A stretch of DNA of 64,000 nucleotides. It comes from Haloarchaeobius sp. HME9146. GTDB lineage: Archaea; Halobacteriota; Halobacteria; Halobacteriales; Natrialbaceae. The first letter of the stretch is position 1; each line of letters opens with the position of its first letter. Where the stretch lies: contig NZ_JAODVR010000001.1 in NCBI RefSeq assembly GCF_025399835.1, positions 1 through 64,000 of the forward strand. Reading direction: 5' to 3'. The notes beneath the pieces were generated by a model. It did not search any database, had not been told where the DNA came from, and worked only from the letters and a program-made list of their open reading frames with translations. Made by a program: the position numbers and the translations under genes. Positions 1 through 64,000 of the stretch are shown here, one piece after another.

Positions 1-333
1 CGCCAGAACCGTCACCGAACCCGTGGTCGGCACCGCGAGCGTCGCGACCCTCGCGTCGGGTTGCAGCGTGGCCGCATCGTACCCGCTCCCGTCGGCGATG
101 ACGACCAGCTTGGCGACGCCGAGCGTCCGCGTCGCCTGCCGGGTGAGCGTCACGTCGACACGCGTACTGGAGGTCGCCCACGATTCGGTCCGGCTGACCG
201 ACGCGAACACCTCCGACTGCTGGATAGCCGGGGCATCGACCGAGAGGTCCGTCGTGAGACAGCCGCCGAGCAGGGGGAGACCGACCGCGGCGAGACCGCC
301 GACGAGACGGCGGCGAGAGAGGACACTGGGCAT
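1..333 (-). CDS. Putative Tat lipoprotein, N-terminal part
   Basis: The open frame begins at an ATG at 333 and runs off the window start, so only the first 111 residues are visible. The N-terminus has three arginines (SRRRLVGGLAAVGLPLLGGC), a hydrophobic stretch and a lipobox-like LGGC. In haloarchaea this combination marks Tat-exported lipoproteins anchored outside the membrane. The mature part is polar and beta-rich, with many Thr and Val. I do not recognise a domain, and function is unknown. It is read in the same direction as secD, which starts beyond a 65 bp gap. Confidence 0.7.
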   Translation of the reverse strand, partial: MPSVLSRRRLVGGLAAVGLPLLGGCLTTDLSVDAPAIQQSEVFASVSRTESWATSSTRVDVTLTRQATRTLGVAKLVVIADGSGYDAATLQPDARVATLAVPTTGSVTVLA

Positions 334-398
334 GGCGGAATGCGACGACAGCCACACAGAAGGGAGACCGGCCTAATCGCCGGCTGACGGGTCGGTCG

Positions 399-1952
399 TC
401 AGTGCTCGCCGGTCGTCAGCGACCGGAGGATGTCACCGTACGCCGGCCGGGTGATGAGCACTCCGATGAGCACGCCGAGGATGGTCACGATGGCGAACCC
501 GCGCAGGTCACCGAGCGAGAGCACCGCCAGCGGCGACATCGCGATGATGGTCGTCGCCGCGGCCGCGCCGATGACCCAGAACGCCTTGCGGAAGCGGGAC
601 TGGAACACCCGTGAGGAGGTCGCCCCACCTTCGGCCATCACCTCGTCGGCGATGATGATGAGGTCGTCCACCCCGGTCCCGATGACCGCGATGAACCCGG
701 CGATGTGCGAGAGGTCGAGCGGGAGACGCACCGCCGCGACGAAGCCGAGCAACAGCACGACCTCGGCGAGCGCCGTGAGTATCATCGGCAGTGCGACCTT
801 CGGCTCACCGTAGCGCAGGTAGACCACGCCGCTGACCGCCAGCACCGCGACGATACCGGTCAGCAGCGAGTTCAGCTTGAAGCGCTCGGCGAGCGCCGGT
901 TCGAGCGAGAACACCTGGGACTCCTCGAAGTCGAGGGGTGCACGGAGCGACCCGGCCTGGAGGTCGACGGAGACCTCGCGGGCCTCGGCGCGCGAGCCCG
1001 TGGTCATGACGAACCGTGGGTCATCGGCGAAGTCGCCCGACTCGATGCTGTTGGCGAGGCTCGGGGCGACCGAGAACGTACTCGTCACGTTCCCCTCGGA
1101 GACGAGCACCAGACAGTGTCCGGCGTCGTTACGGGAGTCACCGCCACACTCGGGCGAACCGGCACCGGACCCGGTGAACCCGTTGTCCACCATGACGTTG
1201 GTGAACCGGCCGGCGGCCTGCTGGTTCAGGACGACCGGAACCTGCCAGGTACCACGGTCGTTCTGTTCGGGCGCGCCGACGCTCTTCAGGTCCTCGTAGG
1301 TGATGACGGGCTGTTCCTCCATCGTCCCGTTCTCGCCCGGATAGCGGGCGTAGACGGTGACGACACCACGGTCACTGATGAGATTGCGCAGCTCGTCGGG
1401 GTCCTGGTTCGGTGCCTCGATGACGATGTAGTTCGTCCCGTCGACGGTCGTCGCCGTCGTCACCGACCCCGCCGTGAGCCCGGTCGCCTCGAGCTTCCGG
1501 TTCAGGACGTCGGTGATCTGGTTGCGGGTGGACTCGGTGACGCCGTCGCGCACGTCGTCGGTGGTCACCCGCCCGCCCTCCGCGGACTGGATGCCGGCGT
1601 CGTTGAGCGCGGAGACGAACTCCGTCCGGTTGACGGAGTCGGTGAACACCTCTGCGGTGCCCGCCTCGGGGCGGAGGTAGACGTCACGCAGTTCGACGCC
1701 GAGGTCGTTGGCGATCTGCTGGCGAGCCGCGCTGATCTGGCTCGAATCCTCGAAGCCGCCGTAGCTCACGGGCTCTGCGGTCATCCCGACCACGGGGGCG
1801 CGGATGCGCGTCCCGCCGTCGAGTTCGAGGCCGTACTGGAGGTTGGTCGGCCCGGTCGACCCGGCGATGAGGCCGGGGGTGAACAGTATCGTCCCGCTCC
1901 CGACGAGCAGGAGGGCGAGGACGACGACGCGCCAGTTCTCGCGGAGGTTCAT
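399..1952 (-). CDS. secD: Protein-export membrane protein SecD
   Basis: SecD is the larger half of the SecDF complex, which aids Sec-dependent export at the cytoplasmic membrane. The 517-residue product has one N-terminal membrane helix (about residues 8-28), then the family motif ELDGGTRIRAPV. A large extracytoplasmic domain follows to about residue 350, and about five C-terminal helices run to the end, including the GTGVDDLIII segment. Its start overlaps the secF stop by four bases (ATGA, 1949-1952), so the two are almost certainly co-transcribed and translationally coupled, with secF first as is usual in haloarchaea. Length fits archaeal SecD. Confidence 0.95.
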   Translation of the reverse strand: MNLRENWRVVVLALLLVGSGTILFTPGLIAGSTGPTNLQYGLELDGGTRIRAPVVGMTAEPVSYGGFEDSSQISAARQQIANDLGVELRDVYLRPEAGTAEVFTDSVNRTEFVSALNDAGIQSAEGGRVTTDDVRDGVTESTRNQITDVLNRKLEATGLTAGSVTTATTVDGTNYIVIEAPNQDPDELRNLISDRGVVTVYARYPGENGTMEEQPVITYEDLKSVGAPEQNDRGTWQVPVVLNQQAAGRFTNVMVDNGFTGSGAGSPECGGDSRNDAGHCLVLVSEGNVTSTFSVAPSLANSIESGDFADDPRFVMTTGSRAEAREVSVDLQAGSLRAPLDFEESQVFSLEPALAERFKLNSLLTGIVAVLAVSGVVYLRYGEPKVALPMILTALAEVVLLLGFVAAVRLPLDLSHIAGFIAVIGTGVDDLIIIADEVMAEGGATSSRVFQSRFRKAFWVIGAAAATTIIAMSPLAVLSLGDLRGFAIVTILGVLIGVLITRPAYGDILRSLTTGEH

Positions 1953-2854
1953 TCCGGCGTCACCTCCCCGAGCTTGTACCAGCGAAGCAGGCTGAGATTG
2001 AGCATGTACGTGTTGACGAGGTCGGTCGCGAGACCGAGGACGAGCACCAGGCCGATGGAGGCCATCAGCTCGATGCCGAACAGCGTCGCGACGACGGTCA
2101 TCACGGCCATCGCGGCGATGGACGTGACGGTCATCGTGACACCAGTCTCCATCGCGCGGTGGACGCTGTCGTAGAACCCACCGGAGCGACGGAGGACGTG
2201 GTTGTTCAGCAGGATGTCGGAGTCCACCGAGTACCCGATGAGCATCAGGAGCGCGGCGACGGTCCCCAGCGAGAGCTTGATGCCGAGGAGGTTCATCGCC
2301 GCCAGCGGGATGACGATGTCCGAGAACGCCGAGATGACGATGGCGATGGAGGGGACGAACGAGCGGAAGAAGACGAACGCGAGGATGCTCATGCCGAGGA
2401 ACGCGGCGAACAGGCCCTGTGCCGCGGTCGTCCGGGCGCTGCTCCCGAAGCTCGGCGAGGTCGTCTGACGGGCCTGGACGAGCTCACACTCGTCGGGGTT
2501 CGAACAGGTCGCTTGCAGGTTCGCCTGCGCCTGGTCGGCCAGTTCCTGTCCGTCGGTCTCGGGGCCGAACGTCAGGATGTAGGTCGGCTCCGTGATGGAC
2601 GGGCCCTGGACCCGTTGTTTCGAGACGATGTCCGCCTCGAACGCTGTGTCGAGTTCGCTTCGTGGCGTGTCTGTCTGTACCGTGAGTTCGGTGCCACCGG
2701 TGAAGTCGGTGCTCAACCCGACCGGTGTCCCGAACACGACGTACCACCCGAGAATGACCACCAGAGCGACAGCGAGTAACGCGAGGGGGACTGCCGCCAG
2801 CTGGCGGTTCGAGTACGGGGTGTAGTCTATCTCCGGTACCTCGAACTTGCTCAT
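1949..2854 (-). CDS. secF: Protein-export membrane protein SecF
   Basis: SecF is the partner of SecD in the archaeal SecDF export complex. The 301-residue protein has an N-terminal helix (about 18-40), the motif STDFTGGTELTVQ, an extracytoplasmic domain to about 140, and five membrane segments. The later segments carry the family signature GYSVDSDILL, which holds an acidic residue inside a membrane segment. It is the first gene of a two-gene operon; its stop overlaps the secD start by four bases. The upstream gap of 112 bp to the divergent gene at 2967 should hold the operon promoter. Confidence 0.95.
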   Translation of the reverse strand: MSKFEVPEIDYTPYSNRQLAAVPLALLAVALVVILGWYVVFGTPVGLSTDFTGGTELTVQTDTPRSELDTAFEADIVSKQRVQGPSITEPTYILTFGPETDGQELADQAQANLQATCSNPDECELVQARQTTSPSFGSSARTTAAQGLFAAFLGMSILAFVFFRSFVPSIAIVISAFSDIVIPLAAMNLLGIKLSLGTVAALLMLIGYSVDSDILLNNHVLRRSGGFYDSVHRAMETGVTMTVTSIAAMAVMTVVATLFGIELMASIGLVLVLGLATDLVNTYMLNLSLLRWYKLGEVTPE

Positions 2855-2966
2855 GGACGCCGGTCCGGTATCGGCCCACCTAAGCCTTCTTATCTCCCCG
2901 TCCAGTCGTGTAGAATCGGCGCACCCGCGGGGGAGGCTTTTGCGTCGGCAGGTCGTAGGTTCCGGT

Positions 2967-3284
2967 ATGAGTCAGTACGCCAGCCGAGTCGTCCTGTCGT
3001 ACCCGGCCGACCTCTCCGACTGGAGCCGCGACCAGGTCGCCACCTCCCACTTCAAGGCGTGGCTGCGCCGGACCCGAGAGACCGCCGCCGTCGGCGACAT
3101 CTGGGAGGAGTTCGTCGACGTGGGCTGCTGTGGCAGCACCTACGACGTGCCCCTCCGCGTCGAGACGGTCGAGGGTGGCGACGAGATGGGACCGGACACC
3201 GACATCGAGTACACGGTCAGAGAGCAATGCGGCCTCGAGGGCGGCTGGAAGGTCCAGAGTCAGGCCGGGCCGGCGACCGAGTGA
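2967..3284 (+). CDS. Conserved haloarchaeal hypothetical protein
   Basis: This 105-residue acidic protein starts at ATG 2967 (MSQYASRVVLSYPAD). A longer in-frame extension upstream is possible, but it would run into the secF promoter region and has an unlikely composition. The protein has a mixed alpha/beta look, a CCGS cysteine pair near residue 53 and a third cysteine near residue 88. No signal peptide or membrane segment is seen. I do not recognise the family and infer no function. It is divergent from secF and convergent with the next gene. Confidence 0.75.
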   Translation: MSQYASRVVLSYPADLSDWSRDQVATSHFKAWLRRTRETAAVGDIWEEFVDVGCCGSTYDVPLRVETVEGGDEMGPDTDIEYTVREQCGLEGGWKVQSQAGPATE

Positions 3285-3300
3285 CGGAAGAACGAACGAC

Positions 3301-3774
3301 TCAGTCCGGCAGGTACCGCACGTTCAACACGCCCTCTTCCACCGAGCGCCGGACCTCGACGCGAATCGCGTTCACCCGCGCCGCCCGGGCGATCGTCTCG
3401 GGGTCCTCCAGGACGTCTGCTGCGGCCTGTTCGGTCTGCTCCGGCGGCACCGAGAGCACGTGAATCTCCCCGGTGCCGGCGCGCGGGACGCGCTCGATGT
3501 CCCCAGTCTCTAGCTCTTCGGCGATGTCCATCGCCTGCGTCGTCGGCGAGAGGTCGCTGTCGACCAGCTCGACGGTGTGGCAGTAGTCCTCCTCGACGAC
3601 CTCCCAGACGACCTCCATCGGGGGGACGGGTGCGATGGTCGCGCCCACCACCTGGTGGCGCTCGTAGCCGTCGTTCTCGCCGAGGGTGTGAATCTGGCCG
3701 GTGTCCACGTCGCGCAGGACGGCCGAGCCCTCGTCGGCTTCGGTCACGAGGAACGTCGCGGTCTTCTCGCTCAT
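3301..3774 (-). CDS. DUF5812-like haloarchaeal protein
   Basis: A 157-residue acidic, soluble protein beginning MSEKTATFLVTEADEGSAVL. The N-terminal 60 residues look like a small beta-barrel (LRDVDTGQIHTL, VVGATIAPVPPMEVVWEV). The C-terminal half is helical. From memory this matches the haloarchaeal family DUF5812, which has no known function; I could not search to confirm. There is no signal peptide. It reads in the same direction as the frameshifted membrane gene 17 bp upstream, so the two probably share a transcript. Confidence 0.8.
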   Translation of the reverse strand: MSEKTATFLVTEADEGSAVLRDVDTGQIHTLGENDGYERHQVVGATIAPVPPMEVVWEVVEEDYCHTVELVDSDLSPTTQAMDIAEELETGDIERVPRAGTGEIHVLSVPPEQTEQAAADVLEDPETIARAARVNAIRVEVRRSVEEGVLNVRYLPD

Positions 3775-3790
3775 GTCCCGAGGCTAGCGG

Positions 3791-4344
3791 TCAGGCCTTT
3801 TCCGGGTTTCGTCGTCGGCCCAGCAGGAGCATCACCACGCCGACCAGTGCCGGCGGGAGCGGGCTGGAGAGCGGCGGCATCGCGTACAGGAGGCTGACGA
3901 CGGGTGCGAAGAGGCCGCTGGGAGCGGGCCGGGTGACGGTCTCGCCGTCGAGGGTGAACTCTGGCGGCATGGAGATGACGAGCGCGAGGTAGAGCGAGAG
4001 CAGGAACAGGAAGCCCGTCACGGCCATCAGCAGGTCGTAGCGCGTGTCGCTCCCGACCCGGCGGTGCCGCCGGGCGACGAACAGCACCGGGGCGAGGATG
4101 GGCGCGACCACGAGCAGCCCGAAGAAGATGTAGAACGCCCGAAGGAAGGTGAACGTCCCCCGACCGACCCGAGCGTGTTCGCCACCTGGACGGCCAGGGC
4201 CGCCCCGAAGTAGAACGTGAGGACGACGCCGAGCAGCCCGCCGACCACCGCGTACAGCTTGAACAGCCGCGACTCGCTCTGGCGGAGGGCGTACGGGAAC
4301 GCCCCGAACACGCCGTCGTAGGTCTCCTCGGCCTCGTCGGTCAT
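3791..4344 (-). pseudogene. Membrane protein gene split by a one-base frameshift
   Basis: The reading frame starts at ATG 4344 (MTDEAEETYDGVFGAFPYAL) and encodes a first membrane helix up to VANTLGSVG. It then loses frame in a run of five C on the given strand (4157-4161). Adding one base there restores a continuous protein that proceeds GGTFTFLRAFYIFFGLLVV, has about three more membrane helices and ends at 3791. The restored protein of about 185 residues looks like a conserved haloarchaeal four-helix membrane protein of unknown function. Either the gene is broken or the C-run is one base short in the assembly; the sequence cannot distinguish these. Everything else about the gene looks intact. 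Confidence 0.75.
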
Positions 4345-4465
4345 CGCCCTGACTTGGGACGAGAGGGCCAAAAGCGGCGCGGTCCAGCGCCGATAGCACA
4401 CCGCAGACGCGGCCCTTGCACCAGTCATCAGCAGCGTTTTGTCGCTGCCACGAGCGAGTCCCCGT

Positions 4466-5758
4466 ATGTACGTCGACATCGGCAACGCGCTGGCCGAGGA
4501 GGCCTCCCCGGGCATCTCTCGGGACGCACTGGAGCGCCTGGACACACAGGTCGCGCAAGCCCACGAGCGCATCGCGGACGGGATCGCGAACCACGAGCAC
4601 GGCTACGCCGCGCTCGACCTGCCCCAGACGGTCGACACTGCCGCCATCGAGAACGCGGTCGCGCCCTTCGACGACAGCGAGGCGGTCCTGAACGTCGGTA
4701 TCGGCGGGAGCGCGCTCGGCGCGGCGACCATCGCGGACGCCCTCGACAGCGACGTCGACGCCTACTTCCTCGACAACGTGGACCCGGAGCACGTCTCCGC
4801 CCTGCTCGCCGACCTGCCCCTCGAGAAGACGACCGTGAACGTCGTCTCCCGGTCGGGCACCACCGCCGAGACGCTCGCGAACTTCCTCGTCGTGCAGGAC
4901 GCGATGGAGTCCGCAGGTGTGGACTGGACCGACCGGACCTTCGTCACGACCGGCGAGTCCGGCCCCCTCCGGACGCTCTCGGACCGCCACGACCTCCCGT
5001 CGCTCCCGGTCCCCGACGGCGTCCCGGGCCGGTTCTCCGCGCTCTCGACCGTCGGACTGGCCTGTGCAGCCATCCAGGGCCACGACCTCGACGAACTCGT
5101 CGCTGGGGCCGCCGAGCAGCAGGCGAAGCTCTCGGGCTCGCTGTTCGACTCGCCCGCCTACGCCTACGGTGCCATCTCCTACGCCCTCGACGTCCGGGGC
5201 GCGTCGGTGAACGCGATGATGCCCTACGCCGAATCCCTCGAGACCTATTCCGAATGGTTCGCCCAGCTCTGGGCCGAAAGCCTCGGGAAAGATGGCCTCG
5301 GCCAGACGCCCGCCCGGGCGCTCGGCGCGACCGACCAGCACTCCCAGCTCCAGCTCTATCGCGCCGGCCCCCGTGACAAGCTGGTGACCCTCGTCCGGCC
5401 CCGCGAGTACGACGACACCGAGATTCCGGAGACCGAGTTCGACGACCTGGCCTACCTCGGCGGGAAGGGCCTGGGGACCCTCCTCGACGCCGAGTTCGAG
5501 GCCACCGAGGCCAGCCTCTCCGCGGCGGGCCGCCCGAACGTCCGGGTCGAACTCGACCGCGTGGACGAGCGCGGCGTCGGCTCGCTGCTGTACGGGATGG
5601 AGGCCGCCTGCGTCATGGCGGGCGAACTCTACGGTGTCGACACCTTCGTCCAGCCGGCGGTCGAGTGGGGCAAGAAGGCCGCCCGCGGCCTGCTCGGCGG
5701 CGGTGACTTCGAGGAGGCCGACGCGGTGGCCGAGAAGACCGAGCTGCTCGTCGAGTAA
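4466..5758 (+). CDS. pgi: Glucose-6-phosphate isomerase
   Basis: Pgi interconverts glucose-6-phosphate and fructose-6-phosphate in the cytoplasm. The 430-residue protein is of the standard SIS-fold Pgi type at the shorter archaeal length. It shows the sugar-phosphate binding loops NVGIGGSALGA (76-86) and SRSGTTAET (128-136), and a C-terminal segment with QPAVEWGKK matching the conserved Pgi end. I chose ATG 4466 (MYVDIGNAL); an upstream in-frame start at 4439 would add nine residues of unlikely composition. It is a single gene, divergent from the frameshifted membrane gene. In haloarchaea it serves gluconeogenesis and sugar interconversion. Confidence 0.95.
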   Translation: MYVDIGNALAEEASPGISRDALERLDTQVAQAHERIADGIANHEHGYAALDLPQTVDTAAIENAVAPFDDSEAVLNVGIGGSALGAATIADALDSDVDAYFLDNVDPEHVSALLADLPLEKTTVNVVSRSGTTAETLANFLVVQDAMESAGVDWTDRTFVTTGESGPLRTLSDRHDLPSLPVPDGVPGRFSALSTVGLACAAIQGHDLDELVAGAAEQQAKLSGSLFDSPAYAYGAISYALDVRGASVNAMMPYAESLETYSEWFAQLWAESLGKDGLGQTPARALGATDQHSQLQLYRAGPRDKLVTLVRPREYDDTEIPETEFDDLAYLGGKGLGTLLDAEFEATEASLSAAGRPNVRVELDRVDERGVGSLLYGMEAACVMAGELYGVDTFVQPAVEWGKKAARGLLGGGDFEEADAVAEKTELLVE

Positions 5759-5846
5759 CGGCGGCCCGTTTTCGCGGCCGGTTCCACCGTGCGCAGCCTA
5801 TTCACCATAGCAGAGAGCCTATAGTTCTCCGTTCGCTACCTCCGGT

Positions 5847-6677
5847 ATGGACGATTCGCTCGTCGACCGCACCGGCTCGCCCTCGCCCTCCCCGCCATCG
5901 AAGGTGACGGCGGCCATGACCGCGAAGACCGTGTTGCGGTTCGCGCTGCTCGGGTTCGCCTCCCTCCCGGTCCTCGTCGTGTACCAGCTGGTCCTCTACA
6001 TGGGAGCAGTCCTGGTCTTCGGCCAGTTCGAGCCGACCGGGCCGAAGGGGCAGATAATCTCGGTCCTCAGCCTCGGCCTGGGGACGCTCACGCTCGCCAT
6101 CGCCTATCTGAAGTACTCAGACCGGGACTGGTCGTTCGTCGACCTGCGGGTCCCGACGCTCCGTGACGTGGGCTGGGCCGTCGGTGGGTTCGTCATCCTG
6201 CTCCTGGGATTCATCGCCATCACCTCCCTCATCAACGTCCTGGGGCTCTCGACCGCCCAGCACAGCACCGCCCAGCAGGCACAGCAGGGCGACCCCGCGC
6301 TGTTGCTCCCGCTCATCCCCCTCTCGCTGCTCATCATCGGCCCGGGCGAGGAGCTGCTCTACCGCAACGTCATCCAGAAGTCGCTGTACACGCACTTCAG
6401 CAAGGTCGGTGCGGTCGCCGTCGCCAGCGCCATCTTCGCGCTGGTCCACATCCCGGCCTACGCGACCGGCAGTGGTCCCGCCGCACTGGCGTCCTCGCTC
6501 GCGGTCATCTTCGTGCTCGCGCTCGTGCTCGGCGGCGTGTACGCCCGGACCGAGAACGTCCTCGTGCCGGCGTTCATCCACGGAGCGTACAACGCGCTGG
6601 CGTTCGCCAGCAGCTACGTCGACCTGACGAACAACGCCGTCGAGAGCGCGTTCGTCACCCTGTTCGCGCTCGTGTGA
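5847..6677 (+). CDS. CPBP-family intramembrane metalloprotease
   Basis: This 276-residue membrane protein has about eight predicted helices and the CPBP (CAAX protease and bacteriocin-processing, ABI) motifs. These are EELLYRNVI with the glutamate pair at 168-169 and arginine 173, a histidine in ALVHIPAY (H201), and H245 in FIHGAYNAL. These residues form the metal site in the family. Substrates of haloarchaeal members are unknown. The loop between helices contains a short AQHSTAQQAQQ stretch. It stands alone, 88 bp after pgi, and probably has its own promoter. A second CPBP domain lies in the fusion protein at 9893-12232. Confidence 0.9.
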   Translation: MDDSLVDRTGSPSPSPPSKVTAAMTAKTVLRFALLGFASLPVLVVYQLVLYMGAVLVFGQFEPTGPKGQIISVLSLGLGTLTLAIAYLKYSDRDWSFVDLRVPTLRDVGWAVGGFVILLLGFIAITSLINVLGLSTAQHSTAQQAQQGDPALLLPLIPLSLLIIGPGEELLYRNVIQKSLYTHFSKVGAVAVASAIFALVHIPAYATGSGPAALASSLAVIFVLALVLGGVYARTENVLVPAFIHGAYNALAFASSYVDLTNNAVESAFVTLFALV

Positions 6678-6743
6678 CGATTCAGCCCGTCTTACGGCTG
6701 TCTGACGAACCTTTTTCGATATCCCCGTTGTAGCTTGCCTCGT

Positions 6744-6881
6744 ATGACGAAGCGGTACTCCATCGTCTGCGGTGAGGACATGAGCGAGCGGGTCGACGCG
6801 CTCGCACAAGAGTTCGACCTCACCGAACAGGCGGTGCTCCGGCAACTCATCGAACGGGGCCTCGAACAGGTCGAAAAGTAG
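6744..6881 (+). CDS. Small ribbon-helix-helix (CopG-like) protein
   Basis: This is a 45-residue ORF that is easy to miss because of its size. It starts at ATG 6744 (MTKRYSIVCGEDMSERVDAL) and ends with a TAG at 6879-6881. The pattern is one short beta-strand (RYSIVC) followed by two amphipathic helices (SERVDALAQEF and EQAVLRQLIERGLEQV), as in ribbon-helix-helix DNA-binding proteins. These bind DNA as dimers through the strand. I infer a small transcriptional regulator; the target is unknown. It converges on nob1 with only 12 bp between stops. Confidence 0.7.
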   Translation: MTKRYSIVCGEDMSERVDALAQEFDLTEQAVLRQLIERGLEQVEK

Positions 6882-6893
6882 GGGCGAGGGGTA

Positions 6894-7355
6894 CTAGTTC
6901 GAGGGGTTCTTCCGCGAGAGCGCGCTCCCGCAGATCGGGCAGCGCTCCTTGTTCTCGTCGAACTCGCGACCACAGCCCGCACACTGGAACCGCCAGTCGC
7001 GGCGCTCGTCGATGCCGTCGCGAGCGATGACCTCGACGCCGACGTTGAGTTTCTCGGCGACGTTCTGCATGGCGTAGTCGTCGGTGACGAGCGTGCCGTC
7101 GAGTTCGAACGTCGCGGCGACCAGCCGGATGTCGGTATCCGAGAGCACGTCGAGGTCGCCCGTCTCCTTGGCGGCCCGCCGGACGCGCTCGGTCGTCTCG
7201 GTGTCGGGGATGTGGACGTGCATCCCGGCCCCCTCCATGGCGTCGTACCGGTAGACGCTCTCACCTTCGAGCTCGTCCCGGACCATGGGGATGGTGGCGG
7301 TGTCGTTGGACGTGTGGTACTCGTTGATGAACGCGGAAGAGTCGAGAACGTACAT
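6894..7355 (-). CDS. nob1: rRNA maturation endonuclease Nob1
   Basis: Nob1 cuts the 3' end of precursor 16S rRNA during small-subunit maturation. The 153-residue protein has an N-terminal PIN domain beginning MYVLDSSAFINEY with acidic Asp5. Further acidic residues are at DTDIRLVAAT (about 73-82) and VTDDYAMQNVA (about 90-100), as expected for the metal site. A zinc ribbon with Cys125, Cys128, Cys139 and Cys142 follows (CAGC and CPIC). This domain order and length are typical of archaeal Nob1. It starts directly next to the stop of the PRC-barrel gene (7356), so they form an operon. Confidence 0.92.
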   Translation of the reverse strand: MYVLDSSAFINEYHTSNDTATIPMVRDELEGESVYRYDAMEGAGMHVHIPDTETTERVRRAAKETGDLDVLSDTDIRLVAATFELDGTLVTDDYAMQNVAEKLNVGVEVIARDGIDERRDWRFQCAGCGREFDENKERCPICGSALSRKNPSN

Positions 7356-7601
7356 TTACCGCTGGACGACGATGTAATCCTTCACTGCCTGCACGTTGTC
7401 CACCGGGACCCGGAAGCGCCCGCTCTCGTCACGGTTGTAGTCGATCGCGCGAGTGGGCGTCTCGTCACCGGGTTCGACGACGAGGTCGTCGAGTCGGCCG
7501 CTCTTCAGGTCCATCGTGATGTTGTACAGCATCCCAAGTTCCGTCCCGTCAGAGCCCATGACGGACTTCCCCGAGAGGTTCTCCGCGAGTATGTCGGACA
7601 T
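7356..7601 (-). CDS. PRC-barrel domain protein
   Basis: An 81-residue protein starting at ATG 7601 ([19 protein letters not shown]). It shows the PRC-barrel pattern of short beta-strands: [47 protein letters not shown]. In archaea, stand-alone PRC-barrel proteins are associated with RNA processing (RimM-like) and with cell-division proteins; the exact role is not settled. Lying immediately upstream of nob1, in the same operon, suggests a link to rRNA maturation, which is inference from context. Confidence 0.88.
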
Positions 7602-7787
7602 ACCACTGTCTTCCCAACGGGTGCTAATAAACGCCACGGGGACCACCGCGGGGCGACGCCGGTGCACCGGGCCCGGTCGACCACCGGGCCGAGACGTGTC
7701 GACGCCTCACAGGGCCTGACGACCGTGACGATGGAATTAAATGCCGTCCTGAGTACTCTCAGATAAGAACCTTCTAGGGTGTTCGCC

Positions 7788-9599
7788 ATGTCTGATACAG
7801 ATTCCTCCGAAACCGACACAGCATCCAACACGCTGAGGACACCCATCGTGGCCGTCCTCGGCCACGTGGACCACGGCAAGACCAGCCTTCTCGACAAAAT
7901 CCGCGGCTCCGCCGTCATCGAGGGTGAGGCCGGGGCCATCACCCAGCACATCGGCGCGACCGCGGTCCCGCTCGAGGTCGTCTCCAAGATGGCCGGGTCG
8001 CTCGTCGACCCGGACGACTTCGACCTCCCCGGGCTCCTGTTCATCGACACGCCCGGCCACCACTCGTTCAGCACGCTTCGCTCCCGTGGTGGCGCACTGG
8101 CCGACATCGCCGTCCTCGTCGTGGACGTGAACGACGGCTTCCAGCCACAGACTCTGGAGGCCATCGACATCCTGCAGAACACCCAGACCCCCTTCATCGT
8201 CGCCGCCAACAAGGTCGACACCGTCCCCGGCTGGAACGCCAACGAGGACGCCCCCATCCAGCAGACCTACGACGCCCAGTCCGACCGCGTCCGGAACGAC
8301 CTCGACCAGCGGCTCTACTCCATCATCGGCGAACTCTCCGACAACGGCTTCTCCGCGGACATGTACTGGCGCGTGCAGGACTTCCAGAAGAACGTCGGGG
8401 TCGTCCCCGTCTCCGCGATGACCGGCGAGGGTATCCCGGACCTCCTCGCCGTCATGATGGGCCTCTCCCAGCGCTACATGAAGGAGGCCATGGCCATCGA
8501 CGTGACCGGCCCCGGCGTCGGAACCGTCCTCGAGGTCAAGGAGGAGCGCGGCTTCGGGACCACCATCGACCTCGTCCTCTACGACGGCATCATCCGCGAG
8601 GACGACACCATCGTCGTCGGCAGCAAGAACGAGCCCATCGTCACCGAGGTGCGCGCCCTCCTGCAGCCGCGCCCGCTCGCCGAGATCCGGACCGAGTCCC
8701 GCTTCGAGCGCGTCGACGAGGTGAAAGCGGCCTCCGGTATCAAGGTCGCCGCCCCCGACCTCGACAAGGCGATGTCCGGCGCGCCGGTCCGCGTCGTCGG
8801 CGACCGTGACCTCGACGAGGTCGTCGCCGAAGTGGAGGCCGAACTCGCCGAGTTCGCCGTCTCCACCGAGGAGGAAGGCGTCGTCGTCAAGGCCGACACC
8901 CTCGGCTCGCTCGAAGCCATGGCGAACGCCCTCGAAGAGGCGGAGATTCCCATCGTCCGCGCCGAGGTCGGCGACATCGCCCCGCGCGACGTGAGCGTCG
9001 CCTCGACGGCCGACGACGACCTCCACCGGACCATCCTCGGCTTCAACGTCGACGTGCTGAAAGACGCCGAGAACCGCGCCGACATCGACGACGTGCGCAT
9101 CTACACGGACGACGTCATCTACCAGCTCATCGAGGAGTACGAGGAGTTCGTCGAGAGCACGAAGCAGGCCCAGCAGGACACCGTCCTGAAGAACATCGCC
9201 CGCCCGTGCCGGTTCCAGATCCTCCCCGACCACACCTTCCGCCAGAACAACCCCGCCGTCGTCGGCGTCGAGATCCTCTCGGGGACCCTCCGCAAGAACC
9301 AGAACGTCGTGAAGTTCGAGGGGAACGACCCGAAACGCGTCGGCTCCGTCAAGGGTATCCAGGACCAGGGTGAGGACGTCGACGAGGCCCGCGCCGGCAA
9401 CCGCGTCTCGGTCGCCATCGACGGCCCCACGGTGGGTCGCCAGATCGAGGAGAACGACGAACTCTGGATCGAACTCCCCGAGAAGCACGCGAAGATACTG
9501 GAGCAAGAACTCAAAGAGGAGATCCCGATGGACGAGCGCGAAGCACTCTCGTTCTACCTCGAAAAACGCCGCAAGGTCGACCCGTTCTGGGGCAAGTAA
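7788..9599 (+). CDS. infB: Translation initiation factor aIF5B (IF-2 family)
   Basis: aIF5B is the GTPase that promotes joining of ribosomal subunits and placing of initiator tRNA. The 603-residue protein has the GTP-binding motifs GHVDHGKT (25-32), DTPGHHSF (87-94) and NKVD (141-144). An EF-Tu-like domain II, a domain III and a second barrel domain IV rich in [15 protein letters not shown]-type sequence follow. Length fits archaeal aIF5B without the eukaryotic N-terminal extension. I start at ATG 7788; a GTG three codons earlier is possible. A weak A/T-rich box lies near 7734-7741. No inteins are seen. Confidence 0.96.
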
Positions 9600-9892
9600 G
9601 CCCGACGGGCCGACTCGATTTCCGTTCGTCTCATTCCCATCAGTGGGTACGCGACCCCGACAGGTCGACGTGAGTCAGTGCTGTCTCTCCCCCGCTCTGG
9701 CTTCCCCCCGGAAGCGATTGCAAGGTTGCGAGCAATCGGGCGGTCGGCGTGCTCCCCCAAGCGGTCGTCGCCGCCCCTACCGCAACCTATCCGCACCTTC
9801 CAACCGGAGCCACATCGTTTACCGGCTTTCCCAGTACTGCCCTTTATAAAAATACCCTCAAAGTACTGGATAATCATCCAGTTCCACGGTGC
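9600..9892. other. Convergent intergenic gap with a TATA-like box
   Basis: About 290 bp between the convergent ends of infB and the ABC permease fusion. I see no convincing gene; the open frames here have unlike-coding composition. A strong TATA-like stretch (TTTATAAAAATA at 9843-9854) lies in it, although no start codon of a recognised gene follows on either strand. It could belong to a small RNA or be chance in the A/T-richer spacer. Confidence 0.4.
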
Positions 9893-12232
9893 TCACAACA
9901 ACAGCAGCGCGACCGCCAGTGCGTTGCTCACGCCGTGACAGAGCATCGGCACCGCGAGGTTGTGGGTGCGGGCGTACACCGTCCCCCAGACGATGGAGAT
10001 GGCGAACAGCTGGGCGAGCGCCATCCCGACCGCGGCCGGGGTTCCAGAGTACATCGGCAGGTGGGCGATTGCAAACACCGCCGAGCCGACCATCACCGCG
10101 CCCGCAGTCGTGAAGGAGCGGTCGAGGTTGCGCTGGATGACGCCCCGGAACATCAGCTCCTCGATGGGCCCGTTGACGAGCAACACGAGCGGGAGGACCG
10201 AGAGCAAGAGCCCGGCCCCGCCCAGCGCCGCGTAGGAGACCAGCGTGTGCTCGGCCACGGGGAGGTCGAAGTACCACGCCATGGCGACGACACCCATCTC
10301 GACCGCACCGGTGGCGGCGACACCGGCGATGACGTGCGTGACGTCGGAGTCGGAGAGCCAGTAGACGTCCATCCCGCGGATACCGTCCCCGAATCCCTCC
10401 AGGATGAGCACGACGACGAGCAGGTAGCCGAAGTAGCCCGCGACGAACAGCAACACGAGGTCGGTGACGCCGTCGCCCGGCAGGACGACGAGCGCGGCCA
10501 GCCCGACCGCCGAGGAGACGAGGGTCCCGATGACCGCGACGCCGACGGCGAGGTGGACCGCAAGGCGGCGCGACCAGCGGACGCGGCCGGGGTCGCGGCC
10601 GACGGCCTCGAACGATTCGAGGGCGTAGCGGTAGGAGCCGTCGGTGACGAGTACGAGCAGGCCGAACAGGAAGCCGACGACGAGCAGCAGGTCGAACTCG
10701 GCAAGCACCAGCGCCGGTCCGGCCGCGACGAGCACGGTCGTGGCGACGAGGTGGTAGACGATGGCGGTCACCGAGGGCGCGACGCTCTCGACCCGGGCGA
10801 ACAGCCTGACCGGGGTGTACCGCGGCGCGAGCGTCCCCACACCGAGGGCGAACGCCGCGCTGGCGAGCGTCAGCGCGACCCAGTACCCGCCGACCGCCAG
10901 GGCGTCGAGGGGTGCCAGTGGCCCGAGCGCGAGCAGGGTCGTCCCGACGAGCACCAGCGGGACACCGACGAGGACCCCGAGCATCATCCGGGCCCGCAAC
11001 AGGACGGCCGCTGGCATCGTCGCCAGCAGGAGCTGGGCGAGCATCTCCTCCTCCTCTCCGAGCGGGTTCAGCCCGAACAGCGCGCCGGCGAGCCAGACGC
11101 CGAGTAGGACGAACGACGTGCCGACCAGCGTCAACGCGAGCGAGGGATACACCACGACGGGCACCAGCAGCGTCCCGACCGCGAACAGGTAGTAGAAGAC
11201 GTAGCCGTGGCGGTGCGGGGACCGAACGGCGCGCCACCAGAGCCGGGTCGCGACGCGGCGAGTGGGCGAGGGTGACCTGACCGACTGCGAGCCGATGTGG
11301 GTACGGCCGTCGCTCGACAGCGGTGCGTCACCGTACCAGAAACTCGGCGAGAACACGGAGATGACGGTCAGACTGCCCGGGATGGTCAACACGACGGCGA
11401 CGGCGGCGACGAGGGTCGCGGTCGTCAGCGTCTCGACGGCGGGCGTGCCGACGAACAGCAGGTCGGCGTACCACGAGAGTCGCGAGAGCGGGTCGCCCGC
11501 GGGCAGGGTCGCCACCGGAATCGAGACCTGCGCGAGTACCCCACCGGCTCCGGTCCCGGTGGTCGCCGTCGGTGCCGGGCCGTGGACCGCGATGCTGCCT
11601 GCGAAGGCGACCAGCCCACCCGCCATAACTGCCGCGGTCACACCCCCGAGCGCGCCCAGGACCGACCGGACCGACGTGGGCAGGGGGACCCGTCGAAGGC
11701 CGAGCCGGACCAGCAGCCCGAGTGCGTACCCGAACAGGATGGCCGCGACGAACAGGGTGGCGACGGCGAGCGTCCCGGCGACGGCGAGTATCGGCGAGCC
11801 AGCACCGACCGCCACCGCCAGCACGAGGATGGTGGCCGGCGTCAGGAAGACCACGGTCCACTCGAACAGGTCGGCGAGCAACAGGCCGCGAACGAGCGTC
11901 CGCACCGGGACCGCCGTCAGCATCATCTCTCTCGCATCGAGCGACAGCACCCGCCGCCCGGCCTGGATGGCCCCGAGGACGACGACGAACACGACGACGC
12001 CCGGCAGGTAGTACCGGGCCGCGCTGACCGTGGTCGGGTCACCGGCCGCGAGCGACCGGCCGACCGCCATGGCTGCCTGCACGAACACCACGAACACCGG
12101 CGCGAGCAGGACGAGCGCGAGCACCAGCAACGCCTCGTGGTGGCGACTCCCGATGTAGCGCCGGCCGTTGCGCTGGACCTCGGCGCTCGCGATGCGCCAG
12201 GCGACGTTCGCCCGCGGCCAGCGCGCGCTCAT
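9893..12232 (-). CDS. ABC-2 type permease fused to a CPBP metalloprotease
   Basis: A 779-residue multi-helix membrane protein. The N-terminal two thirds look like an ABC-2 exporter permease with two sets of helices and a large polar loop near residues 330-350. The C-terminal 200 residues form a complete CPBP protease unit: EELMFRGVI (Glu691-692, Arg696), AIAHLPMY (His724) and CHGVSNAL (His766). The ATP-binding partner is encoded just upstream (12288-13049), so this is an exporter whose permease carries its own intramembrane protease. CPBP enzymes are known for maturing peptides, so coupled processing and export of a peptide is an attractive inference. Substrate unknown. Stop and start signals around 12229-12291 suggest translational coupling. 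Confidence 0.85.
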   Translation of the reverse strand: MSARWPRANVAWRIASAEVQRNGRRYIGSRHHEALLVLALVLLAPVFVVFVQAAMAVGRSLAAGDPTTVSAARYYLPGVVVFVVVLGAIQAGRRVLSLDAREMMLTAVPVRTLVRGLLLADLFEWTVVFLTPATILVLAVAVGAGSPILAVAGTLAVATLFVAAILFGYALGLLVRLGLRRVPLPTSVRSVLGALGGVTAAVMAGGLVAFAGSIAVHGPAPTATTGTGAGGVLAQVSIPVATLPAGDPLSRLSWYADLLFVGTPAVETLTTATLVAAVAVVLTIPGSLTVISVFSPSFWYGDAPLSSDGRTHIGSQSVRSPSPTRRVATRLWWRAVRSPHRHGYVFYYLFAVGTLLVPVVVYPSLALTLVGTSFVLLGVWLAGALFGLNPLGEEEEMLAQLLLATMPAAVLLRARMMLGVLVGVPLVLVGTTLLALGPLAPLDALAVGGYWVALTLASAAFALGVGTLAPRYTPVRLFARVESVAPSVTAIVYHLVATTVLVAAGPALVLAEFDLLLVVGFLFGLLVLVTDGSYRYALESFEAVGRDPGRVRWSRRLAVHLAVGVAVIGTLVSSAVGLAALVVLPGDGVTDLVLLFVAGYFGYLLVVVLILEGFGDGIRGMDVYWLSDSDVTHVIAGVAATGAVEMGVVAMAWYFDLPVAEHTLVSYAALGGAGLLLSVLPLVLLVNGPIEELMFRGVIQRNLDRSFTTAGAVMVGSAVFAIAHLPMYSGTPAAVGMALAQLFAISIVWGTVYARTHNLAVPMLCHGVSNALAVALLLL

Positions 12233-12287
12233 CCCGCGGCCTCCGCCCGCCCGCCAGCGCCGCCCCCGGCGCGGGACCCAGCCCGGC

Positions 12288-13049
12288 TCATACCGACACC
12301 TCCGACTGGTCGGCCGTCAGGTCGAGGAACACCCGCTCCAGCGAGCGCTCACCGTCGGCGACGCGCTGGGTCAACTCCGCGGGCGTGCCCTCGGCGACCA
12401 GCTTCCCGAGGTGGAGTACCCCGACAACGTCCGCCAGCTCCTCGACGACCGACAGGGCGTGCGAGGAGAGGAACACCGTCGTCCCGCCGTCGGCGAGCCC
12501 GTCGATGAGGTCGAGTACCTCACGGGCCGCCCGCGGGTCCAGCCCGCTCGTCGGCTCGTCGAGGAACAGCACTTTGGGCTCGTGCAACATCGCCTGCACC
12601 AGCCCGACCTTCTGGCGCGTCCCTCGCGAGTAGGACTCGATGCGCTCGTCGGCCACGTCCGCCAGTCCGACCTGGTCGAGCAGCGTGTCGATGCGGGTCG
12701 CCGCCGCCTCGGGCTCCAGCTGGCGCAGGTCCGCCACGAACCCCAGTTGCTCGCGTGCCGTGAACTCGTCGTACAGCGGCGGCTCGTCGGGCAGATAGCC
12801 CACGTGGGGCTTGACGCCCTCACGGTCGGCGATGGAGACCCCGACGATGGCCGCCGTCCCCGCCGTGGGTGGCACCAGCGTCGTCAGCATCCCCATCGTC
12901 GTCGTCTTCCCCGCCCCGTTCGGCCCGAGGAACCCGTAGACGGTCCCCCGTGGTACGGCGAGGTCGAGCCCCTCGACGGCGACGACCGGCCCGTACACTT
13001 TCCGCAGTCCGGACGCCGTTATCGCCAGTTGCTCCTCGCCCCGTCTCAT
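12288..13049 (-). CDS. ABC transporter ATP-binding protein
   Basis: This 253-residue ATPase energises the exporter formed with the downstream permease-protease fusion. Motifs in order are Walker A GPNGAGKTT (about 39-47), a Q-loop region at about 80, signature YSRGTRQKV (about 140-148, a variant of LSGGQ), Walker B VLFLDEPTSGLD (about 160-171) and the H-loop SSHAL (about 196). It belongs to the drug/bacteriocin-type (CcmA/NatA-like) ATPases. It is the first gene of the operon; about 140 bp upstream separate it from the neighbouring gene end. Confidence 0.92.
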   Translation of the reverse strand: MRRGEEQLAITASGLRKVYGPVVAVEGLDLAVPRGTVYGFLGPNGAGKTTTMGMLTTLVPPTAGTAAIVGVSIADREGVKPHVGYLPDEPPLYDEFTAREQLGFVADLRQLEPEAAATRIDTLLDQVGLADVADERIESYSRGTRQKVGLVQAMLHEPKVLFLDEPTSGLDPRAAREVLDLIDGLADGGTTVFLSSHALSVVEELADVVGVLHLGKLVAEGTPAELTQRVADGERSLERVFLDLTADQSEVSV

Positions 13050-13187
13050 ACACAGAGAATGGTCTCCCGGGGAAATAGTCCATATGCTCCTACAGGTTGC
13101 TACGCGGGAGTTAGGATACCGAGAACGCGACCTTACCCCGAAGTGAATCGGTGCGCCGAGAGGTCGGTGGGAGCCGGGTGACCCGGC

Positions 13188-13583
13188 CTATCGCGCCGTA
13201 GGGGTGACGGAGTCCTGAATCGCCTGCTTGACCTGCAGGGCCGCCGAGGCGGCCAGCCCGCGGGCGACCTCCGCTTGCTCGTCCGGGTCGATGAGGTACT
13301 CGCCCTCGACGTCGTCGATGTCCGGCGTGAACCCGGCACTGACGGGGTGGCCCGCCGGCGGCCGAACGGCCACCGTCGCCTGCGGCCCGCTGATGCCCTG
13401 TGTCACGTCGCCGTTGACGACGTACTCGCTCGGGAGGAACTCCCGGGTGCGTGCCGCGATAGCCGTCACGTCGCGGCGCAGGGCCCGCGTCTGGTCGGGG
13501 GAGAGTTCCGGCACGTCCACGTCTGCGCGTTTCCCGGCCTGCGTACTGCCCGGGAGTCCGGCATACGGATTGTTTCCGTTCAT
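13188..13583 (-). CDS. DUF5811-like haloarchaeal protein
   Basis: A 131-residue soluble acidic protein starting MNGNNPYAGLPGSTQAGKRA. It has a helical segment (TRALRRDVTAIAARTREFL), a beta-rich middle with QATVAVRPPAGHPVSAG, and a C-terminal helix. From memory it fits the haloarchaeal family DUF5811, function unknown; I could not verify by search. No signal peptide or metal motif is seen. It reads in the same direction as pdaD upstream, separated by 64 bp that contain an A/T-rich promoter-like stretch. Confidence 0.8.
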   Translation of the reverse strand: MNGNNPYAGLPGSTQAGKRADVDVPELSPDQTRALRRDVTAIAARTREFLPSEYVVNGDVTQGISGPQATVAVRPPAGHPVSAGFTPDIDDVEGEYLIDPDEQAEVARGLAASAALQVKQAIQDSVTPTAR

Positions 13584-13647
13584 AAAAACTCGCTACCGTC
13601 CGTAGTGGTAGAACGGATAAAAAGGGTTCGGCTACTGCAATCCCGAC

Positions 13648-14121
13648 TCAGAGCAGCGGGTCGCTGCCGCCGTACACCGCCAGCACGACCGCCGTCGTGT
13701 AGGTTCCGGGCTCGACCGCGGCGCTCTCGACCTTCACGTGTGGCTCCCCGAACTCCCAGTCGCGAAGCGCCTGTCCGGCCGCCAGCCCGCGCCGGACGCG
13801 CTCGTCCACGTCCGCCTCGTCGGTGTCACCGGATGCCTCGTAGAACAGGCCACCTTCGGGTGACTGCGCCCAGCCAAGCCCCGCGCTGACGTGCCCCGGT
13901 TCCGTGGTCGTCGCCCGCGCCTGCACGACCGTCAGTCGCTCCCCGACCGGGCCGAGGTCGGGTGCCGTGCCGACGACCTCGACCTCGGCGTCCTGTGGAA
14001 TCACGGAGGAGACGGCGACGAGGTTGTAGTTCTCCACGCCAGCCTCGGCGAGCGCCGCGTCGTAGGACGACATCTCGGTCGGGCCGGTCGCCTGGCCCCA
14101 GACGATGCGAATCGGCTCCAT
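13648..14121 (-). CDS. pdaD: Pyruvoyl-dependent arginine decarboxylase
   Basis: PdaD converts arginine to agmatine, the first step of archaeal polyamine synthesis; agmatine is also needed to modify the wobble base of tRNA-Ile. The 157-residue proenzyme has the self-cleavage site in NLVAVSSVIPQDA. Cleavage between Ser38 and Ser39 would give the alpha chain its pyruvoyl group, by analogy with the Methanocaldococcus enzyme. The conserved Glu in GGLFYEASG (Glu95) is present, and length fits the family. It is probably monocistronic or co-transcribed with 13188-13583. Confidence 0.93.
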   Translation of the reverse strand: MEPIRIVWGQATGPTEMSSYDAALAEAGVENYNLVAVSSVIPQDAEVEVVGTAPDLGPVGERLTVVQARATTTEPGHVSAGLGWAQSPEGGLFYEASGDTDEADVDERVRRGLAAGQALRDWEFGEPHVKVESAAVEPGTYTTAVVLAVYGGSDPLL

Positions 14122-14196
14122 ACCCGGTGAGAATCGGTGCGTCGAAAAGGGGGTTGCGATTGCGCGGTCGGTGTGTCCCGGCCCCGGCAGTCCCGG

Positions 14197-15438
14197 TCAG
14201 TAGTGGTACGTCGCGTGCCCGGCCGACGGGACGTAGTCGCTGCCGTCATCGCGTTCGATCTTGTCGAGCGCCTCGGTGAAGTCCACCTCGCGGACCTCGG
14301 TGCGGCCCTCGCGGATGGCGAACATCCCGGCCTCGGTGCAGACGCTCTCGATCTCGGCACCGGAGTAGCCGCCCGTGCGGTCGGCGAGCGCCCCGAAGTC
14401 CACGTCGTCGGCGACGTTCATGTTCCGCGTGTGGATGGCGAAGATCTGCTCGCGGCCCTCGCCGTTCGGCTCGGGCACCTCGATGAGACGGTCGAACCGG
14501 CCCGGGCGCAGGATGGCGCGGTCGAGCATGTCGTAGCGGTTCGTCGCCGCGATGATACGGATGTTCCCACGCGCCTCGAAGCCGTCCATCTCGGAGAGCA
14601 GCTGCATCATCGTCCGCTGGACCTCGGCGTCGCCGGAGGTCTTCGACTCCGTGCGCTTACTCGCGATGGCGTCGATCTCGTCGATGAAGATGATTGCCGG
14701 TTCGCGCTCGGTCGCGAGCTCGAACAGGTCACGGACCAGCCGGGAGCCCTCGCCGATGAACTTGCGGACGAGCTCGGAGCCCGCCATCTTGATGAACGTC
14801 GCGTCGGTCTCGTTGGCGACCGCCTTCGCCAGCATCGTCTTCCCGGTGCCCGGCGGCCCGTAGAGCAGGACGCCCGACGGCGGGTCGATGCCGACCGCCT
14901 CGAACTTCTCGGGGTCGATGAGCGGCTCCTCGACGGCCTCGCGCACCTCGCGCACCTGCTCGTCGATGCCACCGATGTCCTCGTACACCACGTCGGGACT
15001 GGCGTCGACCTCCATCGCCTGCGCCCGCGCGTCGGTCTCGTTGGCGAGGATGGTCTGGATAGAGAACGAATCGTTCACGGCCACGCGGTCGCCGGCCTGC
15101 AGTTCCTCGGCCATGCGACGCGAGACGTCGGTCAGCACCTCCTGGTTGTTACCGTGCTGTTTCACCACCGCTTCCTGGTCCTCCTCTTCGAGCTCTTCGA
15201 CGGTCGCGATGTACAGCGAGGACGTCTTCAGCGCCTCGTTCTCGCGTTCCGTCTGGTCGACCTCCTCTTTGAGGTCTTCACGACGGCCGTGGGCCGATTC
15301 GAGCTGGGAGGAGAGCTGCTCGTGCACCTGCGAGACGTCGGCGAGGTGCTTCTTGAGAGCCATCAGACGCTCGTCGTCCGACATCTCCGGGTCGAGGTCG
15401 AGCCGGGGGCGGTCGGGCAACGAAGGACTCCGGGACAT
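14197..15438 (-). CDS. pan: Proteasome-activating nucleotidase
   Basis: Pan is the hexameric AAA ATPase that unfolds proteins and feeds them to the archaeal 20S proteasome. The 413-residue product has an N-terminal coiled coil (about 28-90) and an OB-like domain (about 95-145). The AAA module follows, with Walker A GPPGTGKT (194-201), Walker B FIDEID (251-256) and the SRH arginine region ILRPGRFDRL. The C-terminus is ATYHY, which is close to but not a strict match of the hydrophobic-Tyr-X motif used for docking on the proteasome. Haloarchaea usually carry two Pan paralogs; I cannot say which one this is. Confidence 0.95.
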   Translation of the reverse strand: MSRSPSLPDRPRLDLDPEMSDDERLMALKKHLADVSQVHEQLSSQLESAHGRREDLKEEVDQTERENEALKTSSLYIATVEELEEEDQEAVVKQHGNNQEVLTDVSRRMAEELQAGDRVAVNDSFSIQTILANETDARAQAMEVDASPDVVYEDIGGIDEQVREVREAVEEPLIDPEKFEAVGIDPPSGVLLYGPPGTGKTMLAKAVANETDATFIKMAGSELVRKFIGEGSRLVRDLFELATEREPAIIFIDEIDAIASKRTESKTSGDAEVQRTMMQLLSEMDGFEARGNIRIIAATNRYDMLDRAILRPGRFDRLIEVPEPNGEGREQIFAIHTRNMNVADDVDFGALADRTGGYSGAEIESVCTEAGMFAIREGRTEVREVDFTEALDKIERDDGSDYVPSAGHATYHY

Positions 15439-15610
15439 GAGTTATCGGTCGTATGCGTGGCGCGTAAAATAGCCTTTGGGTTGGGGAGAGTGTGCTGTCC
15501 AAAAGGTTGATTTTCGTCGGTCTGCTGGAGGTGTGGGTCGACGGTCGTTGGGTCCAGCAACCGGGCGGGAAGGCGGTGGATATTCCCCCTCGAACCCCGG
15601 CCATCCGGGC

Positions 15611-15822
15611 GGCGCGCGCTGGCGAGCGTGGCGAGTGAGGCGACGCAGTCGCCTCGACAGCGAACGGGGAGGAACGACCCGTGAGCGAGTGAGACCGCGA
15701 GCCAGCGTCGTGCGAGGGACGACCGGAGTGCAACGGAGGGAGTCGGCTGGGGAGGGCGTGGTGTGGAGCGGTGCGGTGGCGGTCCCACTTTCATCGGCGC
15801 GAGCACGCTGCTCGTCGCCACC
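15611..15822 (+). repeat. Dispersed GC-rich repeat, copy 1
   Basis: First of six copies in this window. It begins at GCGCGCTGGCGAGCG and runs through the block common to all six (CGGCTGGGGAGGG) to CTCGTCGCCACC. Positions 15618-15762 match copy 2 (33326-33470) over 145 bp with only a handful of differences. It holds a perfect hairpin, GAGGCGAC-GCA-GTCGCCTC, at 15637-15655. Small open frames across it in several frames are by-products of composition. It lies 5' of pan, in the opposite orientation. Confidence 0.85.
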
Positions 15823-16244
15823 AGTACCAGCAATCGAATCGGGCAAGAATCAAACCGCGAAACCCGGAAAGCCAGCCCTGTTGTTACCCTCAGCAGTTGA
15901 CACAGGTGTCGTGCAAAATACAGAAGATACAGTCAGAACCCGACTTTCGTTCGTTTCGGCGTCTGTTCGCCGAATGCGCTGACAGACTGAGACTGCGAGT
16001 GAACCGCCGATGTTCCTGACAGTCTCGTTTGGTCCTCTCAGTACCGTGCTGAATAGAGGGCGCGAGTCGGTCACCGAACCTGCCTCACTCAATCGTTGCG
16101 TGCAGGTGAGACACTTAGCGTTCGGAGCTGTCTGCAGACCGTCCGCTTGGTACCCCGAACCCAGTAGCAGAAGCGGACAAACGTGTGTGGTGGTGTTTAC
16201 TCGTCGGGGGCGTGTGGGCGACTTCGACTCTACTCGTTCTCTCC
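15823..16244. other. Intergenic spacer without a recognised gene
   Basis: This stretch lies between repeat copy 1 and the end of the gene at 16245. It is noticeably less GC-rich than its surroundings. I see no gene that reads like haloarchaeal coding sequence. The only structure is one copy of the short CGTGCTGAATA motif at 16045-16064. Together with the following 1.4 kb it looks like accessory DNA of foreign or degraded origin. Confidence 0.5.
16045..16064 (+). repeat. Short motif CGTGCTGAATAGAGGGCGCG
   Basis: A 20 bp motif whose variants recur four more times between 17.0 and 17.5 kb, in both orientations. The shared core reads GCTGAATACAGAG with flexible positions. No gene or regulator is obviously attached to it. 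Confidence 0.5.
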
Positions 16245-16877
16245 CTACATTACGAGTTGTGCCGTCGCGAGATCCCGCTCTGAGGCCCCGAAGAATCCCT
16301 TCGTGAATCCTCCACCGAACATCGCGTCGACGAGAGTGTCGCCTGTCCCGGGGGCTTCCTCCCGGTCCACGACAGTGGCGAAGCGGAGGGTGCGGGAGTC
16401 CCCCGTTGTGGGGTCGAACGTCAGGTCCCACCGGTTCCGCCTCGTCGAGCGGTCGGTACCTAAGTAAAGATTCGAGTCGGCGTCACCATCGGCAGCCGGA
16501 ACAACGTCACCAGAGTGGGAGACGAGCGTACCGGAGCGCCAGCTGTGTTCGACCGTCAGAGAGGCAGTTTCCCACTCGGTCCCCGCCTCGTAGTTCGACC
16601 CTGGAATAAGTCGATACTTGGTGACGAGGGCGTAGCGGCCGGTCGATTCGAGGTCGAGAACCGACGCGAACTGTCGAACGGTCCCGTACGTTTCGCTTCC
16701 CGCCGTCGTCGTGTCGGTGGCCACGACGGGACTGTTCCGTTCATCCGTCGAAGCTACCGGCTCCTGTGCGTAGGTGGCCGGTGGAAGGGAGGGCTCGTCG
16801 GCGACCCTGGCTGTGGCCCCGAGCACGCCGACGGCCCCGGCGCTGATGGCCAGTCCGAGGATGGTTCGGCGCTGCAT
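16245..16877 (-). CDS. Putative secreted protein with Tat-like signal
   Basis: A 210-residue protein starting MQRRTILGLAISAGAVGVLG, which resembles a Tat signal peptide (twin arginine, then a hydrophobic stretch and an Ala-rich cleavage region around residue 28). The mature part is beta-rich and polar, with tryptophans at TEWETASLTVEHSW and NRWDLTF. A flexible Gly-rich segment (DAMFGGGFTKGFFGASE) is near the end. I do not recognise a family. Codon use is less GC-biased than that of neighbouring core genes, consistent with an accessory gene. Its promoter probably lies in the 16.9 kb spacer. Confidence 0.65.
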   Translation of the reverse strand: MQRRTILGLAISAGAVGVLGATARVADEPSLPPATYAQEPVASTDERNSPVVATDTTTAGSETYGTVRQFASVLDLESTGRYALVTKYRLIPGSNYEAGTEWETASLTVEHSWRSGTLVSHSGDVVPAADGDADSNLYLGTDRSTRRNRWDLTFDPTTGDSRTLRFATVVDREEAPGTGDTLVDAMFGGGFTKGFFGASERDLATAQLVM

Positions 16878-17031
16878 CGTTCAGAGGAAACTCCTCCGCG
16901 ATAGAATACCTGTTGATACTATGCAAGGGCGAACCCCCCGTATCGAATAGGCCGGGAGAGAGGACGTGCTCGGCGCGCAATCGTGCAGTATCCGATCTGA
17001 GTCGAATGTAACGCAGTTGGTGTGCTGAACT

Positions 17032-17110
17032 CACCCTCTGTATGCAGTACGCAGGTTCTGGCAGCAGCTGGGAATGTTCTTGCGGCGCTGCTGAATGCAG
17101 GGCGCATATG
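17032..17110. repeat. Two more copies of the GCTGAATACAGAG motif
   Basis: Copy at 17032-17052 on the minus strand reads GCGTACTGCATACAGAGGGTG. Copy at 17085-17110 on the plus strand reads GCTGCTGAATGCAGGGCGCA. They face opposite ways and are separated by about 30 bp, giving an imperfect inverted arrangement. Confidence 0.45.
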
Positions 17111-17197
17111 TGTCAGTACGAGAAGCGTGTGTCCGTAAGAGAACAATCTCCTTGACGACCATCACGTATTAGTTGCTCATCAGTAATTTTCGAACGA

Positions 17198-17365
17198 ATG
17201 GTCTCCCGCGAACATCAAATATTCATTCTGTTCGGAGTTCTCACAATTGGGGCACTCATCGCAATTCATCTGTTTACCGATTCACCAATGTGGGTGAGGA
17301 TTCTCGTGATTATCGTCGGTGGAGGTATCCTACCTCGTCTCGTTCGGGATGCGGTTACTACGTAA
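17198..17365 (+). CDS. Small two-helix membrane protein
   Basis: A 55-residue ORF from ATG 17198 to TAA 17365, short enough to be skipped by most length cut-offs. It begins MVSREHQIFILFGVLTIGAL. There are two hydrophobic stretches, IFILFGVLTIGALIAIHLF (about 8-26) and VRILVIIVGGGIL (about 33-45), with a short polar hairpin between them and a charged end (RLVRDAVTT). Such two-helix micro-proteins are common next to accessory islands, but function cannot be inferred. It is flanked by the short motif repeats on both sides. Its A/T content is high for this genome. Confidence 0.5.
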   Translation: MVSREHQIFILFGVLTIGALIAIHLFTDSPMWVRILVIIVGGGILPRLVRDAVTT

Positions 17366-17398
17366 GGAAACACATCCCTTCTAGCGGGTGAGTCTGCT

Positions 17399-17541
17399 GC
17401 GTACACCCTCTGTATTCAGCACGACACTTCTGTCAATGTTGGTTCAGAACTCTGAGTGAAGCGACAGACACAGCACTCTATATTCAGCACGCCACTTCTG
17501 ACAAACTTGATTCAGAAAAGTGGGTGAAGCGACAGACCGAG
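17399..17541 (-). repeat. 68 bp direct repeat, two copies
   Basis: Two tandem units of 68 bp start at 17408 and 17476. Shared blocks are ATTCAGCACG, CACTTCTG, TTCAGAA and TGAAGCGACAGAC. Each unit starts with the GCTGAATACAGAG motif (read on the minus strand), so this array is the clearest example of that motif family. Between the two, roughly three quarters of positions agree by eye. No gene lies inside. Confidence 0.7.
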
Positions 17542-17641
17542 ACCTCTGAATCAATCGTTCCCCAGCTGGCCAGTGGTCGGTACCCGATTCGTGCTCTGTC
17601 TCTCGCACCGCTATCACAACCTGCGCTGGACCGCCCGGTGC

Positions 17642-18799
17642 TCACAGACCCAGGCCAGTACTGTACTCCAGCGTCCCGAATCCGGTCCCCAGCGACTCGC
17701 TGTCGATCGGCGTCCCACCGACGCGTCCGGCGAGGCCGGTCATCCGGAACATGAACTCGTTGTAACTCCAGTGCGACGCGAGCCGACCACCGAGTCTCGG
17801 CCGGTCGAGCCAGTTCCGCGCATGGCCGTAGGTCCGGGCGACGAACCGCACGTAATCGCCCGCCTCGTTCTCGACGCGAACGTCGAAGTCGGGGTGCTCG
17901 CCGCTACCCAGCAGTGGTTCGACGGTCATCCTGTCGAACTCGACGTGCCCTTCCTTCGTGCCCCAGTTCCAGAACCCGTTCTGTCGAAGGGGTATCGTCA
18001 GGCGTTCGAGTCTGTCCGAGGAGAAGAACTTGTAGCCCCGTCGGAACACGTGTGGCCCGATGAACGGGATCAACACGGAGAACGAGGTCCCGTCCGGGAA
18101 TATCGCCCAGATCCACTTCCAGGGCATCAGCGGCATGTCGAAACACACGCGCTGGAAGTAACACGAGCCGGACAGCGTCTCGGGGCCGTCGGGCAGGTCG
18201 AACTCCCCTTCGAACTCCATCTGCCGCCAGGCCACGACCTCGGCACCACCCAGTGGTGTGTCGATATCCAGCGAGTGGTGTGGTGCGGTCATCTTCGAGT
18301 CGAGGTCGCCCCACGCCTCGAACTCCGCCTCGGCGTCGTCACCGATGACGTGGGCTCGCAGCCCGAGGCGGTCCGAGAGCGCTGAAATCTCGCTTCCGCG
18401 TCTGGTTCCGTCCTCGCGGTCTGCCCAGGCGTCGAGACGCTGGTCCTCGCGGGAGAGCACCGCTTCGGCTGGTTGCCTGACTACGTGGTCGTGGACCTGG
18501 TCCTCGTCGCCGGCCCAGCCGACCGTCGTCGCGTTGAATCTGTCCACACCGTCGGCGACGGGGCGGTCGGCGTCCATTCCGTTGGGCGGGAGGTCGTTCA
18601 CACGTGACTCGTCACCCACACAGGCAGCTATCGAGAACATGAGCTGTCTCGGACCGTACCCCTCCTCGCCCTCCGGGAACAGGATGAAGAACCACCAGGA
18701 CGAGGACGTTCCGTTCTGTCGCTCGGGGTTCTGCCACCATATCTTCTCGAAAACACGCCGGTGTTCGGCGAGGGTCCTGTCGGCGAACGCGTCGGTCAT
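17642..18799 (-). CDS. Unrecognised protein, possibly lipocalin-like (CrtC/AttH type)
   Basis: A 385-residue protein starting at ATG 18799 (MTDAFADRTLAEHRRVFEKI). There is no signal peptide. It is unusually rich in Trp and aromatic beta-strands: SSSWWFFILFPEGEEG near residue 35, then PWKWIWAIFPDGTSF, GFWNWGTKEGHVEFDRM and RLASHWSYNEFMF. The SWWFF motif, an internal repeat of such strands and the length recall the lipocalin-like fold of the CrtC/AttH family (carotenoid hydratase-related). This is a weak impression from pattern only. It could equally be an uncharacterised haloarchaeal family. It lies at the border of the accessory stretch. Confidence 0.7.
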   Translation of the reverse strand: MTDAFADRTLAEHRRVFEKIWWQNPERQNGTSSSWWFFILFPEGEEGYGPRQLMFSIAACVGDESRVNDLPPNGMDADRPVADGVDRFNATTVGWAGDEDQVHDHVVRQPAEAVLSREDQRLDAWADREDGTRRGSEISALSDRLGLRAHVIGDDAEAEFEAWGDLDSKMTAPHHSLDIDTPLGGAEVVAWRQMEFEGEFDLPDGPETLSGSCYFQRVCFDMPLMPWKWIWAIFPDGTSFSVLIPFIGPHVFRRGYKFFSSDRLERLTIPLRQNGFWNWGTKEGHVEFDRMTVEPLLGSGEHPDFDVRVENEAGDYVRFVARTYGHARNWLDRPRLGGRLASHWSYNEFMFRMTGLAGRVGGTPIDSESLGTGFGTLEYSTGLGL

Positions 18800-18953
18800 T
18801 GGCTTACCTCCTGCTGGGGCGCTCAAATAAGCCGTGCATCGGTGCTGGGATTCCATCGATTATTCGGGCGGCTCGATGCAATGGTCGAAACACGCGAACG
18901 AACCGCAAGCCCAGCGAAAACCGGACAGAAAGCGAACCCGCAAGCGAACCCGA

Positions 18954-20747
18954 TTAAATCAGTTCGGCCATCTCGTCGAGGTACTCGCCGTACACGTCGA
19001 GTGCGGCCTGCACGGGTTCTTTGGTGCCCATGTCGACACCGGCACCCTGCAGCAGTTCGAGCGGGTACTCCCGCGAACCCTTCGAGAGGAAGTTCAGGTA
19101 GTCGTCTGCGGCCTCGTCGTCGTCGGGGTCGAGGATCTTCTGGCTGAGCGCGACGGCGGCCGAGATACCAGTTGCATACTGGTACACGTAGAACGAATAA
19201 TAGAAGTGGGGAATCCGCATCCACTCCCGTTCGATGTGCTCGTCGACGTTCGCGGGTTCGTAGAACTCGCGCTTGAGGTCGCCGTACACCTGGTCGACCG
19301 CGTCGGGGGTGAGCGCCTCGCCCTCCTCGACGAGCTTGTGGGTCTGGTGCTCGAAGTCCGCGAACATGGTCTGGCGGTACAGCGTCGACCGGAAGCGCTC
19401 GAGGTACTCGTTGAGGACGTGGCGGCGGAACGTCTCGTCCTCGACGGTGTCCAGCAGGTGCTGGGTGAGCAGCGCCTCGTTGACCGTGCTGGCCACCTCG
19501 GCCACGAAGATCTCGTAGCCGGAGTAGACGTAGGGCTGTTCCTGCTTGGTGTACTGGCTGTGCATGGAGTGTCCCAGCTCGTGGGCCAGCGTGAACATGC
19601 TCGAGATGTCGTCCTGCCAGTTCATCAGGATGAACGGCTGGGTGTCGTAGGTGCCGCCGGAGTACGCGCCCGACTGCTTGCCCTTGTTCTCGTACACGTC
19701 GACCCAGCGGGAGTCGAGACCTTCCTGGACGCGCTCCTGGTACTCTTCGCCGAGTGCACCGAGGGCTTCGACGGTCCACTCACACGCCTGCTCGTAGGAG
19801 ATGTCGGGGCTCTCGGTCTCGGTCATCGGCATGTAGAGGTCCCACATCTCGACCTGGTCGACGCCGAGGGCCTCACCCTTCAACTCGGTGTGCCGGTGGA
19901 GCTTGTCGAGGTTCTCGCGGACCGATTCGAGGAGGTTGTCGTACACCTCGACCGGGACGTTGGGGCCGTCGAGGGCGGCCTCGCGGGCGGTGTCGTAGTA
20001 GCGGGCCTGTGCGGTCTTCACGTCGGCCTTCACCGCGTTCTTGTACGCCGCGGCGACCGTGTTTCGCACGTCCGCCCAGTCCTCGTAGAAGGACTCGTGG
20101 ACGGTCTGGCGGAACTCGCGGTCCTGGTTCTTGAGCAGGGTGGTGAAGTTGTTCTGGGTGATCTGGACCGAACTCCCGTCGGGCTTCTCGACGGTGGGGA
20201 ACTCCATGTCGGCGTTGGCGAGCATGTTGTACACCTCGCTCGTGCCGCCGGTGACCTCACTGAGTTCTGCGAGCAGCTCCTCGACCTCGGCCGAGCGCGT
20301 GTGTTCTTTCATCCGGAGCACGTCGTCGAGGTAGTGCTCGTAGGTTTCCAGGCCCTCGGTCGACTCGACCATCGCCGATATCTCCTCGCGGGTGGCGGAC
20401 TGGATCTCGGGGTCGATGAACGACGCGGCGCTGGAGGCGTCGGAGGAGAGCGACTGCGCACGGGCGGTGAACGCCTGGTACTGCTGGTTCGTGGTGTCCT
20501 CGTCCTTGCGCATGCGGGCGTAGGAGTACACCATGGACACCTCGCGCATGATATCGTCGCGGAGCTGGAGGACCGAATAGAGCGTCTCGCCGTCGTCGGT
20601 GACCTGCCCCTCGTACTGCTCGAGGTCGTCGAGTCGTGACTGCACCGTCTCGAACGCCTCCTCCCACTCCTCGTCTGTCGCGTAGATAGACTCGAGGTCC
20701 CACGTGTACTCGGTGTCTATCTCGGACCGTTCGGGGACTGAACTCAT
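18954..20747 (-). CDS. pepF: Oligoendopeptidase F
   Basis: PepF is a cytoplasmic zinc metallopeptidase of family M3 that degrades short peptides. The 597-residue protein starts at ATG 20747 (MSSVPERSEIDTEYTWDLES). It has the family N-terminal helical domain and the zinc motif HELGHSMH near residue 390, with the third ligand expected in the following VAEVASTVNEALL segment. The C-terminal part is conserved (FYYSFYVYQYATG). Length is normal for PepF. An extended start 27 codons upstream is unlikely because it lacks the acidic character. It probably has its own promoter in the 290 bp spacer upstream. Confidence 0.95.
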   Translation of the reverse strand: MSSVPERSEIDTEYTWDLESIYATDEEWEEAFETVQSRLDDLEQYEGQVTDDGETLYSVLQLRDDIMREVSMVYSYARMRKDEDTTNQQYQAFTARAQSLSSDASSAASFIDPEIQSATREEISAMVESTEGLETYEHYLDDVLRMKEHTRSAEVEELLAELSEVTGGTSEVYNMLANADMEFPTVEKPDGSSVQITQNNFTTLLKNQDREFRQTVHESFYEDWADVRNTVAAAYKNAVKADVKTAQARYYDTAREAALDGPNVPVEVYDNLLESVRENLDKLHRHTELKGEALGVDQVEMWDLYMPMTETESPDISYEQACEWTVEALGALGEEYQERVQEGLDSRWVDVYENKGKQSGAYSGGTYDTQPFILMNWQDDISSMFTLAHELGHSMHSQYTKQEQPYVYSGYEIFVAEVASTVNEALLTQHLLDTVEDETFRRHVLNEYLERFRSTLYRQTMFADFEHQTHKLVEEGEALTPDAVDQVYGDLKREFYEPANVDEHIEREWMRIPHFYYSFYVYQYATGISAAVALSQKILDPDDDEAADDYLNFLSKGSREYPLELLQGAGVDMGTKEPVQAALDVYGEYLDEMAELI

Positions 20748-21036
20748 GGCACTGGCTTCGAATCGAAACGAGGTAAGCCTTGCCAACCAGCGTCCGCTGC
20801 GGGTCGGCGAGAACGGGATCTGTCGCAAGGGTCAGGCGATGGGAGAAGCGGACCGAGCCCGGGAGCGCCGACGTGGCACGATGCCAGGTCGACCGCGTGA
20901 GACCCGCTCGCGGCGGTGTCGGGTGGGAGCGGTCCAAGCGCGAATGGTTCGCTGTGGGGTGAGGGGGTGCCTCTGGGTGCCAGTGGGGTGATGGGTGGGT
21001 GTTCGGGAGTTCGTCCCGCGGTGGGATGACGCTCGG

Positions 21037-21222
21037 TCAGGAGTTCTCGAACCAGGACCGGATTCCACATTCCGGGCAGCTGAGGGTGTCGACGGTGGGC
21101 TCGTCGGACTCGAAGCTGGTCCCGCAGACCCGACAGTCGTAGTGGTAGTGGCGCTCCTCGGACTCGGACTCGAACGCGGTCTTCAGGGACTGGAGTACGG
21201 TCATCATGCCACGTTTCTCCAT
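21037..21222 (-). CDS. Small zinc-ribbon protein
   Basis: A 61-residue protein starting MEKRGMMTVLQSLKTAFESE, then a two-knuckle zinc ribbon: CRVC and CPEC, 20 residues apart. The start of the ribbon contains HYHYDCRVCGTSF. Stand-alone zinc ribbons of this sort are abundant in haloarchaea and are often nucleic-acid or protein-binding adapters, but this one has no assigned role. An alternative start is Met6 or Met7. It is divergent from the M28 peptidase gene. Confidence 0.8.
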   Translation of the reverse strand: MEKRGMMTVLQSLKTAFESESEERHYHYDCRVCGTSFESDEPTVDTLSCPECGIRSWFENS

Positions 21223-21455
21223 GGTCGCTCGGGGAGTATGAACCCCTGAATCCGTTCGCGAAGTTCATGCTCTCTCACTGGATTGTCCGCCCCTGTTGCG
21301 CTCTGTTTCATCGGAGCGAACGCCCGGTAGAAACTATCTACGCAGCGAATCTCCGTCCCGACAGTTCCATACGTTCCCCCGACAGTTTCGGTTTTCCCAG
21401 TCGGTTCATGCGTCTCACACCCAAGGTTTTCCCCCCACCCCACCCACCACCAGGT

Positions 21456-22760
21456 ATGACCGATATCGATGCGGTGCTCGGGCGGCTCTGGCGCGACGAG
21501 ACCCCCTGGCAGTTCCTGACCGCACTCTGTGAACTCGAGGACCGACTCGCGGGACATCCCGGGGAGGCCCGGGCCGCGGCCCTCGTCGTCGACGCGTTCG
21601 CGGACGCTGGCGTCGCGACCCTCACGCACGAGACCTCGCCGATCACCCGCTGGTCACGAGGCCACACCGAGTTCGCGGTCACCGACCCGGTCGAACGCAC
21701 CTTCGAGGCGGTCGCGCTCCCGTACTCGCCCGCGGGCGAGACGAACGCCCGACTGGTCGACGTTGGCCACGGAACACCGGCCGAGATAGCGGCGGCAGAC
21801 CTCGACGGCGCGGTCGCGCTCGCGAGCACCACGACCCCCAGCGACCAGCGGTTCGTCCACCGCATGGAGAAGTACGGGCACGCAGCAGAGGCGGGTGCCG
21901 ACGCGTTCGTCTTCGCGAACCACAAGCCCGGCCAGTTGCCGCCGACCGGCTCGCTCCGGTTCGACGAGGAGGGTGCCATCCCGGGCGTCGGCGTCTCCTA
22001 CGAGACGGGCGAGTGGCTCGGGGAGTACGCCGAGCGCGACGGCTCGGTCCGCCTGTCGGTCGACGCGAGCACGGATGCGGGCGAAACCCACGTCGTCCAC
22101 GGGACCCTGGGCCCCGACACCGACGAGGAGATTCTGGTGCTGGCGCACTTCGACGCCCACGACGTGGGGGAGGGCGCGCTCGACAACGGCTGTGGCATCG
22201 CTGTCGTCGTCGCGCTGGCCCGGGCACTCGCCGCCGTCGACCTCGACTGTCGAGTGCGTGTCGCCGGCGTCGGTGGCGAGGAGGTCGGCCTGCTCGGGAG
22301 CGAGGCGCTGGCGGAGCGTCTCGACACCGACCGCATCCGCGCCGTGGTCAACGTCGACGGGGCGGGCCGCCACCGCGACCTCGTGGCCTACACCCACGCA
22401 CACCCGGAGCTGGAGACGGTCGCCGCCGAGCTCGCCGACCGGACCGACCGCCCGGTCCACGTACGGCCCGACCCACACCCATGGAGCGACCACTGGCCGT
22501 TCTTGCGCGCTGGTGTGCCATCCTTGCAACTCCACTCCGAGAGTGGCGAGCGTGGCCGCGGCGTGACGCACACGCGAGCCGACACGAGAGACAAGGCAGA
22601 TTCCCGAACGTTACGGGAACACGCCATGCTCACCTGCTTACTTGTACGTTCCCTGGCGTGTAGAAACTTCAGTCGCCTGGGGACTGAATCGCTCCACGAC
22701 GCGCTCCGGGAGCAGTCGTTCGAACCGGGGATGCGGGCCGCGGGTATCTGGCCCGAGTAA
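21456..22760 (+). CDS. M28-family zinc peptidase
   Basis: A 434-residue peptidase of family M28 (aminopeptidase Y/S-like), which removes N-terminal residues from peptides using two zinc ions. The metal-binding pattern is HFDAHD (His231, Asp233), LDNGCG, the catalytic EE in VGGEEVGLLG, VNVDGAGRH and a late His in GVTHTRADTRD. A PA-like insertion lies before the catalytic core (about 90-190). I start at ATG 21456 (MTDIDAVLGRLW); the longer frame upstream is unlike coding sequence. No signal peptide is visible, so the enzyme is probably cytoplasmic. The last 40 residues contain two cysteines and look family-specific. Confidence 0.9.
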   Translation: MTDIDAVLGRLWRDETPWQFLTALCELEDRLAGHPGEARAAALVVDAFADAGVATLTHETSPITRWSRGHTEFAVTDPVERTFEAVALPYSPAGETNARLVDVGHGTPAEIAAADLDGAVALASTTTPSDQRFVHRMEKYGHAAEAGADAFVFANHKPGQLPPTGSLRFDEEGAIPGVGVSYETGEWLGEYAERDGSVRLSVDASTDAGETHVVHGTLGPDTDEEILVLAHFDAHDVGEGALDNGCGIAVVVALARALAAVDLDCRVRVAGVGGEEVGLLGSEALAERLDTDRIRAVVNVDGAGRHRDLVAYTHAHPELETVAAELADRTDRPVHVRPDPHPWSDHWPFLRAGVPSLQLHSESGERGRGVTHTRADTRDKADSRTLREHAMLTCLLVRSLACRNFSRLGTESLHDALREQSFEPGMRAAGIWPE

Positions 22761-23008
22761 GGTGGTTTCTGGTTGGTTACGTTACTGAGCCACAGACACT
22801 AACCTACCGACCCCTCATAGACTTTCTACGAATCTCCTCAAGGTTTTTATCGATTACGTAGTTGACTACTTACAACAACCACACAGGTCTGTTGAGTTAT
22901 CCTTACTATCTAACCCAGCCGTAGTTACTGATGCGAAACGACAACTTGCCCACGTGCAGGGGGGTGCACGGTAATGCGTTGTCGGTACACGACAGCGCGA
23001 CACATATA

Positions 23009-24109
23009 ATGAGCAAACACAACAACGCTGTAAACAGACGTACTGTTCTGACGACACTCGGTATCGGGGGGGCCGCACTGGTCGGTGGTGTCGGGACCGC
23101 CTCCGCGCGCGGACGCTACGGTCGCCGCGGCTTCTACGGCCCGACGGCGGACCCCTGTGGCACGTGTGCCCCAGAACCCGTATGCGAGCCGCTGTGTGAA
23201 CCCGAGCCCGTGTGCGAGCCCACGGTGAAGTACATCGTCGACATCTGCAACACCACGTGTGGGCAGGCATGGACCCCGCCCGCGCTGGCGATCCACAGCC
23301 GCTTCGCCAAGCTGTTCCAGGTCGGCAGCGAGGCGTGCCCCGAGCTCGCCGCGCTCGCGAAGAACGCGGACCTCGGCCCGATGATCAACACGCTGGGCGT
23401 CAGCGCCGAGGACGGCACCGACATCTTCGCGTTCGACATCGGTGACGACGTCGTCATGTCGACCACCGACCCGCTCAACACCGGGATATCGAACAAGACG
23501 ACCATCGAGATCGAAGCGCCGATGCGCTACTCGGTGCTCTCGATGGCCGCGATGATGCTCGCGACCAACGACGGGTTCGCCGGCGTCGACTCCATCCGCA
23601 TGCCTCGCGGGCCGGGTGAGGTCGTCAGCGCACCCATCTTCGCGTACGACGCGGGTGTGGAGTGCAACAGTGAGAAGGCCGCCGACCTCGTGCAGGAGGC
23701 GTTCCTGTTCACCGACGTCGTCTCCAGCGGTACCCAGGCGACCTCGGAGCAGGACCTCACCTGCAACGCCGAGGGCTTCGTCCACCACCACCAGGGCATC
23801 CTGGGCCTGTGCGACCTCGACTGCGTCAAGCACGGCTGGGACGGCCCCGTTGGGACCATCACCATCACGATGGAAGCGCCCGACCCGTGTGCCGACGTCG
23901 ACCCGTGCGCAGACCCCTGCGCCGACGTCGACCCGTGTGCAGTCGACCCGTGTGCAGACGTCGATCCCTGCGCGGTCGACCCGTGCGCTGACGTCGACCC
24001 GTGTGCAGTCGACCCCTGTGCCGACGTCGACCCATGCGCGACCAACACCTGCCCCAGTGGCCTGAAGAAGAAGAAGCAGACCCGCACCATGCGGCGTGGC
24101 TACTACTGA
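23009..24109 (+). CDS. Tat-secreted spondin-domain protein with Cys-rich repeats
   Basis: A 366-residue secreted protein. Tat signal NRRTVLTTLGIGGAALVGG (about 9-27) precedes a Cys-rich segment (DPCGTC, VCEPLCEPEPVCEP, residues 50-70). A spondin_N-like domain follows (about 90-285), recognised from PALAIHSRFAKLFQVG and LSMAAMMLATNDGFAGVDSI. Residues 292-348 are tandem repeats of DPCADVDPCAV with 11 cysteines. A basic tail KKKKQTRTMRRGYY ends the protein. An upstream in-frame ATG at 22931 would also be open but would bury the signal peptide. I infer a disulfide-linked surface or extracellular protein; partner unknown. This many cysteines is unusual for haloarchaeal exported proteins. Confidence 0.82.
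   Translation: MSKHNNAVNRRTVLTTLGIGGAALVGGVGTASARGRYGRRGFYGPTADPCGTCAPEPVCEPLCEPEPVCEPTVKYIVDICNTTCGQAWTPPALAIHSRFAKLFQVGSEACPELAALAKNADLGPMINTLGVSAEDGTDIFAFDIGDDVVMSTTDPLNTGISNKTTIEIEAPMRYSVLSMAAMMLATNDGFAGVDSIRMPRGPGEVVSAPIFAYDAGVECNSEKAADLVQEAFLFTDVVSSGTQATSEQDLTCNAEGFVHHHQGILGLCDLDCVKHGWDGPVGTITITMEAPDPCADVDPCADPCADVDPCAVDPCADVDPCAVDPCADVDPCAVDPCADVDPCATNTCPSGLKKKKQTRTMRRGYY
23882..24049 (+). repeat. Coding tandem repeat (DPCADVDPCAV units)
   Basis: About five in-frame units of roughly 33 bp encode C-A-D-V-D-P-C-A-V-D-P. The first unit is one residue short (CADVDPCADP). Codons vary between units (TGT or TGC for Cys, GTC or GTG nearby), so the array is not a very recent perfect duplication. 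All copies keep their cysteines, which argues for selection on the protein. Confidence 0.8.
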
Positions 24110-24277
24110 GCCACCGAGGTAACGACCGAACCGGTCTCGGGCGGGCCGTCACCCGCGCGAGCCGCCGACGGGCCAGGTAACCCATCCATCCAGTCTGCCA
24201 TTCGGGACACTCGACTGCTGTCCGGGTGACCCACCTCCGGGAGACCCGCCCGTCGCGTTCGCTGTCGTCTCCGTACA

Positions 24278-25105
24278 TCATCCGTCGTTCTCCGTTTTCT
24301 CCACCGCTGTTTCCACACATCCGGCAGCCCTGGCTCTGGTCGCCGCATCGGCACGCTTCGTCTCGAACACGTCCTGGACACTCTCGACCCCGCGAGCGTC
24401 GCGCTCGAAGACCACCCTCGGATACGTGGCATCGACCAGCACTAGCCCCACCGGCGACGCCGGCGGGATACCCTCGTGGCCGGGCAGCGGCTCCGGATCG
24501 AGGACCCGGTCGACCTTCGAGAGTGGGGCCGCCCCGGTCGCGACCGCCCGGACGAGCGACCCGAGCCGGCGGACCAGTTCCCAGAGGAAGCCGTCGGCAC
24601 GAACCGAGAATACGAGGAACTCGCCGTCGCCCTCGACCGTGGCGGTCTCCAGCGTCCTGACCGTGTCGTCTTTCGAGGTGGCGGTCAGGTTCGCGAAGTC
24701 GTGCGTGCCAGCCAGCTTCGCCATCGCCGCGCTCGCCAGTTCGGGGTCGGCACCCGGCGCGTAGAGGTGGCACTCGTACGCCCGGCTCGTCGCGTCGTAG
24801 GTCGCGTGGAAGTCGTCGGGCACGTCGGCACTCGCCCAGGCGCGGACGTGGGCCGGGAGCTGCCCGTTGAACGCTCGCGGCGTCAGCCAGTCCGGGCACT
24901 CGAACGCGACGGTCTGGGCGACCGCCGAGACGCCCGCGTCGGTCCGGCCCGCCGCCGCGTAGCCCTCGGGGACCTCGTCGGGCGCGTCGATGATACCCAA
25001 CTCGCAAAGGGCGTCGAACAGGGCCGACTCGACGGTCGGCACGTCCGGCTGGCGCTGGAAACCGTGGTAGGGGCGACCGTCGTAGGCGATGCGGAACGCG
25101 CGCAT
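24278..25105 (-). CDS. truA: tRNA pseudouridine synthase TruA
   Basis: TruA makes pseudouridine at positions 38-40 of the tRNA anticodon arm. The 275-residue protein starts at ATG 25105 (MRAFRIAYDGRPYHGFQRQP). It contains the catalytic aspartate in AAGRTDAGVSA (Asp56), and the FVFSVRADGFLW-like segment with WELVRRLGSL expected for the second half. A short charged C-terminal extension follows. A longer frame continues upstream into the neighbouring membrane-protein gene on a different frame and is not real. Frequently neighbours hisS in haloarchaea, as here. Confidence 0.93.
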   Translation of the reverse strand: MRAFRIAYDGRPYHGFQRQPDVPTVESALFDALCELGIIDAPDEVPEGYAAAGRTDAGVSAVAQTVAFECPDWLTPRAFNGQLPAHVRAWASADVPDDFHATYDATSRAYECHLYAPGADPELASAAMAKLAGTHDFANLTATSKDDTVRTLETATVEGDGEFLVFSVRADGFLWELVRRLGSLVRAVATGAAPLSKVDRVLDPEPLPGHEGIPPASPVGLVLVDATYPRVVFERDARGVESVQDVFETKRADAATRARAAGCVETAVEKTENDG

Positions 25106-25169
25106 TGGCGAGGGTTCGCCGGGCACAGGTTTGTAGCTGGCGCGTTTCGCCGGTGATTCCGTGGGTCCC

Positions 25170-25676
25170 CTACTCGGCAGCCGTGGGCGCGCCCGGCGGC
25201 ACCAGCCACCGCGAGAGTGCGAGCAGTCCCACGTCGAGGAGCGAGAAGGCGAGGCCGACGACAGTCCCGATGGCGAGGGCGAACGCGCCGCCGATACCGA
25301 AGAACAGCAGGAGAACGAGCATCTCGCCGAGGAACGCGAACGCGAGCGTGAGCAGGACACCGAGGAAGAACAGGAGGCCGGTGACGGCACCCCACTTCGC
25401 ACCCGCGGCGACGACGGCCCGTGTCGAGGACCGGTCGGGACCGAACAGCTCGACCGCCCCGAGTACCCGGGTCGTCGTCCACAGCGTCACCGCCCAGAGG
25501 TACAGGAACGCCGCGAACCCGACGACCGTGTTCAGGCCGCCCAGCGGGTCGCCGAGCGCACCCGAGAGGTGCAGACTCGCGACCCCGGCGGCGGTCAGGG
25601 TCGCGGTGTGATACGTCCCGAGACACCACGCCAGCAGCGTCGGCTGTGCTTCGGCGAAGAAGCCCGAGTCAGCCAT
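25170..25676 (-). CDS. Conserved haloarchaeal membrane protein
   Basis: A 168-residue protein with four to five hydrophobic helices. It starts MADSGFFAEAQPTLLAWCLG; the helices include LYLWAVTLWTTTRVLGAVEL, LLFFLGVLLTLAFAFLGEML and FGIGGAFALAIGTVVG. No catalytic motif is visible. It overlaps the upstream gene end by eight bases (25669-25676), so the two are co-translated. Function unknown. Confidence 0.75.
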   Translation of the reverse strand: MADSGFFAEAQPTLLAWCLGTYHTATLTAAGVASLHLSGALGDPLGGLNTVVGFAAFLYLWAVTLWTTTRVLGAVELFGPDRSSTRAVVAAGAKWGAVTGLLFFLGVLLTLAFAFLGEMLVLLLFFGIGGAFALAIGTVVGLAFSLLDVGLLALSRWLVPPGAPTAAE

Positions 25677-26136
25677 GTGCCAGCACCTCCGCCAGCGAGA
25701 GCAACAGCACGAGCACGCCCGCGGTCAGCCCGTAGGCACGCGTGAGGGTGGCTTCCGACCCGGGGAGCCCGAGCCGACGAACCCGGACGACGGCCAGTGA
25801 CCGGGCCATCGAGAACAGGACGAACCCGAGGAGCACCGCCAGTTTCAGCGCGAGGACCGCCCCCCAGCGCGTCTCGGTCGTGGGGACGGCCGGGGCCAGC
25901 GCCCCGAGGTTCCCGACGCCGGTCATTACGACCACGCCGAGGGCTCCCCAGAACAGCCACTCGTAGCTCGCGGCCGTAGGGAGCAAGTGCTCGGCGGTTC
26001 GGTCAGCGTCATCGGTGTCGCGGCTGTCGCGTCGGAACGCCAGCCACACGACGACGGCACCACCAACTAGCACCGTCACCGCCAGCAGGTGTAGCAGACG
26101 CACGAGGAGGGCGGTCGCCTGATGCGAGAGGACCAT
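25669..26136 (-). CDS. CopD-like membrane protein
   Basis: A 155-residue protein with four helices, starting at ATG 26136 (MVLSHQATALLVRLLHLLAV). The pattern is similar to the CopD/DUF2269-type four-helix proteins: LLVRLLHLLAVTVLVGG, a loop, WGALGVVVMTGVGNLG, LALKLAVLLGFVLFSMA, then a final helix. In bacteria CopD takes part in copper uptake; here the usual histidines are partly absent, so function is uncertain. It forms an overlapping pair with 25170-25676. Confidence 0.7.
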   Translation of the reverse strand: MVLSHQATALLVRLLHLLAVTVLVGGAVVVWLAFRRDSRDTDDADRTAEHLLPTAASYEWLFWGALGVVVMTGVGNLGALAPAVPTTETRWGAVLALKLAVLLGFVLFSMARSLAVVRVRRLGLPGSEATLTRAYGLTAGVLVLLLSLAEVLAHG

Positions 26137-26229
26137 GCGCGAAATTGGCGGTGACGTGACAAAGAGATTACCACGACCCCGGGCACACGACCCGGTACGC
26201 TTAGACGCCCGGCCCACGACAGACGGGGT

Positions 26230-26652
26230 ATGGACACGCTTTCGGGGGACGAGGTCGCCGAACTCATCGGCCCGAACCTCGCGGCCGCACTCGGCATCAC
26301 GGACCAGGAGTTCACGGACGCCCAGATAACCGCACTGACCGAAACCTTACAGGAGAGCACGGCCCTGGCGGAATCCGTCGGGGAGGGCGACACCGACAGC
26401 CTCGCCGAACTGTTCACGCCCGAGTTCGTCGCGGCCCACACCGAGTTCGACGACTTCGAGGCCATGCAGGCGGCGAGCCCGTGGGGCGACGACATCGGCG
26501 CGGCGTTCAGTGCCCGGAAGCCAGGCGAAGCCGACGGGCCGGCCACCCAGACGAGTTCGTTCCTCTCGCGCACTACCGAGTTCACGACACCCGGCGCGAT
26601 GGTCCGGGCGGCGGTCATCGACCGGACGAAGCGCAAAGTGGACGCTCTGTAG
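26230..26652 (+). CDS. Conserved haloarchaeal hypothetical protein
   Basis: A 140-residue acidic soluble protein. The sequence starts MDTLSGDEVAELIGPNLAAAL and is mostly helical to residue 90 (LTETLQESTALAESVGEG), then becomes more polar. No cysteines, no signal peptide, and no known motif that I recognise. It is divergent from the CopD-like gene, and its promoter lies in the 93 bp between. It converges on hisS, with repeat copy 5 in between. Confidence 0.65.
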   Translation: MDTLSGDEVAELIGPNLAAALGITDQEFTDAQITALTETLQESTALAESVGEGDTDSLAELFTPEFVAAHTEFDDFEAMQAASPWGDDIGAAFSARKPGEADGPATQTSSFLSRTTEFTTPGAMVRAAVIDRTKRKVDAL

Positions 26653-26730
26653 CTGCGGTTTCTGTTCTGGTTTCCAGTGCTCTAGACTGGAGTTCATCTG
26701 CTGAATCGACTGCTTCCGCGGCCGATTCGA

Positions 26731-26890
26731 CGACTCGCGCTGGTGGCAATGGAACCGCAACCGCACAGCACCGCCCCGCACCACAGCCTCCCCAGCCGAT
26801 TCCGGTGCTCGGCTCCGCCTGCGCTTCTCATCCCTCGCGCGATAACGCGACACCTCTCACTGTCGTTCGAGGGTCGCTGTCTCGCGCGCC
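26731..26890 (-). repeat. Dispersed GC-rich repeat, copy 5
   Basis: Read on the minus strand, it contains CGCGCGAGGGATGAGAAGCG, then CGGAATCGGCTGGGGAGG, GTGGTGCGGGGCGGTGC and GGTTCCATTGCCACCAGCGC. It shares the core of all other copies but has lost the hairpin-bearing left part. It lies between convergent genes (26652 and 26941). Confidence 0.8.
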
Positions 26891-26940
26891 ACGGCTACTG
26901 GTCGGGAAAAGCCGAAGAATCGAAGAGAGATTCGAGTCGC

Positions 26941-28257
26941 TTACTCGAAGTCGGCGAGCGTCGGGTGCGCGCGGTCGCCGGGGAAGTCGTCGACGGGGGC
27001 GGTGGTCTGGTCGCCGGATTCCATGTCCTTGACGGTGACCTCGTCGTTCTCGAGGTCCTGCTCGCCGACGATGACGACGGTCTCGGCGTTGATGGAGTCG
27101 GCGTAGTTCATCTGGGCACCGAACGACCGGCCGGCGACGTCCGATTCGACGACGTTGCCAGGCTCGCGCAGTTCCCGGGCGATGCGCGAGGCAATCGGGC
27201 GGGTGTCGCCGACGGTGAGGACGTAGTAGTCGGTCGAGATGGCTTCGTCGGGCCAGACGCCGGCGCGCTGGAGCAGCAGGGGAAGGGTGGAGTTGACGAC
27301 GCCGGGGGCGACCCCGACGGCGGGCGTGGGCTGGCCGCCGAAGTCCTCGATGAGGTCGTCGTAGCGGCCGCCGCCGAAGACGGCACGGGAGACCTCGCCG
27401 GTGGAGTCGAAGCACTCGAAGACGACGCCGGTGTAGTAGTCGAACCCACGGGCGGTCGTCAGGGAGACCTCACAGTACTCACGAACACCGAAGTCCTCGG
27501 TCGCGGCGAGGACGTTCTGGAGGTTCGCGACGGCGTCGTGGACCTGTTCGCTGTCGGCCCACTCGGTCAGGGCGTCGAGGTCCTCGTCGCCGGCGAGCAG
27601 CAGGTCGTCGAACTCGCGAGCCTGGTCGTAGCTCAGGCCGGCCTCGTACAGCAGGTCGAGGTACTCGTTCTCCTCGACCTTCGCGCGCTTGTCGACGGCG
27701 CGGATGGCGTTGCGGACGTCGACGTCCTCGTCGGTCTCGAACTCCCGGAGCAGCCCACCGAGGATGTCCCGGTGGGAGACTCGAAGCTCGAAGTCGTCGG
27801 CGTCGAGCCCGAAGTTGGTGAGCATGTCCGCGCCGTAGGCCAGAATCTCGGCGTCGGCTTCGGGTTCCGAGGAGCCGAAGATGTCGACGTTGGTCTGGTA
27901 GAACTCGCGGAAGCGGCCCTGCTGGACCTGCTCGTAGCGCCAGAACGGGCGCGTCGAGAACCACTTGATGGGCTTGGAGAGCTCCTGTTGCTTGGCGACG
28001 ACCATCCGGGCGACCGTCGGCGTCAGCTCCGGGGTGAGCGAGACCTCGCGGCCACCCTTGTCCTCGAAGGCGTACAGTTCCTCGACGATGTCCTCGCCCG
28101 ACTTGTCCACGTACATCTGGGTTCGCTCCATCGCCGGGGTGGCGATCTCGCGGAACCCGTAGCGGCGGGCCGTGTCCTCGACGGTGTCGATGACCGCCCG
28201 GTAGGCGGCCATCTCCGCCGGGTAGATATCACGGAAGCCCTTGAGTCCGTCGTACAT
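26941..28257 (-). CDS. hisS: Histidine--tRNA ligase
   Basis: HisS charges tRNA-His. The 438-residue protein is a class II synthetase. The start is ATG 28257 (MYDGLKGFRDIYPAEMAAYR); an extension to 28296 would include a basic stretch not typical of the family. Motif 2 region KWFSTRPFWRYEQVQQGR (about 105-122) and the histidine-binding segment AVFGGGRYDDLI (about 310-321) are clear, with motif 3 at TPAVGVAPGV. The C-terminal anticodon-binding domain follows (about 345-438). Normal archaeal length. Its promoter lies in the 83 bp divergent region shared with the histidine kinase gene. Confidence 0.95.
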   Translation of the reverse strand: MYDGLKGFRDIYPAEMAAYRAVIDTVEDTARRYGFREIATPAMERTQMYVDKSGEDIVEELYAFEDKGGREVSLTPELTPTVARMVVAKQQELSKPIKWFSTRPFWRYEQVQQGRFREFYQTNVDIFGSSEPEADAEILAYGADMLTNFGLDADDFELRVSHRDILGGLLREFETDEDVDVRNAIRAVDKRAKVEENEYLDLLYEAGLSYDQAREFDDLLLAGDEDLDALTEWADSEQVHDAVANLQNVLAATEDFGVREYCEVSLTTARGFDYYTGVVFECFDSTGEVSRAVFGGGRYDDLIEDFGGQPTPAVGVAPGVVNSTLPLLLQRAGVWPDEAISTDYYVLTVGDTRPIASRIARELREPGNVVESDVAGRSFGAQMNYADSINAETVVIVGEQDLENDEVTVKDMESGDQTTAPVDDFPGDRAHPTLADFE

Positions 28258-28340
28258 ACGCCGCGGTTGGGTCACAGCGCGCTTGAAACCTTTCATCCAG
28301 CCCCGGGAGTTATGGTCCAGCGACCGGTATCGCTGTCAAG

Positions 28341-29390
28341 ATGAGCGGGCGAGACCGCGCGGCGGAGCGACCGTGGGTCGAGGAGCTGGCGACGAGCCTG
28401 CCGGTCTCGCCGCTCTCCGCCCTCGGGACGCTGCTCGCCGCGGTCATCCTCGTCCGGGCGGTCGTCGACCCCGACCCCCTCATCCGGGACGCCATCGAGG
28501 GGGCGCTCCCGTTCGCCGCGAGCGTCGCCGTCGTCGTCATCGACCGGCACCTCATCCGCGACGGCGTGGACTCGCGCGACCGGCTCACCGTCTTCGCCTA
28601 CGGCCTGTTCGGCTTCCTCGTGGCCGCGATGGTCACCTCGCTGCATCTCCTCATCCTGCTCACCGACGGCGTCTCGGTGCCCGAACCGCTGTATCTCACC
28701 CTCACGTCGGGGACCGTCGGGGTCGGGGCAGGCGCGGTTGCTGGTGCCGGCGAGGTCCGCCAGCGCATCGCGGCCCGCGAGGCCGAGCGTCAGCGCGCCC
28801 GCCTCGAGGAGTTCGCGAGCGTGGTCAGCCACGACCTGCGCAACCCCCTCAGCGTCGCCCAGGCCCAGCTCGAAGAGACCTTCCGCAGCGGGGACCCGGC
28901 CCATCTCAAGGAGGTCAAGCACTCCCTGGACCGCATGGACGACCTCATCCAGGACTCGCTCGAACTCGCCCGACAGGGCCGGGTGGTCGGTGACCGCGAA
29001 CCCGTCGCGCTCGACGCGGCCGCGACCGCCGCCTGGGAGGGCGTCCAGACCGCCGACGCGACCCTTCGGGTCGACTACGGCGGCACCCTCGACGCCGACC
29101 GGTCGCGACTCGTGGAACTGCTGGAGAACCTCTATCGAAATGCTATCGAGCACGGCCGCGAGGACGTGACGGTCACCGTCGAACAGACGGCCGAGGGCTT
29201 CGCCGTCGCCGACGACGGCCCCGGCATCCCCGAGGACGACCGCGAGCAGGTGTTCGAACGCGGCCACACCGGCGACGACGGCTCGGGCCTCGGGCTGGCC
29301 ATCGTCGAGTCCATCGCCGACGCCCACGACTGGTCGGTCCACGTCGAAGAGAGCCGGGATGGTGGTGCCCGGTTCGTCTTCGAGACCTGA
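28341..29390 (+). CDS. Membrane-bound sensor histidine kinase
   Basis: A 349-residue kinase with about four N-terminal membrane helices (about residues 26-135) and no obvious extracytoplasmic sensor domain. A linker helix is followed by the DHp domain with the phospho-acceptor His164 in ASVVSHDLRNPL. The ATPase domain carries the N-box ELLENLYRNAIEHG (Asn267), G1 DDGPGIPEDD (about 291-300), and G2 GDDGSGLGLAIV (about 311-322). Signal is probably sensed in the membrane. No response regulator is adjacent, which is usual for haloarchaeal orphan kinases. Confidence 0.92.
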   Translation: MSGRDRAAERPWVEELATSLPVSPLSALGTLLAAVILVRAVVDPDPLIRDAIEGALPFAASVAVVVIDRHLIRDGVDSRDRLTVFAYGLFGFLVAAMVTSLHLLILLTDGVSVPEPLYLTLTSGTVGVGAGAVAGAGEVRQRIAAREAERQRARLEEFASVVSHDLRNPLSVAQAQLEETFRSGDPAHLKEVKHSLDRMDDLIQDSLELARQGRVVGDREPVALDAAATAAWEGVQTADATLRVDYGGTLDADRSRLVELLENLYRNAIEHGREDVTVTVEQTAEGFAVADDGPGIPEDDREQVFERGHTGDDGSGLGLAIVESIADAHDWSVHVEESRDGGARFVFET

Positions 29391-29715
29391 CTAGCACGGT
29401 TCTGCAAGGGGTCGCCCCGCGACCCGCTTTCCGCCGGGCGAGAAATTCGAGTATCTGGACACTTCATCGCGACACGAGACCCTGAAGCCGTATAAACCAG
29501 AAGAAACACACAAGTGGTTTTTGCGTTTCTCCACCCGAAATAGAGGGGTTCGACGGGTGATACGGATTTCTTCCTCCCAGCGCGGCCAGCGGAACCAGAT
29601 ATGTTACTCTCCGAACACCTACCGAGACCTATTGTTCACACGATATCGAGTGAACGACACGCCGCTCGACACACCTGTGGCTGGAACTCGCTGACTCACG
29701 GTCGAAAACCGCTGG
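29391..29715. other. A/T-rich intergenic region
   Basis: About 325 bp between the kinase gene and the end of the PP-loop gene, less GC-rich than flanking genes. It contains no recognisable gene. Structures seen: an origin-box-like element (29525-29552), an inverted repeat AAACCA...TGGTTT upstream of it at about 29496-29521, and an interrupted palindrome TTCAC...GTGAA near 29635-29655. Confidence 0.5.
29525..29552 (+). other. Single ORB-like (origin recognition box) element
   Basis: The sequence TCTCCACCCGAAATAGAGGG with following GTTC resembles the haloarchaeal ORB consensus that I recall as TTTCCACNNGAAACNNAGGGG, with two mismatches. ORBs bind Orc1/Cdc6 at replication origins. There is no orc1/cdc6 gene nearby and I found no second ORB, so this may be an isolated site rather than an origin. 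Confidence 0.35.
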
Positions 29716-30306
29716 TCACCGCGTGCCGGTGACGAACGTCTGGTCGTGCGCGGGGAACACGTCCTCGATGGCGGCGGGGCCGTGCTCGTCGGCCAGCAGC
29801 GCGCGGAGTTCCGCCTCGTAGTCGGCCCGGCGGATCTCCTCGCTCGGGCCGATGGTCACGTCGAGTTCGGCCTCGACGATGCGGTCGACCGCCCCACGGC
29901 CGAACCCCGACAGGGGCGCGATGTAGTCCACCTCGTGTCTGTCCTCCAGGCTCTGTGCCTGTGCTCGCGAGACCGTGGGGACGCGGTCGTCGCGGCGCGT
30001 GCCGTCGGCGATGGCGTCGAACTCCATCTCCGCGAGCTGTTCGAGCGCGTGCTCGTGGACGTCCTGAATGGCGTTCCGGGGGAACCCGTCGGCGAGCATC
30101 CGCTCGACCGCGTCGTCGGCGACCTCGCGGTCGAGGTCGAGTCGCTCGTGGGGGAACCCGACCGCCTCGGCAGCGTCGCGGGCGTGTTCCCAGTCGTCGG
30201 TGATGCCGAAGCTCCCGGTGACCAGTGTCACGTCGTAGAACTCGGCGCACAGCAGCGCCGCCAGCGTCGAATCCTTGCCGCCGCTGTAGAGCAGGCCCAA
30301 CCGCAT
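29716..30306 (-). CDS. PP-loop ATPase family protein
   Basis: A 196-residue protein starting [20 protein letters not shown]. The PP-loop SGGKDS (8-13) binds ATP and typically activates a substrate by adenylation. A region TRRDDRVPTVSR (about 103-114) resembles the specificity loop of the family, which includes tRNA-modifying enzymes and diphthamide synthase-like proteins. The exact reaction is not evident. Its start shares one base with the stop of the PDCD5 gene (TGATG), so they form an operon with PDCD5 and probably S19e. This cluster order is conserved in haloarchaea from memory. Confidence 0.85.
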   Translation of the reverse strand: MRLGLLYSGGKDSTLAALLCAEFYDVTLVTGSFGITDDWEHARDAAEAVGFPHERLDLDREVADDAVERMLADGFPRNAIQDVHEHALEQLAEMEFDAIADGTRRDDRVPTVSRAQAQSLEDRHEVDYIAPLSGFGRGAVDRIVEAELDVTIGPSEEIRRADYEAELRALLADEHGPAAIEDVFPAHDQTFVTGTR

Positions 30307-30662
30307 CAGCGACGGATGTTGAAGCTCTTCGAGTCGGGCTTGAGTTCGCGCAGCAGGTCCTTCATCTTCTCCTCGTCGATCTTGCCCTGGACGCGCCCGG
30401 AGCGTGCCAGTGCGATGATCTGCTGTTCGACCTGCTCGCCGAACTGCGGCTTGGACATCTTCACCGAGTTCAGGCGCTGACGGGCACCGTCGGTGAGGTA
30501 CTGGCGAAGCAGCGCCTGCTTCTGGGCCTCGGCCTGCTCCTGCATGGCCTCCTGGGCTTCAGCGTCGCCCTGGCCCTGTCCCTGCTGTTGCTGCTCGCGG
30601 AGTTTCTCCATCTTCTCCTGTCGAAGCCGTTCGATCTCGTCGTCGTTGGGGCTGCCGCTCAT
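30306..30662 (-). CDS. PDCD5-family DNA-binding protein
   Basis: A 118-residue protein of the PDCD5/TFAR19 family, small three-helix DNA-binding proteins conserved in archaea and eukaryotes. It starts [20 protein letters not shown], and has a Gln-rich helical N-terminus, then the conserved core [19 protein letters not shown], and [20 protein letters not shown]. The C-terminal region [12 protein letters not shown] is typical. It sits 90 bp downstream of S19e, in the same orientation, a known neighbourhood. Confidence 0.95.
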
Positions 30663-30752
30663 ACTCCTCTGTTGTGGATTGTGCAGGAAAATCGTTTCGA
30701 CTGCGGGAGAGTGCCGTCGCTGGTGCGTGCGTGAAACGTTGAGAATCGACGC

Positions 30753-31208
30753 TTACGCGTACCGTTCGAGTTCGGGGCGGTCGAGGTCCTGCATGACCTT
30801 GTCCGCGGTGTTGTCGAGGAGGCTGCGGCCCTCGTCGGTGACGCTGCGGCCGGCACCCTTCTGCGTCTGGACGAGACCCTCGTCTTCGAGCTGCTGGAGC
30901 GCGGTGCGGATGACCTTCTTCGAGCCGGACGAGCGCTTCGAGGTGGCGACACGGTAGCGGTTGGAACCGCCCGTGGCACCGCCGTACTCGGTGGCGAGAC
31001 GCTCGACACCGACCGGGCCGCTGTCAGCGACCTTGCGGAGGAGGGAGGCGGCACGGATCGCCCAGAAGTTCTCCTGCTCCGGCGGGAGCTCCTTGCTCAC
31101 ACCGGTCTTCGTGAACTGGATCCAGTCGGGCTGTTCGAGTCGACCTTCGAGGTCCTCGGCGAGCGCCTCGATGAGGGCGTCCGCCGGCACGTCGTACATC
31201 GTTGTCAT
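30753..31208 (-). CDS. rps19e: Ribosomal protein S19e
   Basis: S19e is a component of the small ribosomal subunit head, found in archaea and eukaryotes. The 151-residue protein starts MTTMYDVPADALIEALAEDL and has the conserved segments FWAIRAASLLRKVADSGPVG and the winged-helix part IRTALQQLEDEGLVQTQKG. The start at 31208 gives the common haloarchaeal N-terminus; Met4 is an alternative. It is the first gene of the S19e-PDCD5-PP-loop cluster, upstream of which lies the end of the flippase-like gene 40 bp away. Confidence 0.95.
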   Translation of the reverse strand: MTTMYDVPADALIEALAEDLEGRLEQPDWIQFTKTGVSKELPPEQENFWAIRAASLLRKVADSGPVGVERLATEYGGATGGSNRYRVATSKRSSGSKKVIRTALQQLEDEGLVQTQKGAGRSVTDEGRSLLDNTADKVMQDLDRPELERYA

Positions 31209-31248
31209 TGCAAGCCAGTTCCCTCGCGCGGGTTAAAAGACCATCGTC

Positions 31249-32280
31249 TTATTCCTGCTCCGACGCCCCGAGTGCGGCCATCGCGCCACCCCCGACGAAC
31301 ACCGGAAACCAGTAGGTTGCGAGCCGGTGCAGCAGGATTCCAGCGCTGACCGACGCCGCCTCCAGCCCCGTCACCGTCGGCAACACCATCAGCAGGACCG
31401 TCTCGATACCGCCGAGCCCGCCCGGCAGCGGGGTGATGCTGGCCACGGTCCCCAGCGGCACCGCGAGCATGGCCGCCACGAACAGTTCCGGCCCACGGAA
31501 CCCGAGCGCGTACAGCGACAGCCAGAGGCACACCACGAGCATGAGCCAGCCGAGGGCCGAGTACGAGAGGGTCGCGAGCAGCGAGAAGCGGTCGCTCGCG
31601 ACGCGCTCGATGGTGCTGAAGAAGCCCTCGATGCGACGCCGGATGTCGGCCGGTCCCGGCGGATTGACCCGTGGAATCACCCGCCCGACCCGGCAGACGA
31701 GCGGCGAGACGACCGCGACGACGACCTCCTCGACCCGGTACCGGTTTCGCCAGCCGAGGGTCGCCGCCACCGCGAGCAGGGCCGTCAACACGACGACCAC
31801 GACCGCCGCGTCCGCGAGCCGGTCGGTCAGGGTCACCGTCGCCGCGTAGTAGCCGAGCGCGATCAGGGCGAACCCGACCGACGGGACGAAGTTGATGGCG
31901 TCGACGCTCGCGATGGCGGCCAGCCCGGTCTCGTATTCGCTGTCGGCCCGCCGGGAGATGAGGAGCGCGCTGAACGGTTCGCCGCCAGCCTGGCCGAACG
32001 GCGTCACGTTGTTCGCGAAGGTCGCGGCCGAATAGACCAGGAAGGCGTCCCGGACCGAGAACTCGATGCCGAGGATACGCAGGACGGAGCGAAGCGCCAG
32101 TCCCCAGGCGAGCAACCAGACGAGTGCGGCGAGGAGGACGAACGCGAACACCGTCGGGTCAGCCATCGAGAGCTGTGCGACGACAGCCTCGAACCCGACG
32201 AACCACAGGAGCACGGCCAGCACGACGATGGCACCGACGAAGCCGGCTACCATGGGGCGAACGTCCCAATCTCCTGCCAT
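31249..32280 (-). CDS. Flippase-like (LPG synthase TM region) membrane protein
   Basis: A 343-residue protein with about eight helices, belonging to the lysylphosphatidylglycerol synthase membrane-region / UPF0104 family of putative lipid or glycolipid flippases. The start is ATG 32280 (MAGDWDVRPMVAGFVGAIVV). Family features are ATFANNVTPFGQAGGEPFSA (about 118-137) and ITPLPGGLGGIE (about 296-307). The frame is open further upstream, but that part is antisense to thiL and unlike a membrane protein. It is divergent from thiL with a 114 bp shared promoter region. The substrate is unknown. Confidence 0.88.
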   Translation of the reverse strand: MAGDWDVRPMVAGFVGAIVVLAVLLWFVGFEAVVAQLSMADPTVFAFVLLAALVWLLAWGLALRSVLRILGIEFSVRDAFLVYSAATFANNVTPFGQAGGEPFSALLISRRADSEYETGLAAIASVDAINFVPSVGFALIALGYYAATVTLTDRLADAAVVVVVLTALLAVAATLGWRNRYRVEEVVVAVVSPLVCRVGRVIPRVNPPGPADIRRRIEGFFSTIERVASDRFSLLATLSYSALGWLMLVVCLWLSLYALGFRGPELFVAAMLAVPLGTVASITPLPGGLGGIETVLLMVLPTVTGLEAASVSAGILLHRLATYWFPVFVGGGAMAALGASEQE

Positions 32281-32394
32281 GCGGGTCCCGTTGACCGTCA
32301 ACCGCTTGAACCCACCGACTCCAGCCGGGTGTGTTCCCACGTCCCCCGGGCAGGACCGGTCCGTTTTTTGGCACCCGTGTGAAATAGGCACGCA

Positions 32395-33276
32395 ATGGAC
32401 GAACGGGCTGCCCTGGACCTGCTCGGCGGTGTCGTCGGTCGCGCCGGCGACGACGCAGCCGTCGTGGACGGCCAGGTCGTCACGACGGACATGCTCCACG
32501 AGCGGACCGATTTCCCGCCCGGGACCACCCGGTACACCGCCGGCTGGCGAGCCGTCGGCGCGTCGCTCTCGGACGTGGCCGCGATGGGCGCGACGGCGAC
32601 CGCGGCCGTCGCGGTGTACGCCGCCCCCGAATTCGACGAGGCCGACCTCGTGGACTTCGTCACGGGCGCTCGCGATGTCTGTGCGGCCGTCGGCGCCGAG
32701 TACGTCGGTGGCGACCTCGACTCCCACACCGAGTTCACCGTCGCCACGACCGCCCTCGGCCGGACCGACGACCCGGTCCACCGAGACGGCGCGACTCCCG
32801 GCGACCTGCTCTGCGTCACCGGCACGATGGGGCGCTCTGCGGCCGCCCTCCGGCTGTTCGAGCAGGGTGACACCGAGCGCGCGAACGACCTCTTCCGGTT
32901 CGAACCCCGCGTCGCCACCGGGCAGGTGCTCGCCGCCCACGCGACCGCGATGATGGACTCCTCCGACGGGCTGGCGCGCTCGGTCCACCAGCTCTCGGAG
33001 GCCAGCGACTGCGGCTTCGCCGTCGACTTCGAGGCCGTCCCGGTCGCCGAGGCGGTTCGCGACGTGGCCGAAGATGGGGAGGACGAGCGCGAACTCGCCT
33101 GCTTCTTCGGCGAGGACTTCGAACTCGTGTTCACCATCCCCGAATCCGAACTCGACGCGGCCCGGGACGCCTCCCCGACGCCCCTCTCGGTCATCGGGCA
33201 GGTCACCGCCCCCGACGAGGGTATCACCATGGACGGCGAGGAACTCCCCGACCGCGGGTTCACGCACGGGGAGTGA
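32395..33276 (+). CDS. thiL: Thiamine-monophosphate kinase
   Basis: ThiL phosphorylates thiamine monophosphate to the active cofactor thiamine diphosphate. The 293-residue protein has the PurM-like ATP-binding fold, with RAGDDAAVV (metal- and ATP-binding region) near residue 16 and SDVAAMGATATAAVA (about 59-73). It also has YVGGDLDSHTE, and MMDSSDGLARSVHQLSE (about 185-200). Slightly shorter than bacterial ThiL, as usual in haloarchaea. No other thiamine genes are visible in the neighbourhood. Confidence 0.93.
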   Translation: MDERAALDLLGGVVGRAGDDAAVVDGQVVTTDMLHERTDFPPGTTRYTAGWRAVGASLSDVAAMGATATAAVAVYAAPEFDEADLVDFVTGARDVCAAVGAEYVGGDLDSHTEFTVATTALGRTDDPVHRDGATPGDLLCVTGTMGRSAAALRLFEQGDTERANDLFRFEPRVATGQVLAAHATAMMDSSDGLARSVHQLSEASDCGFAVDFEAVPVAEAVRDVAEDGEDERELACFFGEDFELVFTIPESELDAARDASPTPLSVIGQVTAPDEGITMDGEELPDRGFTHGE

Positions 33277-33316
33277 GACGCAGGGACTGGTTTTCGACGA
33301 CGACTGGATTCACAGT

Positions 33317-33520
33317 CTGGCGCGTGCTGGCGAGCGTGGCGAGCGAGGCGACGCAGTCGCCTCGACAGCGAACGGGGAGGAACGACCCGTGAGCGAGTGA
33401 GACCGCGAGCCGGCATCGCGCGAGGGACGACCGGAGTGGAACGGAGGGAGTCGGCTGGGGAGGGCGTGGTTGCGGGGCGGTGGCGGTTCCATCGCCACCA
33501 GCGCGAGTTCGCTGCTTGCT
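33317..33520 (+). repeat. Dispersed GC-rich repeat, copy 2
   Basis: Very close to copy 1 (33326-33470 against 15618-15762), including the perfect hairpin GAGGCGAC-GCA-GTCGCCTC at 33345-33363. The end reads GGTTCCATCGCCACCAGCGC. It lies between the convergent ends of thiL and the site-2 protease gene. Confidence 0.88.
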
Positions 33521-33629
33521 GGAAGAGCCGCTTCTCCTCGAAACACACCCGCCTCACCCCGAACCAAACTTGCGAGTACGGGATACGAGGGTGCCGAAAA
33601 CCGACCCCAAAGCCGTCAGAACAGCCGAT

Positions 33630-33680
33630 TCAACCCACGAGAGTCAACCCACGAAATTCAACCCACGAGTTTCAGCCCAC
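33630..33680. repeat. 14 bp tandem repeat at the 3' end of the site-2 protease gene
   Basis: Three units of TCAACCCACGA plus three variable bases start at 33630, 33644 and 33658, with a partial fourth (TCAGCCCAC) at 33672. The fourth unit includes the stop codon of the protease gene. Such an array may be involved in transcript ending, or be replication slippage. Confidence 0.75.
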
Positions 33681-34802
33681 AATCGCAACAGGAACGGGCA
33701 TGAAACAGAGCACGCCCAGCAGGAACGTCAACACGCCCAGGGCCATCCGGGTCGTGTCCAGTTCCTCCTCCTCGCTCACCGGCCGGGCCGAACCCGCGGC
33801 GGCCACGAACGCCGCGAGCCCGCCCCAGAAGATCCAGATGAAGACGTTGTTGAGCGAGTAGTGCTCGACGAAGTGCAGGAAGCCCGCGAGGCCGAACAGG
33901 CCCACCGGCACCAGCGTCGCCAGGGTCTCCTGGCGCTCGCCGAACATGGCGCGCATGATGTGCCCGCCGTCGAGCTGGCCCACCGGAATCAGGTTGAGCA
34001 GCGTGACGAAACAGCCCGCCCAGCCGCCGATGACCACCGGGTGGACGTTCACCGTCGGGTCCTGGTAGCTGAGCGGCTGGCTCGTGAGCTCCGCGAGGAT
34101 GCGGATGAGCGGCGGGAACGCCAGCTGGATGGTCACCGCGTTGGGGCCGGGGTCGAACCCCGGCGGGGCCTGGACCGGCGGGAGCTGCAGGCCGACGACG
34201 GTCACGACGACGGTGGCGACCAGCCCCGCGAGTGGGCCGGCCGCGCCGATGTCGAACAGGGCCTTGCGGTCGGGCATCCGCCCCCGCATCCGGATGACAG
34301 CCCCCATCGTCCCGATGAGTGTCGGGAACGGGATGAAATAGGGTAAGGATGCGTCGACGTCGTGGTAGCGACTCATCGCGTAGTGGCCGAGTTCGTGCGT
34401 GCCGAGGACGACGAGGATGGCCGCGGAGAACGGCCACGCGGTCGTCACTGCCTCCAGGGGGTTCGCGAACGGGTCGATGAAGAACCACTGCGCACCGACC
34501 AGCAGGGTGGAGAACACGGTCGCGACGAACAGCAGGACGTTCTTCCACGGGATGCCGTCGATGCCACCCCCGGCGGGCTCGGCGACGATGACGTACCGGC
34601 CGGCGCGGGTGGTGAGCTGTGGCTCGTAGCCGGCGTCGTGGAAGGTCTGCCAGACGTGCTGCATCACCACGTCGGGCTGCCGCAGGGGCATCCCGTAGTA
34701 GTACAGCGTCTCGCCGTCGGTCCGGACCTCCTCGACGTAGAACTCGTCGTCGAACGAAGAGAGCGGTGGGCCGGCGTCTGGCGACAGGTCCCTGGCAGAC
34801 AT
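33672..34802 (-). CDS. Site-2 protease family metalloprotease
   Basis: A 376-residue intramembrane zinc protease. The N-terminal 85 residues form a soluble cytoplasmic part. The zinc motif is HELGH (136-140) within a membrane segment and the third ligand is Asp278 in NLIPVGQLDGGH. There are about six helices in total. Such haloarchaeal S2P proteins are conserved, but substrates are unknown. Eukaryotic and bacterial relatives release membrane-bound transcription factors. It stands alone; its 3' end overlaps a 14 bp tandem repeat. Confidence 0.92.
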   Translation of the reverse strand: MSARDLSPDAGPPLSSFDDEFYVEEVRTDGETLYYYGMPLRQPDVVMQHVWQTFHDAGYEPQLTTRAGRYVIVAEPAGGGIDGIPWKNVLLFVATVFSTLLVGAQWFFIDPFANPLEAVTTAWPFSAAILVVLGTHELGHYAMSRYHDVDASLPYFIPFPTLIGTMGAVIRMRGRMPDRKALFDIGAAGPLAGLVATVVVTVVGLQLPPVQAPPGFDPGPNAVTIQLAFPPLIRILAELTSQPLSYQDPTVNVHPVVIGGWAGCFVTLLNLIPVGQLDGGHIMRAMFGERQETLATLVPVGLFGLAGFLHFVEHYSLNNVFIWIFWGGLAAFVAAAGSARPVSEEEELDTTRMALGVLTFLLGVLCFMPVPVAIVG

Positions 34803-35154
34803 CTACCGAGCCTACGGCATCGTCGCGTAAAAACCCACGGCGGCGTCACGTTGCCGTAACCAGCGCGCGTGCTGCCAGCAGGAACGCCGCGAGGGTGGGA
34901 GGGCCGAAGCGGGATAGCTGTCGCTCACCGGTGTGGTGAGATGACAGACGGGGGACCACGACAGGCCACCGGGGGCCGTGCGGGAGCGGTCGGCGTGTGG
35001 GTGGGCTGCCGTTCGCAGCGGGTGTGGGAGCGCTGCGTGCAGTGCGGGAGTCGGGTGGGGAGTTGTCTGCGTGCGGTGCGGGGAGGTCAGGACGGGTCGA
35101 GGTCGCGAGGTGCGGGGACCTGCGGGACCGGTGGTGTGGGAGGCCGGTCCGGGT
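34803..35154. other. G-rich intergenic spacer
   Basis: About 350 bp between the site-2 protease start and the end of the DUF7123-like gene. It is strongly G-rich on the given strand. I see no coding signal, tRNA fold or repeat copy. It may contain the promoter of the protease gene near its left edge. Otherwise I see nothing. Confidence 0.4.
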
Positions 35155-35406
35155 TCAGGCCCGTGCGACGCGCCAGGTGGTCGCACTCGTGTACGACCAC
35201 TTCTCGATCTCGAGGTCCGTCGCGGACTCTCTGAGCTTGACCATGAGTGCGCCGATCTCCTTCGGGGAGAGGCCGACGTCGTCGGCGATGAACTTCGACT
35301 TGAAGTACATCTCGCCGTCGTTCGCCTTCTCGCGCAGGTAGTCGGCAAGGCGTGTCTCTTTGTTTGCGGGCTCGTTGTCAGCGGAGGGGTTCTGAGTGAC
35401 GCTCAT
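35155..35406 (-). CDS. DUF7123-like winged-helix protein
   Basis: An 83-residue acidic protein starting MSVTQNPSADNEPANKETRL. The middle reads YLREKANDGEMYFKSKFIAD, followed by DVGLSPKEIGALMVKLRES and a beta wing (IEKWSYTSATTWRV). This is a compact winged-helix pattern. From memory it is the haloarchaeal DUF7123 family, a likely DNA-binding protein; not verified. A TATA-like element (TTTATAAC on the minus strand near 35438-35446) lies about 35 bp upstream of the start. Confidence 0.78.
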   Translation of the reverse strand: MSVTQNPSADNEPANKETRLADYLREKANDGEMYFKSKFIADDVGLSPKEIGALMVKLRESATDLEIEKWSYTSATTWRVARA

Positions 35407-35683
35407 TTCTTTTCGCCTCGACCAATCCTATCTGCCCGGAGATGTTATAAAGGGGAGATGCTTCGGGCTGTTTCGCCACGTTTCGAGTGAAATCGCCGTA
35501 TTTCGCCTCATTGTATTCTTTTTATTACCTTTAACGGCGCTTCGAGAGATGTTTAGACGTTTTATAGACGGTGCTAACGCTTTTATCCCGAATCAATCGA
35601 GCGCCCAGATTCGTTCAGCTACAGCGACATGTATCGGCAAGAGAGACCGCTTTCAGGCTGCGGTTGCGTCGGTGCGCGCCGGC

Positions 35684-36511
35684 TCAGGTGCGCTCGTGTA
35701 CCCAGAATTCTTCGTCCGTTGTCACTTCCTTCTTGAATATCGGCACCTCGTCCTTGAGCCGGTTGATACCGTCCTCGACGGTCCGGAACGCCTCGTCACG
35801 ATGGCCAGCGAGCACGACCACGAACACGATGTCCTCGCCGTACTCGATGACGCCGGTGCGGTGGTGCATGAGCACCTCGTGAACGCCCTCGCGCGATTCG
35901 AGATCCGCACTGAGCGCGGCCATGCGCTCTTCGGCGACGCCGTCGTACTTCTCGAACTCCAGTGACTCCGTCACGTCGTCCTCGTCGTGGTCCTTCGCAC
36001 GGACGCGTCCGGTGAACGTGGCGATGGCACCCGCCTTCGGCGCGTCGGGCGAACGCTTCGCGCGCGCCACGAGCGAGTCGAGGCACTCGTACGGGTCGGT
36101 ATCCGCCAGCGCGTCACAGACGGCTTCCACGGCCACGTCGTCTGCGGTCTCACCCGTCACGAGCGCCTCGCCCGCGTGGTCGCGCCCGCCGAGGACGACC
36201 TGCGGGACGTTCGCCCAGCTGTACCCCTCCAGCAGGCAGAAGTCGTAGTCGGGGGCGAGGTCGTCGAGCGTCTCGTCCAGGGTCCGCTCGTCGCCAGTCG
36301 CGAACCACGAACCCTCTGCCACCCCGTAGGTCACGTCCGCGCCGGCAGCCCGGTGACGGGCCGTGTCGCGGCCCTCGGTGTCGATGTCCGGGTCGACCGT
36401 GCAGTGTTTCACCGTCGCGACGCGACCACGCTCGCTGAGGCGCTCGACCAGCCGGCTCACCAGCGTCGTCTTGCCCGAGTCCGACGGACCGACGACACCC
36501 AGTACGTACAT
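35684..36511 (-). CDS. MobB-MoaE fusion (molybdopterin cofactor synthesis)
   Basis: A 275-residue two-domain protein. Residues 1-160 are a MobB-like GTPase: MYVLGVVGPSDSGKTTLVSR with the P-loop GPSDSGKT (8-15), and LLEGYSWANVPQVVL. MobB is associated with attaching guanosine nucleotide to molybdopterin. Residues about 165-275 are MoaE, the large subunit of molybdopterin synthase: KAGAIATFTGRVRA, LMHHRTGVIEYGEDIVFVVV, PIFKKEVTTDEEFWV. The active-site lysine in the PIFKKE stretch is present. The fusion is found in haloarchaea. The start is ATG 36511; a longer frame upstream is not coding. Confidence 0.9.
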   Translation of the reverse strand: MYVLGVVGPSDSGKTTLVSRLVERLSERGRVATVKHCTVDPDIDTEGRDTARHRAAGADVTYGVAEGSWFATGDERTLDETLDDLAPDYDFCLLEGYSWANVPQVVLGGRDHAGEALVTGETADDVAVEAVCDALADTDPYECLDSLVARAKRSPDAPKAGAIATFTGRVRAKDHDEDDVTESLEFEKYDGVAEERMAALSADLESREGVHEVLMHHRTGVIEYGEDIVFVVVLAGHRDEAFRTVEDGINRLKDEVPIFKKEVTTDEEFWVHERT

Positions 36512-36564
36512 ATCCGTGCGAAGCGGCGGCAGGCGCTTGTAGGTATCGCCCTGGCCAGTGAGAA

Positions 36565-36855
36565 TCAGGGTTCGGGCGGCAGGCGGAACAGCCAGCGGAC
36601 CCCCTCGAACAGCGAGTCCTTGGCGACGACGAGGGTGAAAAAGAGGAAGAGGACACCGCCAGCCCGCCCGAACATCGGCTGGCCGGCCTCCTCCCCGAAC
36701 GCGAGGACGACGAGCGAGAGGGACCCGAAGGTGGGACCGGTCACACGCCGCAGATTCGTCGTCGAGAGGGCACCCGTGCGATACTGCACCACTGCGTAGC
36801 CGAGTATGGCACAGCAGGCGGTACCGAACACTATCGCAACGAGAGCCCCGAGCAT
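36565..36855 (-). CDS. Small haloarchaeal membrane protein
   Basis: A 96-residue protein starting at ATG 36855 (MLGALVAIVFGTACCAILGY). It has three hydrophobic segments: about 3-23, 43-55 (GSLSLVVLAFGEE) and 65-80 (GGVLFLFFTLVVAKD). The upstream TATA-like TTTTATG is about 30 bp from the start, consistent with a leaderless transcript. No motif recognised. It reads in the same direction as the MobB-MoaE gene 53 bp downstream. Confidence 0.6.
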   Translation of the reverse strand: MLGALVAIVFGTACCAILGYAVVQYRTGALSTTNLRRVTGPTFGSLSLVVLAFGEEAGQPMFGRAGGVLFLFFTLVVAKDSLFEGVRWLFRLPPEP

Positions 36856-37122
36856 ACCATAGAATATGCGACGTTGACATAAAAGGGAGACGGTTCGTTC
36901 ATCCGAAAATTGCCGCCTCAAATGGTCGAGTCGCCCGTTACCGGCAGTTTCGACAGTGACAGCCTGAGCCTACCAGTAGTCGGTCACCGACGGGAAACGT
37001 GGGTTCCCACCAGTGAGCACCGCAGCTGGCACGGTGGAACCACCTACGAACACCGCCGGTCGCTGTCCAGAACCCGACGACGGGACGGCGGTATGATGTC
37101 AATACTATGGAGGACGCTCGCT

Positions 37123-37141
37123 GGCCAGCCAGGCGCTGGCC
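37123..37141. other. Hairpin downstream of the beta-propeller gene
   Basis: A perfect 7 bp stem (GGCCAGC and GCTGGCC) with a 5-base loop lies 11 bp past the stop of the gene at 37153. It could mark transcript ending, but no T-run follows. The rest of the gap 36856-37152 holds nothing else that I can support. Confidence 0.35.
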
Positions 37142-37152
37142 TGCCTGCCCGC

Positions 37153-39345
37153 TCAGAACAGGGGGTCGTCGAACGTCTGACGGAGTGCGACGCCGTTCCC
37201 GCCGACCGCGTACTTGCCGGTCGTCGGGTCGTCCTGTACCACGATACTGCTATACAGCGTCACGTCCGAGGGGTCGGCTGCGGTCCCGGTCCAGCCCTCT
37301 ATCTCGCGCTCGAACAGCTCGGCACTCCCACCGACGGCCACCCCGCGGTCCGCGTCGCGGTCGACCGACAGCCGGCTGTTCCCGCCGAGTTTCGTGAGCG
37401 TCCAGACCGCCCCGTTGTAGCGGAACAGCCGACCGCTGCCACCGACGACCGTGATGTCGTCGGGCGATTCCGCCGCGACATCGTAGAGCGTGACGCCGGC
37501 GCTCTCGATGCCGATGTCGGTCCACGTCTGGCCGCCGTCGCGCGTCTCGTACACCTTCGCGTTCCCGTCGCAGGTGTACCCGGTGTCGTCGTCGATGAAG
37601 GTCACGCCGCGCAGCGTCGAGCCGTTCCCTGGTTTGACCGGCTCGTCGAACGTGACCGCGCCGCGGTCGTTCTCGCCGTGGAGCACCTCCCCGGAGCCGT
37701 TGACGAGGTAGATGGACTCCGAACCGGCCGACCCGGTGACGGCCACGTCGGTCCACGACGAGGTCGCCCCGCCGGGCTGCGAGTAGTCCGTGATCTCACC
37801 GGTCGTCGCGTCGATGTGTCCGAGCGCGCCGCTCCCGCCGGCGACCCAGAGCGACTCGCCGTCGTCGGTGACGCCAGCCCCGAACAGGGAGTTGCCGCCT
37901 CCGCGGACGCCGGTTTTCGTGACCACGTCCCACTCACCGGTCGAGTCCGTCCGGATGATGCGACCGCTCCCGCCGACCGCGTACAGCCCGGCCGACGACT
38001 CGACGATCTCGTACAGGGTCACGTCCACCGGTGTGGACACCCGCGACCACGACCGGTCGGCCAGCCGTTCGACGGAGACCTCGGTGCCGCTCCGCACGGT
38101 CGTGAGGTCGCTCGCGCTCCCGTCGGTGACGGTGAGCCCGGTCACGTCGCCGCCGAACCGGTAGGCGTCGGCCCCGTCGCCGTCGCCCAGTGTGCCGCCG
38201 ACCTCGTACCCATCTGCCACGCTGGTCACCGTGTCGTCGGACTCGTTGAGCGTGGTTCCGGCGGTGGGCCCCGACACGTCGAACCCGTAGGAGAGGCTCG
38301 CGCCGTCGTCGACCTCCAGGCGGAGGGTGTCGGGGTAGGCGGTGTAGCCGCCACGCTCGTATATCTTCCCGGCGTTCCCGACCACGGCGTCGGGGTACTC
38401 GCCGGTCGTGTCCAGCGCGACCCCGCGGAGCGTCTTCGAGGTGGCGAGGTTCGTGCTGGTCCAGCCGTCGGTGGACCGGATGTAGAGCGTCCCGCCCGCG
38501 CCGGCCGCGACGTGGCCGCCCTCCGCGTCGCTGGTGCGGTCGACGCCGCGAATCGCGCTGCCACCGGGCTTGAACCTCTGCCAGGTGGTCCCGTCGTACT
38601 CGAAGATGCGGCCGCTGCCGCCGACGACCGTGATGGCGTCCTCGTCGGCGACGGCGATGTCGTACAGCGGGACGGTCGCGGCGTCGACGCCGATGTCGGT
38701 CCACGTCTGGCCGCCGTCGCGCGTCTCGTACACCGACCCGGTCGAATCACAGCACCACACCTCGTTCTCCTCGAGGCGGGCCGCCCCGTAGATGGCGTTG
38801 CCGCCGTTGAACGTCGTCGCGGTCCCCCACGACATGCCCGCGTCGTCACGCTCGCCGACGAGGACCTGGCCACCCCCGCCGAACAGGTAGACGCGCTCGT
38901 TCCCGGCGGTCTCACCGACGGCCACGTCCCGCCAGGTCGCCGCGAGACCGTTCGGTTTCGAGAAGTCCGTGAACTGTTCGTCGACCGCGTCGTAGTAGCC
39001 GACTCGCCCGCTCTCGCCGGCGACCCAGACGTTCCTGCCATCGACGGTGGCATCGACGCCGTAGAAGCTCTTGTCGCCCGCGGTCAGTCCCGCGTCGAGG
39101 ACGCGCTCGTACCTGCTTCCCGACTCCTCGGTGGCGCGGCGAGCGAGCACGTCGCCGTTCTCGCCCACCGCGTAGGGTCCCTCGCGCGACTGGGTGACCG
39201 AGCGCAGCGTCTTCTGCGTCGGCGAGTCGCGCGACGAGAACTCGTCTGTCCCGGCCGATTCGGCGGAGACGACGCCGCCGCTGCCGAGCCAGACGCCTGT
39301 TGCTCCGAGTGCCGTCAGTGCTTCGCGTCGAGTGAGGTTCGACAC
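37153..39345 (-). CDS. Tat-secreted double beta-propeller protein
   Basis: A 730-residue protein with Tat signal LTRREALTALGATGVW (about 4-19, cleavage near 28). Two beta-propeller halves, about 45-330 and 425-725, are linked by a beta-sandwich-like insert near 340-420. Blades carry BNR/Ycf48-like turns. The phrase YETRDGGQTWTDIG occurs in both halves (near 200 and 590), and GGSGRIFEYDGTTW and GGSGRLFRYNGAVW match each other, evidence of internal duplication. No catalytic residue is apparent. I infer an extracellular or surface scaffold or sensor; function unknown. Confidence 0.85.
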   Translation of the reverse strand: MSNLTRREALTALGATGVWLGSGGVVSAESAGTDEFSSRDSPTQKTLRSVTQSREGPYAVGENGDVLARRATEESGSRYERVLDAGLTAGDKSFYGVDATVDGRNVWVAGESGRVGYYDAVDEQFTDFSKPNGLAATWRDVAVGETAGNERVYLFGGGGQVLVGERDDAGMSWGTATTFNGGNAIYGAARLEENEVWCCDSTGSVYETRDGGQTWTDIGVDAATVPLYDIAVADEDAITVVGGSGRIFEYDGTTWQRFKPGGSAIRGVDRTSDAEGGHVAAGAGGTLYIRSTDGWTSTNLATSKTLRGVALDTTGEYPDAVVGNAGKIYERGGYTAYPDTLRLEVDDGASLSYGFDVSGPTAGTTLNESDDTVTSVADGYEVGGTLGDGDGADAYRFGGDVTGLTVTDGSASDLTTVRSGTEVSVERLADRSWSRVSTPVDVTLYEIVESSAGLYAVGGSGRIIRTDSTGEWDVVTKTGVRGGGNSLFGAGVTDDGESLWVAGGSGALGHIDATTGEITDYSQPGGATSSWTDVAVTGSAGSESIYLVNGSGEVLHGENDRGAVTFDEPVKPGNGSTLRGVTFIDDDTGYTCDGNAKVYETRDGGQTWTDIGIESAGVTLYDVAAESPDDITVVGGSGRLFRYNGAVWTLTKLGGNSRLSVDRDADRGVAVGGSAELFEREIEGWTGTAADPSDVTLYSSIVVQDDPTTGKYAVGGNGVALRQTFDDPLF

Positions 39346-39485
39346 ACGAGACGCTCACCGGTCGACAGAGAACAAAGACCGGCCTAATCGTTCGGGTATC
39401 GACAACGTCTCCGGTTCGAACGCACGCGTTCCCGGCGGTCCCGACTTGGCAATCCTTAAGAGATGCAGTGGGCTACACGGCGACA

Positions 39486-40202
39486 ATGAAAGTAGTCGTC
39501 TCCGTCGGCGGGAGCGTCCTCGCGCCGGAACTCGACGCAGAGCGCGTCTCGGCGTTCGCCGACGTCATCAACGAACTCGTCGACGACGGGTGCCAGGTGG
39601 CAGCCGTCGTCGGGGGCGGCGGCGTCGCCCGGGACTACATCGGGACCGCCCGCGACCTCGGTGCCAACGAGATCGAACTCGACCAGCTCGGCATCGACGT
39701 GACGCGGCTGAACGCCCGCCTGCTCATCGCCGCACTCGGTGAGAACGTCGTCACCGCGCCCGCGAAGAACTACGAACAGGCTGGCGAAATCATGCGCAAC
39801 GGCGACGTCTGCGTCATGGGCGGTGTCGCCCCGGCCCAGACGACCGACGCCGTCGGCGCCGCGGTCGCCGAGTACGTCGGCGCGGACCTGCTCGTCTACG
39901 CCACCTCGGTCCCCGGCGTCTTCTCCGCGGACCCCAACGAGGACCCCGATGCCGAGAAGTACGACCAGCTCTCCGCCGAGGAACTCGTCGAGGTCATCGC
40001 CGGGCTGGAGATGAACGCCGGGTCGTCCGCCCCGGTCGACCTCCTCGCCGCGAAGATCATCCAGCGCTCGGGCATGCGCACCATCGTCCTCGACGGGAAC
40101 GACCCGACGCGCGTCCTGGACGCGGTCCGCCACGGCGAGCACGACGGCACCGACATCATCCCCGAGGGCACCGGCGACAACCTGACGTACTGGGTCGAAT
40201 AG
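39486..40202 (+). CDS. pyrH: UMP kinase
   Basis: PyrH phosphorylates UMP to UDP. The 238-residue protein has the amino-acid kinase fold: MKVVVSVGGSVLAPE (1-15), VVGGGGVARDYIGTAR (about 45-60), and YATSVPGVFSADPN (about 139-152). The start is ATG 39486, with a short in-frame extension to 39468 being possible. A TATA-like stretch (ATCCTTAAGAG at 39453-39463) fits a leaderless or short-leader transcript. It is followed by lysS in the same orientation, with a separate promoter. Confidence 0.94.
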   Translation: MKVVVSVGGSVLAPELDAERVSAFADVINELVDDGCQVAAVVGGGGVARDYIGTARDLGANEIELDQLGIDVTRLNARLLIAALGENVVTAPAKNYEQAGEIMRNGDVCVMGGVAPAQTTDAVGAAVAEYVGADLLVYATSVPGVFSADPNEDPDAEKYDQLSAEELVEVIAGLEMNAGSSAPVDLLAAKIIQRSGMRTIVLDGNDPTRVLDAVRHGEHDGTDIIPEGTGDNLTYWVE

Positions 40203-40261
40203 CGCGACACCCCCGACCCGCCGCCGCGAGCCCCGTGTGACCCGTTTTCGCAGGTTGACAA

Positions 40262-40270
40262 CCCTTAAGA
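40262..40270 (+). promoter_or_regulatory. TATA-like box of the lysS transcript
   Basis: CCCTTAAGA is centred about 28 bp upstream of an ATG at 40294. This is the normal spacing for a haloarchaeal leaderless transcript, so transcription should start at or just before that ATG, not at the lysS start. Confidence 0.55.
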
Positions 40271-40293
40271 GCGCGACAGCGGTACGCTCTTCC

Positions 40294-40344
40294 ATGCAAC
40301 AGACACGTGTTCGACCGACAGGAATCGGGGTGGGCGACCGGTGA
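40294..40344 (+). CDS. Short upstream ORF overlapping the lysS start
   Basis: This 16-codon ORF (MQQTRVRPTGIGVGDR) starts where the leaderless transcript is expected to start. Its TGA overlaps the lysS GTG start as GTGA (40341-40344). It is in a different frame from lysS. It may act as a translated leader that couples translation to lysS, or it may merely be chance. Homologs cannot be judged at this length. Confidence 0.4.
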   Translation: MQQTRVRPTGIGVGDR

Positions 40345-42011
40345 GCCGTACCGACGACGCCACCAGTCCGTACACCCTCTCCGCCGACGACGACCGAGAC
40401 AGCGAGACGGCCCGCCACGTCTTCTGGGCCGACCGCATCGCCGACGTCGTCGAGTCCCGCGACCCCGACGAGCCAATCATCATCAAGGGCGGCATCTCGC
40501 CCTCGGGCGTCCCGCACCTCGGCAACGTCAACGAGATCATGCGCGGCTACTTCGTCGCGGAAGTGCTGCGCGAGCGTGGCCACGAGGTCCGCCAGGTGTT
40601 CACCGCGGACGACCGCGACCCCCTGCGCAAGCTCCCGCGCAAGCTGGCGAATCTGGACGGTGACATCGTGGATTTAGGGGATGTGAACGCCGGCGCGCTC
40701 GGCCGGAACCTCGGCCATCCCTACACCGACATCCCGGACCCGTTCGGCTGCTGTGACTCCTACGGCGCGCACTTCTCGAACCTCATCACCGAGAGCGCGG
40801 AACTGCTCGACGTCGAGTTCGACATCGAGTCCAACACCGCGATGTACGAGGCGGGCCGCTTCGACGACGTCGTCGAGTTCATCCTCGACCACGCCGACGA
40901 GGCCCGCGAGGTCCTCTCGCACTACCAGGACAAGGTCGACGAGGACTACGTCCCGTTCAACCCCATCTGTTCGGAGTGCGGGAAGATCACCGAGACCGTG
41001 ACCGCCATCGACACCGAGGCCGGTACCGTCGACTACGTCTGCACGGACATGCAGGCCGGCGACAACACCATCTCGGGCTGTGGCCACGAGGGCACCGCCA
41101 CCTTCCGCGAGGGCAAGCTCCCCTGGCGCTTCGAGTGGCCCGCCCAGTGGCAGGTACTCGGTGTGGACTTCGAGCCGTTCGGGAAGGACCACGCCGAAGG
41201 CTCGTGGCCCTCCGGCGACGACATCGCCCGGAACGTGCTGGACATCCAGCCGCCGGTCCCGATGGTGTACGAGTGGTTCACCCTCGACGGGAAGCCGTTC
41301 TCCTCCTCGGAAGGGAACATCATCCTCGTCAGCGAGGTGCTCGACCTGCTCGAACCCGAGGTCGTCCGCTACTTCTTCGCGAAGGACCCGAAGAAGGCGC
41401 GTGACTTCTCCATCGAGCGCCTCGACCAGCTCGTCGACGAGTTCGACCGCTTCGAACAGCTCTACTTCGGCGAGGTCGAGGGCTCCGAGGACGAACTCGC
41501 GAAGGCAGAACGCGTCTACCCCTTCGTCGTCGAGAATCCCGACGAGGACCGGATTCGCCTGCCCTACACGTTCGCGGCCGTCCTCTCGATGTTCCCCGAC
41601 GAGCAGACCCGTATCGACCACGCGAAGAAGCAGGGTCACATCCCCGAAGACGCCGACCAGGCGACCATCGACGCCGCATTCCAGCGCGTCGAGCGCGCCG
41701 CGAACTGGGCCGAACGAACCGACAACGAGTACAACTACACCGTGCTCGAGGAGCTGCCGGAGGTCGACTTCGACGAGGAGACGTGCGAGGCACTCGACCA
41801 GCTCGCCGACTTCATCGAGGAGGGCCACGACGGCGAGGCAATCCAGGGCGAGATCTACGAGTCCGCCAAGCGCCGCGACCTCGACATGGGCTCGTTCTTC
41901 GGTGCCGGCTACCAGCTCTTCTTCGGGCAGGACCAGGGCCCGCAGCTGGGGCCGTTCCTCTCGAAGCTGGAGCGCGAGTTCGTCGTGAATCGGCTGCGGC
42001 GAGAAGCCTGA
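40341..42011 (+). CDS. lysS: Class I lysine--tRNA ligase
   Basis: Archaeal class I LysRS charges tRNA-Lys; most bacteria and eukaryotes use the unrelated class II enzyme. The 556-residue protein has the HIGH-like motif PHLGN (58-62) and the KMSKS-like FSSSEGN near 320-326. A zinc-binding region with CSEC, CTDM and CGHEG (about 212-250) and an alpha-helical C-terminal domain complete it. The start is a GTG at 40341 (SRTDDATSPYTL follows). No upstream ATG in frame is credible. The start overlaps the stop of a short leader ORF. It is followed by a pair of inverted repeat copies. Confidence 0.95.
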   Translation: MSRTDDATSPYTLSADDDRDSETARHVFWADRIADVVESRDPDEPIIIKGGISPSGVPHLGNVNEIMRGYFVAEVLRERGHEVRQVFTADDRDPLRKLPRKLANLDGDIVDLGDVNAGALGRNLGHPYTDIPDPFGCCDSYGAHFSNLITESAELLDVEFDIESNTAMYEAGRFDDVVEFILDHADEAREVLSHYQDKVDEDYVPFNPICSECGKITETVTAIDTEAGTVDYVCTDMQAGDNTISGCGHEGTATFREGKLPWRFEWPAQWQVLGVDFEPFGKDHAEGSWPSGDDIARNVLDIQPPVPMVYEWFTLDGKPFSSSEGNIILVSEVLDLLEPEVVRYFFAKDPKKARDFSIERLDQLVDEFDRFEQLYFGEVEGSEDELAKAERVYPFVVENPDEDRIRLPYTFAAVLSMFPDEQTRIDHAKKQGHIPEDADQATIDAAFQRVERAANWAERTDNEYNYTVLEELPEVDFDEETCEALDQLADFIEEGHDGEAIQGEIYESAKRRDLDMGSFFGAGYQLFFGQDQGPQLGPFLSKLEREFVVNRLRREA

Positions 42012-42116
42012 TTCTCGGGTTCTGCTGTTTCAATTCGGTTCGCGTTTCGAGTGGTCAGCTGTTTTGCGGGCGTGGCTGCAGTCTCCGACTCGTAGAAGAC
42101 TATCGCTAGCGTCCAT

Positions 42117-42231
42117 GACCGCACCACGCCCTCCCCAGCCGACTCCCTTCGTTTCGCTCCGCTCCACTTCGGTCGTCCCTCGCACGGTTTCGGCTCGCGG
42201 TCTCCGACACGCTCGCCAGCGCGCGCCAGAG
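42117..42231 (-). repeat. Dispersed GC-rich repeat, copy 3
   Basis: Minus-strand reading: CTCTGGCGCGCGCTGGCGAG, then GCGAGGGACGACCG, GGAGTCGGCTGGGGAGGGCG and TGGTGCGGTCATGG. The left and core parts match copies 1 and 2; the right arm ends after the core. It forms an inverted pair with copy 4, about 85 bp away. Confidence 0.82.
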
Positions 42232-42316
42232 TGTTCGATTGGAGGTCGAGGTAAGGAAAAAGCCGCCTGGCGTGCGCGGTCGGCAGTCTGAGCGTCAGCG
42301 AAGACTGCAGACGAAA

Positions 42317-42458
42317 GCGCGCGAGGGATGAGCACTGGACTGGAGCGAAACGGAGTGAAGCGGAGGGAAGCGCGGAATCGGCTGGGGAGGGCGTGGTGCG
42401 GGGCGGTGCGGTGGCGGTTCCAGTGCCATCGGCGCGAGTTCGCCGCTCGTCGCCACCA
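42317..42458 (+). repeat. Dispersed GC-rich repeat, copy 4
   Basis: Plus-strand reading: GCGCGCGAGGGATGAGC, GGAATCGGCTGGGGAGGGCG, TGGTGCGGGGCGGTGCGGTG, GGTTCCAGTGCCATCGGCGC and ending near CTCGTCGCCACC. The long frame leading into the next protease gene runs through this copy and is not a true N-terminus. An A/C-rich tail with a repeated ACCGACCCAACAAC follows. Confidence 0.85.
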
Positions 42459-42624
42459 ACAACCGAACCCCTCACTCCAGTCGAAGCAACCACCGACCCA
42501 ACAACCCAAACCGACCCAACAACACGCAGCCCACTTCCCCAGCACTCCGAAACCACCCACGAGAACACCACGTACCCTCCCCCAAACCAAACTCCTTTGC
42601 CCGTCCCTGCCCCAGTCACCGGTA

Positions 42625-44421
42625 ATGGTCTCCACTCTGCAGTTGGTATTCGCCGGCTTCGCCGTCTACTGGGTGGCCGTGCTGGCGGCCAAGCGTGAGG
42701 GACTCCTCCCGTCGTACGTCTCTACACAGGGGCCGATCCTGCTCATCCACACGAAGCGGGGGCGGGAGTTCCTCAACTGGGCCGCCGGGCCACGCCGGTT
42801 CTGGCGGGCCTGGGCGAACGTCGGTGTCGGTATCGCGCTGGTCGTGATGTTCGGCGCGTTCGTCTTCCTGCTCGATGCCGCACTCTCGACGATTCAGAAC
42901 CCGCCACCGCCGACGGCGGTGAACCAGCCGAAGAACGTGCTCGTCATCCCCGGCGTGAACGACTTCCTGCCGCTCTCGGTGGCACCCGAGATCCTGTTCG
43001 GCCTGGGCGTGGGCCTCATCGTCCACGAGGGCGGCCACGGCCTGCTCTGCCGGGTCGAGAACATCGACATCGAGTCGATGGGTATCGGGCTGCTCGCCAT
43101 CCTCCCCATCGCGGCGTTCGTCGAACCGAACGAGAACTCCCGCCGGAAGGCATCGCGGGGCGGCCAGACCCGGATGTTCGCCGCGGGCGTGACGAACAAC
43201 TTCGCCATCACCATCGTCGCCTTCGCCCTGCTGTTCGGGCCGGTCGCGGGCTCCATCGCGGTCGCGGACGGGGCGCTGCTGGGCGGCGTCGCAGCGGGCT
43301 CACCCGCCGACCAGGCCGGACTCTCCGGCGGCGACCGCATCACCGCGGTCGACGGGACCGCGGTCGAGAACAACTCCCACCTCACGGAGCTGCTCGACGC
43401 GACCGACGAGAAGACCGTCCAGATAACGGTCAACGGTGAGGAGACGCGGACGCTCGAACGGGCCGTCCTGGTCCGCGAAGCGCTGGCGAACGGGCCGACC
43501 GGGCTCGACGCCGAGGCCACCATCCGGACGGTGAACGGCACGTCGGTCGATACGGTCTCGGAGTTCCACGCGGCCCTCGGCGAGTCGCCCGGCCCGGTGA
43601 CCGTCGAGGCGACCACTGGCGACGGCGAGGACGTGACCACCACGTTCGTCGCGGGTGCGTACGTCCGCATCGCCGAGGACGGTGCCTTCGCCGCGGCGGG
43701 CCCCGAACCAGACACGAACCTCATCGTGACCGAGTTCGCCGGCCAGCGGACCGTCACCTGGACGGACCTCTCGGAGGCCATCGAGACCACCGAGCCGGGC
43801 CAGACGGTCGAGATCGTCGCCTACGACGACGGCCAGCGCCAGACCTACCAGGTCGAGATGGGGAACCGTGACGGCAACCCGCAACTCGGCGTGTTCGCGA
43901 CCTCCTTCGGCACGGCCGGGCTCGACGTGACCGACCTCGGCGTGCAGTTCTACCCGGCCGACCGCTACCTCGCCATCCTGGGCGGGGGCGACCAGGCCAG
44001 CCTGAACGCGTTCGCCTCGTCGTTCTTCGGCAAGATGCTGTTCGTGCTCATCCTGCCGGTCGTCGGCGTCGTCGCGGGCAGTACCGGGACGCTCCCGTAC
44101 AACTTCGCGGGCTTCACCGGCGAGATAACGAACTTCTACGTCGCCACGGGGCCACTGGGCTTCCTCGGCGGCGGCGTGTTCCTGCTCGCCAACCTGCTGT
44201 TCTGGACCGGCTGGATCAACATCCAGCTCGGCTTCTTCAACTGCATCCCGGCGTTCCCGCTCGACGGCGGGCACATCCTGCGGACCTCGACCGAGGCCGT
44301 CATGTCCCGGCTTCCCATCCAGGCGACGCGCCGCCGGGTCCGGATGGTCACGACGACGGTCGGGCTCACCATGCTGGTGAGCTTCCTCGTGCTCATCCTC
44401 GGGCCGCAGCTGTTCGGGTGA
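42625..44421 (+). CDS. Site-2 protease with PDZ domain
   Basis: A 598-residue zinc intramembrane protease. It starts at ATG 42625 (MVSTLQLVFAGFAVYWVAVL). The zinc motif HEGGH is at 134-138 in the third helix, and NCIPAFPLDGGH with the third ligand Asp lies near 533-544. Between them are PDZ-like domains (about 220-300 with AAGSPADQAGLSGGDRITAV, and a second region to about 400) facing the outside, and further helices. The start excludes an open extension of about 99 codons that passes through repeat copy 4. A second S2P without a PDZ domain is at 33672. Confidence 0.92.
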   Translation: MVSTLQLVFAGFAVYWVAVLAAKREGLLPSYVSTQGPILLIHTKRGREFLNWAAGPRRFWRAWANVGVGIALVVMFGAFVFLLDAALSTIQNPPPPTAVNQPKNVLVIPGVNDFLPLSVAPEILFGLGVGLIVHEGGHGLLCRVENIDIESMGIGLLAILPIAAFVEPNENSRRKASRGGQTRMFAAGVTNNFAITIVAFALLFGPVAGSIAVADGALLGGVAAGSPADQAGLSGGDRITAVDGTAVENNSHLTELLDATDEKTVQITVNGEETRTLERAVLVREALANGPTGLDAEATIRTVNGTSVDTVSEFHAALGESPGPVTVEATTGDGEDVTTTFVAGAYVRIAEDGAFAAAGPEPDTNLIVTEFAGQRTVTWTDLSEAIETTEPGQTVEIVAYDDGQRQTYQVEMGNRDGNPQLGVFATSFGTAGLDVTDLGVQFYPADRYLAILGGGDQASLNAFASSFFGKMLFVLILPVVGVVAGSTGTLPYNFAGFTGEITNFYVATGPLGFLGGGVFLLANLLFWTGWINIQLGFFNCIPAFPLDGGHILRTSTEAVMSRLPIQATRRRVRMVTTTVGLTMLVSFLVLILGPQLFG

Positions 44422-44476
44422 CGGTCGAGGTCTCGAAAACAGGCAGCAGTTCGTTCCGTTTCGCGGTCTCGTCGAC

Positions 44477-45007
44477 TCAGTCCTCGTCGTCCTGGTCGAT
44501 GTCGTGGCGCTCGTAGAACTCCTCGGGCGTGTCCTCGATTCTATCGAAGTCGTCGCTGAAGTAGTGCTCGTGGTGGCGGATCATCTGCTCGACGATCCAG
44601 CCCGAGAACTCGTCGTCGAAGCGCCACTCGCCGTCGAGTTCGGGGACCGAGAACCGGTCGTCGGTCGCGAAGGCGACGTAGACGTGGTAGAAGCCGAGGA
44701 TGACGTCGGCGAACTCGCGAGCCTTCGTCGCGCTGTCTTCCCGTCGGTCGGCGAGTTCGTCGCGGCCCGCCTCGGTCAGCTCGAAGTACTTGCGGTCGGG
44801 TTCGTCCTCGCGCTCGATACGCTGAGCCCAGCCCTTGTCCTCGAACTTGTAGAGGATGGGGTACACCGAGCCGTAGGAGGGCTCCCAGTGGCCGCCGCTG
44901 ATGTCACGGATTTCCTTGAGTATCTCGTACCCGTATCGCGGTTTCTCTTCTAAGAGTTCCAGCACGAGATACGCGATGAGTCCTTTCGGCGGGCCGCTTT
45001 TCCGCAT
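44477..45007 (-). CDS. PadR-family transcriptional regulator
   Basis: A 176-residue regulator starting at ATG 45007 (MRKSGPPKGLIAYLVLELLE). The winged helix shows the PadR pattern: KPRYGYEILKEIRDISGGHW, then SYGSVYPILYKFEDKGWAQR, and the wing RKYFELTEAGRDEL. The C-terminal helical part forms the dimer. PadR members often repress transport or stress genes. It is divergent from the heme-protein gene at 45121 with 113 bp between, and may control it; this is inference from position. Confidence 0.88.
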   Translation of the reverse strand: MRKSGPPKGLIAYLVLELLEEKPRYGYEILKEIRDISGGHWEPSYGSVYPILYKFEDKGWAQRIEREDEPDRKYFELTEAGRDELADRREDSATKAREFADVILGFYHVYVAFATDDRFSVPELDGEWRFDDEFSGWIVEQMIRHHEHYFSDDFDRIEDTPEEFYERHDIDQDDED

Positions 45008-45120
45008 CGCGTGAGGCTTTCCTCGGTGGTAGTAATAGGGTTTCGATACCCGCGAGGGGTTGCCCGCATCGCGGACGACGAACCAACACGTCCTTACTCT
45101 CGGTCTCCCAAGCCGACGAT

Positions 45121-46641
45121 ATGGAGCGACGCGAACCTCCGATGACGGAGGAGGGCTGGTACGCACTGCACGACTTCCGAACCGTCGACTGGGACGCGTG
45201 GCGCAACGCCCCCGAGCGCGAACGCGAACGGGCCCTCGCCGACGCCCGGTCGTTCTTCGACGCGCATTCGAGCCCCGAGGTGGGTGGCACGGCGGTCTTC
45301 ACCATCATCGGGCACAAGGCGGACCTGCTGGTCCTGCACCTGCGCGAGTCGATGAGCGACCTCGACCGGCTCGAACGGAGCTTCGAGAACACGGCGTTCG
45401 CGGAGTACACCGAGCAGTCGAGTTCGTACGTCTCCGTCACGGAGGCCTCGGGCTACACCGAGCGCGCCCGGGAGTACTTCGAGGGCGAGATGGACGAGGA
45501 CTCCGGGCTGGCGCAGTACATCGAGTCGCGCCTCCACCCGGACATCCCGGACATGGAGTACGTCTCGTTCTACCCGATGGACAAGCGTCGCACGCCCGAG
45601 GACAACTGGTACGACCTGTCCCACGACGAGCGCGCCGAGCACATGGCGAGCCACGGGGAGATCGGCCGCGACTACGCCGGCAAGGTCACCCAGATGATCA
45701 CCTCCAGCGTGGGCTTCGACGACCACGAGTGGGGCGTCACCCTCTGGAGCGACGAGCCGACCGAGATCAAGGACCTGCTGTACGAGATGCGCTTCGACCC
45801 CTCCAGCAGCCGGTTCGCCGAGTTCGGCACCTTCTACTTCGGTCGCCGGTTCGAGCCCGAAGACCTCGACGCCTTCATGGCCGGCGAGGCGGTCCCGGCC
45901 GACGAAGGGCATCCCCACGGCGACGCCGCCGGGCACCCGCACGGGGCGTCCGACCACGGCGAGAGCGGACACGCTCACGGTGAGGGCGGCCACCCGCACG
46001 GCGAAGGCGGCCACGGCGACGACTCGGGCCGCCCGCCGACCGACCACGGCGCGGAGGTCCGCGAGGAACTCGAGGACCGCGGCGTCTACGGCGGCCAACC
46101 CCACGGCGAGGACGTGTACGCGGTCGTCCTCTACTCCGAGGCCGACACCGACGAGCTGTTCGACGAGGTCGACGGCCTGCGCAAGAACTTCGACCACTAC
46201 GACTCCCACGTCAAGACCGCGGTGTACGAGAGCGACGGCGACTCCCCGGCCGCCATCGCGAGCGTCTGGGAGACCGAATCGGCGGCGGACACCGCCAGTG
46301 GATTCCTCACCGACCTCCCCGGTATCGTCCGGCAGGCCGGCGACGACGCCGACAGCGACACCTGGGGCACGATGGGGATGTTCTACACCGTCAAGCCCGA
46401 GAAGCGCGAGGATTTCGTCGAGAAGTTCGGCGTCGTCGGCGAGGTGCTCGAGGACATGGACGGTCACATCCAGACCGACCTGCTCGCGAACCGCGAGGAC
46501 GAGGACGACATGTTCATCGCCTCGCGCTGGGAGTCCCAGGAGGACGCGATGGCGTTCTTCCGCTCGGACGCCTTCTCGGACACGGTCGACTGGGGCCGAG
46601 ACGTGCTCGCGGACCGCCCGCGACACGTGTTCCTCGCCTGA
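45121..46641 (+). CDS. PitA-like heme-binding protein (chlorite dismutase-like + ABM fusion)
   Basis: A 506-residue two-domain protein. Residues about 8-260 match the chlorite dismutase-like/HemQ fold (TEEGWYALHDFRTVDWDAW, EWGVTLWSDEPTEIKDLLYE, FGTFYFGRRF). This fold binds heme. A His/Gly-rich linker (GHPHG, GHAHGEGGHPHGEGGHG, about 263-300) leads to an antibiotic-biosynthesis-monooxygenase (ABM)-like domain (about 315-505). The Cld-ABM fusion is known in haloarchaea as PitA. HemQ relatives complete heme synthesis; the histidine linker may bind metals. Divergent from a PadR regulator. Confidence 0.9.
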   Translation: MERREPPMTEEGWYALHDFRTVDWDAWRNAPERERERALADARSFFDAHSSPEVGGTAVFTIIGHKADLLVLHLRESMSDLDRLERSFENTAFAEYTEQSSSYVSVTEASGYTERAREYFEGEMDEDSGLAQYIESRLHPDIPDMEYVSFYPMDKRRTPEDNWYDLSHDERAEHMASHGEIGRDYAGKVTQMITSSVGFDDHEWGVTLWSDEPTEIKDLLYEMRFDPSSSRFAEFGTFYFGRRFEPEDLDAFMAGEAVPADEGHPHGDAAGHPHGASDHGESGHAHGEGGHPHGEGGHGDDSGRPPTDHGAEVREELEDRGVYGGQPHGEDVYAVVLYSEADTDELFDEVDGLRKNFDHYDSHVKTAVYESDGDSPAAIASVWETESAADTASGFLTDLPGIVRQAGDDADSDTWGTMGMFYTVKPEKREDFVEKFGVVGEVLEDMDGHIQTDLLANREDEDDMFIASRWESQEDAMAFFRSDAFSDTVDWGRDVLADRPRHVFLA

Positions 46642-46698
46642 ATCGGCCGGGCGGGACCGCGACAGCAGTTTTCGAAGAACAGGGCGCTCCCGTCGACA

Positions 46699-46784
46699 CT
46701 GTACGCTGCGCTATCTCTGTATGCTGCGCTATCTCTGTATGCTGCACTATCTTCTGTACGCTGCGCTATCTTCTGTACGCTGAA
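46699..46784 (+). repeat. 18-19 bp tandem repeat
   Basis: Four full units of CTGTAYGCTGCRCTATCT plus part of a fifth start at 46699, 46717, 46735 and 46754, with the last two units one base longer (TATCTT). The units are directly adjacent without spacers, which rules out a CRISPR array. The reverse complement (GCAGCATACAGAG) resembles the motif found at 16-17.5 kb. Confidence 0.8.
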
Positions 46785-47241
46785 GAAACCGCGTGGAGAG
46801 CCGAAGCGACAGCCAACGGAGACTCGCTGCAGATGGGGGAAAGGAGCGGTTGCTGAAAGAGAGGTCACGAAGCAACGCGACGACCTCGTTTCGTCGCGCC
46901 TGTCGCGTGCCCTCACCTGCCAGGGCCGCGGGGGGCTTGCGGCCCGACACGGCAGATGGCCCCGACCCGTCGGTGTGGGGGGTAGCCGACAGGTCGGGAC
47001 GATGCACCGTGTCGCACACGAGTGCGAGCGGAACCGATGCATTTCGACACGGAGTCGAGACGGAATCGGAGTTCTTCCGCACGCCATGTGCCCGACCGGG
47101 AGTGATACCAGCGCACTGTGCCCCGAGTCCCGGTCAGTGGCGAACGTCGTTGCACGCTTCTCACGGCGAGCTGGACGCTCCCGCGAGAAGGGCGTATATA
47201 AGTAGTGCTTCGGAGGGTATAGCTAATCGCTCGTTTCCTAT
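46785..47241. other. Long spacer with an orphan TATA box
   Basis: About 460 bp without a convincing gene, between the convergent ends of the PitA-like gene and the aldo/keto reductase gene. A strong TATA box, GTATATAAGTA, lies at 47194-47204. No recognised coding start follows at the right distance on the plus strand, and on the minus strand only an unlikely 83-residue frame follows. A small RNA gene is a possible explanation. Confidence 0.45.
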
Positions 47242-48294
47242 TTAAGCGACACGCTTGTCTATCCCGGCGGTTTCTATGTCCTCCCCGCCGACAGACGAGC
47301 GGAGCACGTCCATCCCGTCGTCGCGGTCGACGCCGAACCCGTCGGCGTAGAGGTCCTGCACGCGCTCGAACTCCTCGTCCGAGAGCGGCGGGACGTCACT
47401 GGCGGCTGCCCACTCATCGATGTCCTCGCGAGTGCGGAACGTCGGCGTGATGGTCGCCACAGAATCGTGATACAGCAGCCACTGGAGGCTCGCCTGGGAC
47501 ATGGTTCGCTCGCCGTCGCGTTCGAGGAACCGGACCGTGTCGAGCTTGTCCCAGCCCGTCTCGTACCAGGCGTCCGGCCGGTACGAGCGGTGGTCGTCCT
47601 CGGCCAGTTCCGTGTCACGGGTGACCTGTTCGTTCAGGACGCCCGAGGAGTGCGGGACGCGGGGGATGAGGCTCGTGTTCGAGCCGGTCTCCGCGATGGT
47701 GTCGAGGAAGTGCCCGCCGACCTCCTGTTCGAGCATGTTCCAGACGAGCTGGAGGGAGTCGAACTCCTCGGTGATGGCCTTGTCGCCCTCGGCCAGCCAG
47801 CCGATGGAGGGGCCGAGCGCCCAGCCGACGGCGTTCACGAGGCCCTCCTCTTTCAGTTCGTCGAGGGTCTCCAGGACGTCGGCGTCGACCTCGTCGACGT
47901 TGGCGTTGTGGAGCTGGAGCACGTCGATGGTGTCGAAGCCGAGACGGTCGAGGCTGCGCTCGGTCGCGGTTCGGATCCACTCGGGTGTGATCTCCTTGGG
48001 GAGTTCGCCGTGGCCAGCCTGGGGGTTGTTGTAGAAGTCGTAGCCGACCTTCGTGGCGACGACGACCTCGTCCCGGCGGTCGCCCAGCGCCTCACCGATG
48101 AGTTCCTCGCTCCGACCGTGGCCGTACACGTCGCCGGTGTCGAAGTAGGTGATACCCTGGTCGAGGGCGTAGCGGACCATCTCCTTGGCCTGCTCTTCTG
48201 TCCGGTCGCCCCACCAGTCGGTGCCGACGACCCACGCGCCGAACCCGATCTCTGAGACCTCGAGTCCGGAATCGCCGAGTTCGCGATAGTGCAT
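47242..48294 (-). CDS. Aldo/keto reductase
   Basis: A 350-residue NADP(H)-dependent oxidoreductase of the aldo/keto reductase family. The catalytic tetrad is recognisable: Asp in FDTGDVYGHGRSEELIG (about 51-67, with Tyr), Lys in VVATKVGYDFYN (about 78-89) and His in IDVLQLHNAN (about 125-134). The C-terminal part is shorter in NADP-binding motif clarity. Substrates unknown; members of this type in haloarchaea are often called oxidoreductases of the Tas/YajO group. The start is ATG 48294, and it is divergent from the GH32 gene. Confidence 0.9.
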   Translation of the reverse strand: MHYRELGDSGLEVSEIGFGAWVVGTDWWGDRTEEQAKEMVRYALDQGITYFDTGDVYGHGRSEELIGEALGDRRDEVVVATKVGYDFYNNPQAGHGELPKEITPEWIRTATERSLDRLGFDTIDVLQLHNANVDEVDADVLETLDELKEEGLVNAVGWALGPSIGWLAEGDKAITEEFDSLQLVWNMLEQEVGGHFLDTIAETGSNTSLIPRVPHSSGVLNEQVTRDTELAEDDHRSYRPDAWYETGWDKLDTVRFLERDGERTMSQASLQWLLYHDSVATITPTFRTREDIDEWAAASDVPPLSDEEFERVQDLYADGFGVDRDDGMDVLRSSVGGEDIETAGIDKRVA

Positions 48295-48452
48295 ATCCCC
48301 GGGTTAGGAACCGGGATACTTAGCGGGTGTGCTTCGTTCTCGACCACTGAGAAAGAATCAGCCGGGAATCGGGTCCGCTCGCGGACCGCCGCGGCCGCGA
48401 ATGACGGGAGAGAAGCAACGCTTTTCATTCGGTACCGAGTTAAAAACTGGCA

Positions 48453-50588
48453 ATGGACGGAATTCCGGTTCGCGTCGCGTGTCTCTACGTGGCCGAGCTG
48501 ACCAGCGAACAGCGGGCCGCCTACGACTGGTGTGCCGAGACGGCTGCACGGGCGGACCGCATCTCGCTGGACGTGGTCGCGGACGGCGCGGTCGACCTCG
48601 CGGCGTACGACGCCGTCTGGTGGCACCGTGACCGCCCGCTGGACGGTGCAGACGTGCGAGCCGCCGGCGAACCCCTGTCGGCCTACGTCGAGAACGGTGG
48701 TGGCCTCCTGCTCAGTCTGCGCGCCATGGCCGCCGTCGACCAGCTGGGCATCGACCCGGTCGCCCCCGACGCCACCGGCGTCGACGACATCACCGGCCGG
48801 GCTGGCATGTTGCGCCGGTCGCTGCACGACGACCATCCGGCGTTCGAGACGTTCGAGGGGCGACGCTTCTTCACTCGCGCCCCCGACCGCGAACAGGCGT
48901 TCGCCCGGTACGAGCGCGTTGTCCCGGATTCGGGCGACGTGCTGGCGTGCTCGGTCCGGGGCGACGCCGACCTCGTCGGCCACCGCACCCTCGTCGAGTG
49001 GACGCCGGGCGCGGGCCAGGTCATCGGGGCTGGCTCCGCGCTCGGCTTCCGCGACCCCGGCGACTACGAGGACGCCATGCGCCACGAGCAGTTCGTGCGC
49101 AACCTGCTCGCGACGCTTTCGAGTTCCCGAACCCGGGGCGTGACCGGCCGCCCCGCGACGACGGAGGGCTTCACCCAGCTACGCGAGCACCTCGCCGACG
49201 ACCACCACCGGCCCGCGTACCACCTCTCGCCACCCGCGAACTGGCTGAACGACCCGAACGGGCTCATCCAGTACGACGGCGCGTACCACGTCTTCTACCA
49301 GTACAACCCGAGTGGGCCGTTCCACGGCTCCATCCACTGGGGCCACGCCGTCAGCGAGGACCTGGTGAACTGGCGGGACGAACCGGTCGCGCTGGCACCC
49401 ACCCCTGGGGGCCCGGACCACGACGGCTGCTGGTCCGGCTGTGCGGTCGTCGACGACGACGGAACCCCGACACTGCTCTACACCGGTGGTGAAGGGCACG
49501 TGCAGTTACCGTGTCTGGCCACCAGCGACGACGACCTCCAGTCGTGGACGAAACACCACGACAACCCCATCATCGAGGAGGCACCCACCGACATCGACAT
49601 CCTCTCGACCGACGACTGGGAGGCCGAGTTCCGCGACCACTGCGTCTGGCGCGAAAACGGGTACTGGTACCAACTCATCGGCTCGGGCGTCACCGAGGTC
49701 GGCGGCACCGCCCTGCTGTACCGCGGTGAGACCCTCCGCGAGTGGGAGTACGTCGGCCCCCTCCTGACGGGCGAGGACGGCCACGGCACCGTCTGGGAGT
49801 GCCCGGAACTGCTGGACTTCGGCGAGAAACAGCTCCTGCACGTCTCGAACTACGACGAGGTCCGGTACTTCCTCGGCGAGGCCGACCTCGACACGCCCGG
49901 ATTCTCCGTCGAGTACGAGGGCAAACTCGACCACGGCGCGTTCTACGCCCCGCAGTCGCTCTCGACCGACGACGGCCGGGAACTCACCTTCGGCTGGCTG
50001 CCCGAGGCCCGCGGCATGGAAGCCCAGTGGGAGGCCGGCTGGTCCGGGCTCATGTCCCTCCCCCGCGAACTCGATCTGGGCGACGACGGCCGCCTCCGCC
50101 AGCGCCCCGCCGCCGAGCTGGCCACACTCCGCGAGCGTCACGCCGAATCGCGCGAACTCGGGCTCCCGACTGACGCGCATCGTCGGCTCGACCTGGAGGG
50201 CGCGGCCGAACTCCAGCTCTCGGTCGACGTCTCTCCGGGTGGTACCTTCGAACTCGGCGTCTGCGAGTCACCCGCCCTCTCGGAACGCACCGCCATCCGC
50301 TACGACGGCGAGTCCGTCGTCGTGGACCGGTCACACAGCAGCCAGAACCCCGCCGCCGACCCCGGTGAGCAGCACATGCCGGTCGACGACGACGGCCAGG
50401 TCGACCTCACCGTGTTCGTCGACGGGAGCGTCGTCGAGATATTCGCGAACGAGCACCGCTGCCTGACGACCCGGGTGTACCCGACCCGCGCGGACGCGAC
50501 CGGAGCCTCGATTCGAGCCCTCGGCGGGCCCGTCGACGTCGACATCGAGGGCTGGGAGCTCGAAAGCGTGTGGCCAGCTGGGCGGTGA
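48453..50588 (+). CDS. GH32 fructan hydrolase with an N-terminal ThuA-like domain
   Basis: A 711-residue protein. Residues about 1-215 resemble a ThuA/glutamine-amidotransferase-like domain ([34 protein letters not shown]). The GH32 five-bladed propeller follows, with nucleophile Asp267 in NWLNDPNG, transition-state Asp395 in FRDHCVW (normally RDP, here RDH) and acid/base Glu449 in WECPELL. A C-terminal beta-sandwich (about 570-710) ends with [17 protein letters not shown]. It should hydrolyse beta-fructosides such as sucrose, levan or inulin. No signal peptide is seen. It is convergent with the GH68 gene and probably functions with it. Confidence 0.9.
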
Positions 50589-50630
50589 AGGCGGGAGAAA
50601 CGGCTGTTTTCTGGGTTTTTTCACGAGCAC

Positions 50631-50818
50631 TCTGGCGCGCGCTGGCGAGTGTGCCGAGCGAAAGCGAGGCTGCGAGCCAGAGCCGCGCGAGGGATGAGAA
50701 GCACAGCGAAACGGAGTGGAGCGAGCATCGAAATCGGCTGGGGAGGGTGTGGTGCGGGGTGGTGCTGTGCGGGGCGGTTTCCACTGCCACCAGCGCGAGT
50801 CACCTGCTCGTCCTCACC
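50631..50818 (+). repeat. Dispersed GC-rich repeat, copy 6
   Basis: It contains TCTGGCGCGCGCTGGCGAG, CCGCGCGAGGGATGAGAAGC, AATCGGCTGGGGAGGG and CACTGCCACCAGCGCGAGT. It lies between the convergent ends of the GH32 and GH68 genes. Confidence 0.82.
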
Positions 50819-50876
50819 AGACCCAGTTCGCCAGCAGCGGGGAAGAGTCAGTTCTCAGCGACCCCGCAAACACGAC

Positions 50877-52316
50877 TCACCGGTACGAGTACCCAGATTC
50901 CTCCTCGCGAGTCCCGTATCGCTCCGCGAACTCCACAGGCGGCAGTTCCTCGTCCTCGGTCGGGAGGTGCCCATGGTCCAGCACACCGCGAAGCCACGTC
51001 TCCCCATCGCCGAACCCTAACCGCACCGTCGGCGCGAGCGTCCCGCCGAAGCGGCGCATCTGCTCGTTCTCGGGCAGCAGGGCCACGTCGTCCAGCGACG
51101 GCCGGTCGAAGTCGTAGTAGTTGAAGAAGCTCGTCACCAGCAGCTCGTCGCGGTGCTGGTACACCATCCACGAGTACGCCTGGAAGGGGGCGTTCGCGGG
51201 ATTCGTCAAGACCAGCCCGGAGCCGTTCAGGGGCTCGTACTCCCCACGAAGGTCGTCCGCGACGAAGCCGTAGAGGGCGTCGTACCCGGAGAGGCCGGGC
51301 GCGAACGTGTGGACGTGGCTCGCGGTGAACAGGTAGTACTGGCCGTCGTCGACCACGATGTGGGGGCGCTCCAGTTCCTGGTTGACTCCCACGGCGTCGA
51401 GGAGGGGTCCCTGCAGATTCCAGTCGGTCGGGTCGCCGGTCGGGGAGTGGGCGATACCGATGCTGCCGTTGAACTCCTGCTGGGCCGCATCGCCGCCGCA
51501 GGCGTCGGAGCCCTCGGGGACGGGCGTGTTCGCCTCGAACAGGAGGTACGTCTCGCCGTCGGCGGGGTCCTCGAAGAACCACGGGTCGCGGAAGGTGTAG
51601 ATCATCCCGCGGGACTGGTCCTCCGTCTCGTACCACTCGCCGTCGGGTTCGGCGAGAATCTCGTGCTCCCACGGGCCCTGGAGGCTGAGGCCCTGGCCGC
51701 TCGTCTCGACGGTCCCACCAGAGGCGCAGGCGAGGCGCTGGGTGTAGGTCAGTTCGTCCTCGCCGGACTCGCCGGCCGCGGTGTAGTAGAGGTAGCAGGT
51801 TCCGTCGTCGTCCAGCATCGCGGAGCCGGCCCACTGGCGCGAGCCGAACGCCTCGTCGGGCTCGACGGCGACGCCGCCGCGGTTCCACTGCTCGCCGTCC
51901 TTCGAGTAGTAGTACCGGATGGTCGCCACGTCGTGGCGCTTGCCGGGGAGCAACTCCGCCGAGGCGGAGAGACAGAAGATGACGCGGTAGCCACCGGGGG
52001 TGGCGATGCTGCCGTCGCGCTCGCGCAGGAGCCACGTGTCCCAGATGTGGTTCTCGGAATCCGTGGTGCTCGCCGGCGGGTAGATGATGGGTGCGGTCGC
52101 GTCGTCACGCCGAGTGATGGTCGCGGCCTGGTCGCGGGTCCAGGCGGGCGTCGCGGACCCGGGCGTCTGCTCGGTCATACGCGGAGTACTCGTCTCCGAG
52201 TGAATAGACGTACTCATTTTCGGCACGTCCCGCGTCGCCTCGTCGGGCTCCGTGTCGGTCTCGTCCCGGTCGCGACACACGGTCGGTGTCGCGGAGTCGG
52301 GCGTCTCGTCGCTCAT
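50877..52316 (-). CDS. Levansucrase (GH68)
   Basis: GH68 enzymes transfer fructose from sucrose to build levan. Catalytic motifs are in place: nucleophile Asp93 in NHIWDTWLL, Asp244 in TFRDPWFF and acid/base Glu316 in QELERPHI. Numbers use the start at ATG 52316 (479 residues). A second in-frame ATG at 52178 (MTEQTPGSATPAWTRDQ) gives 433 residues, the more usual length. The extra 46 residues arose by an in-frame duplication of the start region (see 52150-52348). Both starts have similar upstream sequence, so two products are possible. No signal peptide is visible, unlike bacterial levansucrases. Confidence 0.9.
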   Translation of the reverse strand: MSDETPDSATPTVCRDRDETDTEPDEATRDVPKMSTSIHSETSTPRMTEQTPGSATPAWTRDQAATITRRDDATAPIIYPPASTTDSENHIWDTWLLRERDGSIATPGGYRVIFCLSASAELLPGKRHDVATIRYYYSKDGEQWNRGGVAVEPDEAFGSRQWAGSAMLDDDGTCYLYYTAAGESGEDELTYTQRLACASGGTVETSGQGLSLQGPWEHEILAEPDGEWYETEDQSRGMIYTFRDPWFFEDPADGETYLLFEANTPVPEGSDACGGDAAQQEFNGSIGIAHSPTGDPTDWNLQGPLLDAVGVNQELERPHIVVDDGQYYLFTASHVHTFAPGLSGYDALYGFVADDLRGEYEPLNGSGLVLTNPANAPFQAYSWMVYQHRDELLVTSFFNYYDFDRPSLDDVALLPENEQMRRFGGTLAPTVRLGFGDGETWLRGVLDHGHLPTEDEELPPVEFAERYGTREEESGYSYR

Positions 52317-52348
52317 GGGAATACAACTCACTTCTGAGTGAATAGCTA
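52150..52348 (-). repeat. Duplicated start region of the levansucrase gene
   Basis: Two 61 bp copies at 52150-52210 and 52288-52348 align without gaps, 138 bp apart, with 42 of 61 positions identical by eye. Each copy has the ATG with the following codons and an upstream stretch CTATTCACTC. Each also has an inverted repeat between that stretch and the start: TCACT-CAGA-AGTGA in the distal copy and ACTCG-GAGA-CGAGT in the proximal copy. These could be operators. Confidence 0.75.
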
Positions 52349-52477
52349 TTGCCCTTCCCGGCAAGTACCGCACCGGAGTTGTCGAGTCGCACACGGTCGG
52401 GTCCCGGCAACACTGCCCGGGTGGTACAGAGTTCGCACAACCGAACCACCATATGTGTCCGTGACGAAAGACCGCCC

Positions 52478-53377
52478 ATGACGAAGCGTCACGTCTCGTT
52501 GCCGGACAGTGCGGAGGCCGGCGTCCGAGCGTTCATCGAGGAGGTAGACGAACGGCTCTCCTCCGACGAGAGCACCTGTAGCGTGGTCGAGGATGTGCTC
52601 GTCGACCTCCACGGCGACCGCGACGCCTACGAGCGCTGGAAGAACGGCGAGGACGTCTCCGCGGCCGAGCAGGTCCGCCTGCAGGGGTACGACCCGTGCA
52701 ACACCACCCTCGAATCGGAGTACTACGCCGAGAAGGACGAGGAGGCGTTCAAGCGCTCGAAGCACCTCCAGTGGCTCTGGCGGCAGTTCGACGCCACACC
52801 GATGGCCGACAACGTCGAGTTCGCGCTCCGCTTCCGCCAGATGCTCGCCGAACACCTCTTCGAGGACGTGGGTGAGAACTGCCGCTTCTTCAAGGGCATC
52901 TCGTTCACCTACGGCCACAACATCACCATCGGCGACAACGTGGTCATCCACGACGACGTCCACCTCGACGACCGCGGCAAGCTCACCATCGGCGACCGCT
53001 GTTCCATCTCCGACGGCGTCCACGTCTACAGCCACGACCACGACGTCGTCGACCAGACCGCCGTCGAGAACTTCCACACCATCGTCGAGGACGACGTGCG
53101 CCTGACCTTCGACGTGATGGTCCGTGCCGGCTGCAAGGTCGGCGAGAACGCCGTCGTCGGCGCTCGCGGCGTCGTCCAGCACGACATCCCCGCCCACCAC
53201 ATCGCCGTCGGCCAACCCGCCAAGAGCGTGAAGATCAAGCCCGGCTGGGAGGACGAGGCCGAACCGCTGGAGGACGCCGGTGTCAACCGCCAGGACGAGC
53301 GGAAGCTCCCGTACGACCTCCCGGACGACTTCGAGGCGTTCGACGAGTTCGGACGCGACCTGTCGCCCCGGAAGTAA
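52478..53377 (+). CDS. Left-handed beta-helix acyltransferase
   Basis: A 299-residue acyltransferase of the LbH (maltose/galactoside O-acetyltransferase-like) type. The start is ATG 52478 (MTKRHVSLPDSAEAGVRAFI). The N-terminal 140 residues are helical. Hexapeptide repeats follow from about residue 150: NITIGDNVVIHDDV, KLTIGDRCSISDGVHVYSH, VRAGCKVGENAVVGARGVVQ. The conserved catalytic His lies in the VYSHDHD region. Acetyl-CoA is the likely donor and a sugar or polysaccharide the likely acceptor. Close to the GH68 gene (divergent), consistent with exopolysaccharide metabolism. Confidence 0.88.
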   Translation: MTKRHVSLPDSAEAGVRAFIEEVDERLSSDESTCSVVEDVLVDLHGDRDAYERWKNGEDVSAAEQVRLQGYDPCNTTLESEYYAEKDEEAFKRSKHLQWLWRQFDATPMADNVEFALRFRQMLAEHLFEDVGENCRFFKGISFTYGHNITIGDNVVIHDDVHLDDRGKLTIGDRCSISDGVHVYSHDHDVVDQTAVENFHTIVEDDVRLTFDVMVRAGCKVGENAVVGARGVVQHDIPAHHIAVGQPAKSVKIKPGWEDEAEPLEDAGVNRQDERKLPYDLPDDFEAFDEFGRDLSPRK

Positions 53378-53406
53378 CAGATTTTTACCCGGTCGGGCCG
53401 AATCGC

Positions 53407-54501
53407 ATGACCATGCGACGCCGCCGGCTGCTCTCCACCCTCGCCGCCCTCCCCACCGTCGCCGGCGCGGGCTGTCTGACGCTCGACGACGACGACGAGC
53501 CGACGCCCACGACGGACGAGCCCGACCCCGTCCGGCTCGAACGCGTCAGGATGCGCCTCGACACACCGTGGGGGGCCGCCTTCCACCCGCGCACCGGCGA
53601 ACTCTACCTCACGGAGCGCCCCGGCCGCATCCAGCGGGCGACCGGCCGTGACGCCGGCCTCGTCCGCGACCTGACCGACGAGACCGTCGAGCGCGGCGAG
53701 ACCGGCCTGCTCGGGCTAGCGTTCGACCCCGTCGACCCGAGCCGGGCGTTCGCCTACCAGACGTACCAGCGAAAGTCGGGGCTGTGGAACCGCGTCCTCG
53801 AACTCGCCGTCGACCGCGACTTCGCCGTCAGCGGCGTGCTCTTCGACAAGATACCGGCCGCGAGAGTCAACAACGGTGGCCGACTCGCGGTCGGCCCGGA
53901 GAACGCACTCTACGTGACGACCGGCGACGCCGACGACCCGGAATCGGCACAGGACACCGACTCGCTCGCGGGCAAGGTGCTCCGGTTCACCCGCGACGGC
54001 GAGCCCCACCCGGACAACCCGTTCGGGAACGCGGTGTACAGCTACGGCCACCACAACCCGCTCGGCATCACGTTCGTCAGCGGCGAGTGCTACGTCTGTG
54101 ACCACGGACTCGACGGGGACGACGAACTCAACCACGTCCGGGCGGGCGAGAACTACGGCTGGCCGGTCGTCGCCGGGAACACGCGGGCAGAGCGGTTCGT
54201 CGACCCGCTGGTGACCTGGGACGCACAGCTCACGCCCGCGAGCGTCACCTACTACCGCGGCGGTATCGAGCGCTGGCGAGACAGTTTCTTCCTCGGGTCA
54301 CTCACCGGCGAGCACCTCCGTCGGGTCGTCGTCGAAGGCGACGGGGCCACGGCACAGGACACGTTCTTCAGCGACCTCGGTCGCATCCGGACGACGTTCA
54401 CCGGCCCCGACGGCCATCTCTACCTCACGACGAGCGACCAGGACGGTGAGGGCGACCCTGAACCGACTGACGACGCCGTGTTCAGGGTCCTGCCGCCGTA
54501 A
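53407..54501 (+). CDS. PQQ-dependent sugar dehydrogenase-like lipoprotein
   Basis: A 364-residue protein with a Tat lipoprotein signal, RRRRLLSTLAALPTVAGAGC (about 4-23). The mature part is a six-bladed propeller of the soluble glucose/sorbosone dehydrogenase (GSDH) type: TPWGAAFHPRTGELYLTERP, GETGLLGLAFDPVDPS, YSYGHHNPLGITF, ENYGWPVV. These motifs form the PQQ and sugar sites in related enzymes. It starts 29 bp after the acyltransferase gene, so both are probably one transcript. Many members are annotated by fold only, so the activity is not certain. Confidence 0.88.
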   Translation: MTMRRRRLLSTLAALPTVAGAGCLTLDDDDEPTPTTDEPDPVRLERVRMRLDTPWGAAFHPRTGELYLTERPGRIQRATGRDAGLVRDLTDETVERGETGLLGLAFDPVDPSRAFAYQTYQRKSGLWNRVLELAVDRDFAVSGVLFDKIPAARVNNGGRLAVGPENALYVTTGDADDPESAQDTDSLAGKVLRFTRDGEPHPDNPFGNAVYSYGHHNPLGITFVSGECYVCDHGLDGDDELNHVRAGENYGWPVVAGNTRAERFVDPLVTWDAQLTPASVTYYRGGIERWRDSFFLGSLTGEHLRRVVVEGDGATAQDTFFSDLGRIRTTFTGPDGHLYLTTSDQDGEGDPEPTDDAVFRVLPP

Positions 54502-54528
54502 ACCGCGAGGAAAGATCGGTTCGCTGAC

Positions 54529-55821
54529 TCAGCGTAGCCGGGCCACGCCGAAGAGCGCGAGGTCGAACACGAGGACGAGCGACAGCACCGCCCCCAGCGT
54601 CGCCGCGGCGAACTCCTCGAACGACACCCAGCCGGGGAAGACGAACCGTGCCCAGGCCACGTAGGTGCCGACCTGCTTCTCGACACCGTCACCTTCGACC
54701 TTGCTCGTCAGGTTCTCCCCGGTCGCATCGACGCCACCTTCCTCGGGGCCGCCGAGTCGGTCGGCCGCGTACGGCATCTGTATGCCGCCGTACTGCCAGA
54801 CGACCTCGCCCTCGGTGTTGAGCTCGATGACGCGGTTGTTGAACGTGTCCACGATGAGCGTGTTGCCGTTCTCCAATCGGTCCGCGTCGCGCGGCCAGAG
54901 GATGCCCTGGCTGTACTCCCAGACCTTCTCGCCGCTCTCGACGTCGTACTCGACGACGCGGTCGTTCTCGCTGTCCGCGACGAGGACCGTCCCGTTCAGC
55001 CGCATCGGGTTGTGCTGTTCGTAGAGCTGGTCGTGCTCGCCGGGCGTACCGACGACGCTCACCACGTCCTTCGTGGTCCGGTTCACCTCGATTACCACGT
55101 CGAAGTTCCGGATGGACATCTGGAAGTTCCCGTTCTGGAGCAGGTCGATGTCGTTCATGTGGGTCCAGTCCTTCTCGGGGCCGGTGTACTCGGGACTGTC
55201 GTACTGCTGGTCGAACTCGGTGCCTTCACCGAGGTGCTCCCGAGCGTGCCACTCCCAGGTGATGTCGCCCTGCTGGTCGACCGTGAACGCGCGGTTGTTC
55301 CCCATGTCGATGATGGCGGTCTCGCCGTTCGGCAGCCGGTCGGCGTCGTGGACCTCGTGGTTGTGGACGAACACGTCGTACCACGAGTGGTTCCACACCT
55401 CTTCTTTCGTCTCGTAGTCGAGTTCGACGACGCGGTTGTGGACACAGCCGCCCTCGGCGAACTCTTCGGGACACGCACTCGATGGCCGTTTCGTCGCTAC
55501 GGAGGCGAGGATGTTCCCGTTCTCGAGCATCTCGACGTCGAACACCCGGGAGTTGTCGGGCTCGTACTCCCAGATCACCTCACCGTTGGGCGTCACCTCG
55601 ATGGCGCGACCCTCGTACGCGTCGCCGTAGCTCTGGATGCCGATGAGCGTGTTACCGGCGTGCTGTTCGAGGACCGATGCCGTCTCGTTCGTCGTGTTCT
55701 GTTCGGTCGCCATCGGCGTGGCGGCGGCCGCAGGCGCACCGAAGGCGGCCTGCAAGCCGAGATACGCCGTGACGAGGAGGAGGAGCGCGGAAACTGCGAG
55801 CATCCGGGACCGTCGTTCCAT
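54529..55821 (-). CDS. Arylsulfotransferase-like membrane-anchored protein
   Basis: A 430-residue protein with an N-terminal hydrophobic helix (about 7-28, cleavable or anchoring) and a C-terminal helix (about 405-427). In between is a beta-propeller of the arylsulfotransferase (ASST) type: NTLIGIQSYGDAYEGRAIEV, HNHEVHDADRLPNGETAIID, WTHMNDIDLLQNGNFQMS, LWPRDADRLENGNTLIVD. The histidines in HNHEVHD and HMND are where ASST has its active site. Substrate is unknown; haloarchaeal paralogs are common. It converges on the PQQ gene with 27 bp between. Confidence 0.86.
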   Translation of the reverse strand: MERRSRMLAVSALLLLVTAYLGLQAAFGAPAAAATPMATEQNTTNETASVLEQHAGNTLIGIQSYGDAYEGRAIEVTPNGEVIWEYEPDNSRVFDVEMLENGNILASVATKRPSSACPEEFAEGGCVHNRVVELDYETKEEVWNHSWYDVFVHNHEVHDADRLPNGETAIIDMGNNRAFTVDQQGDITWEWHAREHLGEGTEFDQQYDSPEYTGPEKDWTHMNDIDLLQNGNFQMSIRNFDVVIEVNRTTKDVVSVVGTPGEHDQLYEQHNPMRLNGTVLVADSENDRVVEYDVESGEKVWEYSQGILWPRDADRLENGNTLIVDTFNNRVIELNTEGEVVWQYGGIQMPYAADRLGGPEEGGVDATGENLTSKVEGDGVEKQVGTYVAWARFVFPGWVSFEEFAAATLGAVLSLVLVFDLALFGVARLR

Positions 55822-55920
55822 ATCCGAGCCTGCAGGTGACGGTGCCTAACTCTGACGGAATTCGGTGCACCTGAGAGGCAAGTACCAACAGTAAAGTAGC
55901 GTGCTACGCTATACCACGGT

Positions 55921-56205
55921 ATGGCAGAGGTCTGGGACTGGGCTATCGGCTACCTGCTCGTGTTCGCAGCGCTGCAGCTGGCGGTCTACATCTACTACCG
56001 GCGACAGACCGACAGCGGGCCGTCGCGCGCCGTCCCCGAGGGCGACGGCATCGGTTTCGAGGAGCGAGCGGCGAGCGCGCCCGCGACCCGCCGACGCGAG
56101 CCCACCGGTGACAGCCGCCACTGTCCACACTGCGGCACCCCGAACGAACTCGACCCGACGTTCCGGTACTGCCGGTACTGCGCCGGCGACCTCTCTGGCA
56201 CATAG
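55921..56205 (+). CDS. Membrane-anchored zinc-ribbon protein
   Basis: A 94-residue protein. One N-terminal helix (WAIGYLLVFAALQLAVYIYY, about 7-26) is followed by a charged linker and a zinc ribbon with CPHC and CRYC (CPHCGTPNELD, FRYCRYCAGDL). From memory this layout occurs in the haloarchaeal DUF7577 group; not verified. The ribbon faces the cytoplasm by the positive-inside rule. Function unknown. It is divergent from the ASST-like gene. Confidence 0.8.
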   Translation: MAEVWDWAIGYLLVFAALQLAVYIYYRRQTDSGPSRAVPEGDGIGFEERAASAPATRRREPTGDSRHCPHCGTPNELDPTFRYCRYCAGDLSGT

Positions 56206-56299
56206 GCGTTTCGGCCGTTACAGTCCCCCTATTAGCCGTTTCGGCCGGTCTTGGCCAGCAAACATATACCCACCCGCGCAGAAGCCAGTATCGAGTCGA

Positions 56300-56455
56300 A
56301 TGAACACGACCGATACCGAAGCAGAGCGCTACGTCGGCCGCGAGACTGTCAACGGCCTCATCATCTACGACCGAGAGAACCTCGACGCCTGGATCGAATC
56401 CGATACGACAGTCGCCGTCGCGCAGTCCGACTACCGCTCCTCGCCGTCCCAGTAA
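56300..56455 (+). CDS. Small DUF7331-like protein
   Basis: A 51-residue ORF starting at ATG 56300 (MNTTDTEAERYVGRETVNGL). The motif GLIIYDRENLDAWIESDTTV resembles the YDAENPLAWVET-type core of haloarchaeal DUF7331 proteins, which have no known function. A TATA-like ACATATACC (56262-56270) lies about 34 bp upstream. The stop overlaps the cupin gene end by 25 bases, tail to tail. Two TTTCGGCC boxes upstream (56210 and 56240) may be an operator. Confidence 0.6.
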   Translation: MNTTDTEAERYVGRETVNGLIIYDRENLDAWIESDTTVAVAQSDYRSSPSQ

Positions 56456-56922
56456 TCGACGGCCGCATCACGGGGGTAGTAGCCATCCACGGTCCGGGCC
56501 GCCGAATCACCGCCCGGAGGGGCACCGGCGAAGATGCCGAGTTTTCCAGAGTCCGGATACACCGTCACGTCAGGTTCCTGCATCGTCGACACACACAGGT
56601 AGCGAAGCGGCTCCTCGCCCGTGTTGACGACGCGATGGCCACCCTCCTCGCCCGTCGGTAACGCCACGAAATCACCCCGTTCCAGTGCATGCTCCCCATC
56701 AGCGGTTCGGAGCGTCCCCGCCCCCGCGAGCACGTAGATGGCCTCCTCGTTCGCAGTGTGGTAGTGGAACGGCCACGAACGCGCTCCAGCCGGGAGTTCG
56801 TACAGGCTCGCTCCCAGCTGCTCGGCCCCGGCTGCTCCACCGAGTTGCTTGCGCCGAAAGCGCGTCTCGCCCTTCTCCAGTTCGTCCCACTCCAGGTCTG
56901 CCTCGTTGACGTGTCCGACCAT
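56431..56922 (-). CDS. Cupin-domain protein
   Basis: A 163-residue single-domain cupin. The metal-binding motif 1 is in FHYHTANEEAIYVLAGAG (about 52-69, with His and Glu), and motif 2 is in LPTGEEGGHRVVNTG. The protein starts MVGHVNEADLEWDELEKGE. Cupins of this kind can be sugar isomerases, dioxygenases or binding proteins; the sequence does not tell. It is intact and alone on its strand. Confidence 0.88.
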   Translation of the reverse strand: MVGHVNEADLEWDELEKGETRFRRKQLGGAAGAEQLGASLYELPAGARSWPFHYHTANEEAIYVLAGAGTLRTADGEHALERGDFVALPTGEEGGHRVVNTGEEPLRYLCVSTMQEPDVTVYPDSGKLGIFAGAPPGGDSAARTVDGYYPRDAAVDYWDGEER

Positions 56923-57017
56923 GGCCGACGCTACGAATCCAGTTCTCCTGATACTTTCGCGTCCGATACCCGCCGCTGGTCGATGCGAGAACGAGTCACC
57001 AGCGTGAGTATCGACCG

Positions 57018-57272
57018 TTACCCCTCACAGAGATATTCGTCCGGGTCGACGTGCAGGTCCTCGTGGTCGATGGTATCCCATTCGCCCGCGACCGTCGCCC
57101 TGACCATCGTGAAGTCGTTGTCACAGTACCCCCTCGCCAGCTGGGGCCATCGTTCGACGATAGCCTCGCTGTCGTAGTGGATGCCCAGCAGTGCCTCCTC
57201 GTGTGTGTCGTAGAACGTCCCGAGCGTGGTCTCGAACGATGCCCCACTGTCGTGTTGTACGTTGTAGCTCAC
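57018..57272 (-). CDS. Small hypothetical protein
   Basis: An 84-residue acidic protein starting MSYNVQHDSGASFETTLGTF. The sequence is balanced between helix and strand, with two tryptophans and two cysteines (YCDNDF and a final LCEG). No known family is recognised. It may be an accessory gene. The 285 bp beyond its start, up to the tRNA-Gly gene, contain no other gene that I can support. Confidence 0.55.
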   Translation of the reverse strand: MSYNVQHDSGASFETTLGTFYDTHEEALLGIHYDSEAIVERWPQLARGYCDNDFTMVRATVAGEWDTIDHEDLHVDPDEYLCEG

Positions 57273-57557
57273 AGGTTCCCAACTCCCAACTCATCAATCG
57301 GCCAGTAGAATCATAGCTAATAGTATGTTATCGAACCGGTAGTTCCGCTGTAACCCGGCGACGAGACGGCGTAGGGTGAGACTACTATCGCTAGCCGTCG
57401 GCGGGTTTGCACGTCGTGGTGACACGATGTGGGTTTAGAGGGGCCGAACGGCCGGTCCGGTTCGCGCACCGCTGTCCGTGTGACCGTCGCAGAAGTGCAC
57501 CGGCAGGGAGTTCACCGAGCGCCGCGAGGTGAACGTCGGGCGGGAAGACCGAAGGGA

Positions 57558-57628
57558 TGCACCGGCCGGGAATCGAACCCGGACTATTAGCTTGGGAAGC
57601 TAATGTCCTACCATTGGACCACCGGTGC
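57558..57628 (-). tRNA. tRNA-Gly (anticodon CCC)
   Basis: On the minus strand, acceptor stem GCACCGG pairs with CCGGTGC and is followed by discriminator A; CCA is not encoded. The anticodon stem TTAGC/GCTAA closes the loop TTCCCAA, giving anticodon CCC for GGG codons. The T-arm CCGGG-TTCGATT-CCCGG is canonical. There is no intron. Length 71 nt. A TATA-like box lies about 45 bp upstream (57671-57680). Confidence 0.95.
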
Positions 57629-57670
57629 TCGCTGGCGTTGTGACGCTGTACTGCACTATTGCCGACCTGG

Positions 57671-57680
57671 CTTTTTAAAG
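57671..57680 (-). promoter_or_regulatory. TATA-like box of tRNA-Gly
   Basis: CTTTAAAAAG on the minus strand, about 45 bp from the mature tRNA 5' end. This leaves room for a short 5' leader removed by RNase P. Confidence 0.5.
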
Positions 57681-57897
57681 ACATCGAATACTGACGGTGG
57701 GCGAGCGCCGAAGACCGCTGGACAGCGCTACAGTGTCACCGCAGGCACCGGGATGATACTCGCCCGAAGCCGGTGGTGTCGTCGAACCAGCGGCCCACAT
57801 CCGTAAGAGAGACTATCGAGCCAGATAGCTGGACGAACGTCCAGCCTCCGACCCCATCGAGCAACGTATTAACGGATGGGGATGCAAGGCTCGCCTA

Positions 57898-58695
57898 ATG
57901 TTGAACCTTCGCTTCTCGGAGGAAGAGCTGGCCGCCCAGCGTGACCACATCGTCTCGTTCATCCAGGACACAGTCGCGGCTGCCGGCGCAGACGGGGCCG
58001 TCCTCGGGCTCTCGGGCGGTGTCGACAGCACGACCACGGCGTATCTGGCCGTCGAGGCGCTCGGGAAAGAGAACGTCCGCGGGCTGGTGCTGCCGGCGGC
58101 GGTCTCCAGCGATGCGAACATGAGCGACGCCGAGCGCGTCGCGGAGACGCTGGACATCGAGTACGACACCATCGAGATCGGCCCCATCGTCGACGAACTG
58201 GTCGACGCGATTCCGGATGCAGACGGGTCGACCGTCGCGGTGGGCAACGCCCGGGCACGCCTGCGCGGGGTCGTCAACTACTACGTCGCCAACGAGGAGA
58301 ACCGCATCGTCCTCGGGACCGGGAACAAGGCCGAGGCGCTGACGGGCTACTTCACGAAGTACGGCGACCAGGCGGTCGACTGCAACCCCATCGGGAACCT
58401 CTACAAGCAGCAGGTCCGCCAGCTCGCGGCGTACATGGGTGCGGCAGACGACCTCGCGGAGAAGGAGGCGACCGCGGAGCTGTGGGAGGACCAGACCGAT
58501 GCACAGGAGATGGGCGTGGACTACGACACGGTCGACGCGGTCATCGCGCTCCACATCGAGGGCGGCGCGTCGACCAGCGCGACCGCGCGCGAACTCGGTA
58601 TCCCGGAAGAAGACGTCGAGACGGTCCGCGGGCTGTACGAGGTCAGCGAGCACAAGCGTCACATGCCGCCCGCGCCGTCCGAGCTCCGGCTCTGA
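57898..58695 (+). CDS. nadE: NAD synthetase
   Basis: NadE makes NAD+ from deamido-NAD+ using ATP and ammonia. The 265-residue protein has the PP-loop LSGGVDS (38-44), the conserved ENRIVLGTGNKAEALTGYFT (about 135-154) and GDQAVDCNPIGNLYK (about 158-172). It lacks a glutaminase domain, so ammonia is the direct donor. The start ATG 57898 gives MLNLRFSEEELAAQ. It is a stand-alone gene of typical length. Confidence 0.94.
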   Translation: MLNLRFSEEELAAQRDHIVSFIQDTVAAAGADGAVLGLSGGVDSTTTAYLAVEALGKENVRGLVLPAAVSSDANMSDAERVAETLDIEYDTIEIGPIVDELVDAIPDADGSTVAVGNARARLRGVVNYYVANEENRIVLGTGNKAEALTGYFTKYGDQAVDCNPIGNLYKQQVRQLAAYMGAADDLAEKEATAELWEDQTDAQEMGVDYDTVDAVIALHIEGGASTSATARELGIPEEDVETVRGLYEVSEHKRHMPPAPSELRL

Positions 58696-58743
58696 GCGAG
58701 CTGTCGACACGCGAAAAGAATCGCCGATTCGGCGACCGGCTTC

Positions 58744-59370
58744 CTATTCGTCGACTGGATTCTCCGCGACCACCCGCACGTCGTCACCGTTCTTGAGCAC
58801 GTAGCTCTCCGGGTTGACGGCCTGCCCGTTCACCTCGTAGACGACCGTCGACCCCTGACCCGCCCGGTAGACGTCGTCGCCGAAGGCGAGGCCGTTCTCG
58901 GTCACGCCCATCCCCAGGGACTCCAGCGCGTACTCCAGCGTGACGCCCTGCCCGTGGACGTGCCACTGGCTCCCGTCACCGTTCTCGTAGTGGAAGTAGT
59001 CGTCCTGGAGCTGGTACTTGCTCTGGCTGAAATCGAGCGACTGGCCGTCGATGGTCACCGTCATCCCCCCGTGCTGGTGGACTGTTCCGAGGCTGGCGGG
59101 CTGACGGACACTGTCGCCGACGAGGGCGTTCGTCGCGCCGGCGCTGGACCCGCCGCTGAGGCTCACCAGCAAGCCACCCACGATGAGTGCGAAGACGACG
59201 CCCGCGGCCCCCAGCGCGAGGGTGCTGGTCGGGATGCCCTCGTCGTCGTCGAGTTCGGCGACACGTCGCTGTTCGATACGCCCCAGGTCGTCCGGGTGCT
59301 CGTCGCGGAGGTGGCGGAGGTAGGCCCCCTCGGCGTCGAACGAATCCCCACAGTGATCGCAGTCGTGCAC
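58744..59370 (-). CDS. C2H2 zinc-finger membrane protein
   Basis: A 208-residue protein starting at a GTG at 59370 (VHDCDHCGDSFDAEGAYLRH). It has one C2H2-type finger (CDHC, then HLRDEH), and a helix about residues 50-75. The extracytoplasmic domain has two His-rich segments (LGTVHQHGGMTV and DYFHYENGDGSQWHVHGQG) and a beta-grasp-like end (VNGQAVNPESYVLKNGDD). The finger should be cytoplasmic. A TTG start at 59400 is also possible. The His-rich segments suggest metal binding; this is inference. Function unknown. Confidence 0.78.
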   Translation of the reverse strand: MHDCDHCGDSFDAEGAYLRHLRDEHPDDLGRIEQRRVAELDDDEGIPTSTLALGAAGVVFALIVGGLLVSLSGGSSAGATNALVGDSVRQPASLGTVHQHGGMTVTIDGQSLDFSQSKYQLQDDYFHYENGDGSQWHVHGQGVTLEYALESLGMGVTENGLAFGDDVYRAGQGSTVVYEVNGQAVNPESYVLKNGDDVRVVAENPVDE

Positions 59371-59439
59371 ACGCGCACTGGAGGGCCGGACCGAAATCAA
59401 TGCTTCCCTGCTACGTCGGTACCCCCGGTGCCCAGGCCG

Positions 59440-60129
59440 TTACCGGCCTATTTCGTCGGCGTGCTCGACGACGAGGTCCGCGAACACCTCGGCCTCGCGG
59501 GCCTCCTGCACCACCCGGTCGGCACCGTCGCGCATCCGCCGTTTCAGTGCCGAGACGGTGTCGGGGTCGTTCGCGGCGACCTCCTCGGCCACCGCCCGGG
59601 GGTCCTCGACCACCCGCGACACGAGTCCCATCCGGTTCGCCTCCTCGGCGTCGACCACCCGACCCGACAGCGCGAGGTCCATCGCGTCGCCCTCGCCGAG
59701 GACGCGGGGGAGCCTGACGGTGCCGCCCCAGGCCCCGAACAGCCCGAGATTCACGCCCGTCTCCGCGAACGTCGCCTCGGGCGTCGCGATCCGGATGTCA
59801 CACGCCAGCGCGAGTTCGACCCCGCCGCCGCGAGCCGGGCCGTCGATGCCTGCCACGACGACGTTCTCGGCGGTCTCGAGCGTCCGTGCAGTTCGCTGGC
59901 CCTGCCGCGCGAACGCCCTCGCGTCATCGTGGTCGAGCGACGCGACCACGTCGAAGTCCGCCCCCGCGGAGAACGCGCCCCCCGCGCCGGTCAGGTAGAC
60001 CACCGGTGTCTCGGCTGCCTTGACGGCGGCCGCCAGGTCGTCCAGTCCGGCCCGCGTCAACGCGTTCCGCCGCGACGGCCGGTCCATCGTAACCGTCGTC
60101 ACGTCCCCCGCAACCTCCGTCTGAATCAT
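59440..60129 (-). CDS. Enoyl-CoA hydratase/isomerase family protein
   Basis: A 229-residue crotonase-fold protein starting at ATG 60129 (MIQTEVAGDVTTVTMDRPSR). The oxyanion hole segments are TGAGGAFSAGADF (about 47-59) and GIDGPARGGGVELALACDIR (about 92-111). The glutamate in FAETGVNLG, used by hydratases, is present. The protein is shorter than classical hydratases (about 260) but the core is complete. It probably acts in fatty-acid or amino-acid breakdown. The open extension beyond 60129 is antisense to the next gene. Confidence 0.9.
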   Translation of the reverse strand: MIQTEVAGDVTTVTMDRPSRRNALTRAGLDDLAAAVKAAETPVVYLTGAGGAFSAGADFDVVASLDHDDARAFARQGQRTARTLETAENVVVAGIDGPARGGGVELALACDIRIATPEATFAETGVNLGLFGAWGGTVRLPRVLGEGDAMDLALSGRVVDAEEANRMGLVSRVVEDPRAVAEEVAANDPDTVSALKRRMRDGADRVVQEAREAEVFADLVVEHADEIGR

Positions 60130-60189
60130 GTCCGTGCGTCTGTTGGGTTTTCCAAAGGTCTTTGCCTTTCCCACCGCTAGCGACTGCCA

Positions 60190-60861
60190 ATGGACGAGGC
60201 CGCTACGTGCCGCCGTGCCGCCATCGAGGCCATCCGGGACATCTATCCGGACCGCCTCCGGGACGACCTGGAGGCGCGCCTCGAGTCGGCGTCGATGGCA
60301 CCAGGAGTGCTGACGATTCGCTGTGCGCGCGCCTGCGACGACGCCGTCGACCCCGCGTCCGTCGCCGAGCGGGCCGCCGGGGTCCAGCTCATCTACGACG
60401 GGCTCCGGCTCACCCGGACGCTGGCCCACGAGGAACCCTGGACCGACAGCGATGACCACACCCAGCCCAACCTCGACTCGCTCGCCGCCACCGTCCTCGT
60501 TTCCCGCGGTTTCTACCTCCTCGCGCGAACCGACGCCGCCAGCAAGGCCGTCGCCACCGTCCGCCGGTTCGGTCGCGACCAGACCGGCCGCCGCGCACCC
60601 GACGCCGACACCGCCGCGCTCGACATCACCCTCGAACGCGACGTGTTCGAACTCGCCGCCACCGCCGGCGTCACCGCCGTCGACGCCACCCCCACGACCG
60701 AGCTGTTCGCACAGGTCGACGACCTCGCCGTCGCCGCCGGTATCGGGCTCCCCGACGCCGCGGCGTCACTCCCGGCACACACGGACCTCCAGACCGGCGC
60801 GACCGCCGGTGACGCGGCCGGCGCTGACGATCATGTCCGCCAGCCGGCGACGGATTCGTGA
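60190..60861 (+). CDS. Conserved haloarchaeal hypothetical protein (DUF7114-like)
   Basis: A 223-residue protein starting MDEAATCRRAAIEAIRDIYP. The middle is helical and includes ERAAGVQLIYDGLRLTRTLA and LAATVLVSRGFYLLART. These helices resemble part of the polyprenyl synthetase all-helical fold, and I recall a haloarchaeal family (DUF7114) with similar sequence; neither is verified. No aspartate-rich catalytic motif is present, so an enzyme of that kind is unlikely to be active. The end is Ala/Asp rich and probably disordered. Confidence 0.75.
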   Translation: MDEAATCRRAAIEAIRDIYPDRLRDDLEARLESASMAPGVLTIRCARACDDAVDPASVAERAAGVQLIYDGLRLTRTLAHEEPWTDSDDHTQPNLDSLAATVLVSRGFYLLARTDAASKAVATVRRFGRDQTGRRAPDADTAALDITLERDVFELAATAGVTAVDATPTTELFAQVDDLAVAAGIGLPDAAASLPAHTDLQTGATAGDAAGADDHVRQPATDS

Positions 60862-60874
60862 CGACGAATCGAAG

Positions 60875-60885
60875 CCCTTAAAGAT
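60875..60885 (+). promoter_or_regulatory. TATA-like box of tRNA-Thr
   Basis: CCCTTAAAGAT lies about 45 bp upstream of the mature tRNA start, the same spacing as for the tRNA-Gly gene, on the same strand as the tRNA. Confidence 0.5.
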
Positions 60886-60925
60886 ACGAGCGGGCAACCA
60901 TGAAATGCGCCGAACGCGACACGGT

Positions 60926-60997
60926 GCCTGGGTAGCTTAGCGGTAAAGCGCGTCCTTGGTAAGGACGAGAGCCCGGGTTCAAATCCCGGCCTAGGCT
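60926..60997 (+). tRNA. tRNA-Thr (anticodon GGT)
   Basis: The acceptor stem GCCTGGG pairs with CCTAGGC (one G-T wobble) and is followed by discriminator T, as usual for archaeal tRNA-Thr. The anticodon stem CGTCC/GGACG closes loop TTGGTAA with anticodon GGT. The T-arm is CCGGG-TTCAAAT-CCCGG. No intron and no encoded CCA. Length 72 nt. Confidence 0.95.
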
Positions 60998-61001
60998 TTT
61001 T
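60997..61001 (+). terminator. T-run after tRNA-Thr
   Basis: Five T residues start at the discriminator base. A T-run directly downstream is the typical archaeal termination signal for short RNAs. Confidence 0.5.
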
Positions 61002-61205
61002 CTGAAACTCACATCCCGAGCGATAGCGATGGGGCCGTGATGAGTGAAAAGCCGGACCCGAGTTCGAACAGCGAGCAACGTTTCGACCTGTGAGTGAGCT
61101 CAAATCCCGACCGGTACGCCGCACTTCTCTCTCCATCTACACCTCGAAACGGCGAGAATCTCGCTTATACTCGCAGCCCGCCTACAGTGTGTCACAGAGG
61201 CACAC

Positions 61206-61574
61206 ATGCTACGCCACACCCGACAACGCATCAAGGGTGGGCTCCTCGCGACGGTCGGCTTCATCCTCTCACCGCTCTCGTGGTGGAACGACCTGCTGGT
61301 GAACGTCCCGCTGGCGTACGCGTTCGCGACGGTCGTCGCCCTGTTGGTCCACGGGTCGTTCGTGCCTGCACTGGTCGTCGGCTACTGGCTGACGAACGTT
61401 CTCGGGTTCGTGCTGTTGCAACAGGGCACCACCAGCGTCGTCACCGGGGAGAACGAGCCGTACACGAGAAAGCGACTCACCCGCGATCTCCTGCTGTCGG
61501 TCGGGTACACGGTCCTCATCCTGGTGCTCGTCGAGGCCGGGGTTCTCACGTTCCCCGAGGGGGTGTTGCCCTGA
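61206..61574 (+). CDS. Conserved haloarchaeal membrane protein
   Basis: A 122-residue protein starting MLRHTRQRIKGGLLATVGFI. Three helices: about 12-28, 33-70 (a long stretch that may be two, VNVPLAYAFATVVALLVHG and FVPALVVGYWLTNVLGFVLL), and a last one around 97-113. The loops are basic on one side. No motif known to me. It is preceded by 200 bp of spacer with no other recognised feature. Confidence 0.65.
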   Translation: MLRHTRQRIKGGLLATVGFILSPLSWWNDLLVNVPLAYAFATVVALLVHGSFVPALVVGYWLTNVLGFVLLQQGTTSVVTGENEPYTRKRLTRDLLLSVGYTVLILVLVEAGVLTFPEGVLP

Positions 61575-61739
61575 CCTTCGGGACGCGACTGGCCCACTCT
61601 GCCAGCGTTTTCAGTTCTTCTCTTCTCCTGTTACAAACGGGTGTGACTGCCTGAAGACACAACCACACCTGCTGTACTGCATCTCGATACGCAATCGAAT
61701 CAGTTGAGAGAAATACACGTGTCCGATTAGATAGGTACG

Positions 61740-61747
61740 TTTATTAT
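61740..61747 (+). promoter_or_regulatory. TATA box of the GH97 gene
   Basis: TTTATTAT is centred 27 bp upstream of ATG 61771, the spacing expected for a leaderless transcript starting at that ATG. This supports 61771 rather than 61807 as the start. Confidence 0.55.
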
Positions 61748-61770
61748 GCGCCCCTTTGGCATGCTAGCCG

Positions 61771-64000
61771 ATGTTTGACGAACAAAGTAATCACACTTTA
61801 CCATCCATGGACCGGCGCGAGTTCGTGGGTGGAGTGGCGTCGCTGGTCGCGGCGTCGGCGTTCTCGCTGACGGTCGCCGACGAGACGGCCGCAAAGGTCA
61901 CGACGGGGAACGACGCAGCCACACAGACGGTCACGTCGCCGGACGGGACCGTCGCGGTGACGGTTGACGTGGCGGACGGGGTACCGAGCTACAGCGTGAG
62001 CCACGGCGGGGAGACGGTCGTCGCCGACTCACGGCTGGGCTTCGCATTCCAGGACCAGCCCGCCTTCGGCGAGGGCATCGCGGTGACCGGCAGTGAGCGC
62101 GCCACCGAGGACACCACCTGGACGCCCGTCTGGGACCAGTACGACGAGATTCGCGAGCAGTACGAGGAGCTTCGACTTGGGCTGGTCGAGGAGACCGCAC
62201 CGGGCCGCCACCTCACGCTGGAGGTCCGGGCCTTCGACGACGGCGTCGGCTTCCGGTACGTCTTCCCCGAGGAGAGCGGGTTCGGCGAGTTCGTCGTCAC
62301 GGACGAACGGACCGAGTTCGCGTTCACCGACGACCACACGAGCTGGTGGGTCGAGAACGACTTCAACAGCTACGAGTACGCCTACAAGGAGACGCCCCTG
62401 AGCGAGGTCGGCTCGGGGACACCCTACGAGGGCGCACACACGCCCATCACGATGGAGACGGCGGGCGGGCGCTACCTGAGCGTCCACGAGGCGAACCTGG
62501 TCGACTACGCCGCGATGGCGGTCGAACCGGTCGCCGAGGGCTCGACCACCGTCCAGTCCACGCTGGCACCGATGCCCGACGGGACGAAGGTGTCGGCGGC
62601 GGCCCCGCACCGGACGCCCTGGCGCACGATACAGATAGGCGAGCGCCCGGGCGACCTCGTCGAGTCGAGCCTCGTCCTGAACCTGAACGACCCCATGGAC
62701 CCCGAGGAGTTCCCGCAGGGGACCGACTGGATCCAGCCCCAGAAGTTCCTCGGCGTCTGGTGGCTGATGATAACCGGCCGCGCGGACTGGGAGTACACCG
62801 GGCCGGAGAGCGGCAACCACGGGGCCCAGACCGACCGGATGAAGCGCTACATGGACTTCGCCAGCGAGCACGGCATCGAGAGCGTGCTCGTCGAGGGGTG
62901 GAACGAGGGCTGGGACTCCTACCCCGGCGACGGGAGCACGATGGACTTCGACGACACGTACCCCGACTTCGACATCGAGGCGGTGTGCGACCACGGCGAA
63001 CAGCTCGACCCGCCGGTCGCGATGACGGCCCACAACGAAACCGCCGGCAACGTCTCGAACTACGAGGCCCAGCTCGACAACGACCCGAACCCGTTCGCCG
63101 ACTACGACGACCTCGGCATCAACTCCATCAAGACGGGCTACGTCGCCGACAGCGGCGTCTCCATCGACGGGACGACGTACAACCACCACTGCCAGGCGCT
63201 GGTCAACCACCACCGGCTGGTGTACCAGGAAGCCGCGAAGAACCGCCAGATGCTGGAGGTCCACGAGCCCGTCAAACCGACGGGCGAGCGCCGGACCTAC
63301 CCGAACGTGATGACCCGCGAGGGCGTCCTCGGGCAGGAGTACGACGCCTTCGGCTACATCGACCCCTCGCACCACGTCACGTTCCCGTTCACCCGGATGC
63401 TCGGCGGTCCCGTCGAGTACACGCCCGGTATCTTCGACATGGACTCCGGTTCCGGGGGAATCGAGACCACGCGGGCGAAACAGCTCGCGATGTACCCGAC
63501 CTACCTGAGTGGCCTCCACATGGTCGCGGACCTGCCGAGTTCGTACCTCGCCGATCAGCCCGCCGTCTGCTCCGTCGGCGAGGTCTGCCAGGCCGAGTTC
63601 GCCGACAGCGACGGGTTCACCACGAAGGCGCGCTGGGCCGGCGCACAGGGCGGCCGGTACGTCCCGGTCGATCCGAACACGGTCGCCACCGACGCGTCGC
63701 TCTCGTGGACCGTCGCGGACGTCCCCGAGACCGGGGAGTACGCGGTCCACCTGCGCTACGCCAGCGACGCCGAGAACAACGCGGTCCCGGCGGACGAACC
63801 CCGGACCGCGACCATCGTCGCCAACGGCGACACCACGCAGGTCACCTTCCCACCCACGGCGTACTGGGACGAGTGGGCCACGGTGTCCGCGACGGTCACA
63901 CTCGAATCGGGCGAGAACGACCTCGCGCTCACGCTGGCCGACGGCGACACCGGCGGCCTGAACCTCGATTCGGTCGCAGTCACAGAGCCTGGCGCATCGA
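61771..64000 (+). CDS. GH97-family glycosidase (partial, runs off the end)
   Basis: GH97 enzymes are calcium-dependent alpha-glucosidases or alpha-galactosidases. The visible 743 residues start MFDEQSNHTLPSMDRREFVG. The Tat signal is DRREFVGGVASLVAASAF, with an alternative start at the second ATG, 61807. The N-terminal beta-sandwich (about 45-275) is followed by the barrel. It includes VEGWNEGWDSYP, the acidic MTAHNETAGNVSNYE, and HEPVKPTGERRTYPNVMTRE, which closely follow the GH97 pattern. The C-terminal beta-sandwich is cut at the window end. Which catalytic type (retaining or inverting) applies is not clear. Confidence 0.88.
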   Translation, partial: MFDEQSNHTLPSMDRREFVGGVASLVAASAFSLTVADETAAKVTTGNDAATQTVTSPDGTVAVTVDVADGVPSYSVSHGGETVVADSRLGFAFQDQPAFGEGIAVTGSERATEDTTWTPVWDQYDEIREQYEELRLGLVEETAPGRHLTLEVRAFDDGVGFRYVFPEESGFGEFVVTDERTEFAFTDDHTSWWVENDFNSYEYAYKETPLSEVGSGTPYEGAHTPITMETAGGRYLSVHEANLVDYAAMAVEPVAEGSTTVQSTLAPMPDGTKVSAAAPHRTPWRTIQIGERPGDLVESSLVLNLNDPMDPEEFPQGTDWIQPQKFLGVWWLMITGRADWEYTGPESGNHGAQTDRMKRYMDFASEHGIESVLVEGWNEGWDSYPGDGSTMDFDDTYPDFDIEAVCDHGEQLDPPVAMTAHNETAGNVSNYEAQLDNDPNPFADYDDLGINSIKTGYVADSGVSIDGTTYNHHCQALVNHHRLVYQEAAKNRQMLEVHEPVKPTGERRTYPNVMTREGVLGQEYDAFGYIDPSHHVTFPFTRMLGGPVEYTPGIFDMDSGSGGIETTRAKQLAMYPTYLSGLHMVADLPSSYLADQPAVCSVGEVCQAEFADSDGFTTKARWAGAQGGRYVPVDPNTVATDASLSWTVADVPETGEYAVHLRYASDAENNAVPADEPRTATIVANGDTTQVTFPPTAYWDEWATVSATVTLESGENDLALTLADGDTGGLNLDSVAVTEPGAS

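Follow-up and report, generated by a model that had tools for sequence, protein, structure and literature searches.

What might a haloarchaeon do with a putatively secreted protein that joins a spondin domain to a tail of cysteine repeats? One gene raises this question in a 64,000-nucleotide stretch of the Haloarchaeobius sp. HME9146 genome (hereafter, the window). Its parts, and the related loci, are listed in Table 1. The preliminary description rightly recognised the open reading frame, a five-cysteine N-terminal cluster (C50, C53, C59, C63 and C69) and a basic tail ending MRRGYY (exact C-terminus KKKKQTRTMRRGYY). Seven cysteines of the spondin domain, at positions 80, 84, 110, 219, 252, 268 and 272, were overlooked, and the protein has 23 in total. 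The same description assigned 11 cysteines to DPCADVDPCAV repeats. That number is correct for the tail, but ten are in DPCA units (positions 294, 300, 304, 310, 315, 321, 326, 332, 337 and 343) and the eleventh, C348, is within TNTC. The tandem array was found independently by TRF (score 239, period 33/66). With a pI of 4.2, the mature protein is acidic, and its ends are basic (pI 10.8 and 11.2). Model TIGR01409 scored 14.5 bits, slightly below its cut-off of 16.7. The RRTVL motif is present and, because of this motif and the general form of the signal, we label the protein as a probable Tat substrate.

Table 1. Coordinates of the spondin gene, its parts and neighbours in the window, and of related loci elsewhere.
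Feature	Location	Strand	Remarks
Upstream neighbour, M28 peptidase	21453..22760	+	Conserved synteny marker
Conserved upstream stretch	22840..23008	+	TATA-like TTTTTATCG near 22845; long leader probable
Spondin gene, complete	23009..24109	+	ATG at 23009, stop ends at 24109; 366 codons (366 aa) plus stop; putative Tat-type signal, Cys cluster, spondin domain, DPCA repeats, basic aromatic tail
Signal peptide	23009..23107	+	Residues 1-33; twin-arginine motif NRRTVL; cleavage after ASA probable
Mature-protein start, basic aromatic RGRYGRRGFYG	23108..23140	+	Resembles RGYYG/RGFYG runs of Tat array proteins
N-terminal cysteine cluster C50-C69	23156..23215	+	5/5 Cys kept in G001
Spondin (FS) domain, seven lineage-specific Cys	23228..23872	+	NF038123, AlphaFold2, mindin FS match
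NDG motif	23567..23575	+	D188 is aligned to the PSPDW Asp of F-spondin, a Ca2+ ligand
YDAGVECNSE motif	23645..23674	+	D214 and E218 align with F-spondin Ca2+ ligands D354/D358
Ten DPCA units, acidic cysteine repeat	23882..24040	+	TRF, DNA pattern, ortholog comparison
Basic tail PSGLKKKKQTRTMRRGYY	24053..24106	+	pI 11.2; ortholog alignment limited to the terminal TMRRG[YI]Y plus a single Lys
Downstream neighbour, TruA	24278..25234	-	Adjoins M28 gene in 4/4 congeners without the spondin gene
Tandem array, eleven Tat-signal genes	L012:3176-11835 (G000:C2:511175-519835)	+	Proteins of 115-242 aa
Unlinked CRYNRRLDAYICRR-repeat (CRY) Tat-signal genes	L132:1268-4223, L133:1253-2158	-	Array-type promoter upstream
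Tat-signal YPYPRPRP-rich protein	L136:2443-2886		Array-type promoter, E 6e-4
TFB gene beyond array	L250:4106-5119 and L049:3215-4222		93% identical between the two species

The proposed spondin_N-like domain was borne out by both profile and predicted fold. NCBIfam NF038123 matched with an E-value of 5.1e-23 (82.3 bits, cut-off 40); Pfam Spond_N (PF06468) by itself stayed under its gathering score (13.7 versus 24 bits). Pfam and NCBIfam searches gave no further domain, and the thrombospondin type 1 repeats that accompany the FS domain in animal spondins were not found. For structure prediction, the AlphaFold2 input comprised the spondin protein and 40 genome-contig relatives. The pLDDT exceeded 90 across most of residues 71-210, with block means of 64-97 onward to residue 300, and was below 50 at both termini. 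The solved fold closest to the model was the mindin FS domain (Foldseek E 1.1e-11; Z 19.6, rmsd 3.1, 187 residues), followed by the F-spondin FS domain (Z 17.3, rmsd 3.9, 197 residues). All remaining folds, C2 domains and similar, had Z of 6.1 and below. The predicted fold is that of an FS/C2-variant beta-sandwich.

The excerpted text of PMC3117680 places the Ca2+ ligands of F-spondin at D325 of PSPDW and at D354 and D358 of DAGTD. In a phmmer alignment with mindin, residues D188, D214 and E218 of the spondin protein fall at the corresponding motifs. All three are conserved in 33/33 aligned haloarchaeal rows, the spondin protein among them (of 33 loci tried, L009 was unmatched and dropped, L018 duplicates L093 and L103 is partial). 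The change from D to E at position 218 is tolerable because the last ligand in F-spondin is, in the same excerpt, a main-chain one. Judged by alignment, the residues of an F-spondin-type Ca2+ site are present. The likeness to the mindin/F-spondin FS domain of animal extracellular matrix thus extends to the predicted fold and to the D/D/E ligand positions. Conversely, identity is 13-17%, and the cysteines of F-spondin, as excerpted (PMC3117680), are placed differently: three precede strand 1, the 6-7 loop holds two and a single one follows strand 8.

NF038123 proteins of bacteria and haloarchaea share the domain and fold of the spondin protein, as well as its NDG and YDxGxExNxE motifs. They differ in their cysteines. 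Each of the best 80 of 400 relatives had at most three core cysteines, no cysteine cluster and no DPCA or other Cys-rich tail. Positions 80, 84, 110, 219, 252 and 272 are Cys in 2/33 haloarchaeal rows each, namely the spondin protein and its ortholog, and position 268 is Cys in 1/33. The bacterial proteins have another Cys pair, at 185 and 231, which is found in 59 and 60 of 79 rows, haloarchaea included (this wider alignment omits one 1215-aa protein, L212, by length). In contrast, the spondin protein has Ala at both positions.

The sole ortholog, in congener G001, is 86% identical and syntenic. Of 22 aligned cysteines 20 are kept, comprising the whole cluster, 6/7 in the domain and 9/10 in the aligned tail. 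C268 and C348 are substituted and the C310 unit is absent; the number of DPCA units and their linkers also vary between the two species. For repeat codons, dS was 0.96 and dN 0.07. The values were 0.21 and 0.08 for core codons, and 0.54 and 0.97 for the last 21 codons. In 6/9 repeat Cys codons that are aligned and kept, TGT and TGC are switched with Cys retained (tandem-repeat alignment being ambiguous). The high dS and low dN, with codon switches that do not lose Cys, argue that the repeat is under selection at the coding level and not a product of chance. Taken together with the Cys counts, the codon values indicate that the cysteines are retained though most of the tail end changes. Hence, free variation of the repeat cysteines, which would speak against the preliminary description, was not seen in the only ortholog.

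When the genome was searched with the spondin protein, the only matches besides itself were the DPCA repeats of two genes on another contig. Both are members of the tandem array of Tat-signal genes. The array proteins are rich in Tyr, Arg and Gly, and some have poly-Arg/Asp or DPCA segments. Tyr reaches 31% of the mature proteins (for example, RGYYGRRFYGRGYYG) and the mature pI is above 9 in 8/11. The two DPCA members have flanking Arg/Tyr-rich segments and both end in Y. Thus, DPCA repeats and RGYY-type ends are common to the spondin protein and other proteins of this genome. Curated Pfam and NCBIfam cut-offs were passed by none of the eight array proteins tested. A syntenic array in G001 has eight such genes, one with DPCA.

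A DNA pattern of three DPCA units occurred in 2/125 family genomes, this one and G001, and the reversed control pattern in none. The preliminary description had called the mix of features unlike any haloarchaeal surface protein. This stands for the combination, given the pattern's rarity and the lack of such a tail in the best 80 of 400 relatives. It does not stand for the repeats alone, which are present in further Tat-signal proteins of the same genome. Among 392 genomes from the order, only this one and G001 were matched more than once by the array profile; in seven further genomes it gave a single weak match. Weak repeat-like matches in haloarchaea G380, G404 and G316 were rejected, being Ser/Ala repeats without Cys. 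In another family, genome G418 encodes a Tat-signal Arg-rich protein (L218:1423-1947) whose C-terminal part is like array gene L012:9882-10505. This hints at broader relatives of array members.

Nearly all array genes are preceded by their own copy of a conserved promoter. The consensus, from 17 sequences in two genomes, is CAACTTCGTGGTAC-N4-GTAAC-N4-TTAYTACC-N6-TATAT. A model of this promoter (R1), run over six genomes, recovered the 17 training sites and seven more. Six of the extra sites lie immediately 5' of Tat-signal genes (E 1e-4 to 0.04): three L132 genes, their L133 counterpart in G001, the L136 YPYPRPRP-rich gene and the last array gene. The seventh is in G004 (E 0.2). The L132 and L133 products carry CRYNRRLDAYICRR repeats of ~14 residues, with 9-15 Cys per protein (longest ORFs). 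Such CRY-repeat proteins were found, among 125 genomes, in the same two and as one weak match in G058 (E 8.5e-4). The TFB gene near the array is a candidate regulator, possibly a dedicated transcription factor.

Model R1 had no match near position 23009, even with filters off. A promoter common to the array and the spondin gene was therefore rejected, and their co-expression is unsupported. The DNA upstream of the spondin gene is itself conserved; 146/150 bases from 22900 to 23049 are the same in G001. In the six genomes searched, the conserved stretch matched solely before the spondin gene and its ortholog, so a leader common to other genes was rejected. The TATA-like stretch suggests a leader of ~135 bases, and the conserved DNA is a possible regulatory leader. 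Such leaders are uncommon in haloarchaea. Rfam gave no match over positions 20000-26000 of the window.

In G001, the spondin gene likewise sits between the M28 peptidase gene and truA. No spondin gene separates them in the other congeners (G002-G005, 4/4), where the two genes are adjacent. Neighbour gene identity is 87% between the two carrier genomes, versus 71-72% for the other congeners; the carriers are sister species and closest relatives. The spondin gene, array and CRY cluster co-occur in the same 2/6 congeners. Since the carriers form one lineage, this co-occurrence may represent one event and not independent ones. NF038123 proteins of any sort are present in 4/125 family genomes. In a tree of 83 rows, the two orthologs share a branch 1.52 long that falls outside a 100/100 haloarchaeal spondin clade, which includes congener G003's own spondin. 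The length of this branch leaves their exact position unsure. A virus origin was rejected, as viral contigs held no relative. A plasmid origin was also rejected; plasmid matches were to the spondin core only, in Vibrio and Pseudoalteromonas. For the array, plasmids matched only the flanking genes, apart from a single weak match of 2%, and a plasmid origin was likewise rejected. Elsewhere in the window, one 2-kb bin (10001-12000) has a strong AT skew of 0.37, unlike neighbouring bins.

The shared modules, the restriction to one lineage, the predicted export and the conserved cysteines point to cross-linked exported material with the spondin protein as its anchor. Hence, we propose that this protein anchors and cross-links an extracellular coat specific to the lineage, built with the array and CRY proteins. 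We consider the proposal evenly poised between right and wrong. The spondin protein would be exported by the Tat route, its signal removed at ASA|RGRYG, and would have a structural role outside the cell, both anchoring and cross-linking. Its FS (C2-variant) domain, which retains the residues of the Ca2+ site, may bind Ca2+ and a cell surface or matrix component. The cysteine cluster and DPCA repeats would make intra- and inter-chain disulfides. The basic aromatic ends (RGRYGRRGFYG and MRRGYY) and the acidic DPCA segments would co-assemble with the Tyr/Arg/Gly-rich array proteins, themselves putative Tat exports. The CRY proteins, whose genes share the array promoter and may be co-expressed with the array genes, would probably take part too. 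Counting against a coat are the different promoter of the spondin gene, the poor conservation of most of the basic tail and the low pLDDT of the termini. Furthermore, DPCA repeats common to several genes could reflect recombination without physical partnership.

Recombination is also central to a different explanation, which we regard as rather unlikely. Here, the spondin protein is an independent adhesin unrelated to the array: a divergent spondin that gained disulfides for stability in the oxidising, high-salt exterior, with the DPCA repeats copied from gene to gene. Its long branch apart from the haloarchaeal clade, its distinct promoter and the lack of linkage to the array all fit. However, the array proteins are resembled at more than one module, ends as well as repeats, and other haloarchaeal spondins do without the core disulfide cysteines. 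Could the cysteines bind metal instead? The DPCA repeats and N-terminal cluster might use Cys and Asp ligands to chelate Zn, Cu, Cd or a similar soft metal, for sequestration or storage, with the spondin domain as a tether. So many cysteines with alternating Asp offer many potential ligands, C50-C53 forms a CxxC, and the Tat route is able to export proteins already loaded with metal. Conversely, metallothioneins have dense CxC and CxxC motifs; the spondin protein has no CxC, this single CxxC, repeat spacings of Cx3C, Cx4C and Cx5C, and no match to a metallothionein profile in Pfam or NCBIfam. Cys spacing and the absent profile match led us to reject metallothionein identity. Metal binding also leaves the Tyr/Arg-rich partners and basic aromatic ends unexplained, and we think it unlikely.

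The repeats and tail might, finally, be a low-complexity expansion of little function, drifting by slippage on an ordinary secreted spondin. Differences in unit number and linkers between the species, and dN above dS in the last 21 codons, are what drift would produce. It would not readily account for 9/10 aligned tail cysteines kept amid many synonymous changes, nor for the retention of those in the core and N-terminal cluster. We deem such drift very improbable.

The cross-linked coat that we favour would, by analogy, be like one made of keratin-associated proteins, in which a Gly/Tyr-rich component is combined with a Cys-rich one. In mammals these are gene families of small structural proteins, Gly/Tyr-rich and Cys-rich, according to the excerpted text of PMC2528016. 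The likeness would be functional only, with no homology, and the archaeal set differs in its Tat signals and Arg-richness. Excerpts of PMC10067837 describe the gain of secreted/Asp-rich repeat proteins in hyphae- and spore-forming haloarchaea, which are alike in having lineage-specific exported repeat proteins of Halobacteria. A link to them was rejected: the lineage is another one, G+C is 57%, and the main text of that paper, as excerpted, makes no mention of Cys- or Tyr-rich Tat proteins. Open-licence PMC yielded no literature on such proteins in haloarchaea.

The usual picture of the haloarchaeal envelope is an acidic S-layer that contains few cysteines. Our fuller model, which we offer tentatively and as somewhat improbable, is that the two sister haloarchaea have evolved a private extracellular coat of Tat-exported proteins with two to three types of repeat (RGY-rich, DPCA and CRYNRRLDAYICRR), held by a Ca2+-dependent spondin anchor that carries the DPCA module. 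The array and CRY genes would belong to a single promoter class, which the TFB may recognise. If so, sclerotised coats such as the hair matrix would have a salt-adapted archaeal counterpart, whose building blocks would be basic and not acidic. It would provide a test case for the site of disulfide formation in Tat export, and a test of the behaviour of basic aromatic proteins in molar salt. It would also place the spondin domain, as a matrix anchor, outside animals. A gene set for exported Cys/Tyr/Arg-rich repeat proteins, with its own promoter and anchored by a spondin protein, would then be a new way of building an archaeal surface.
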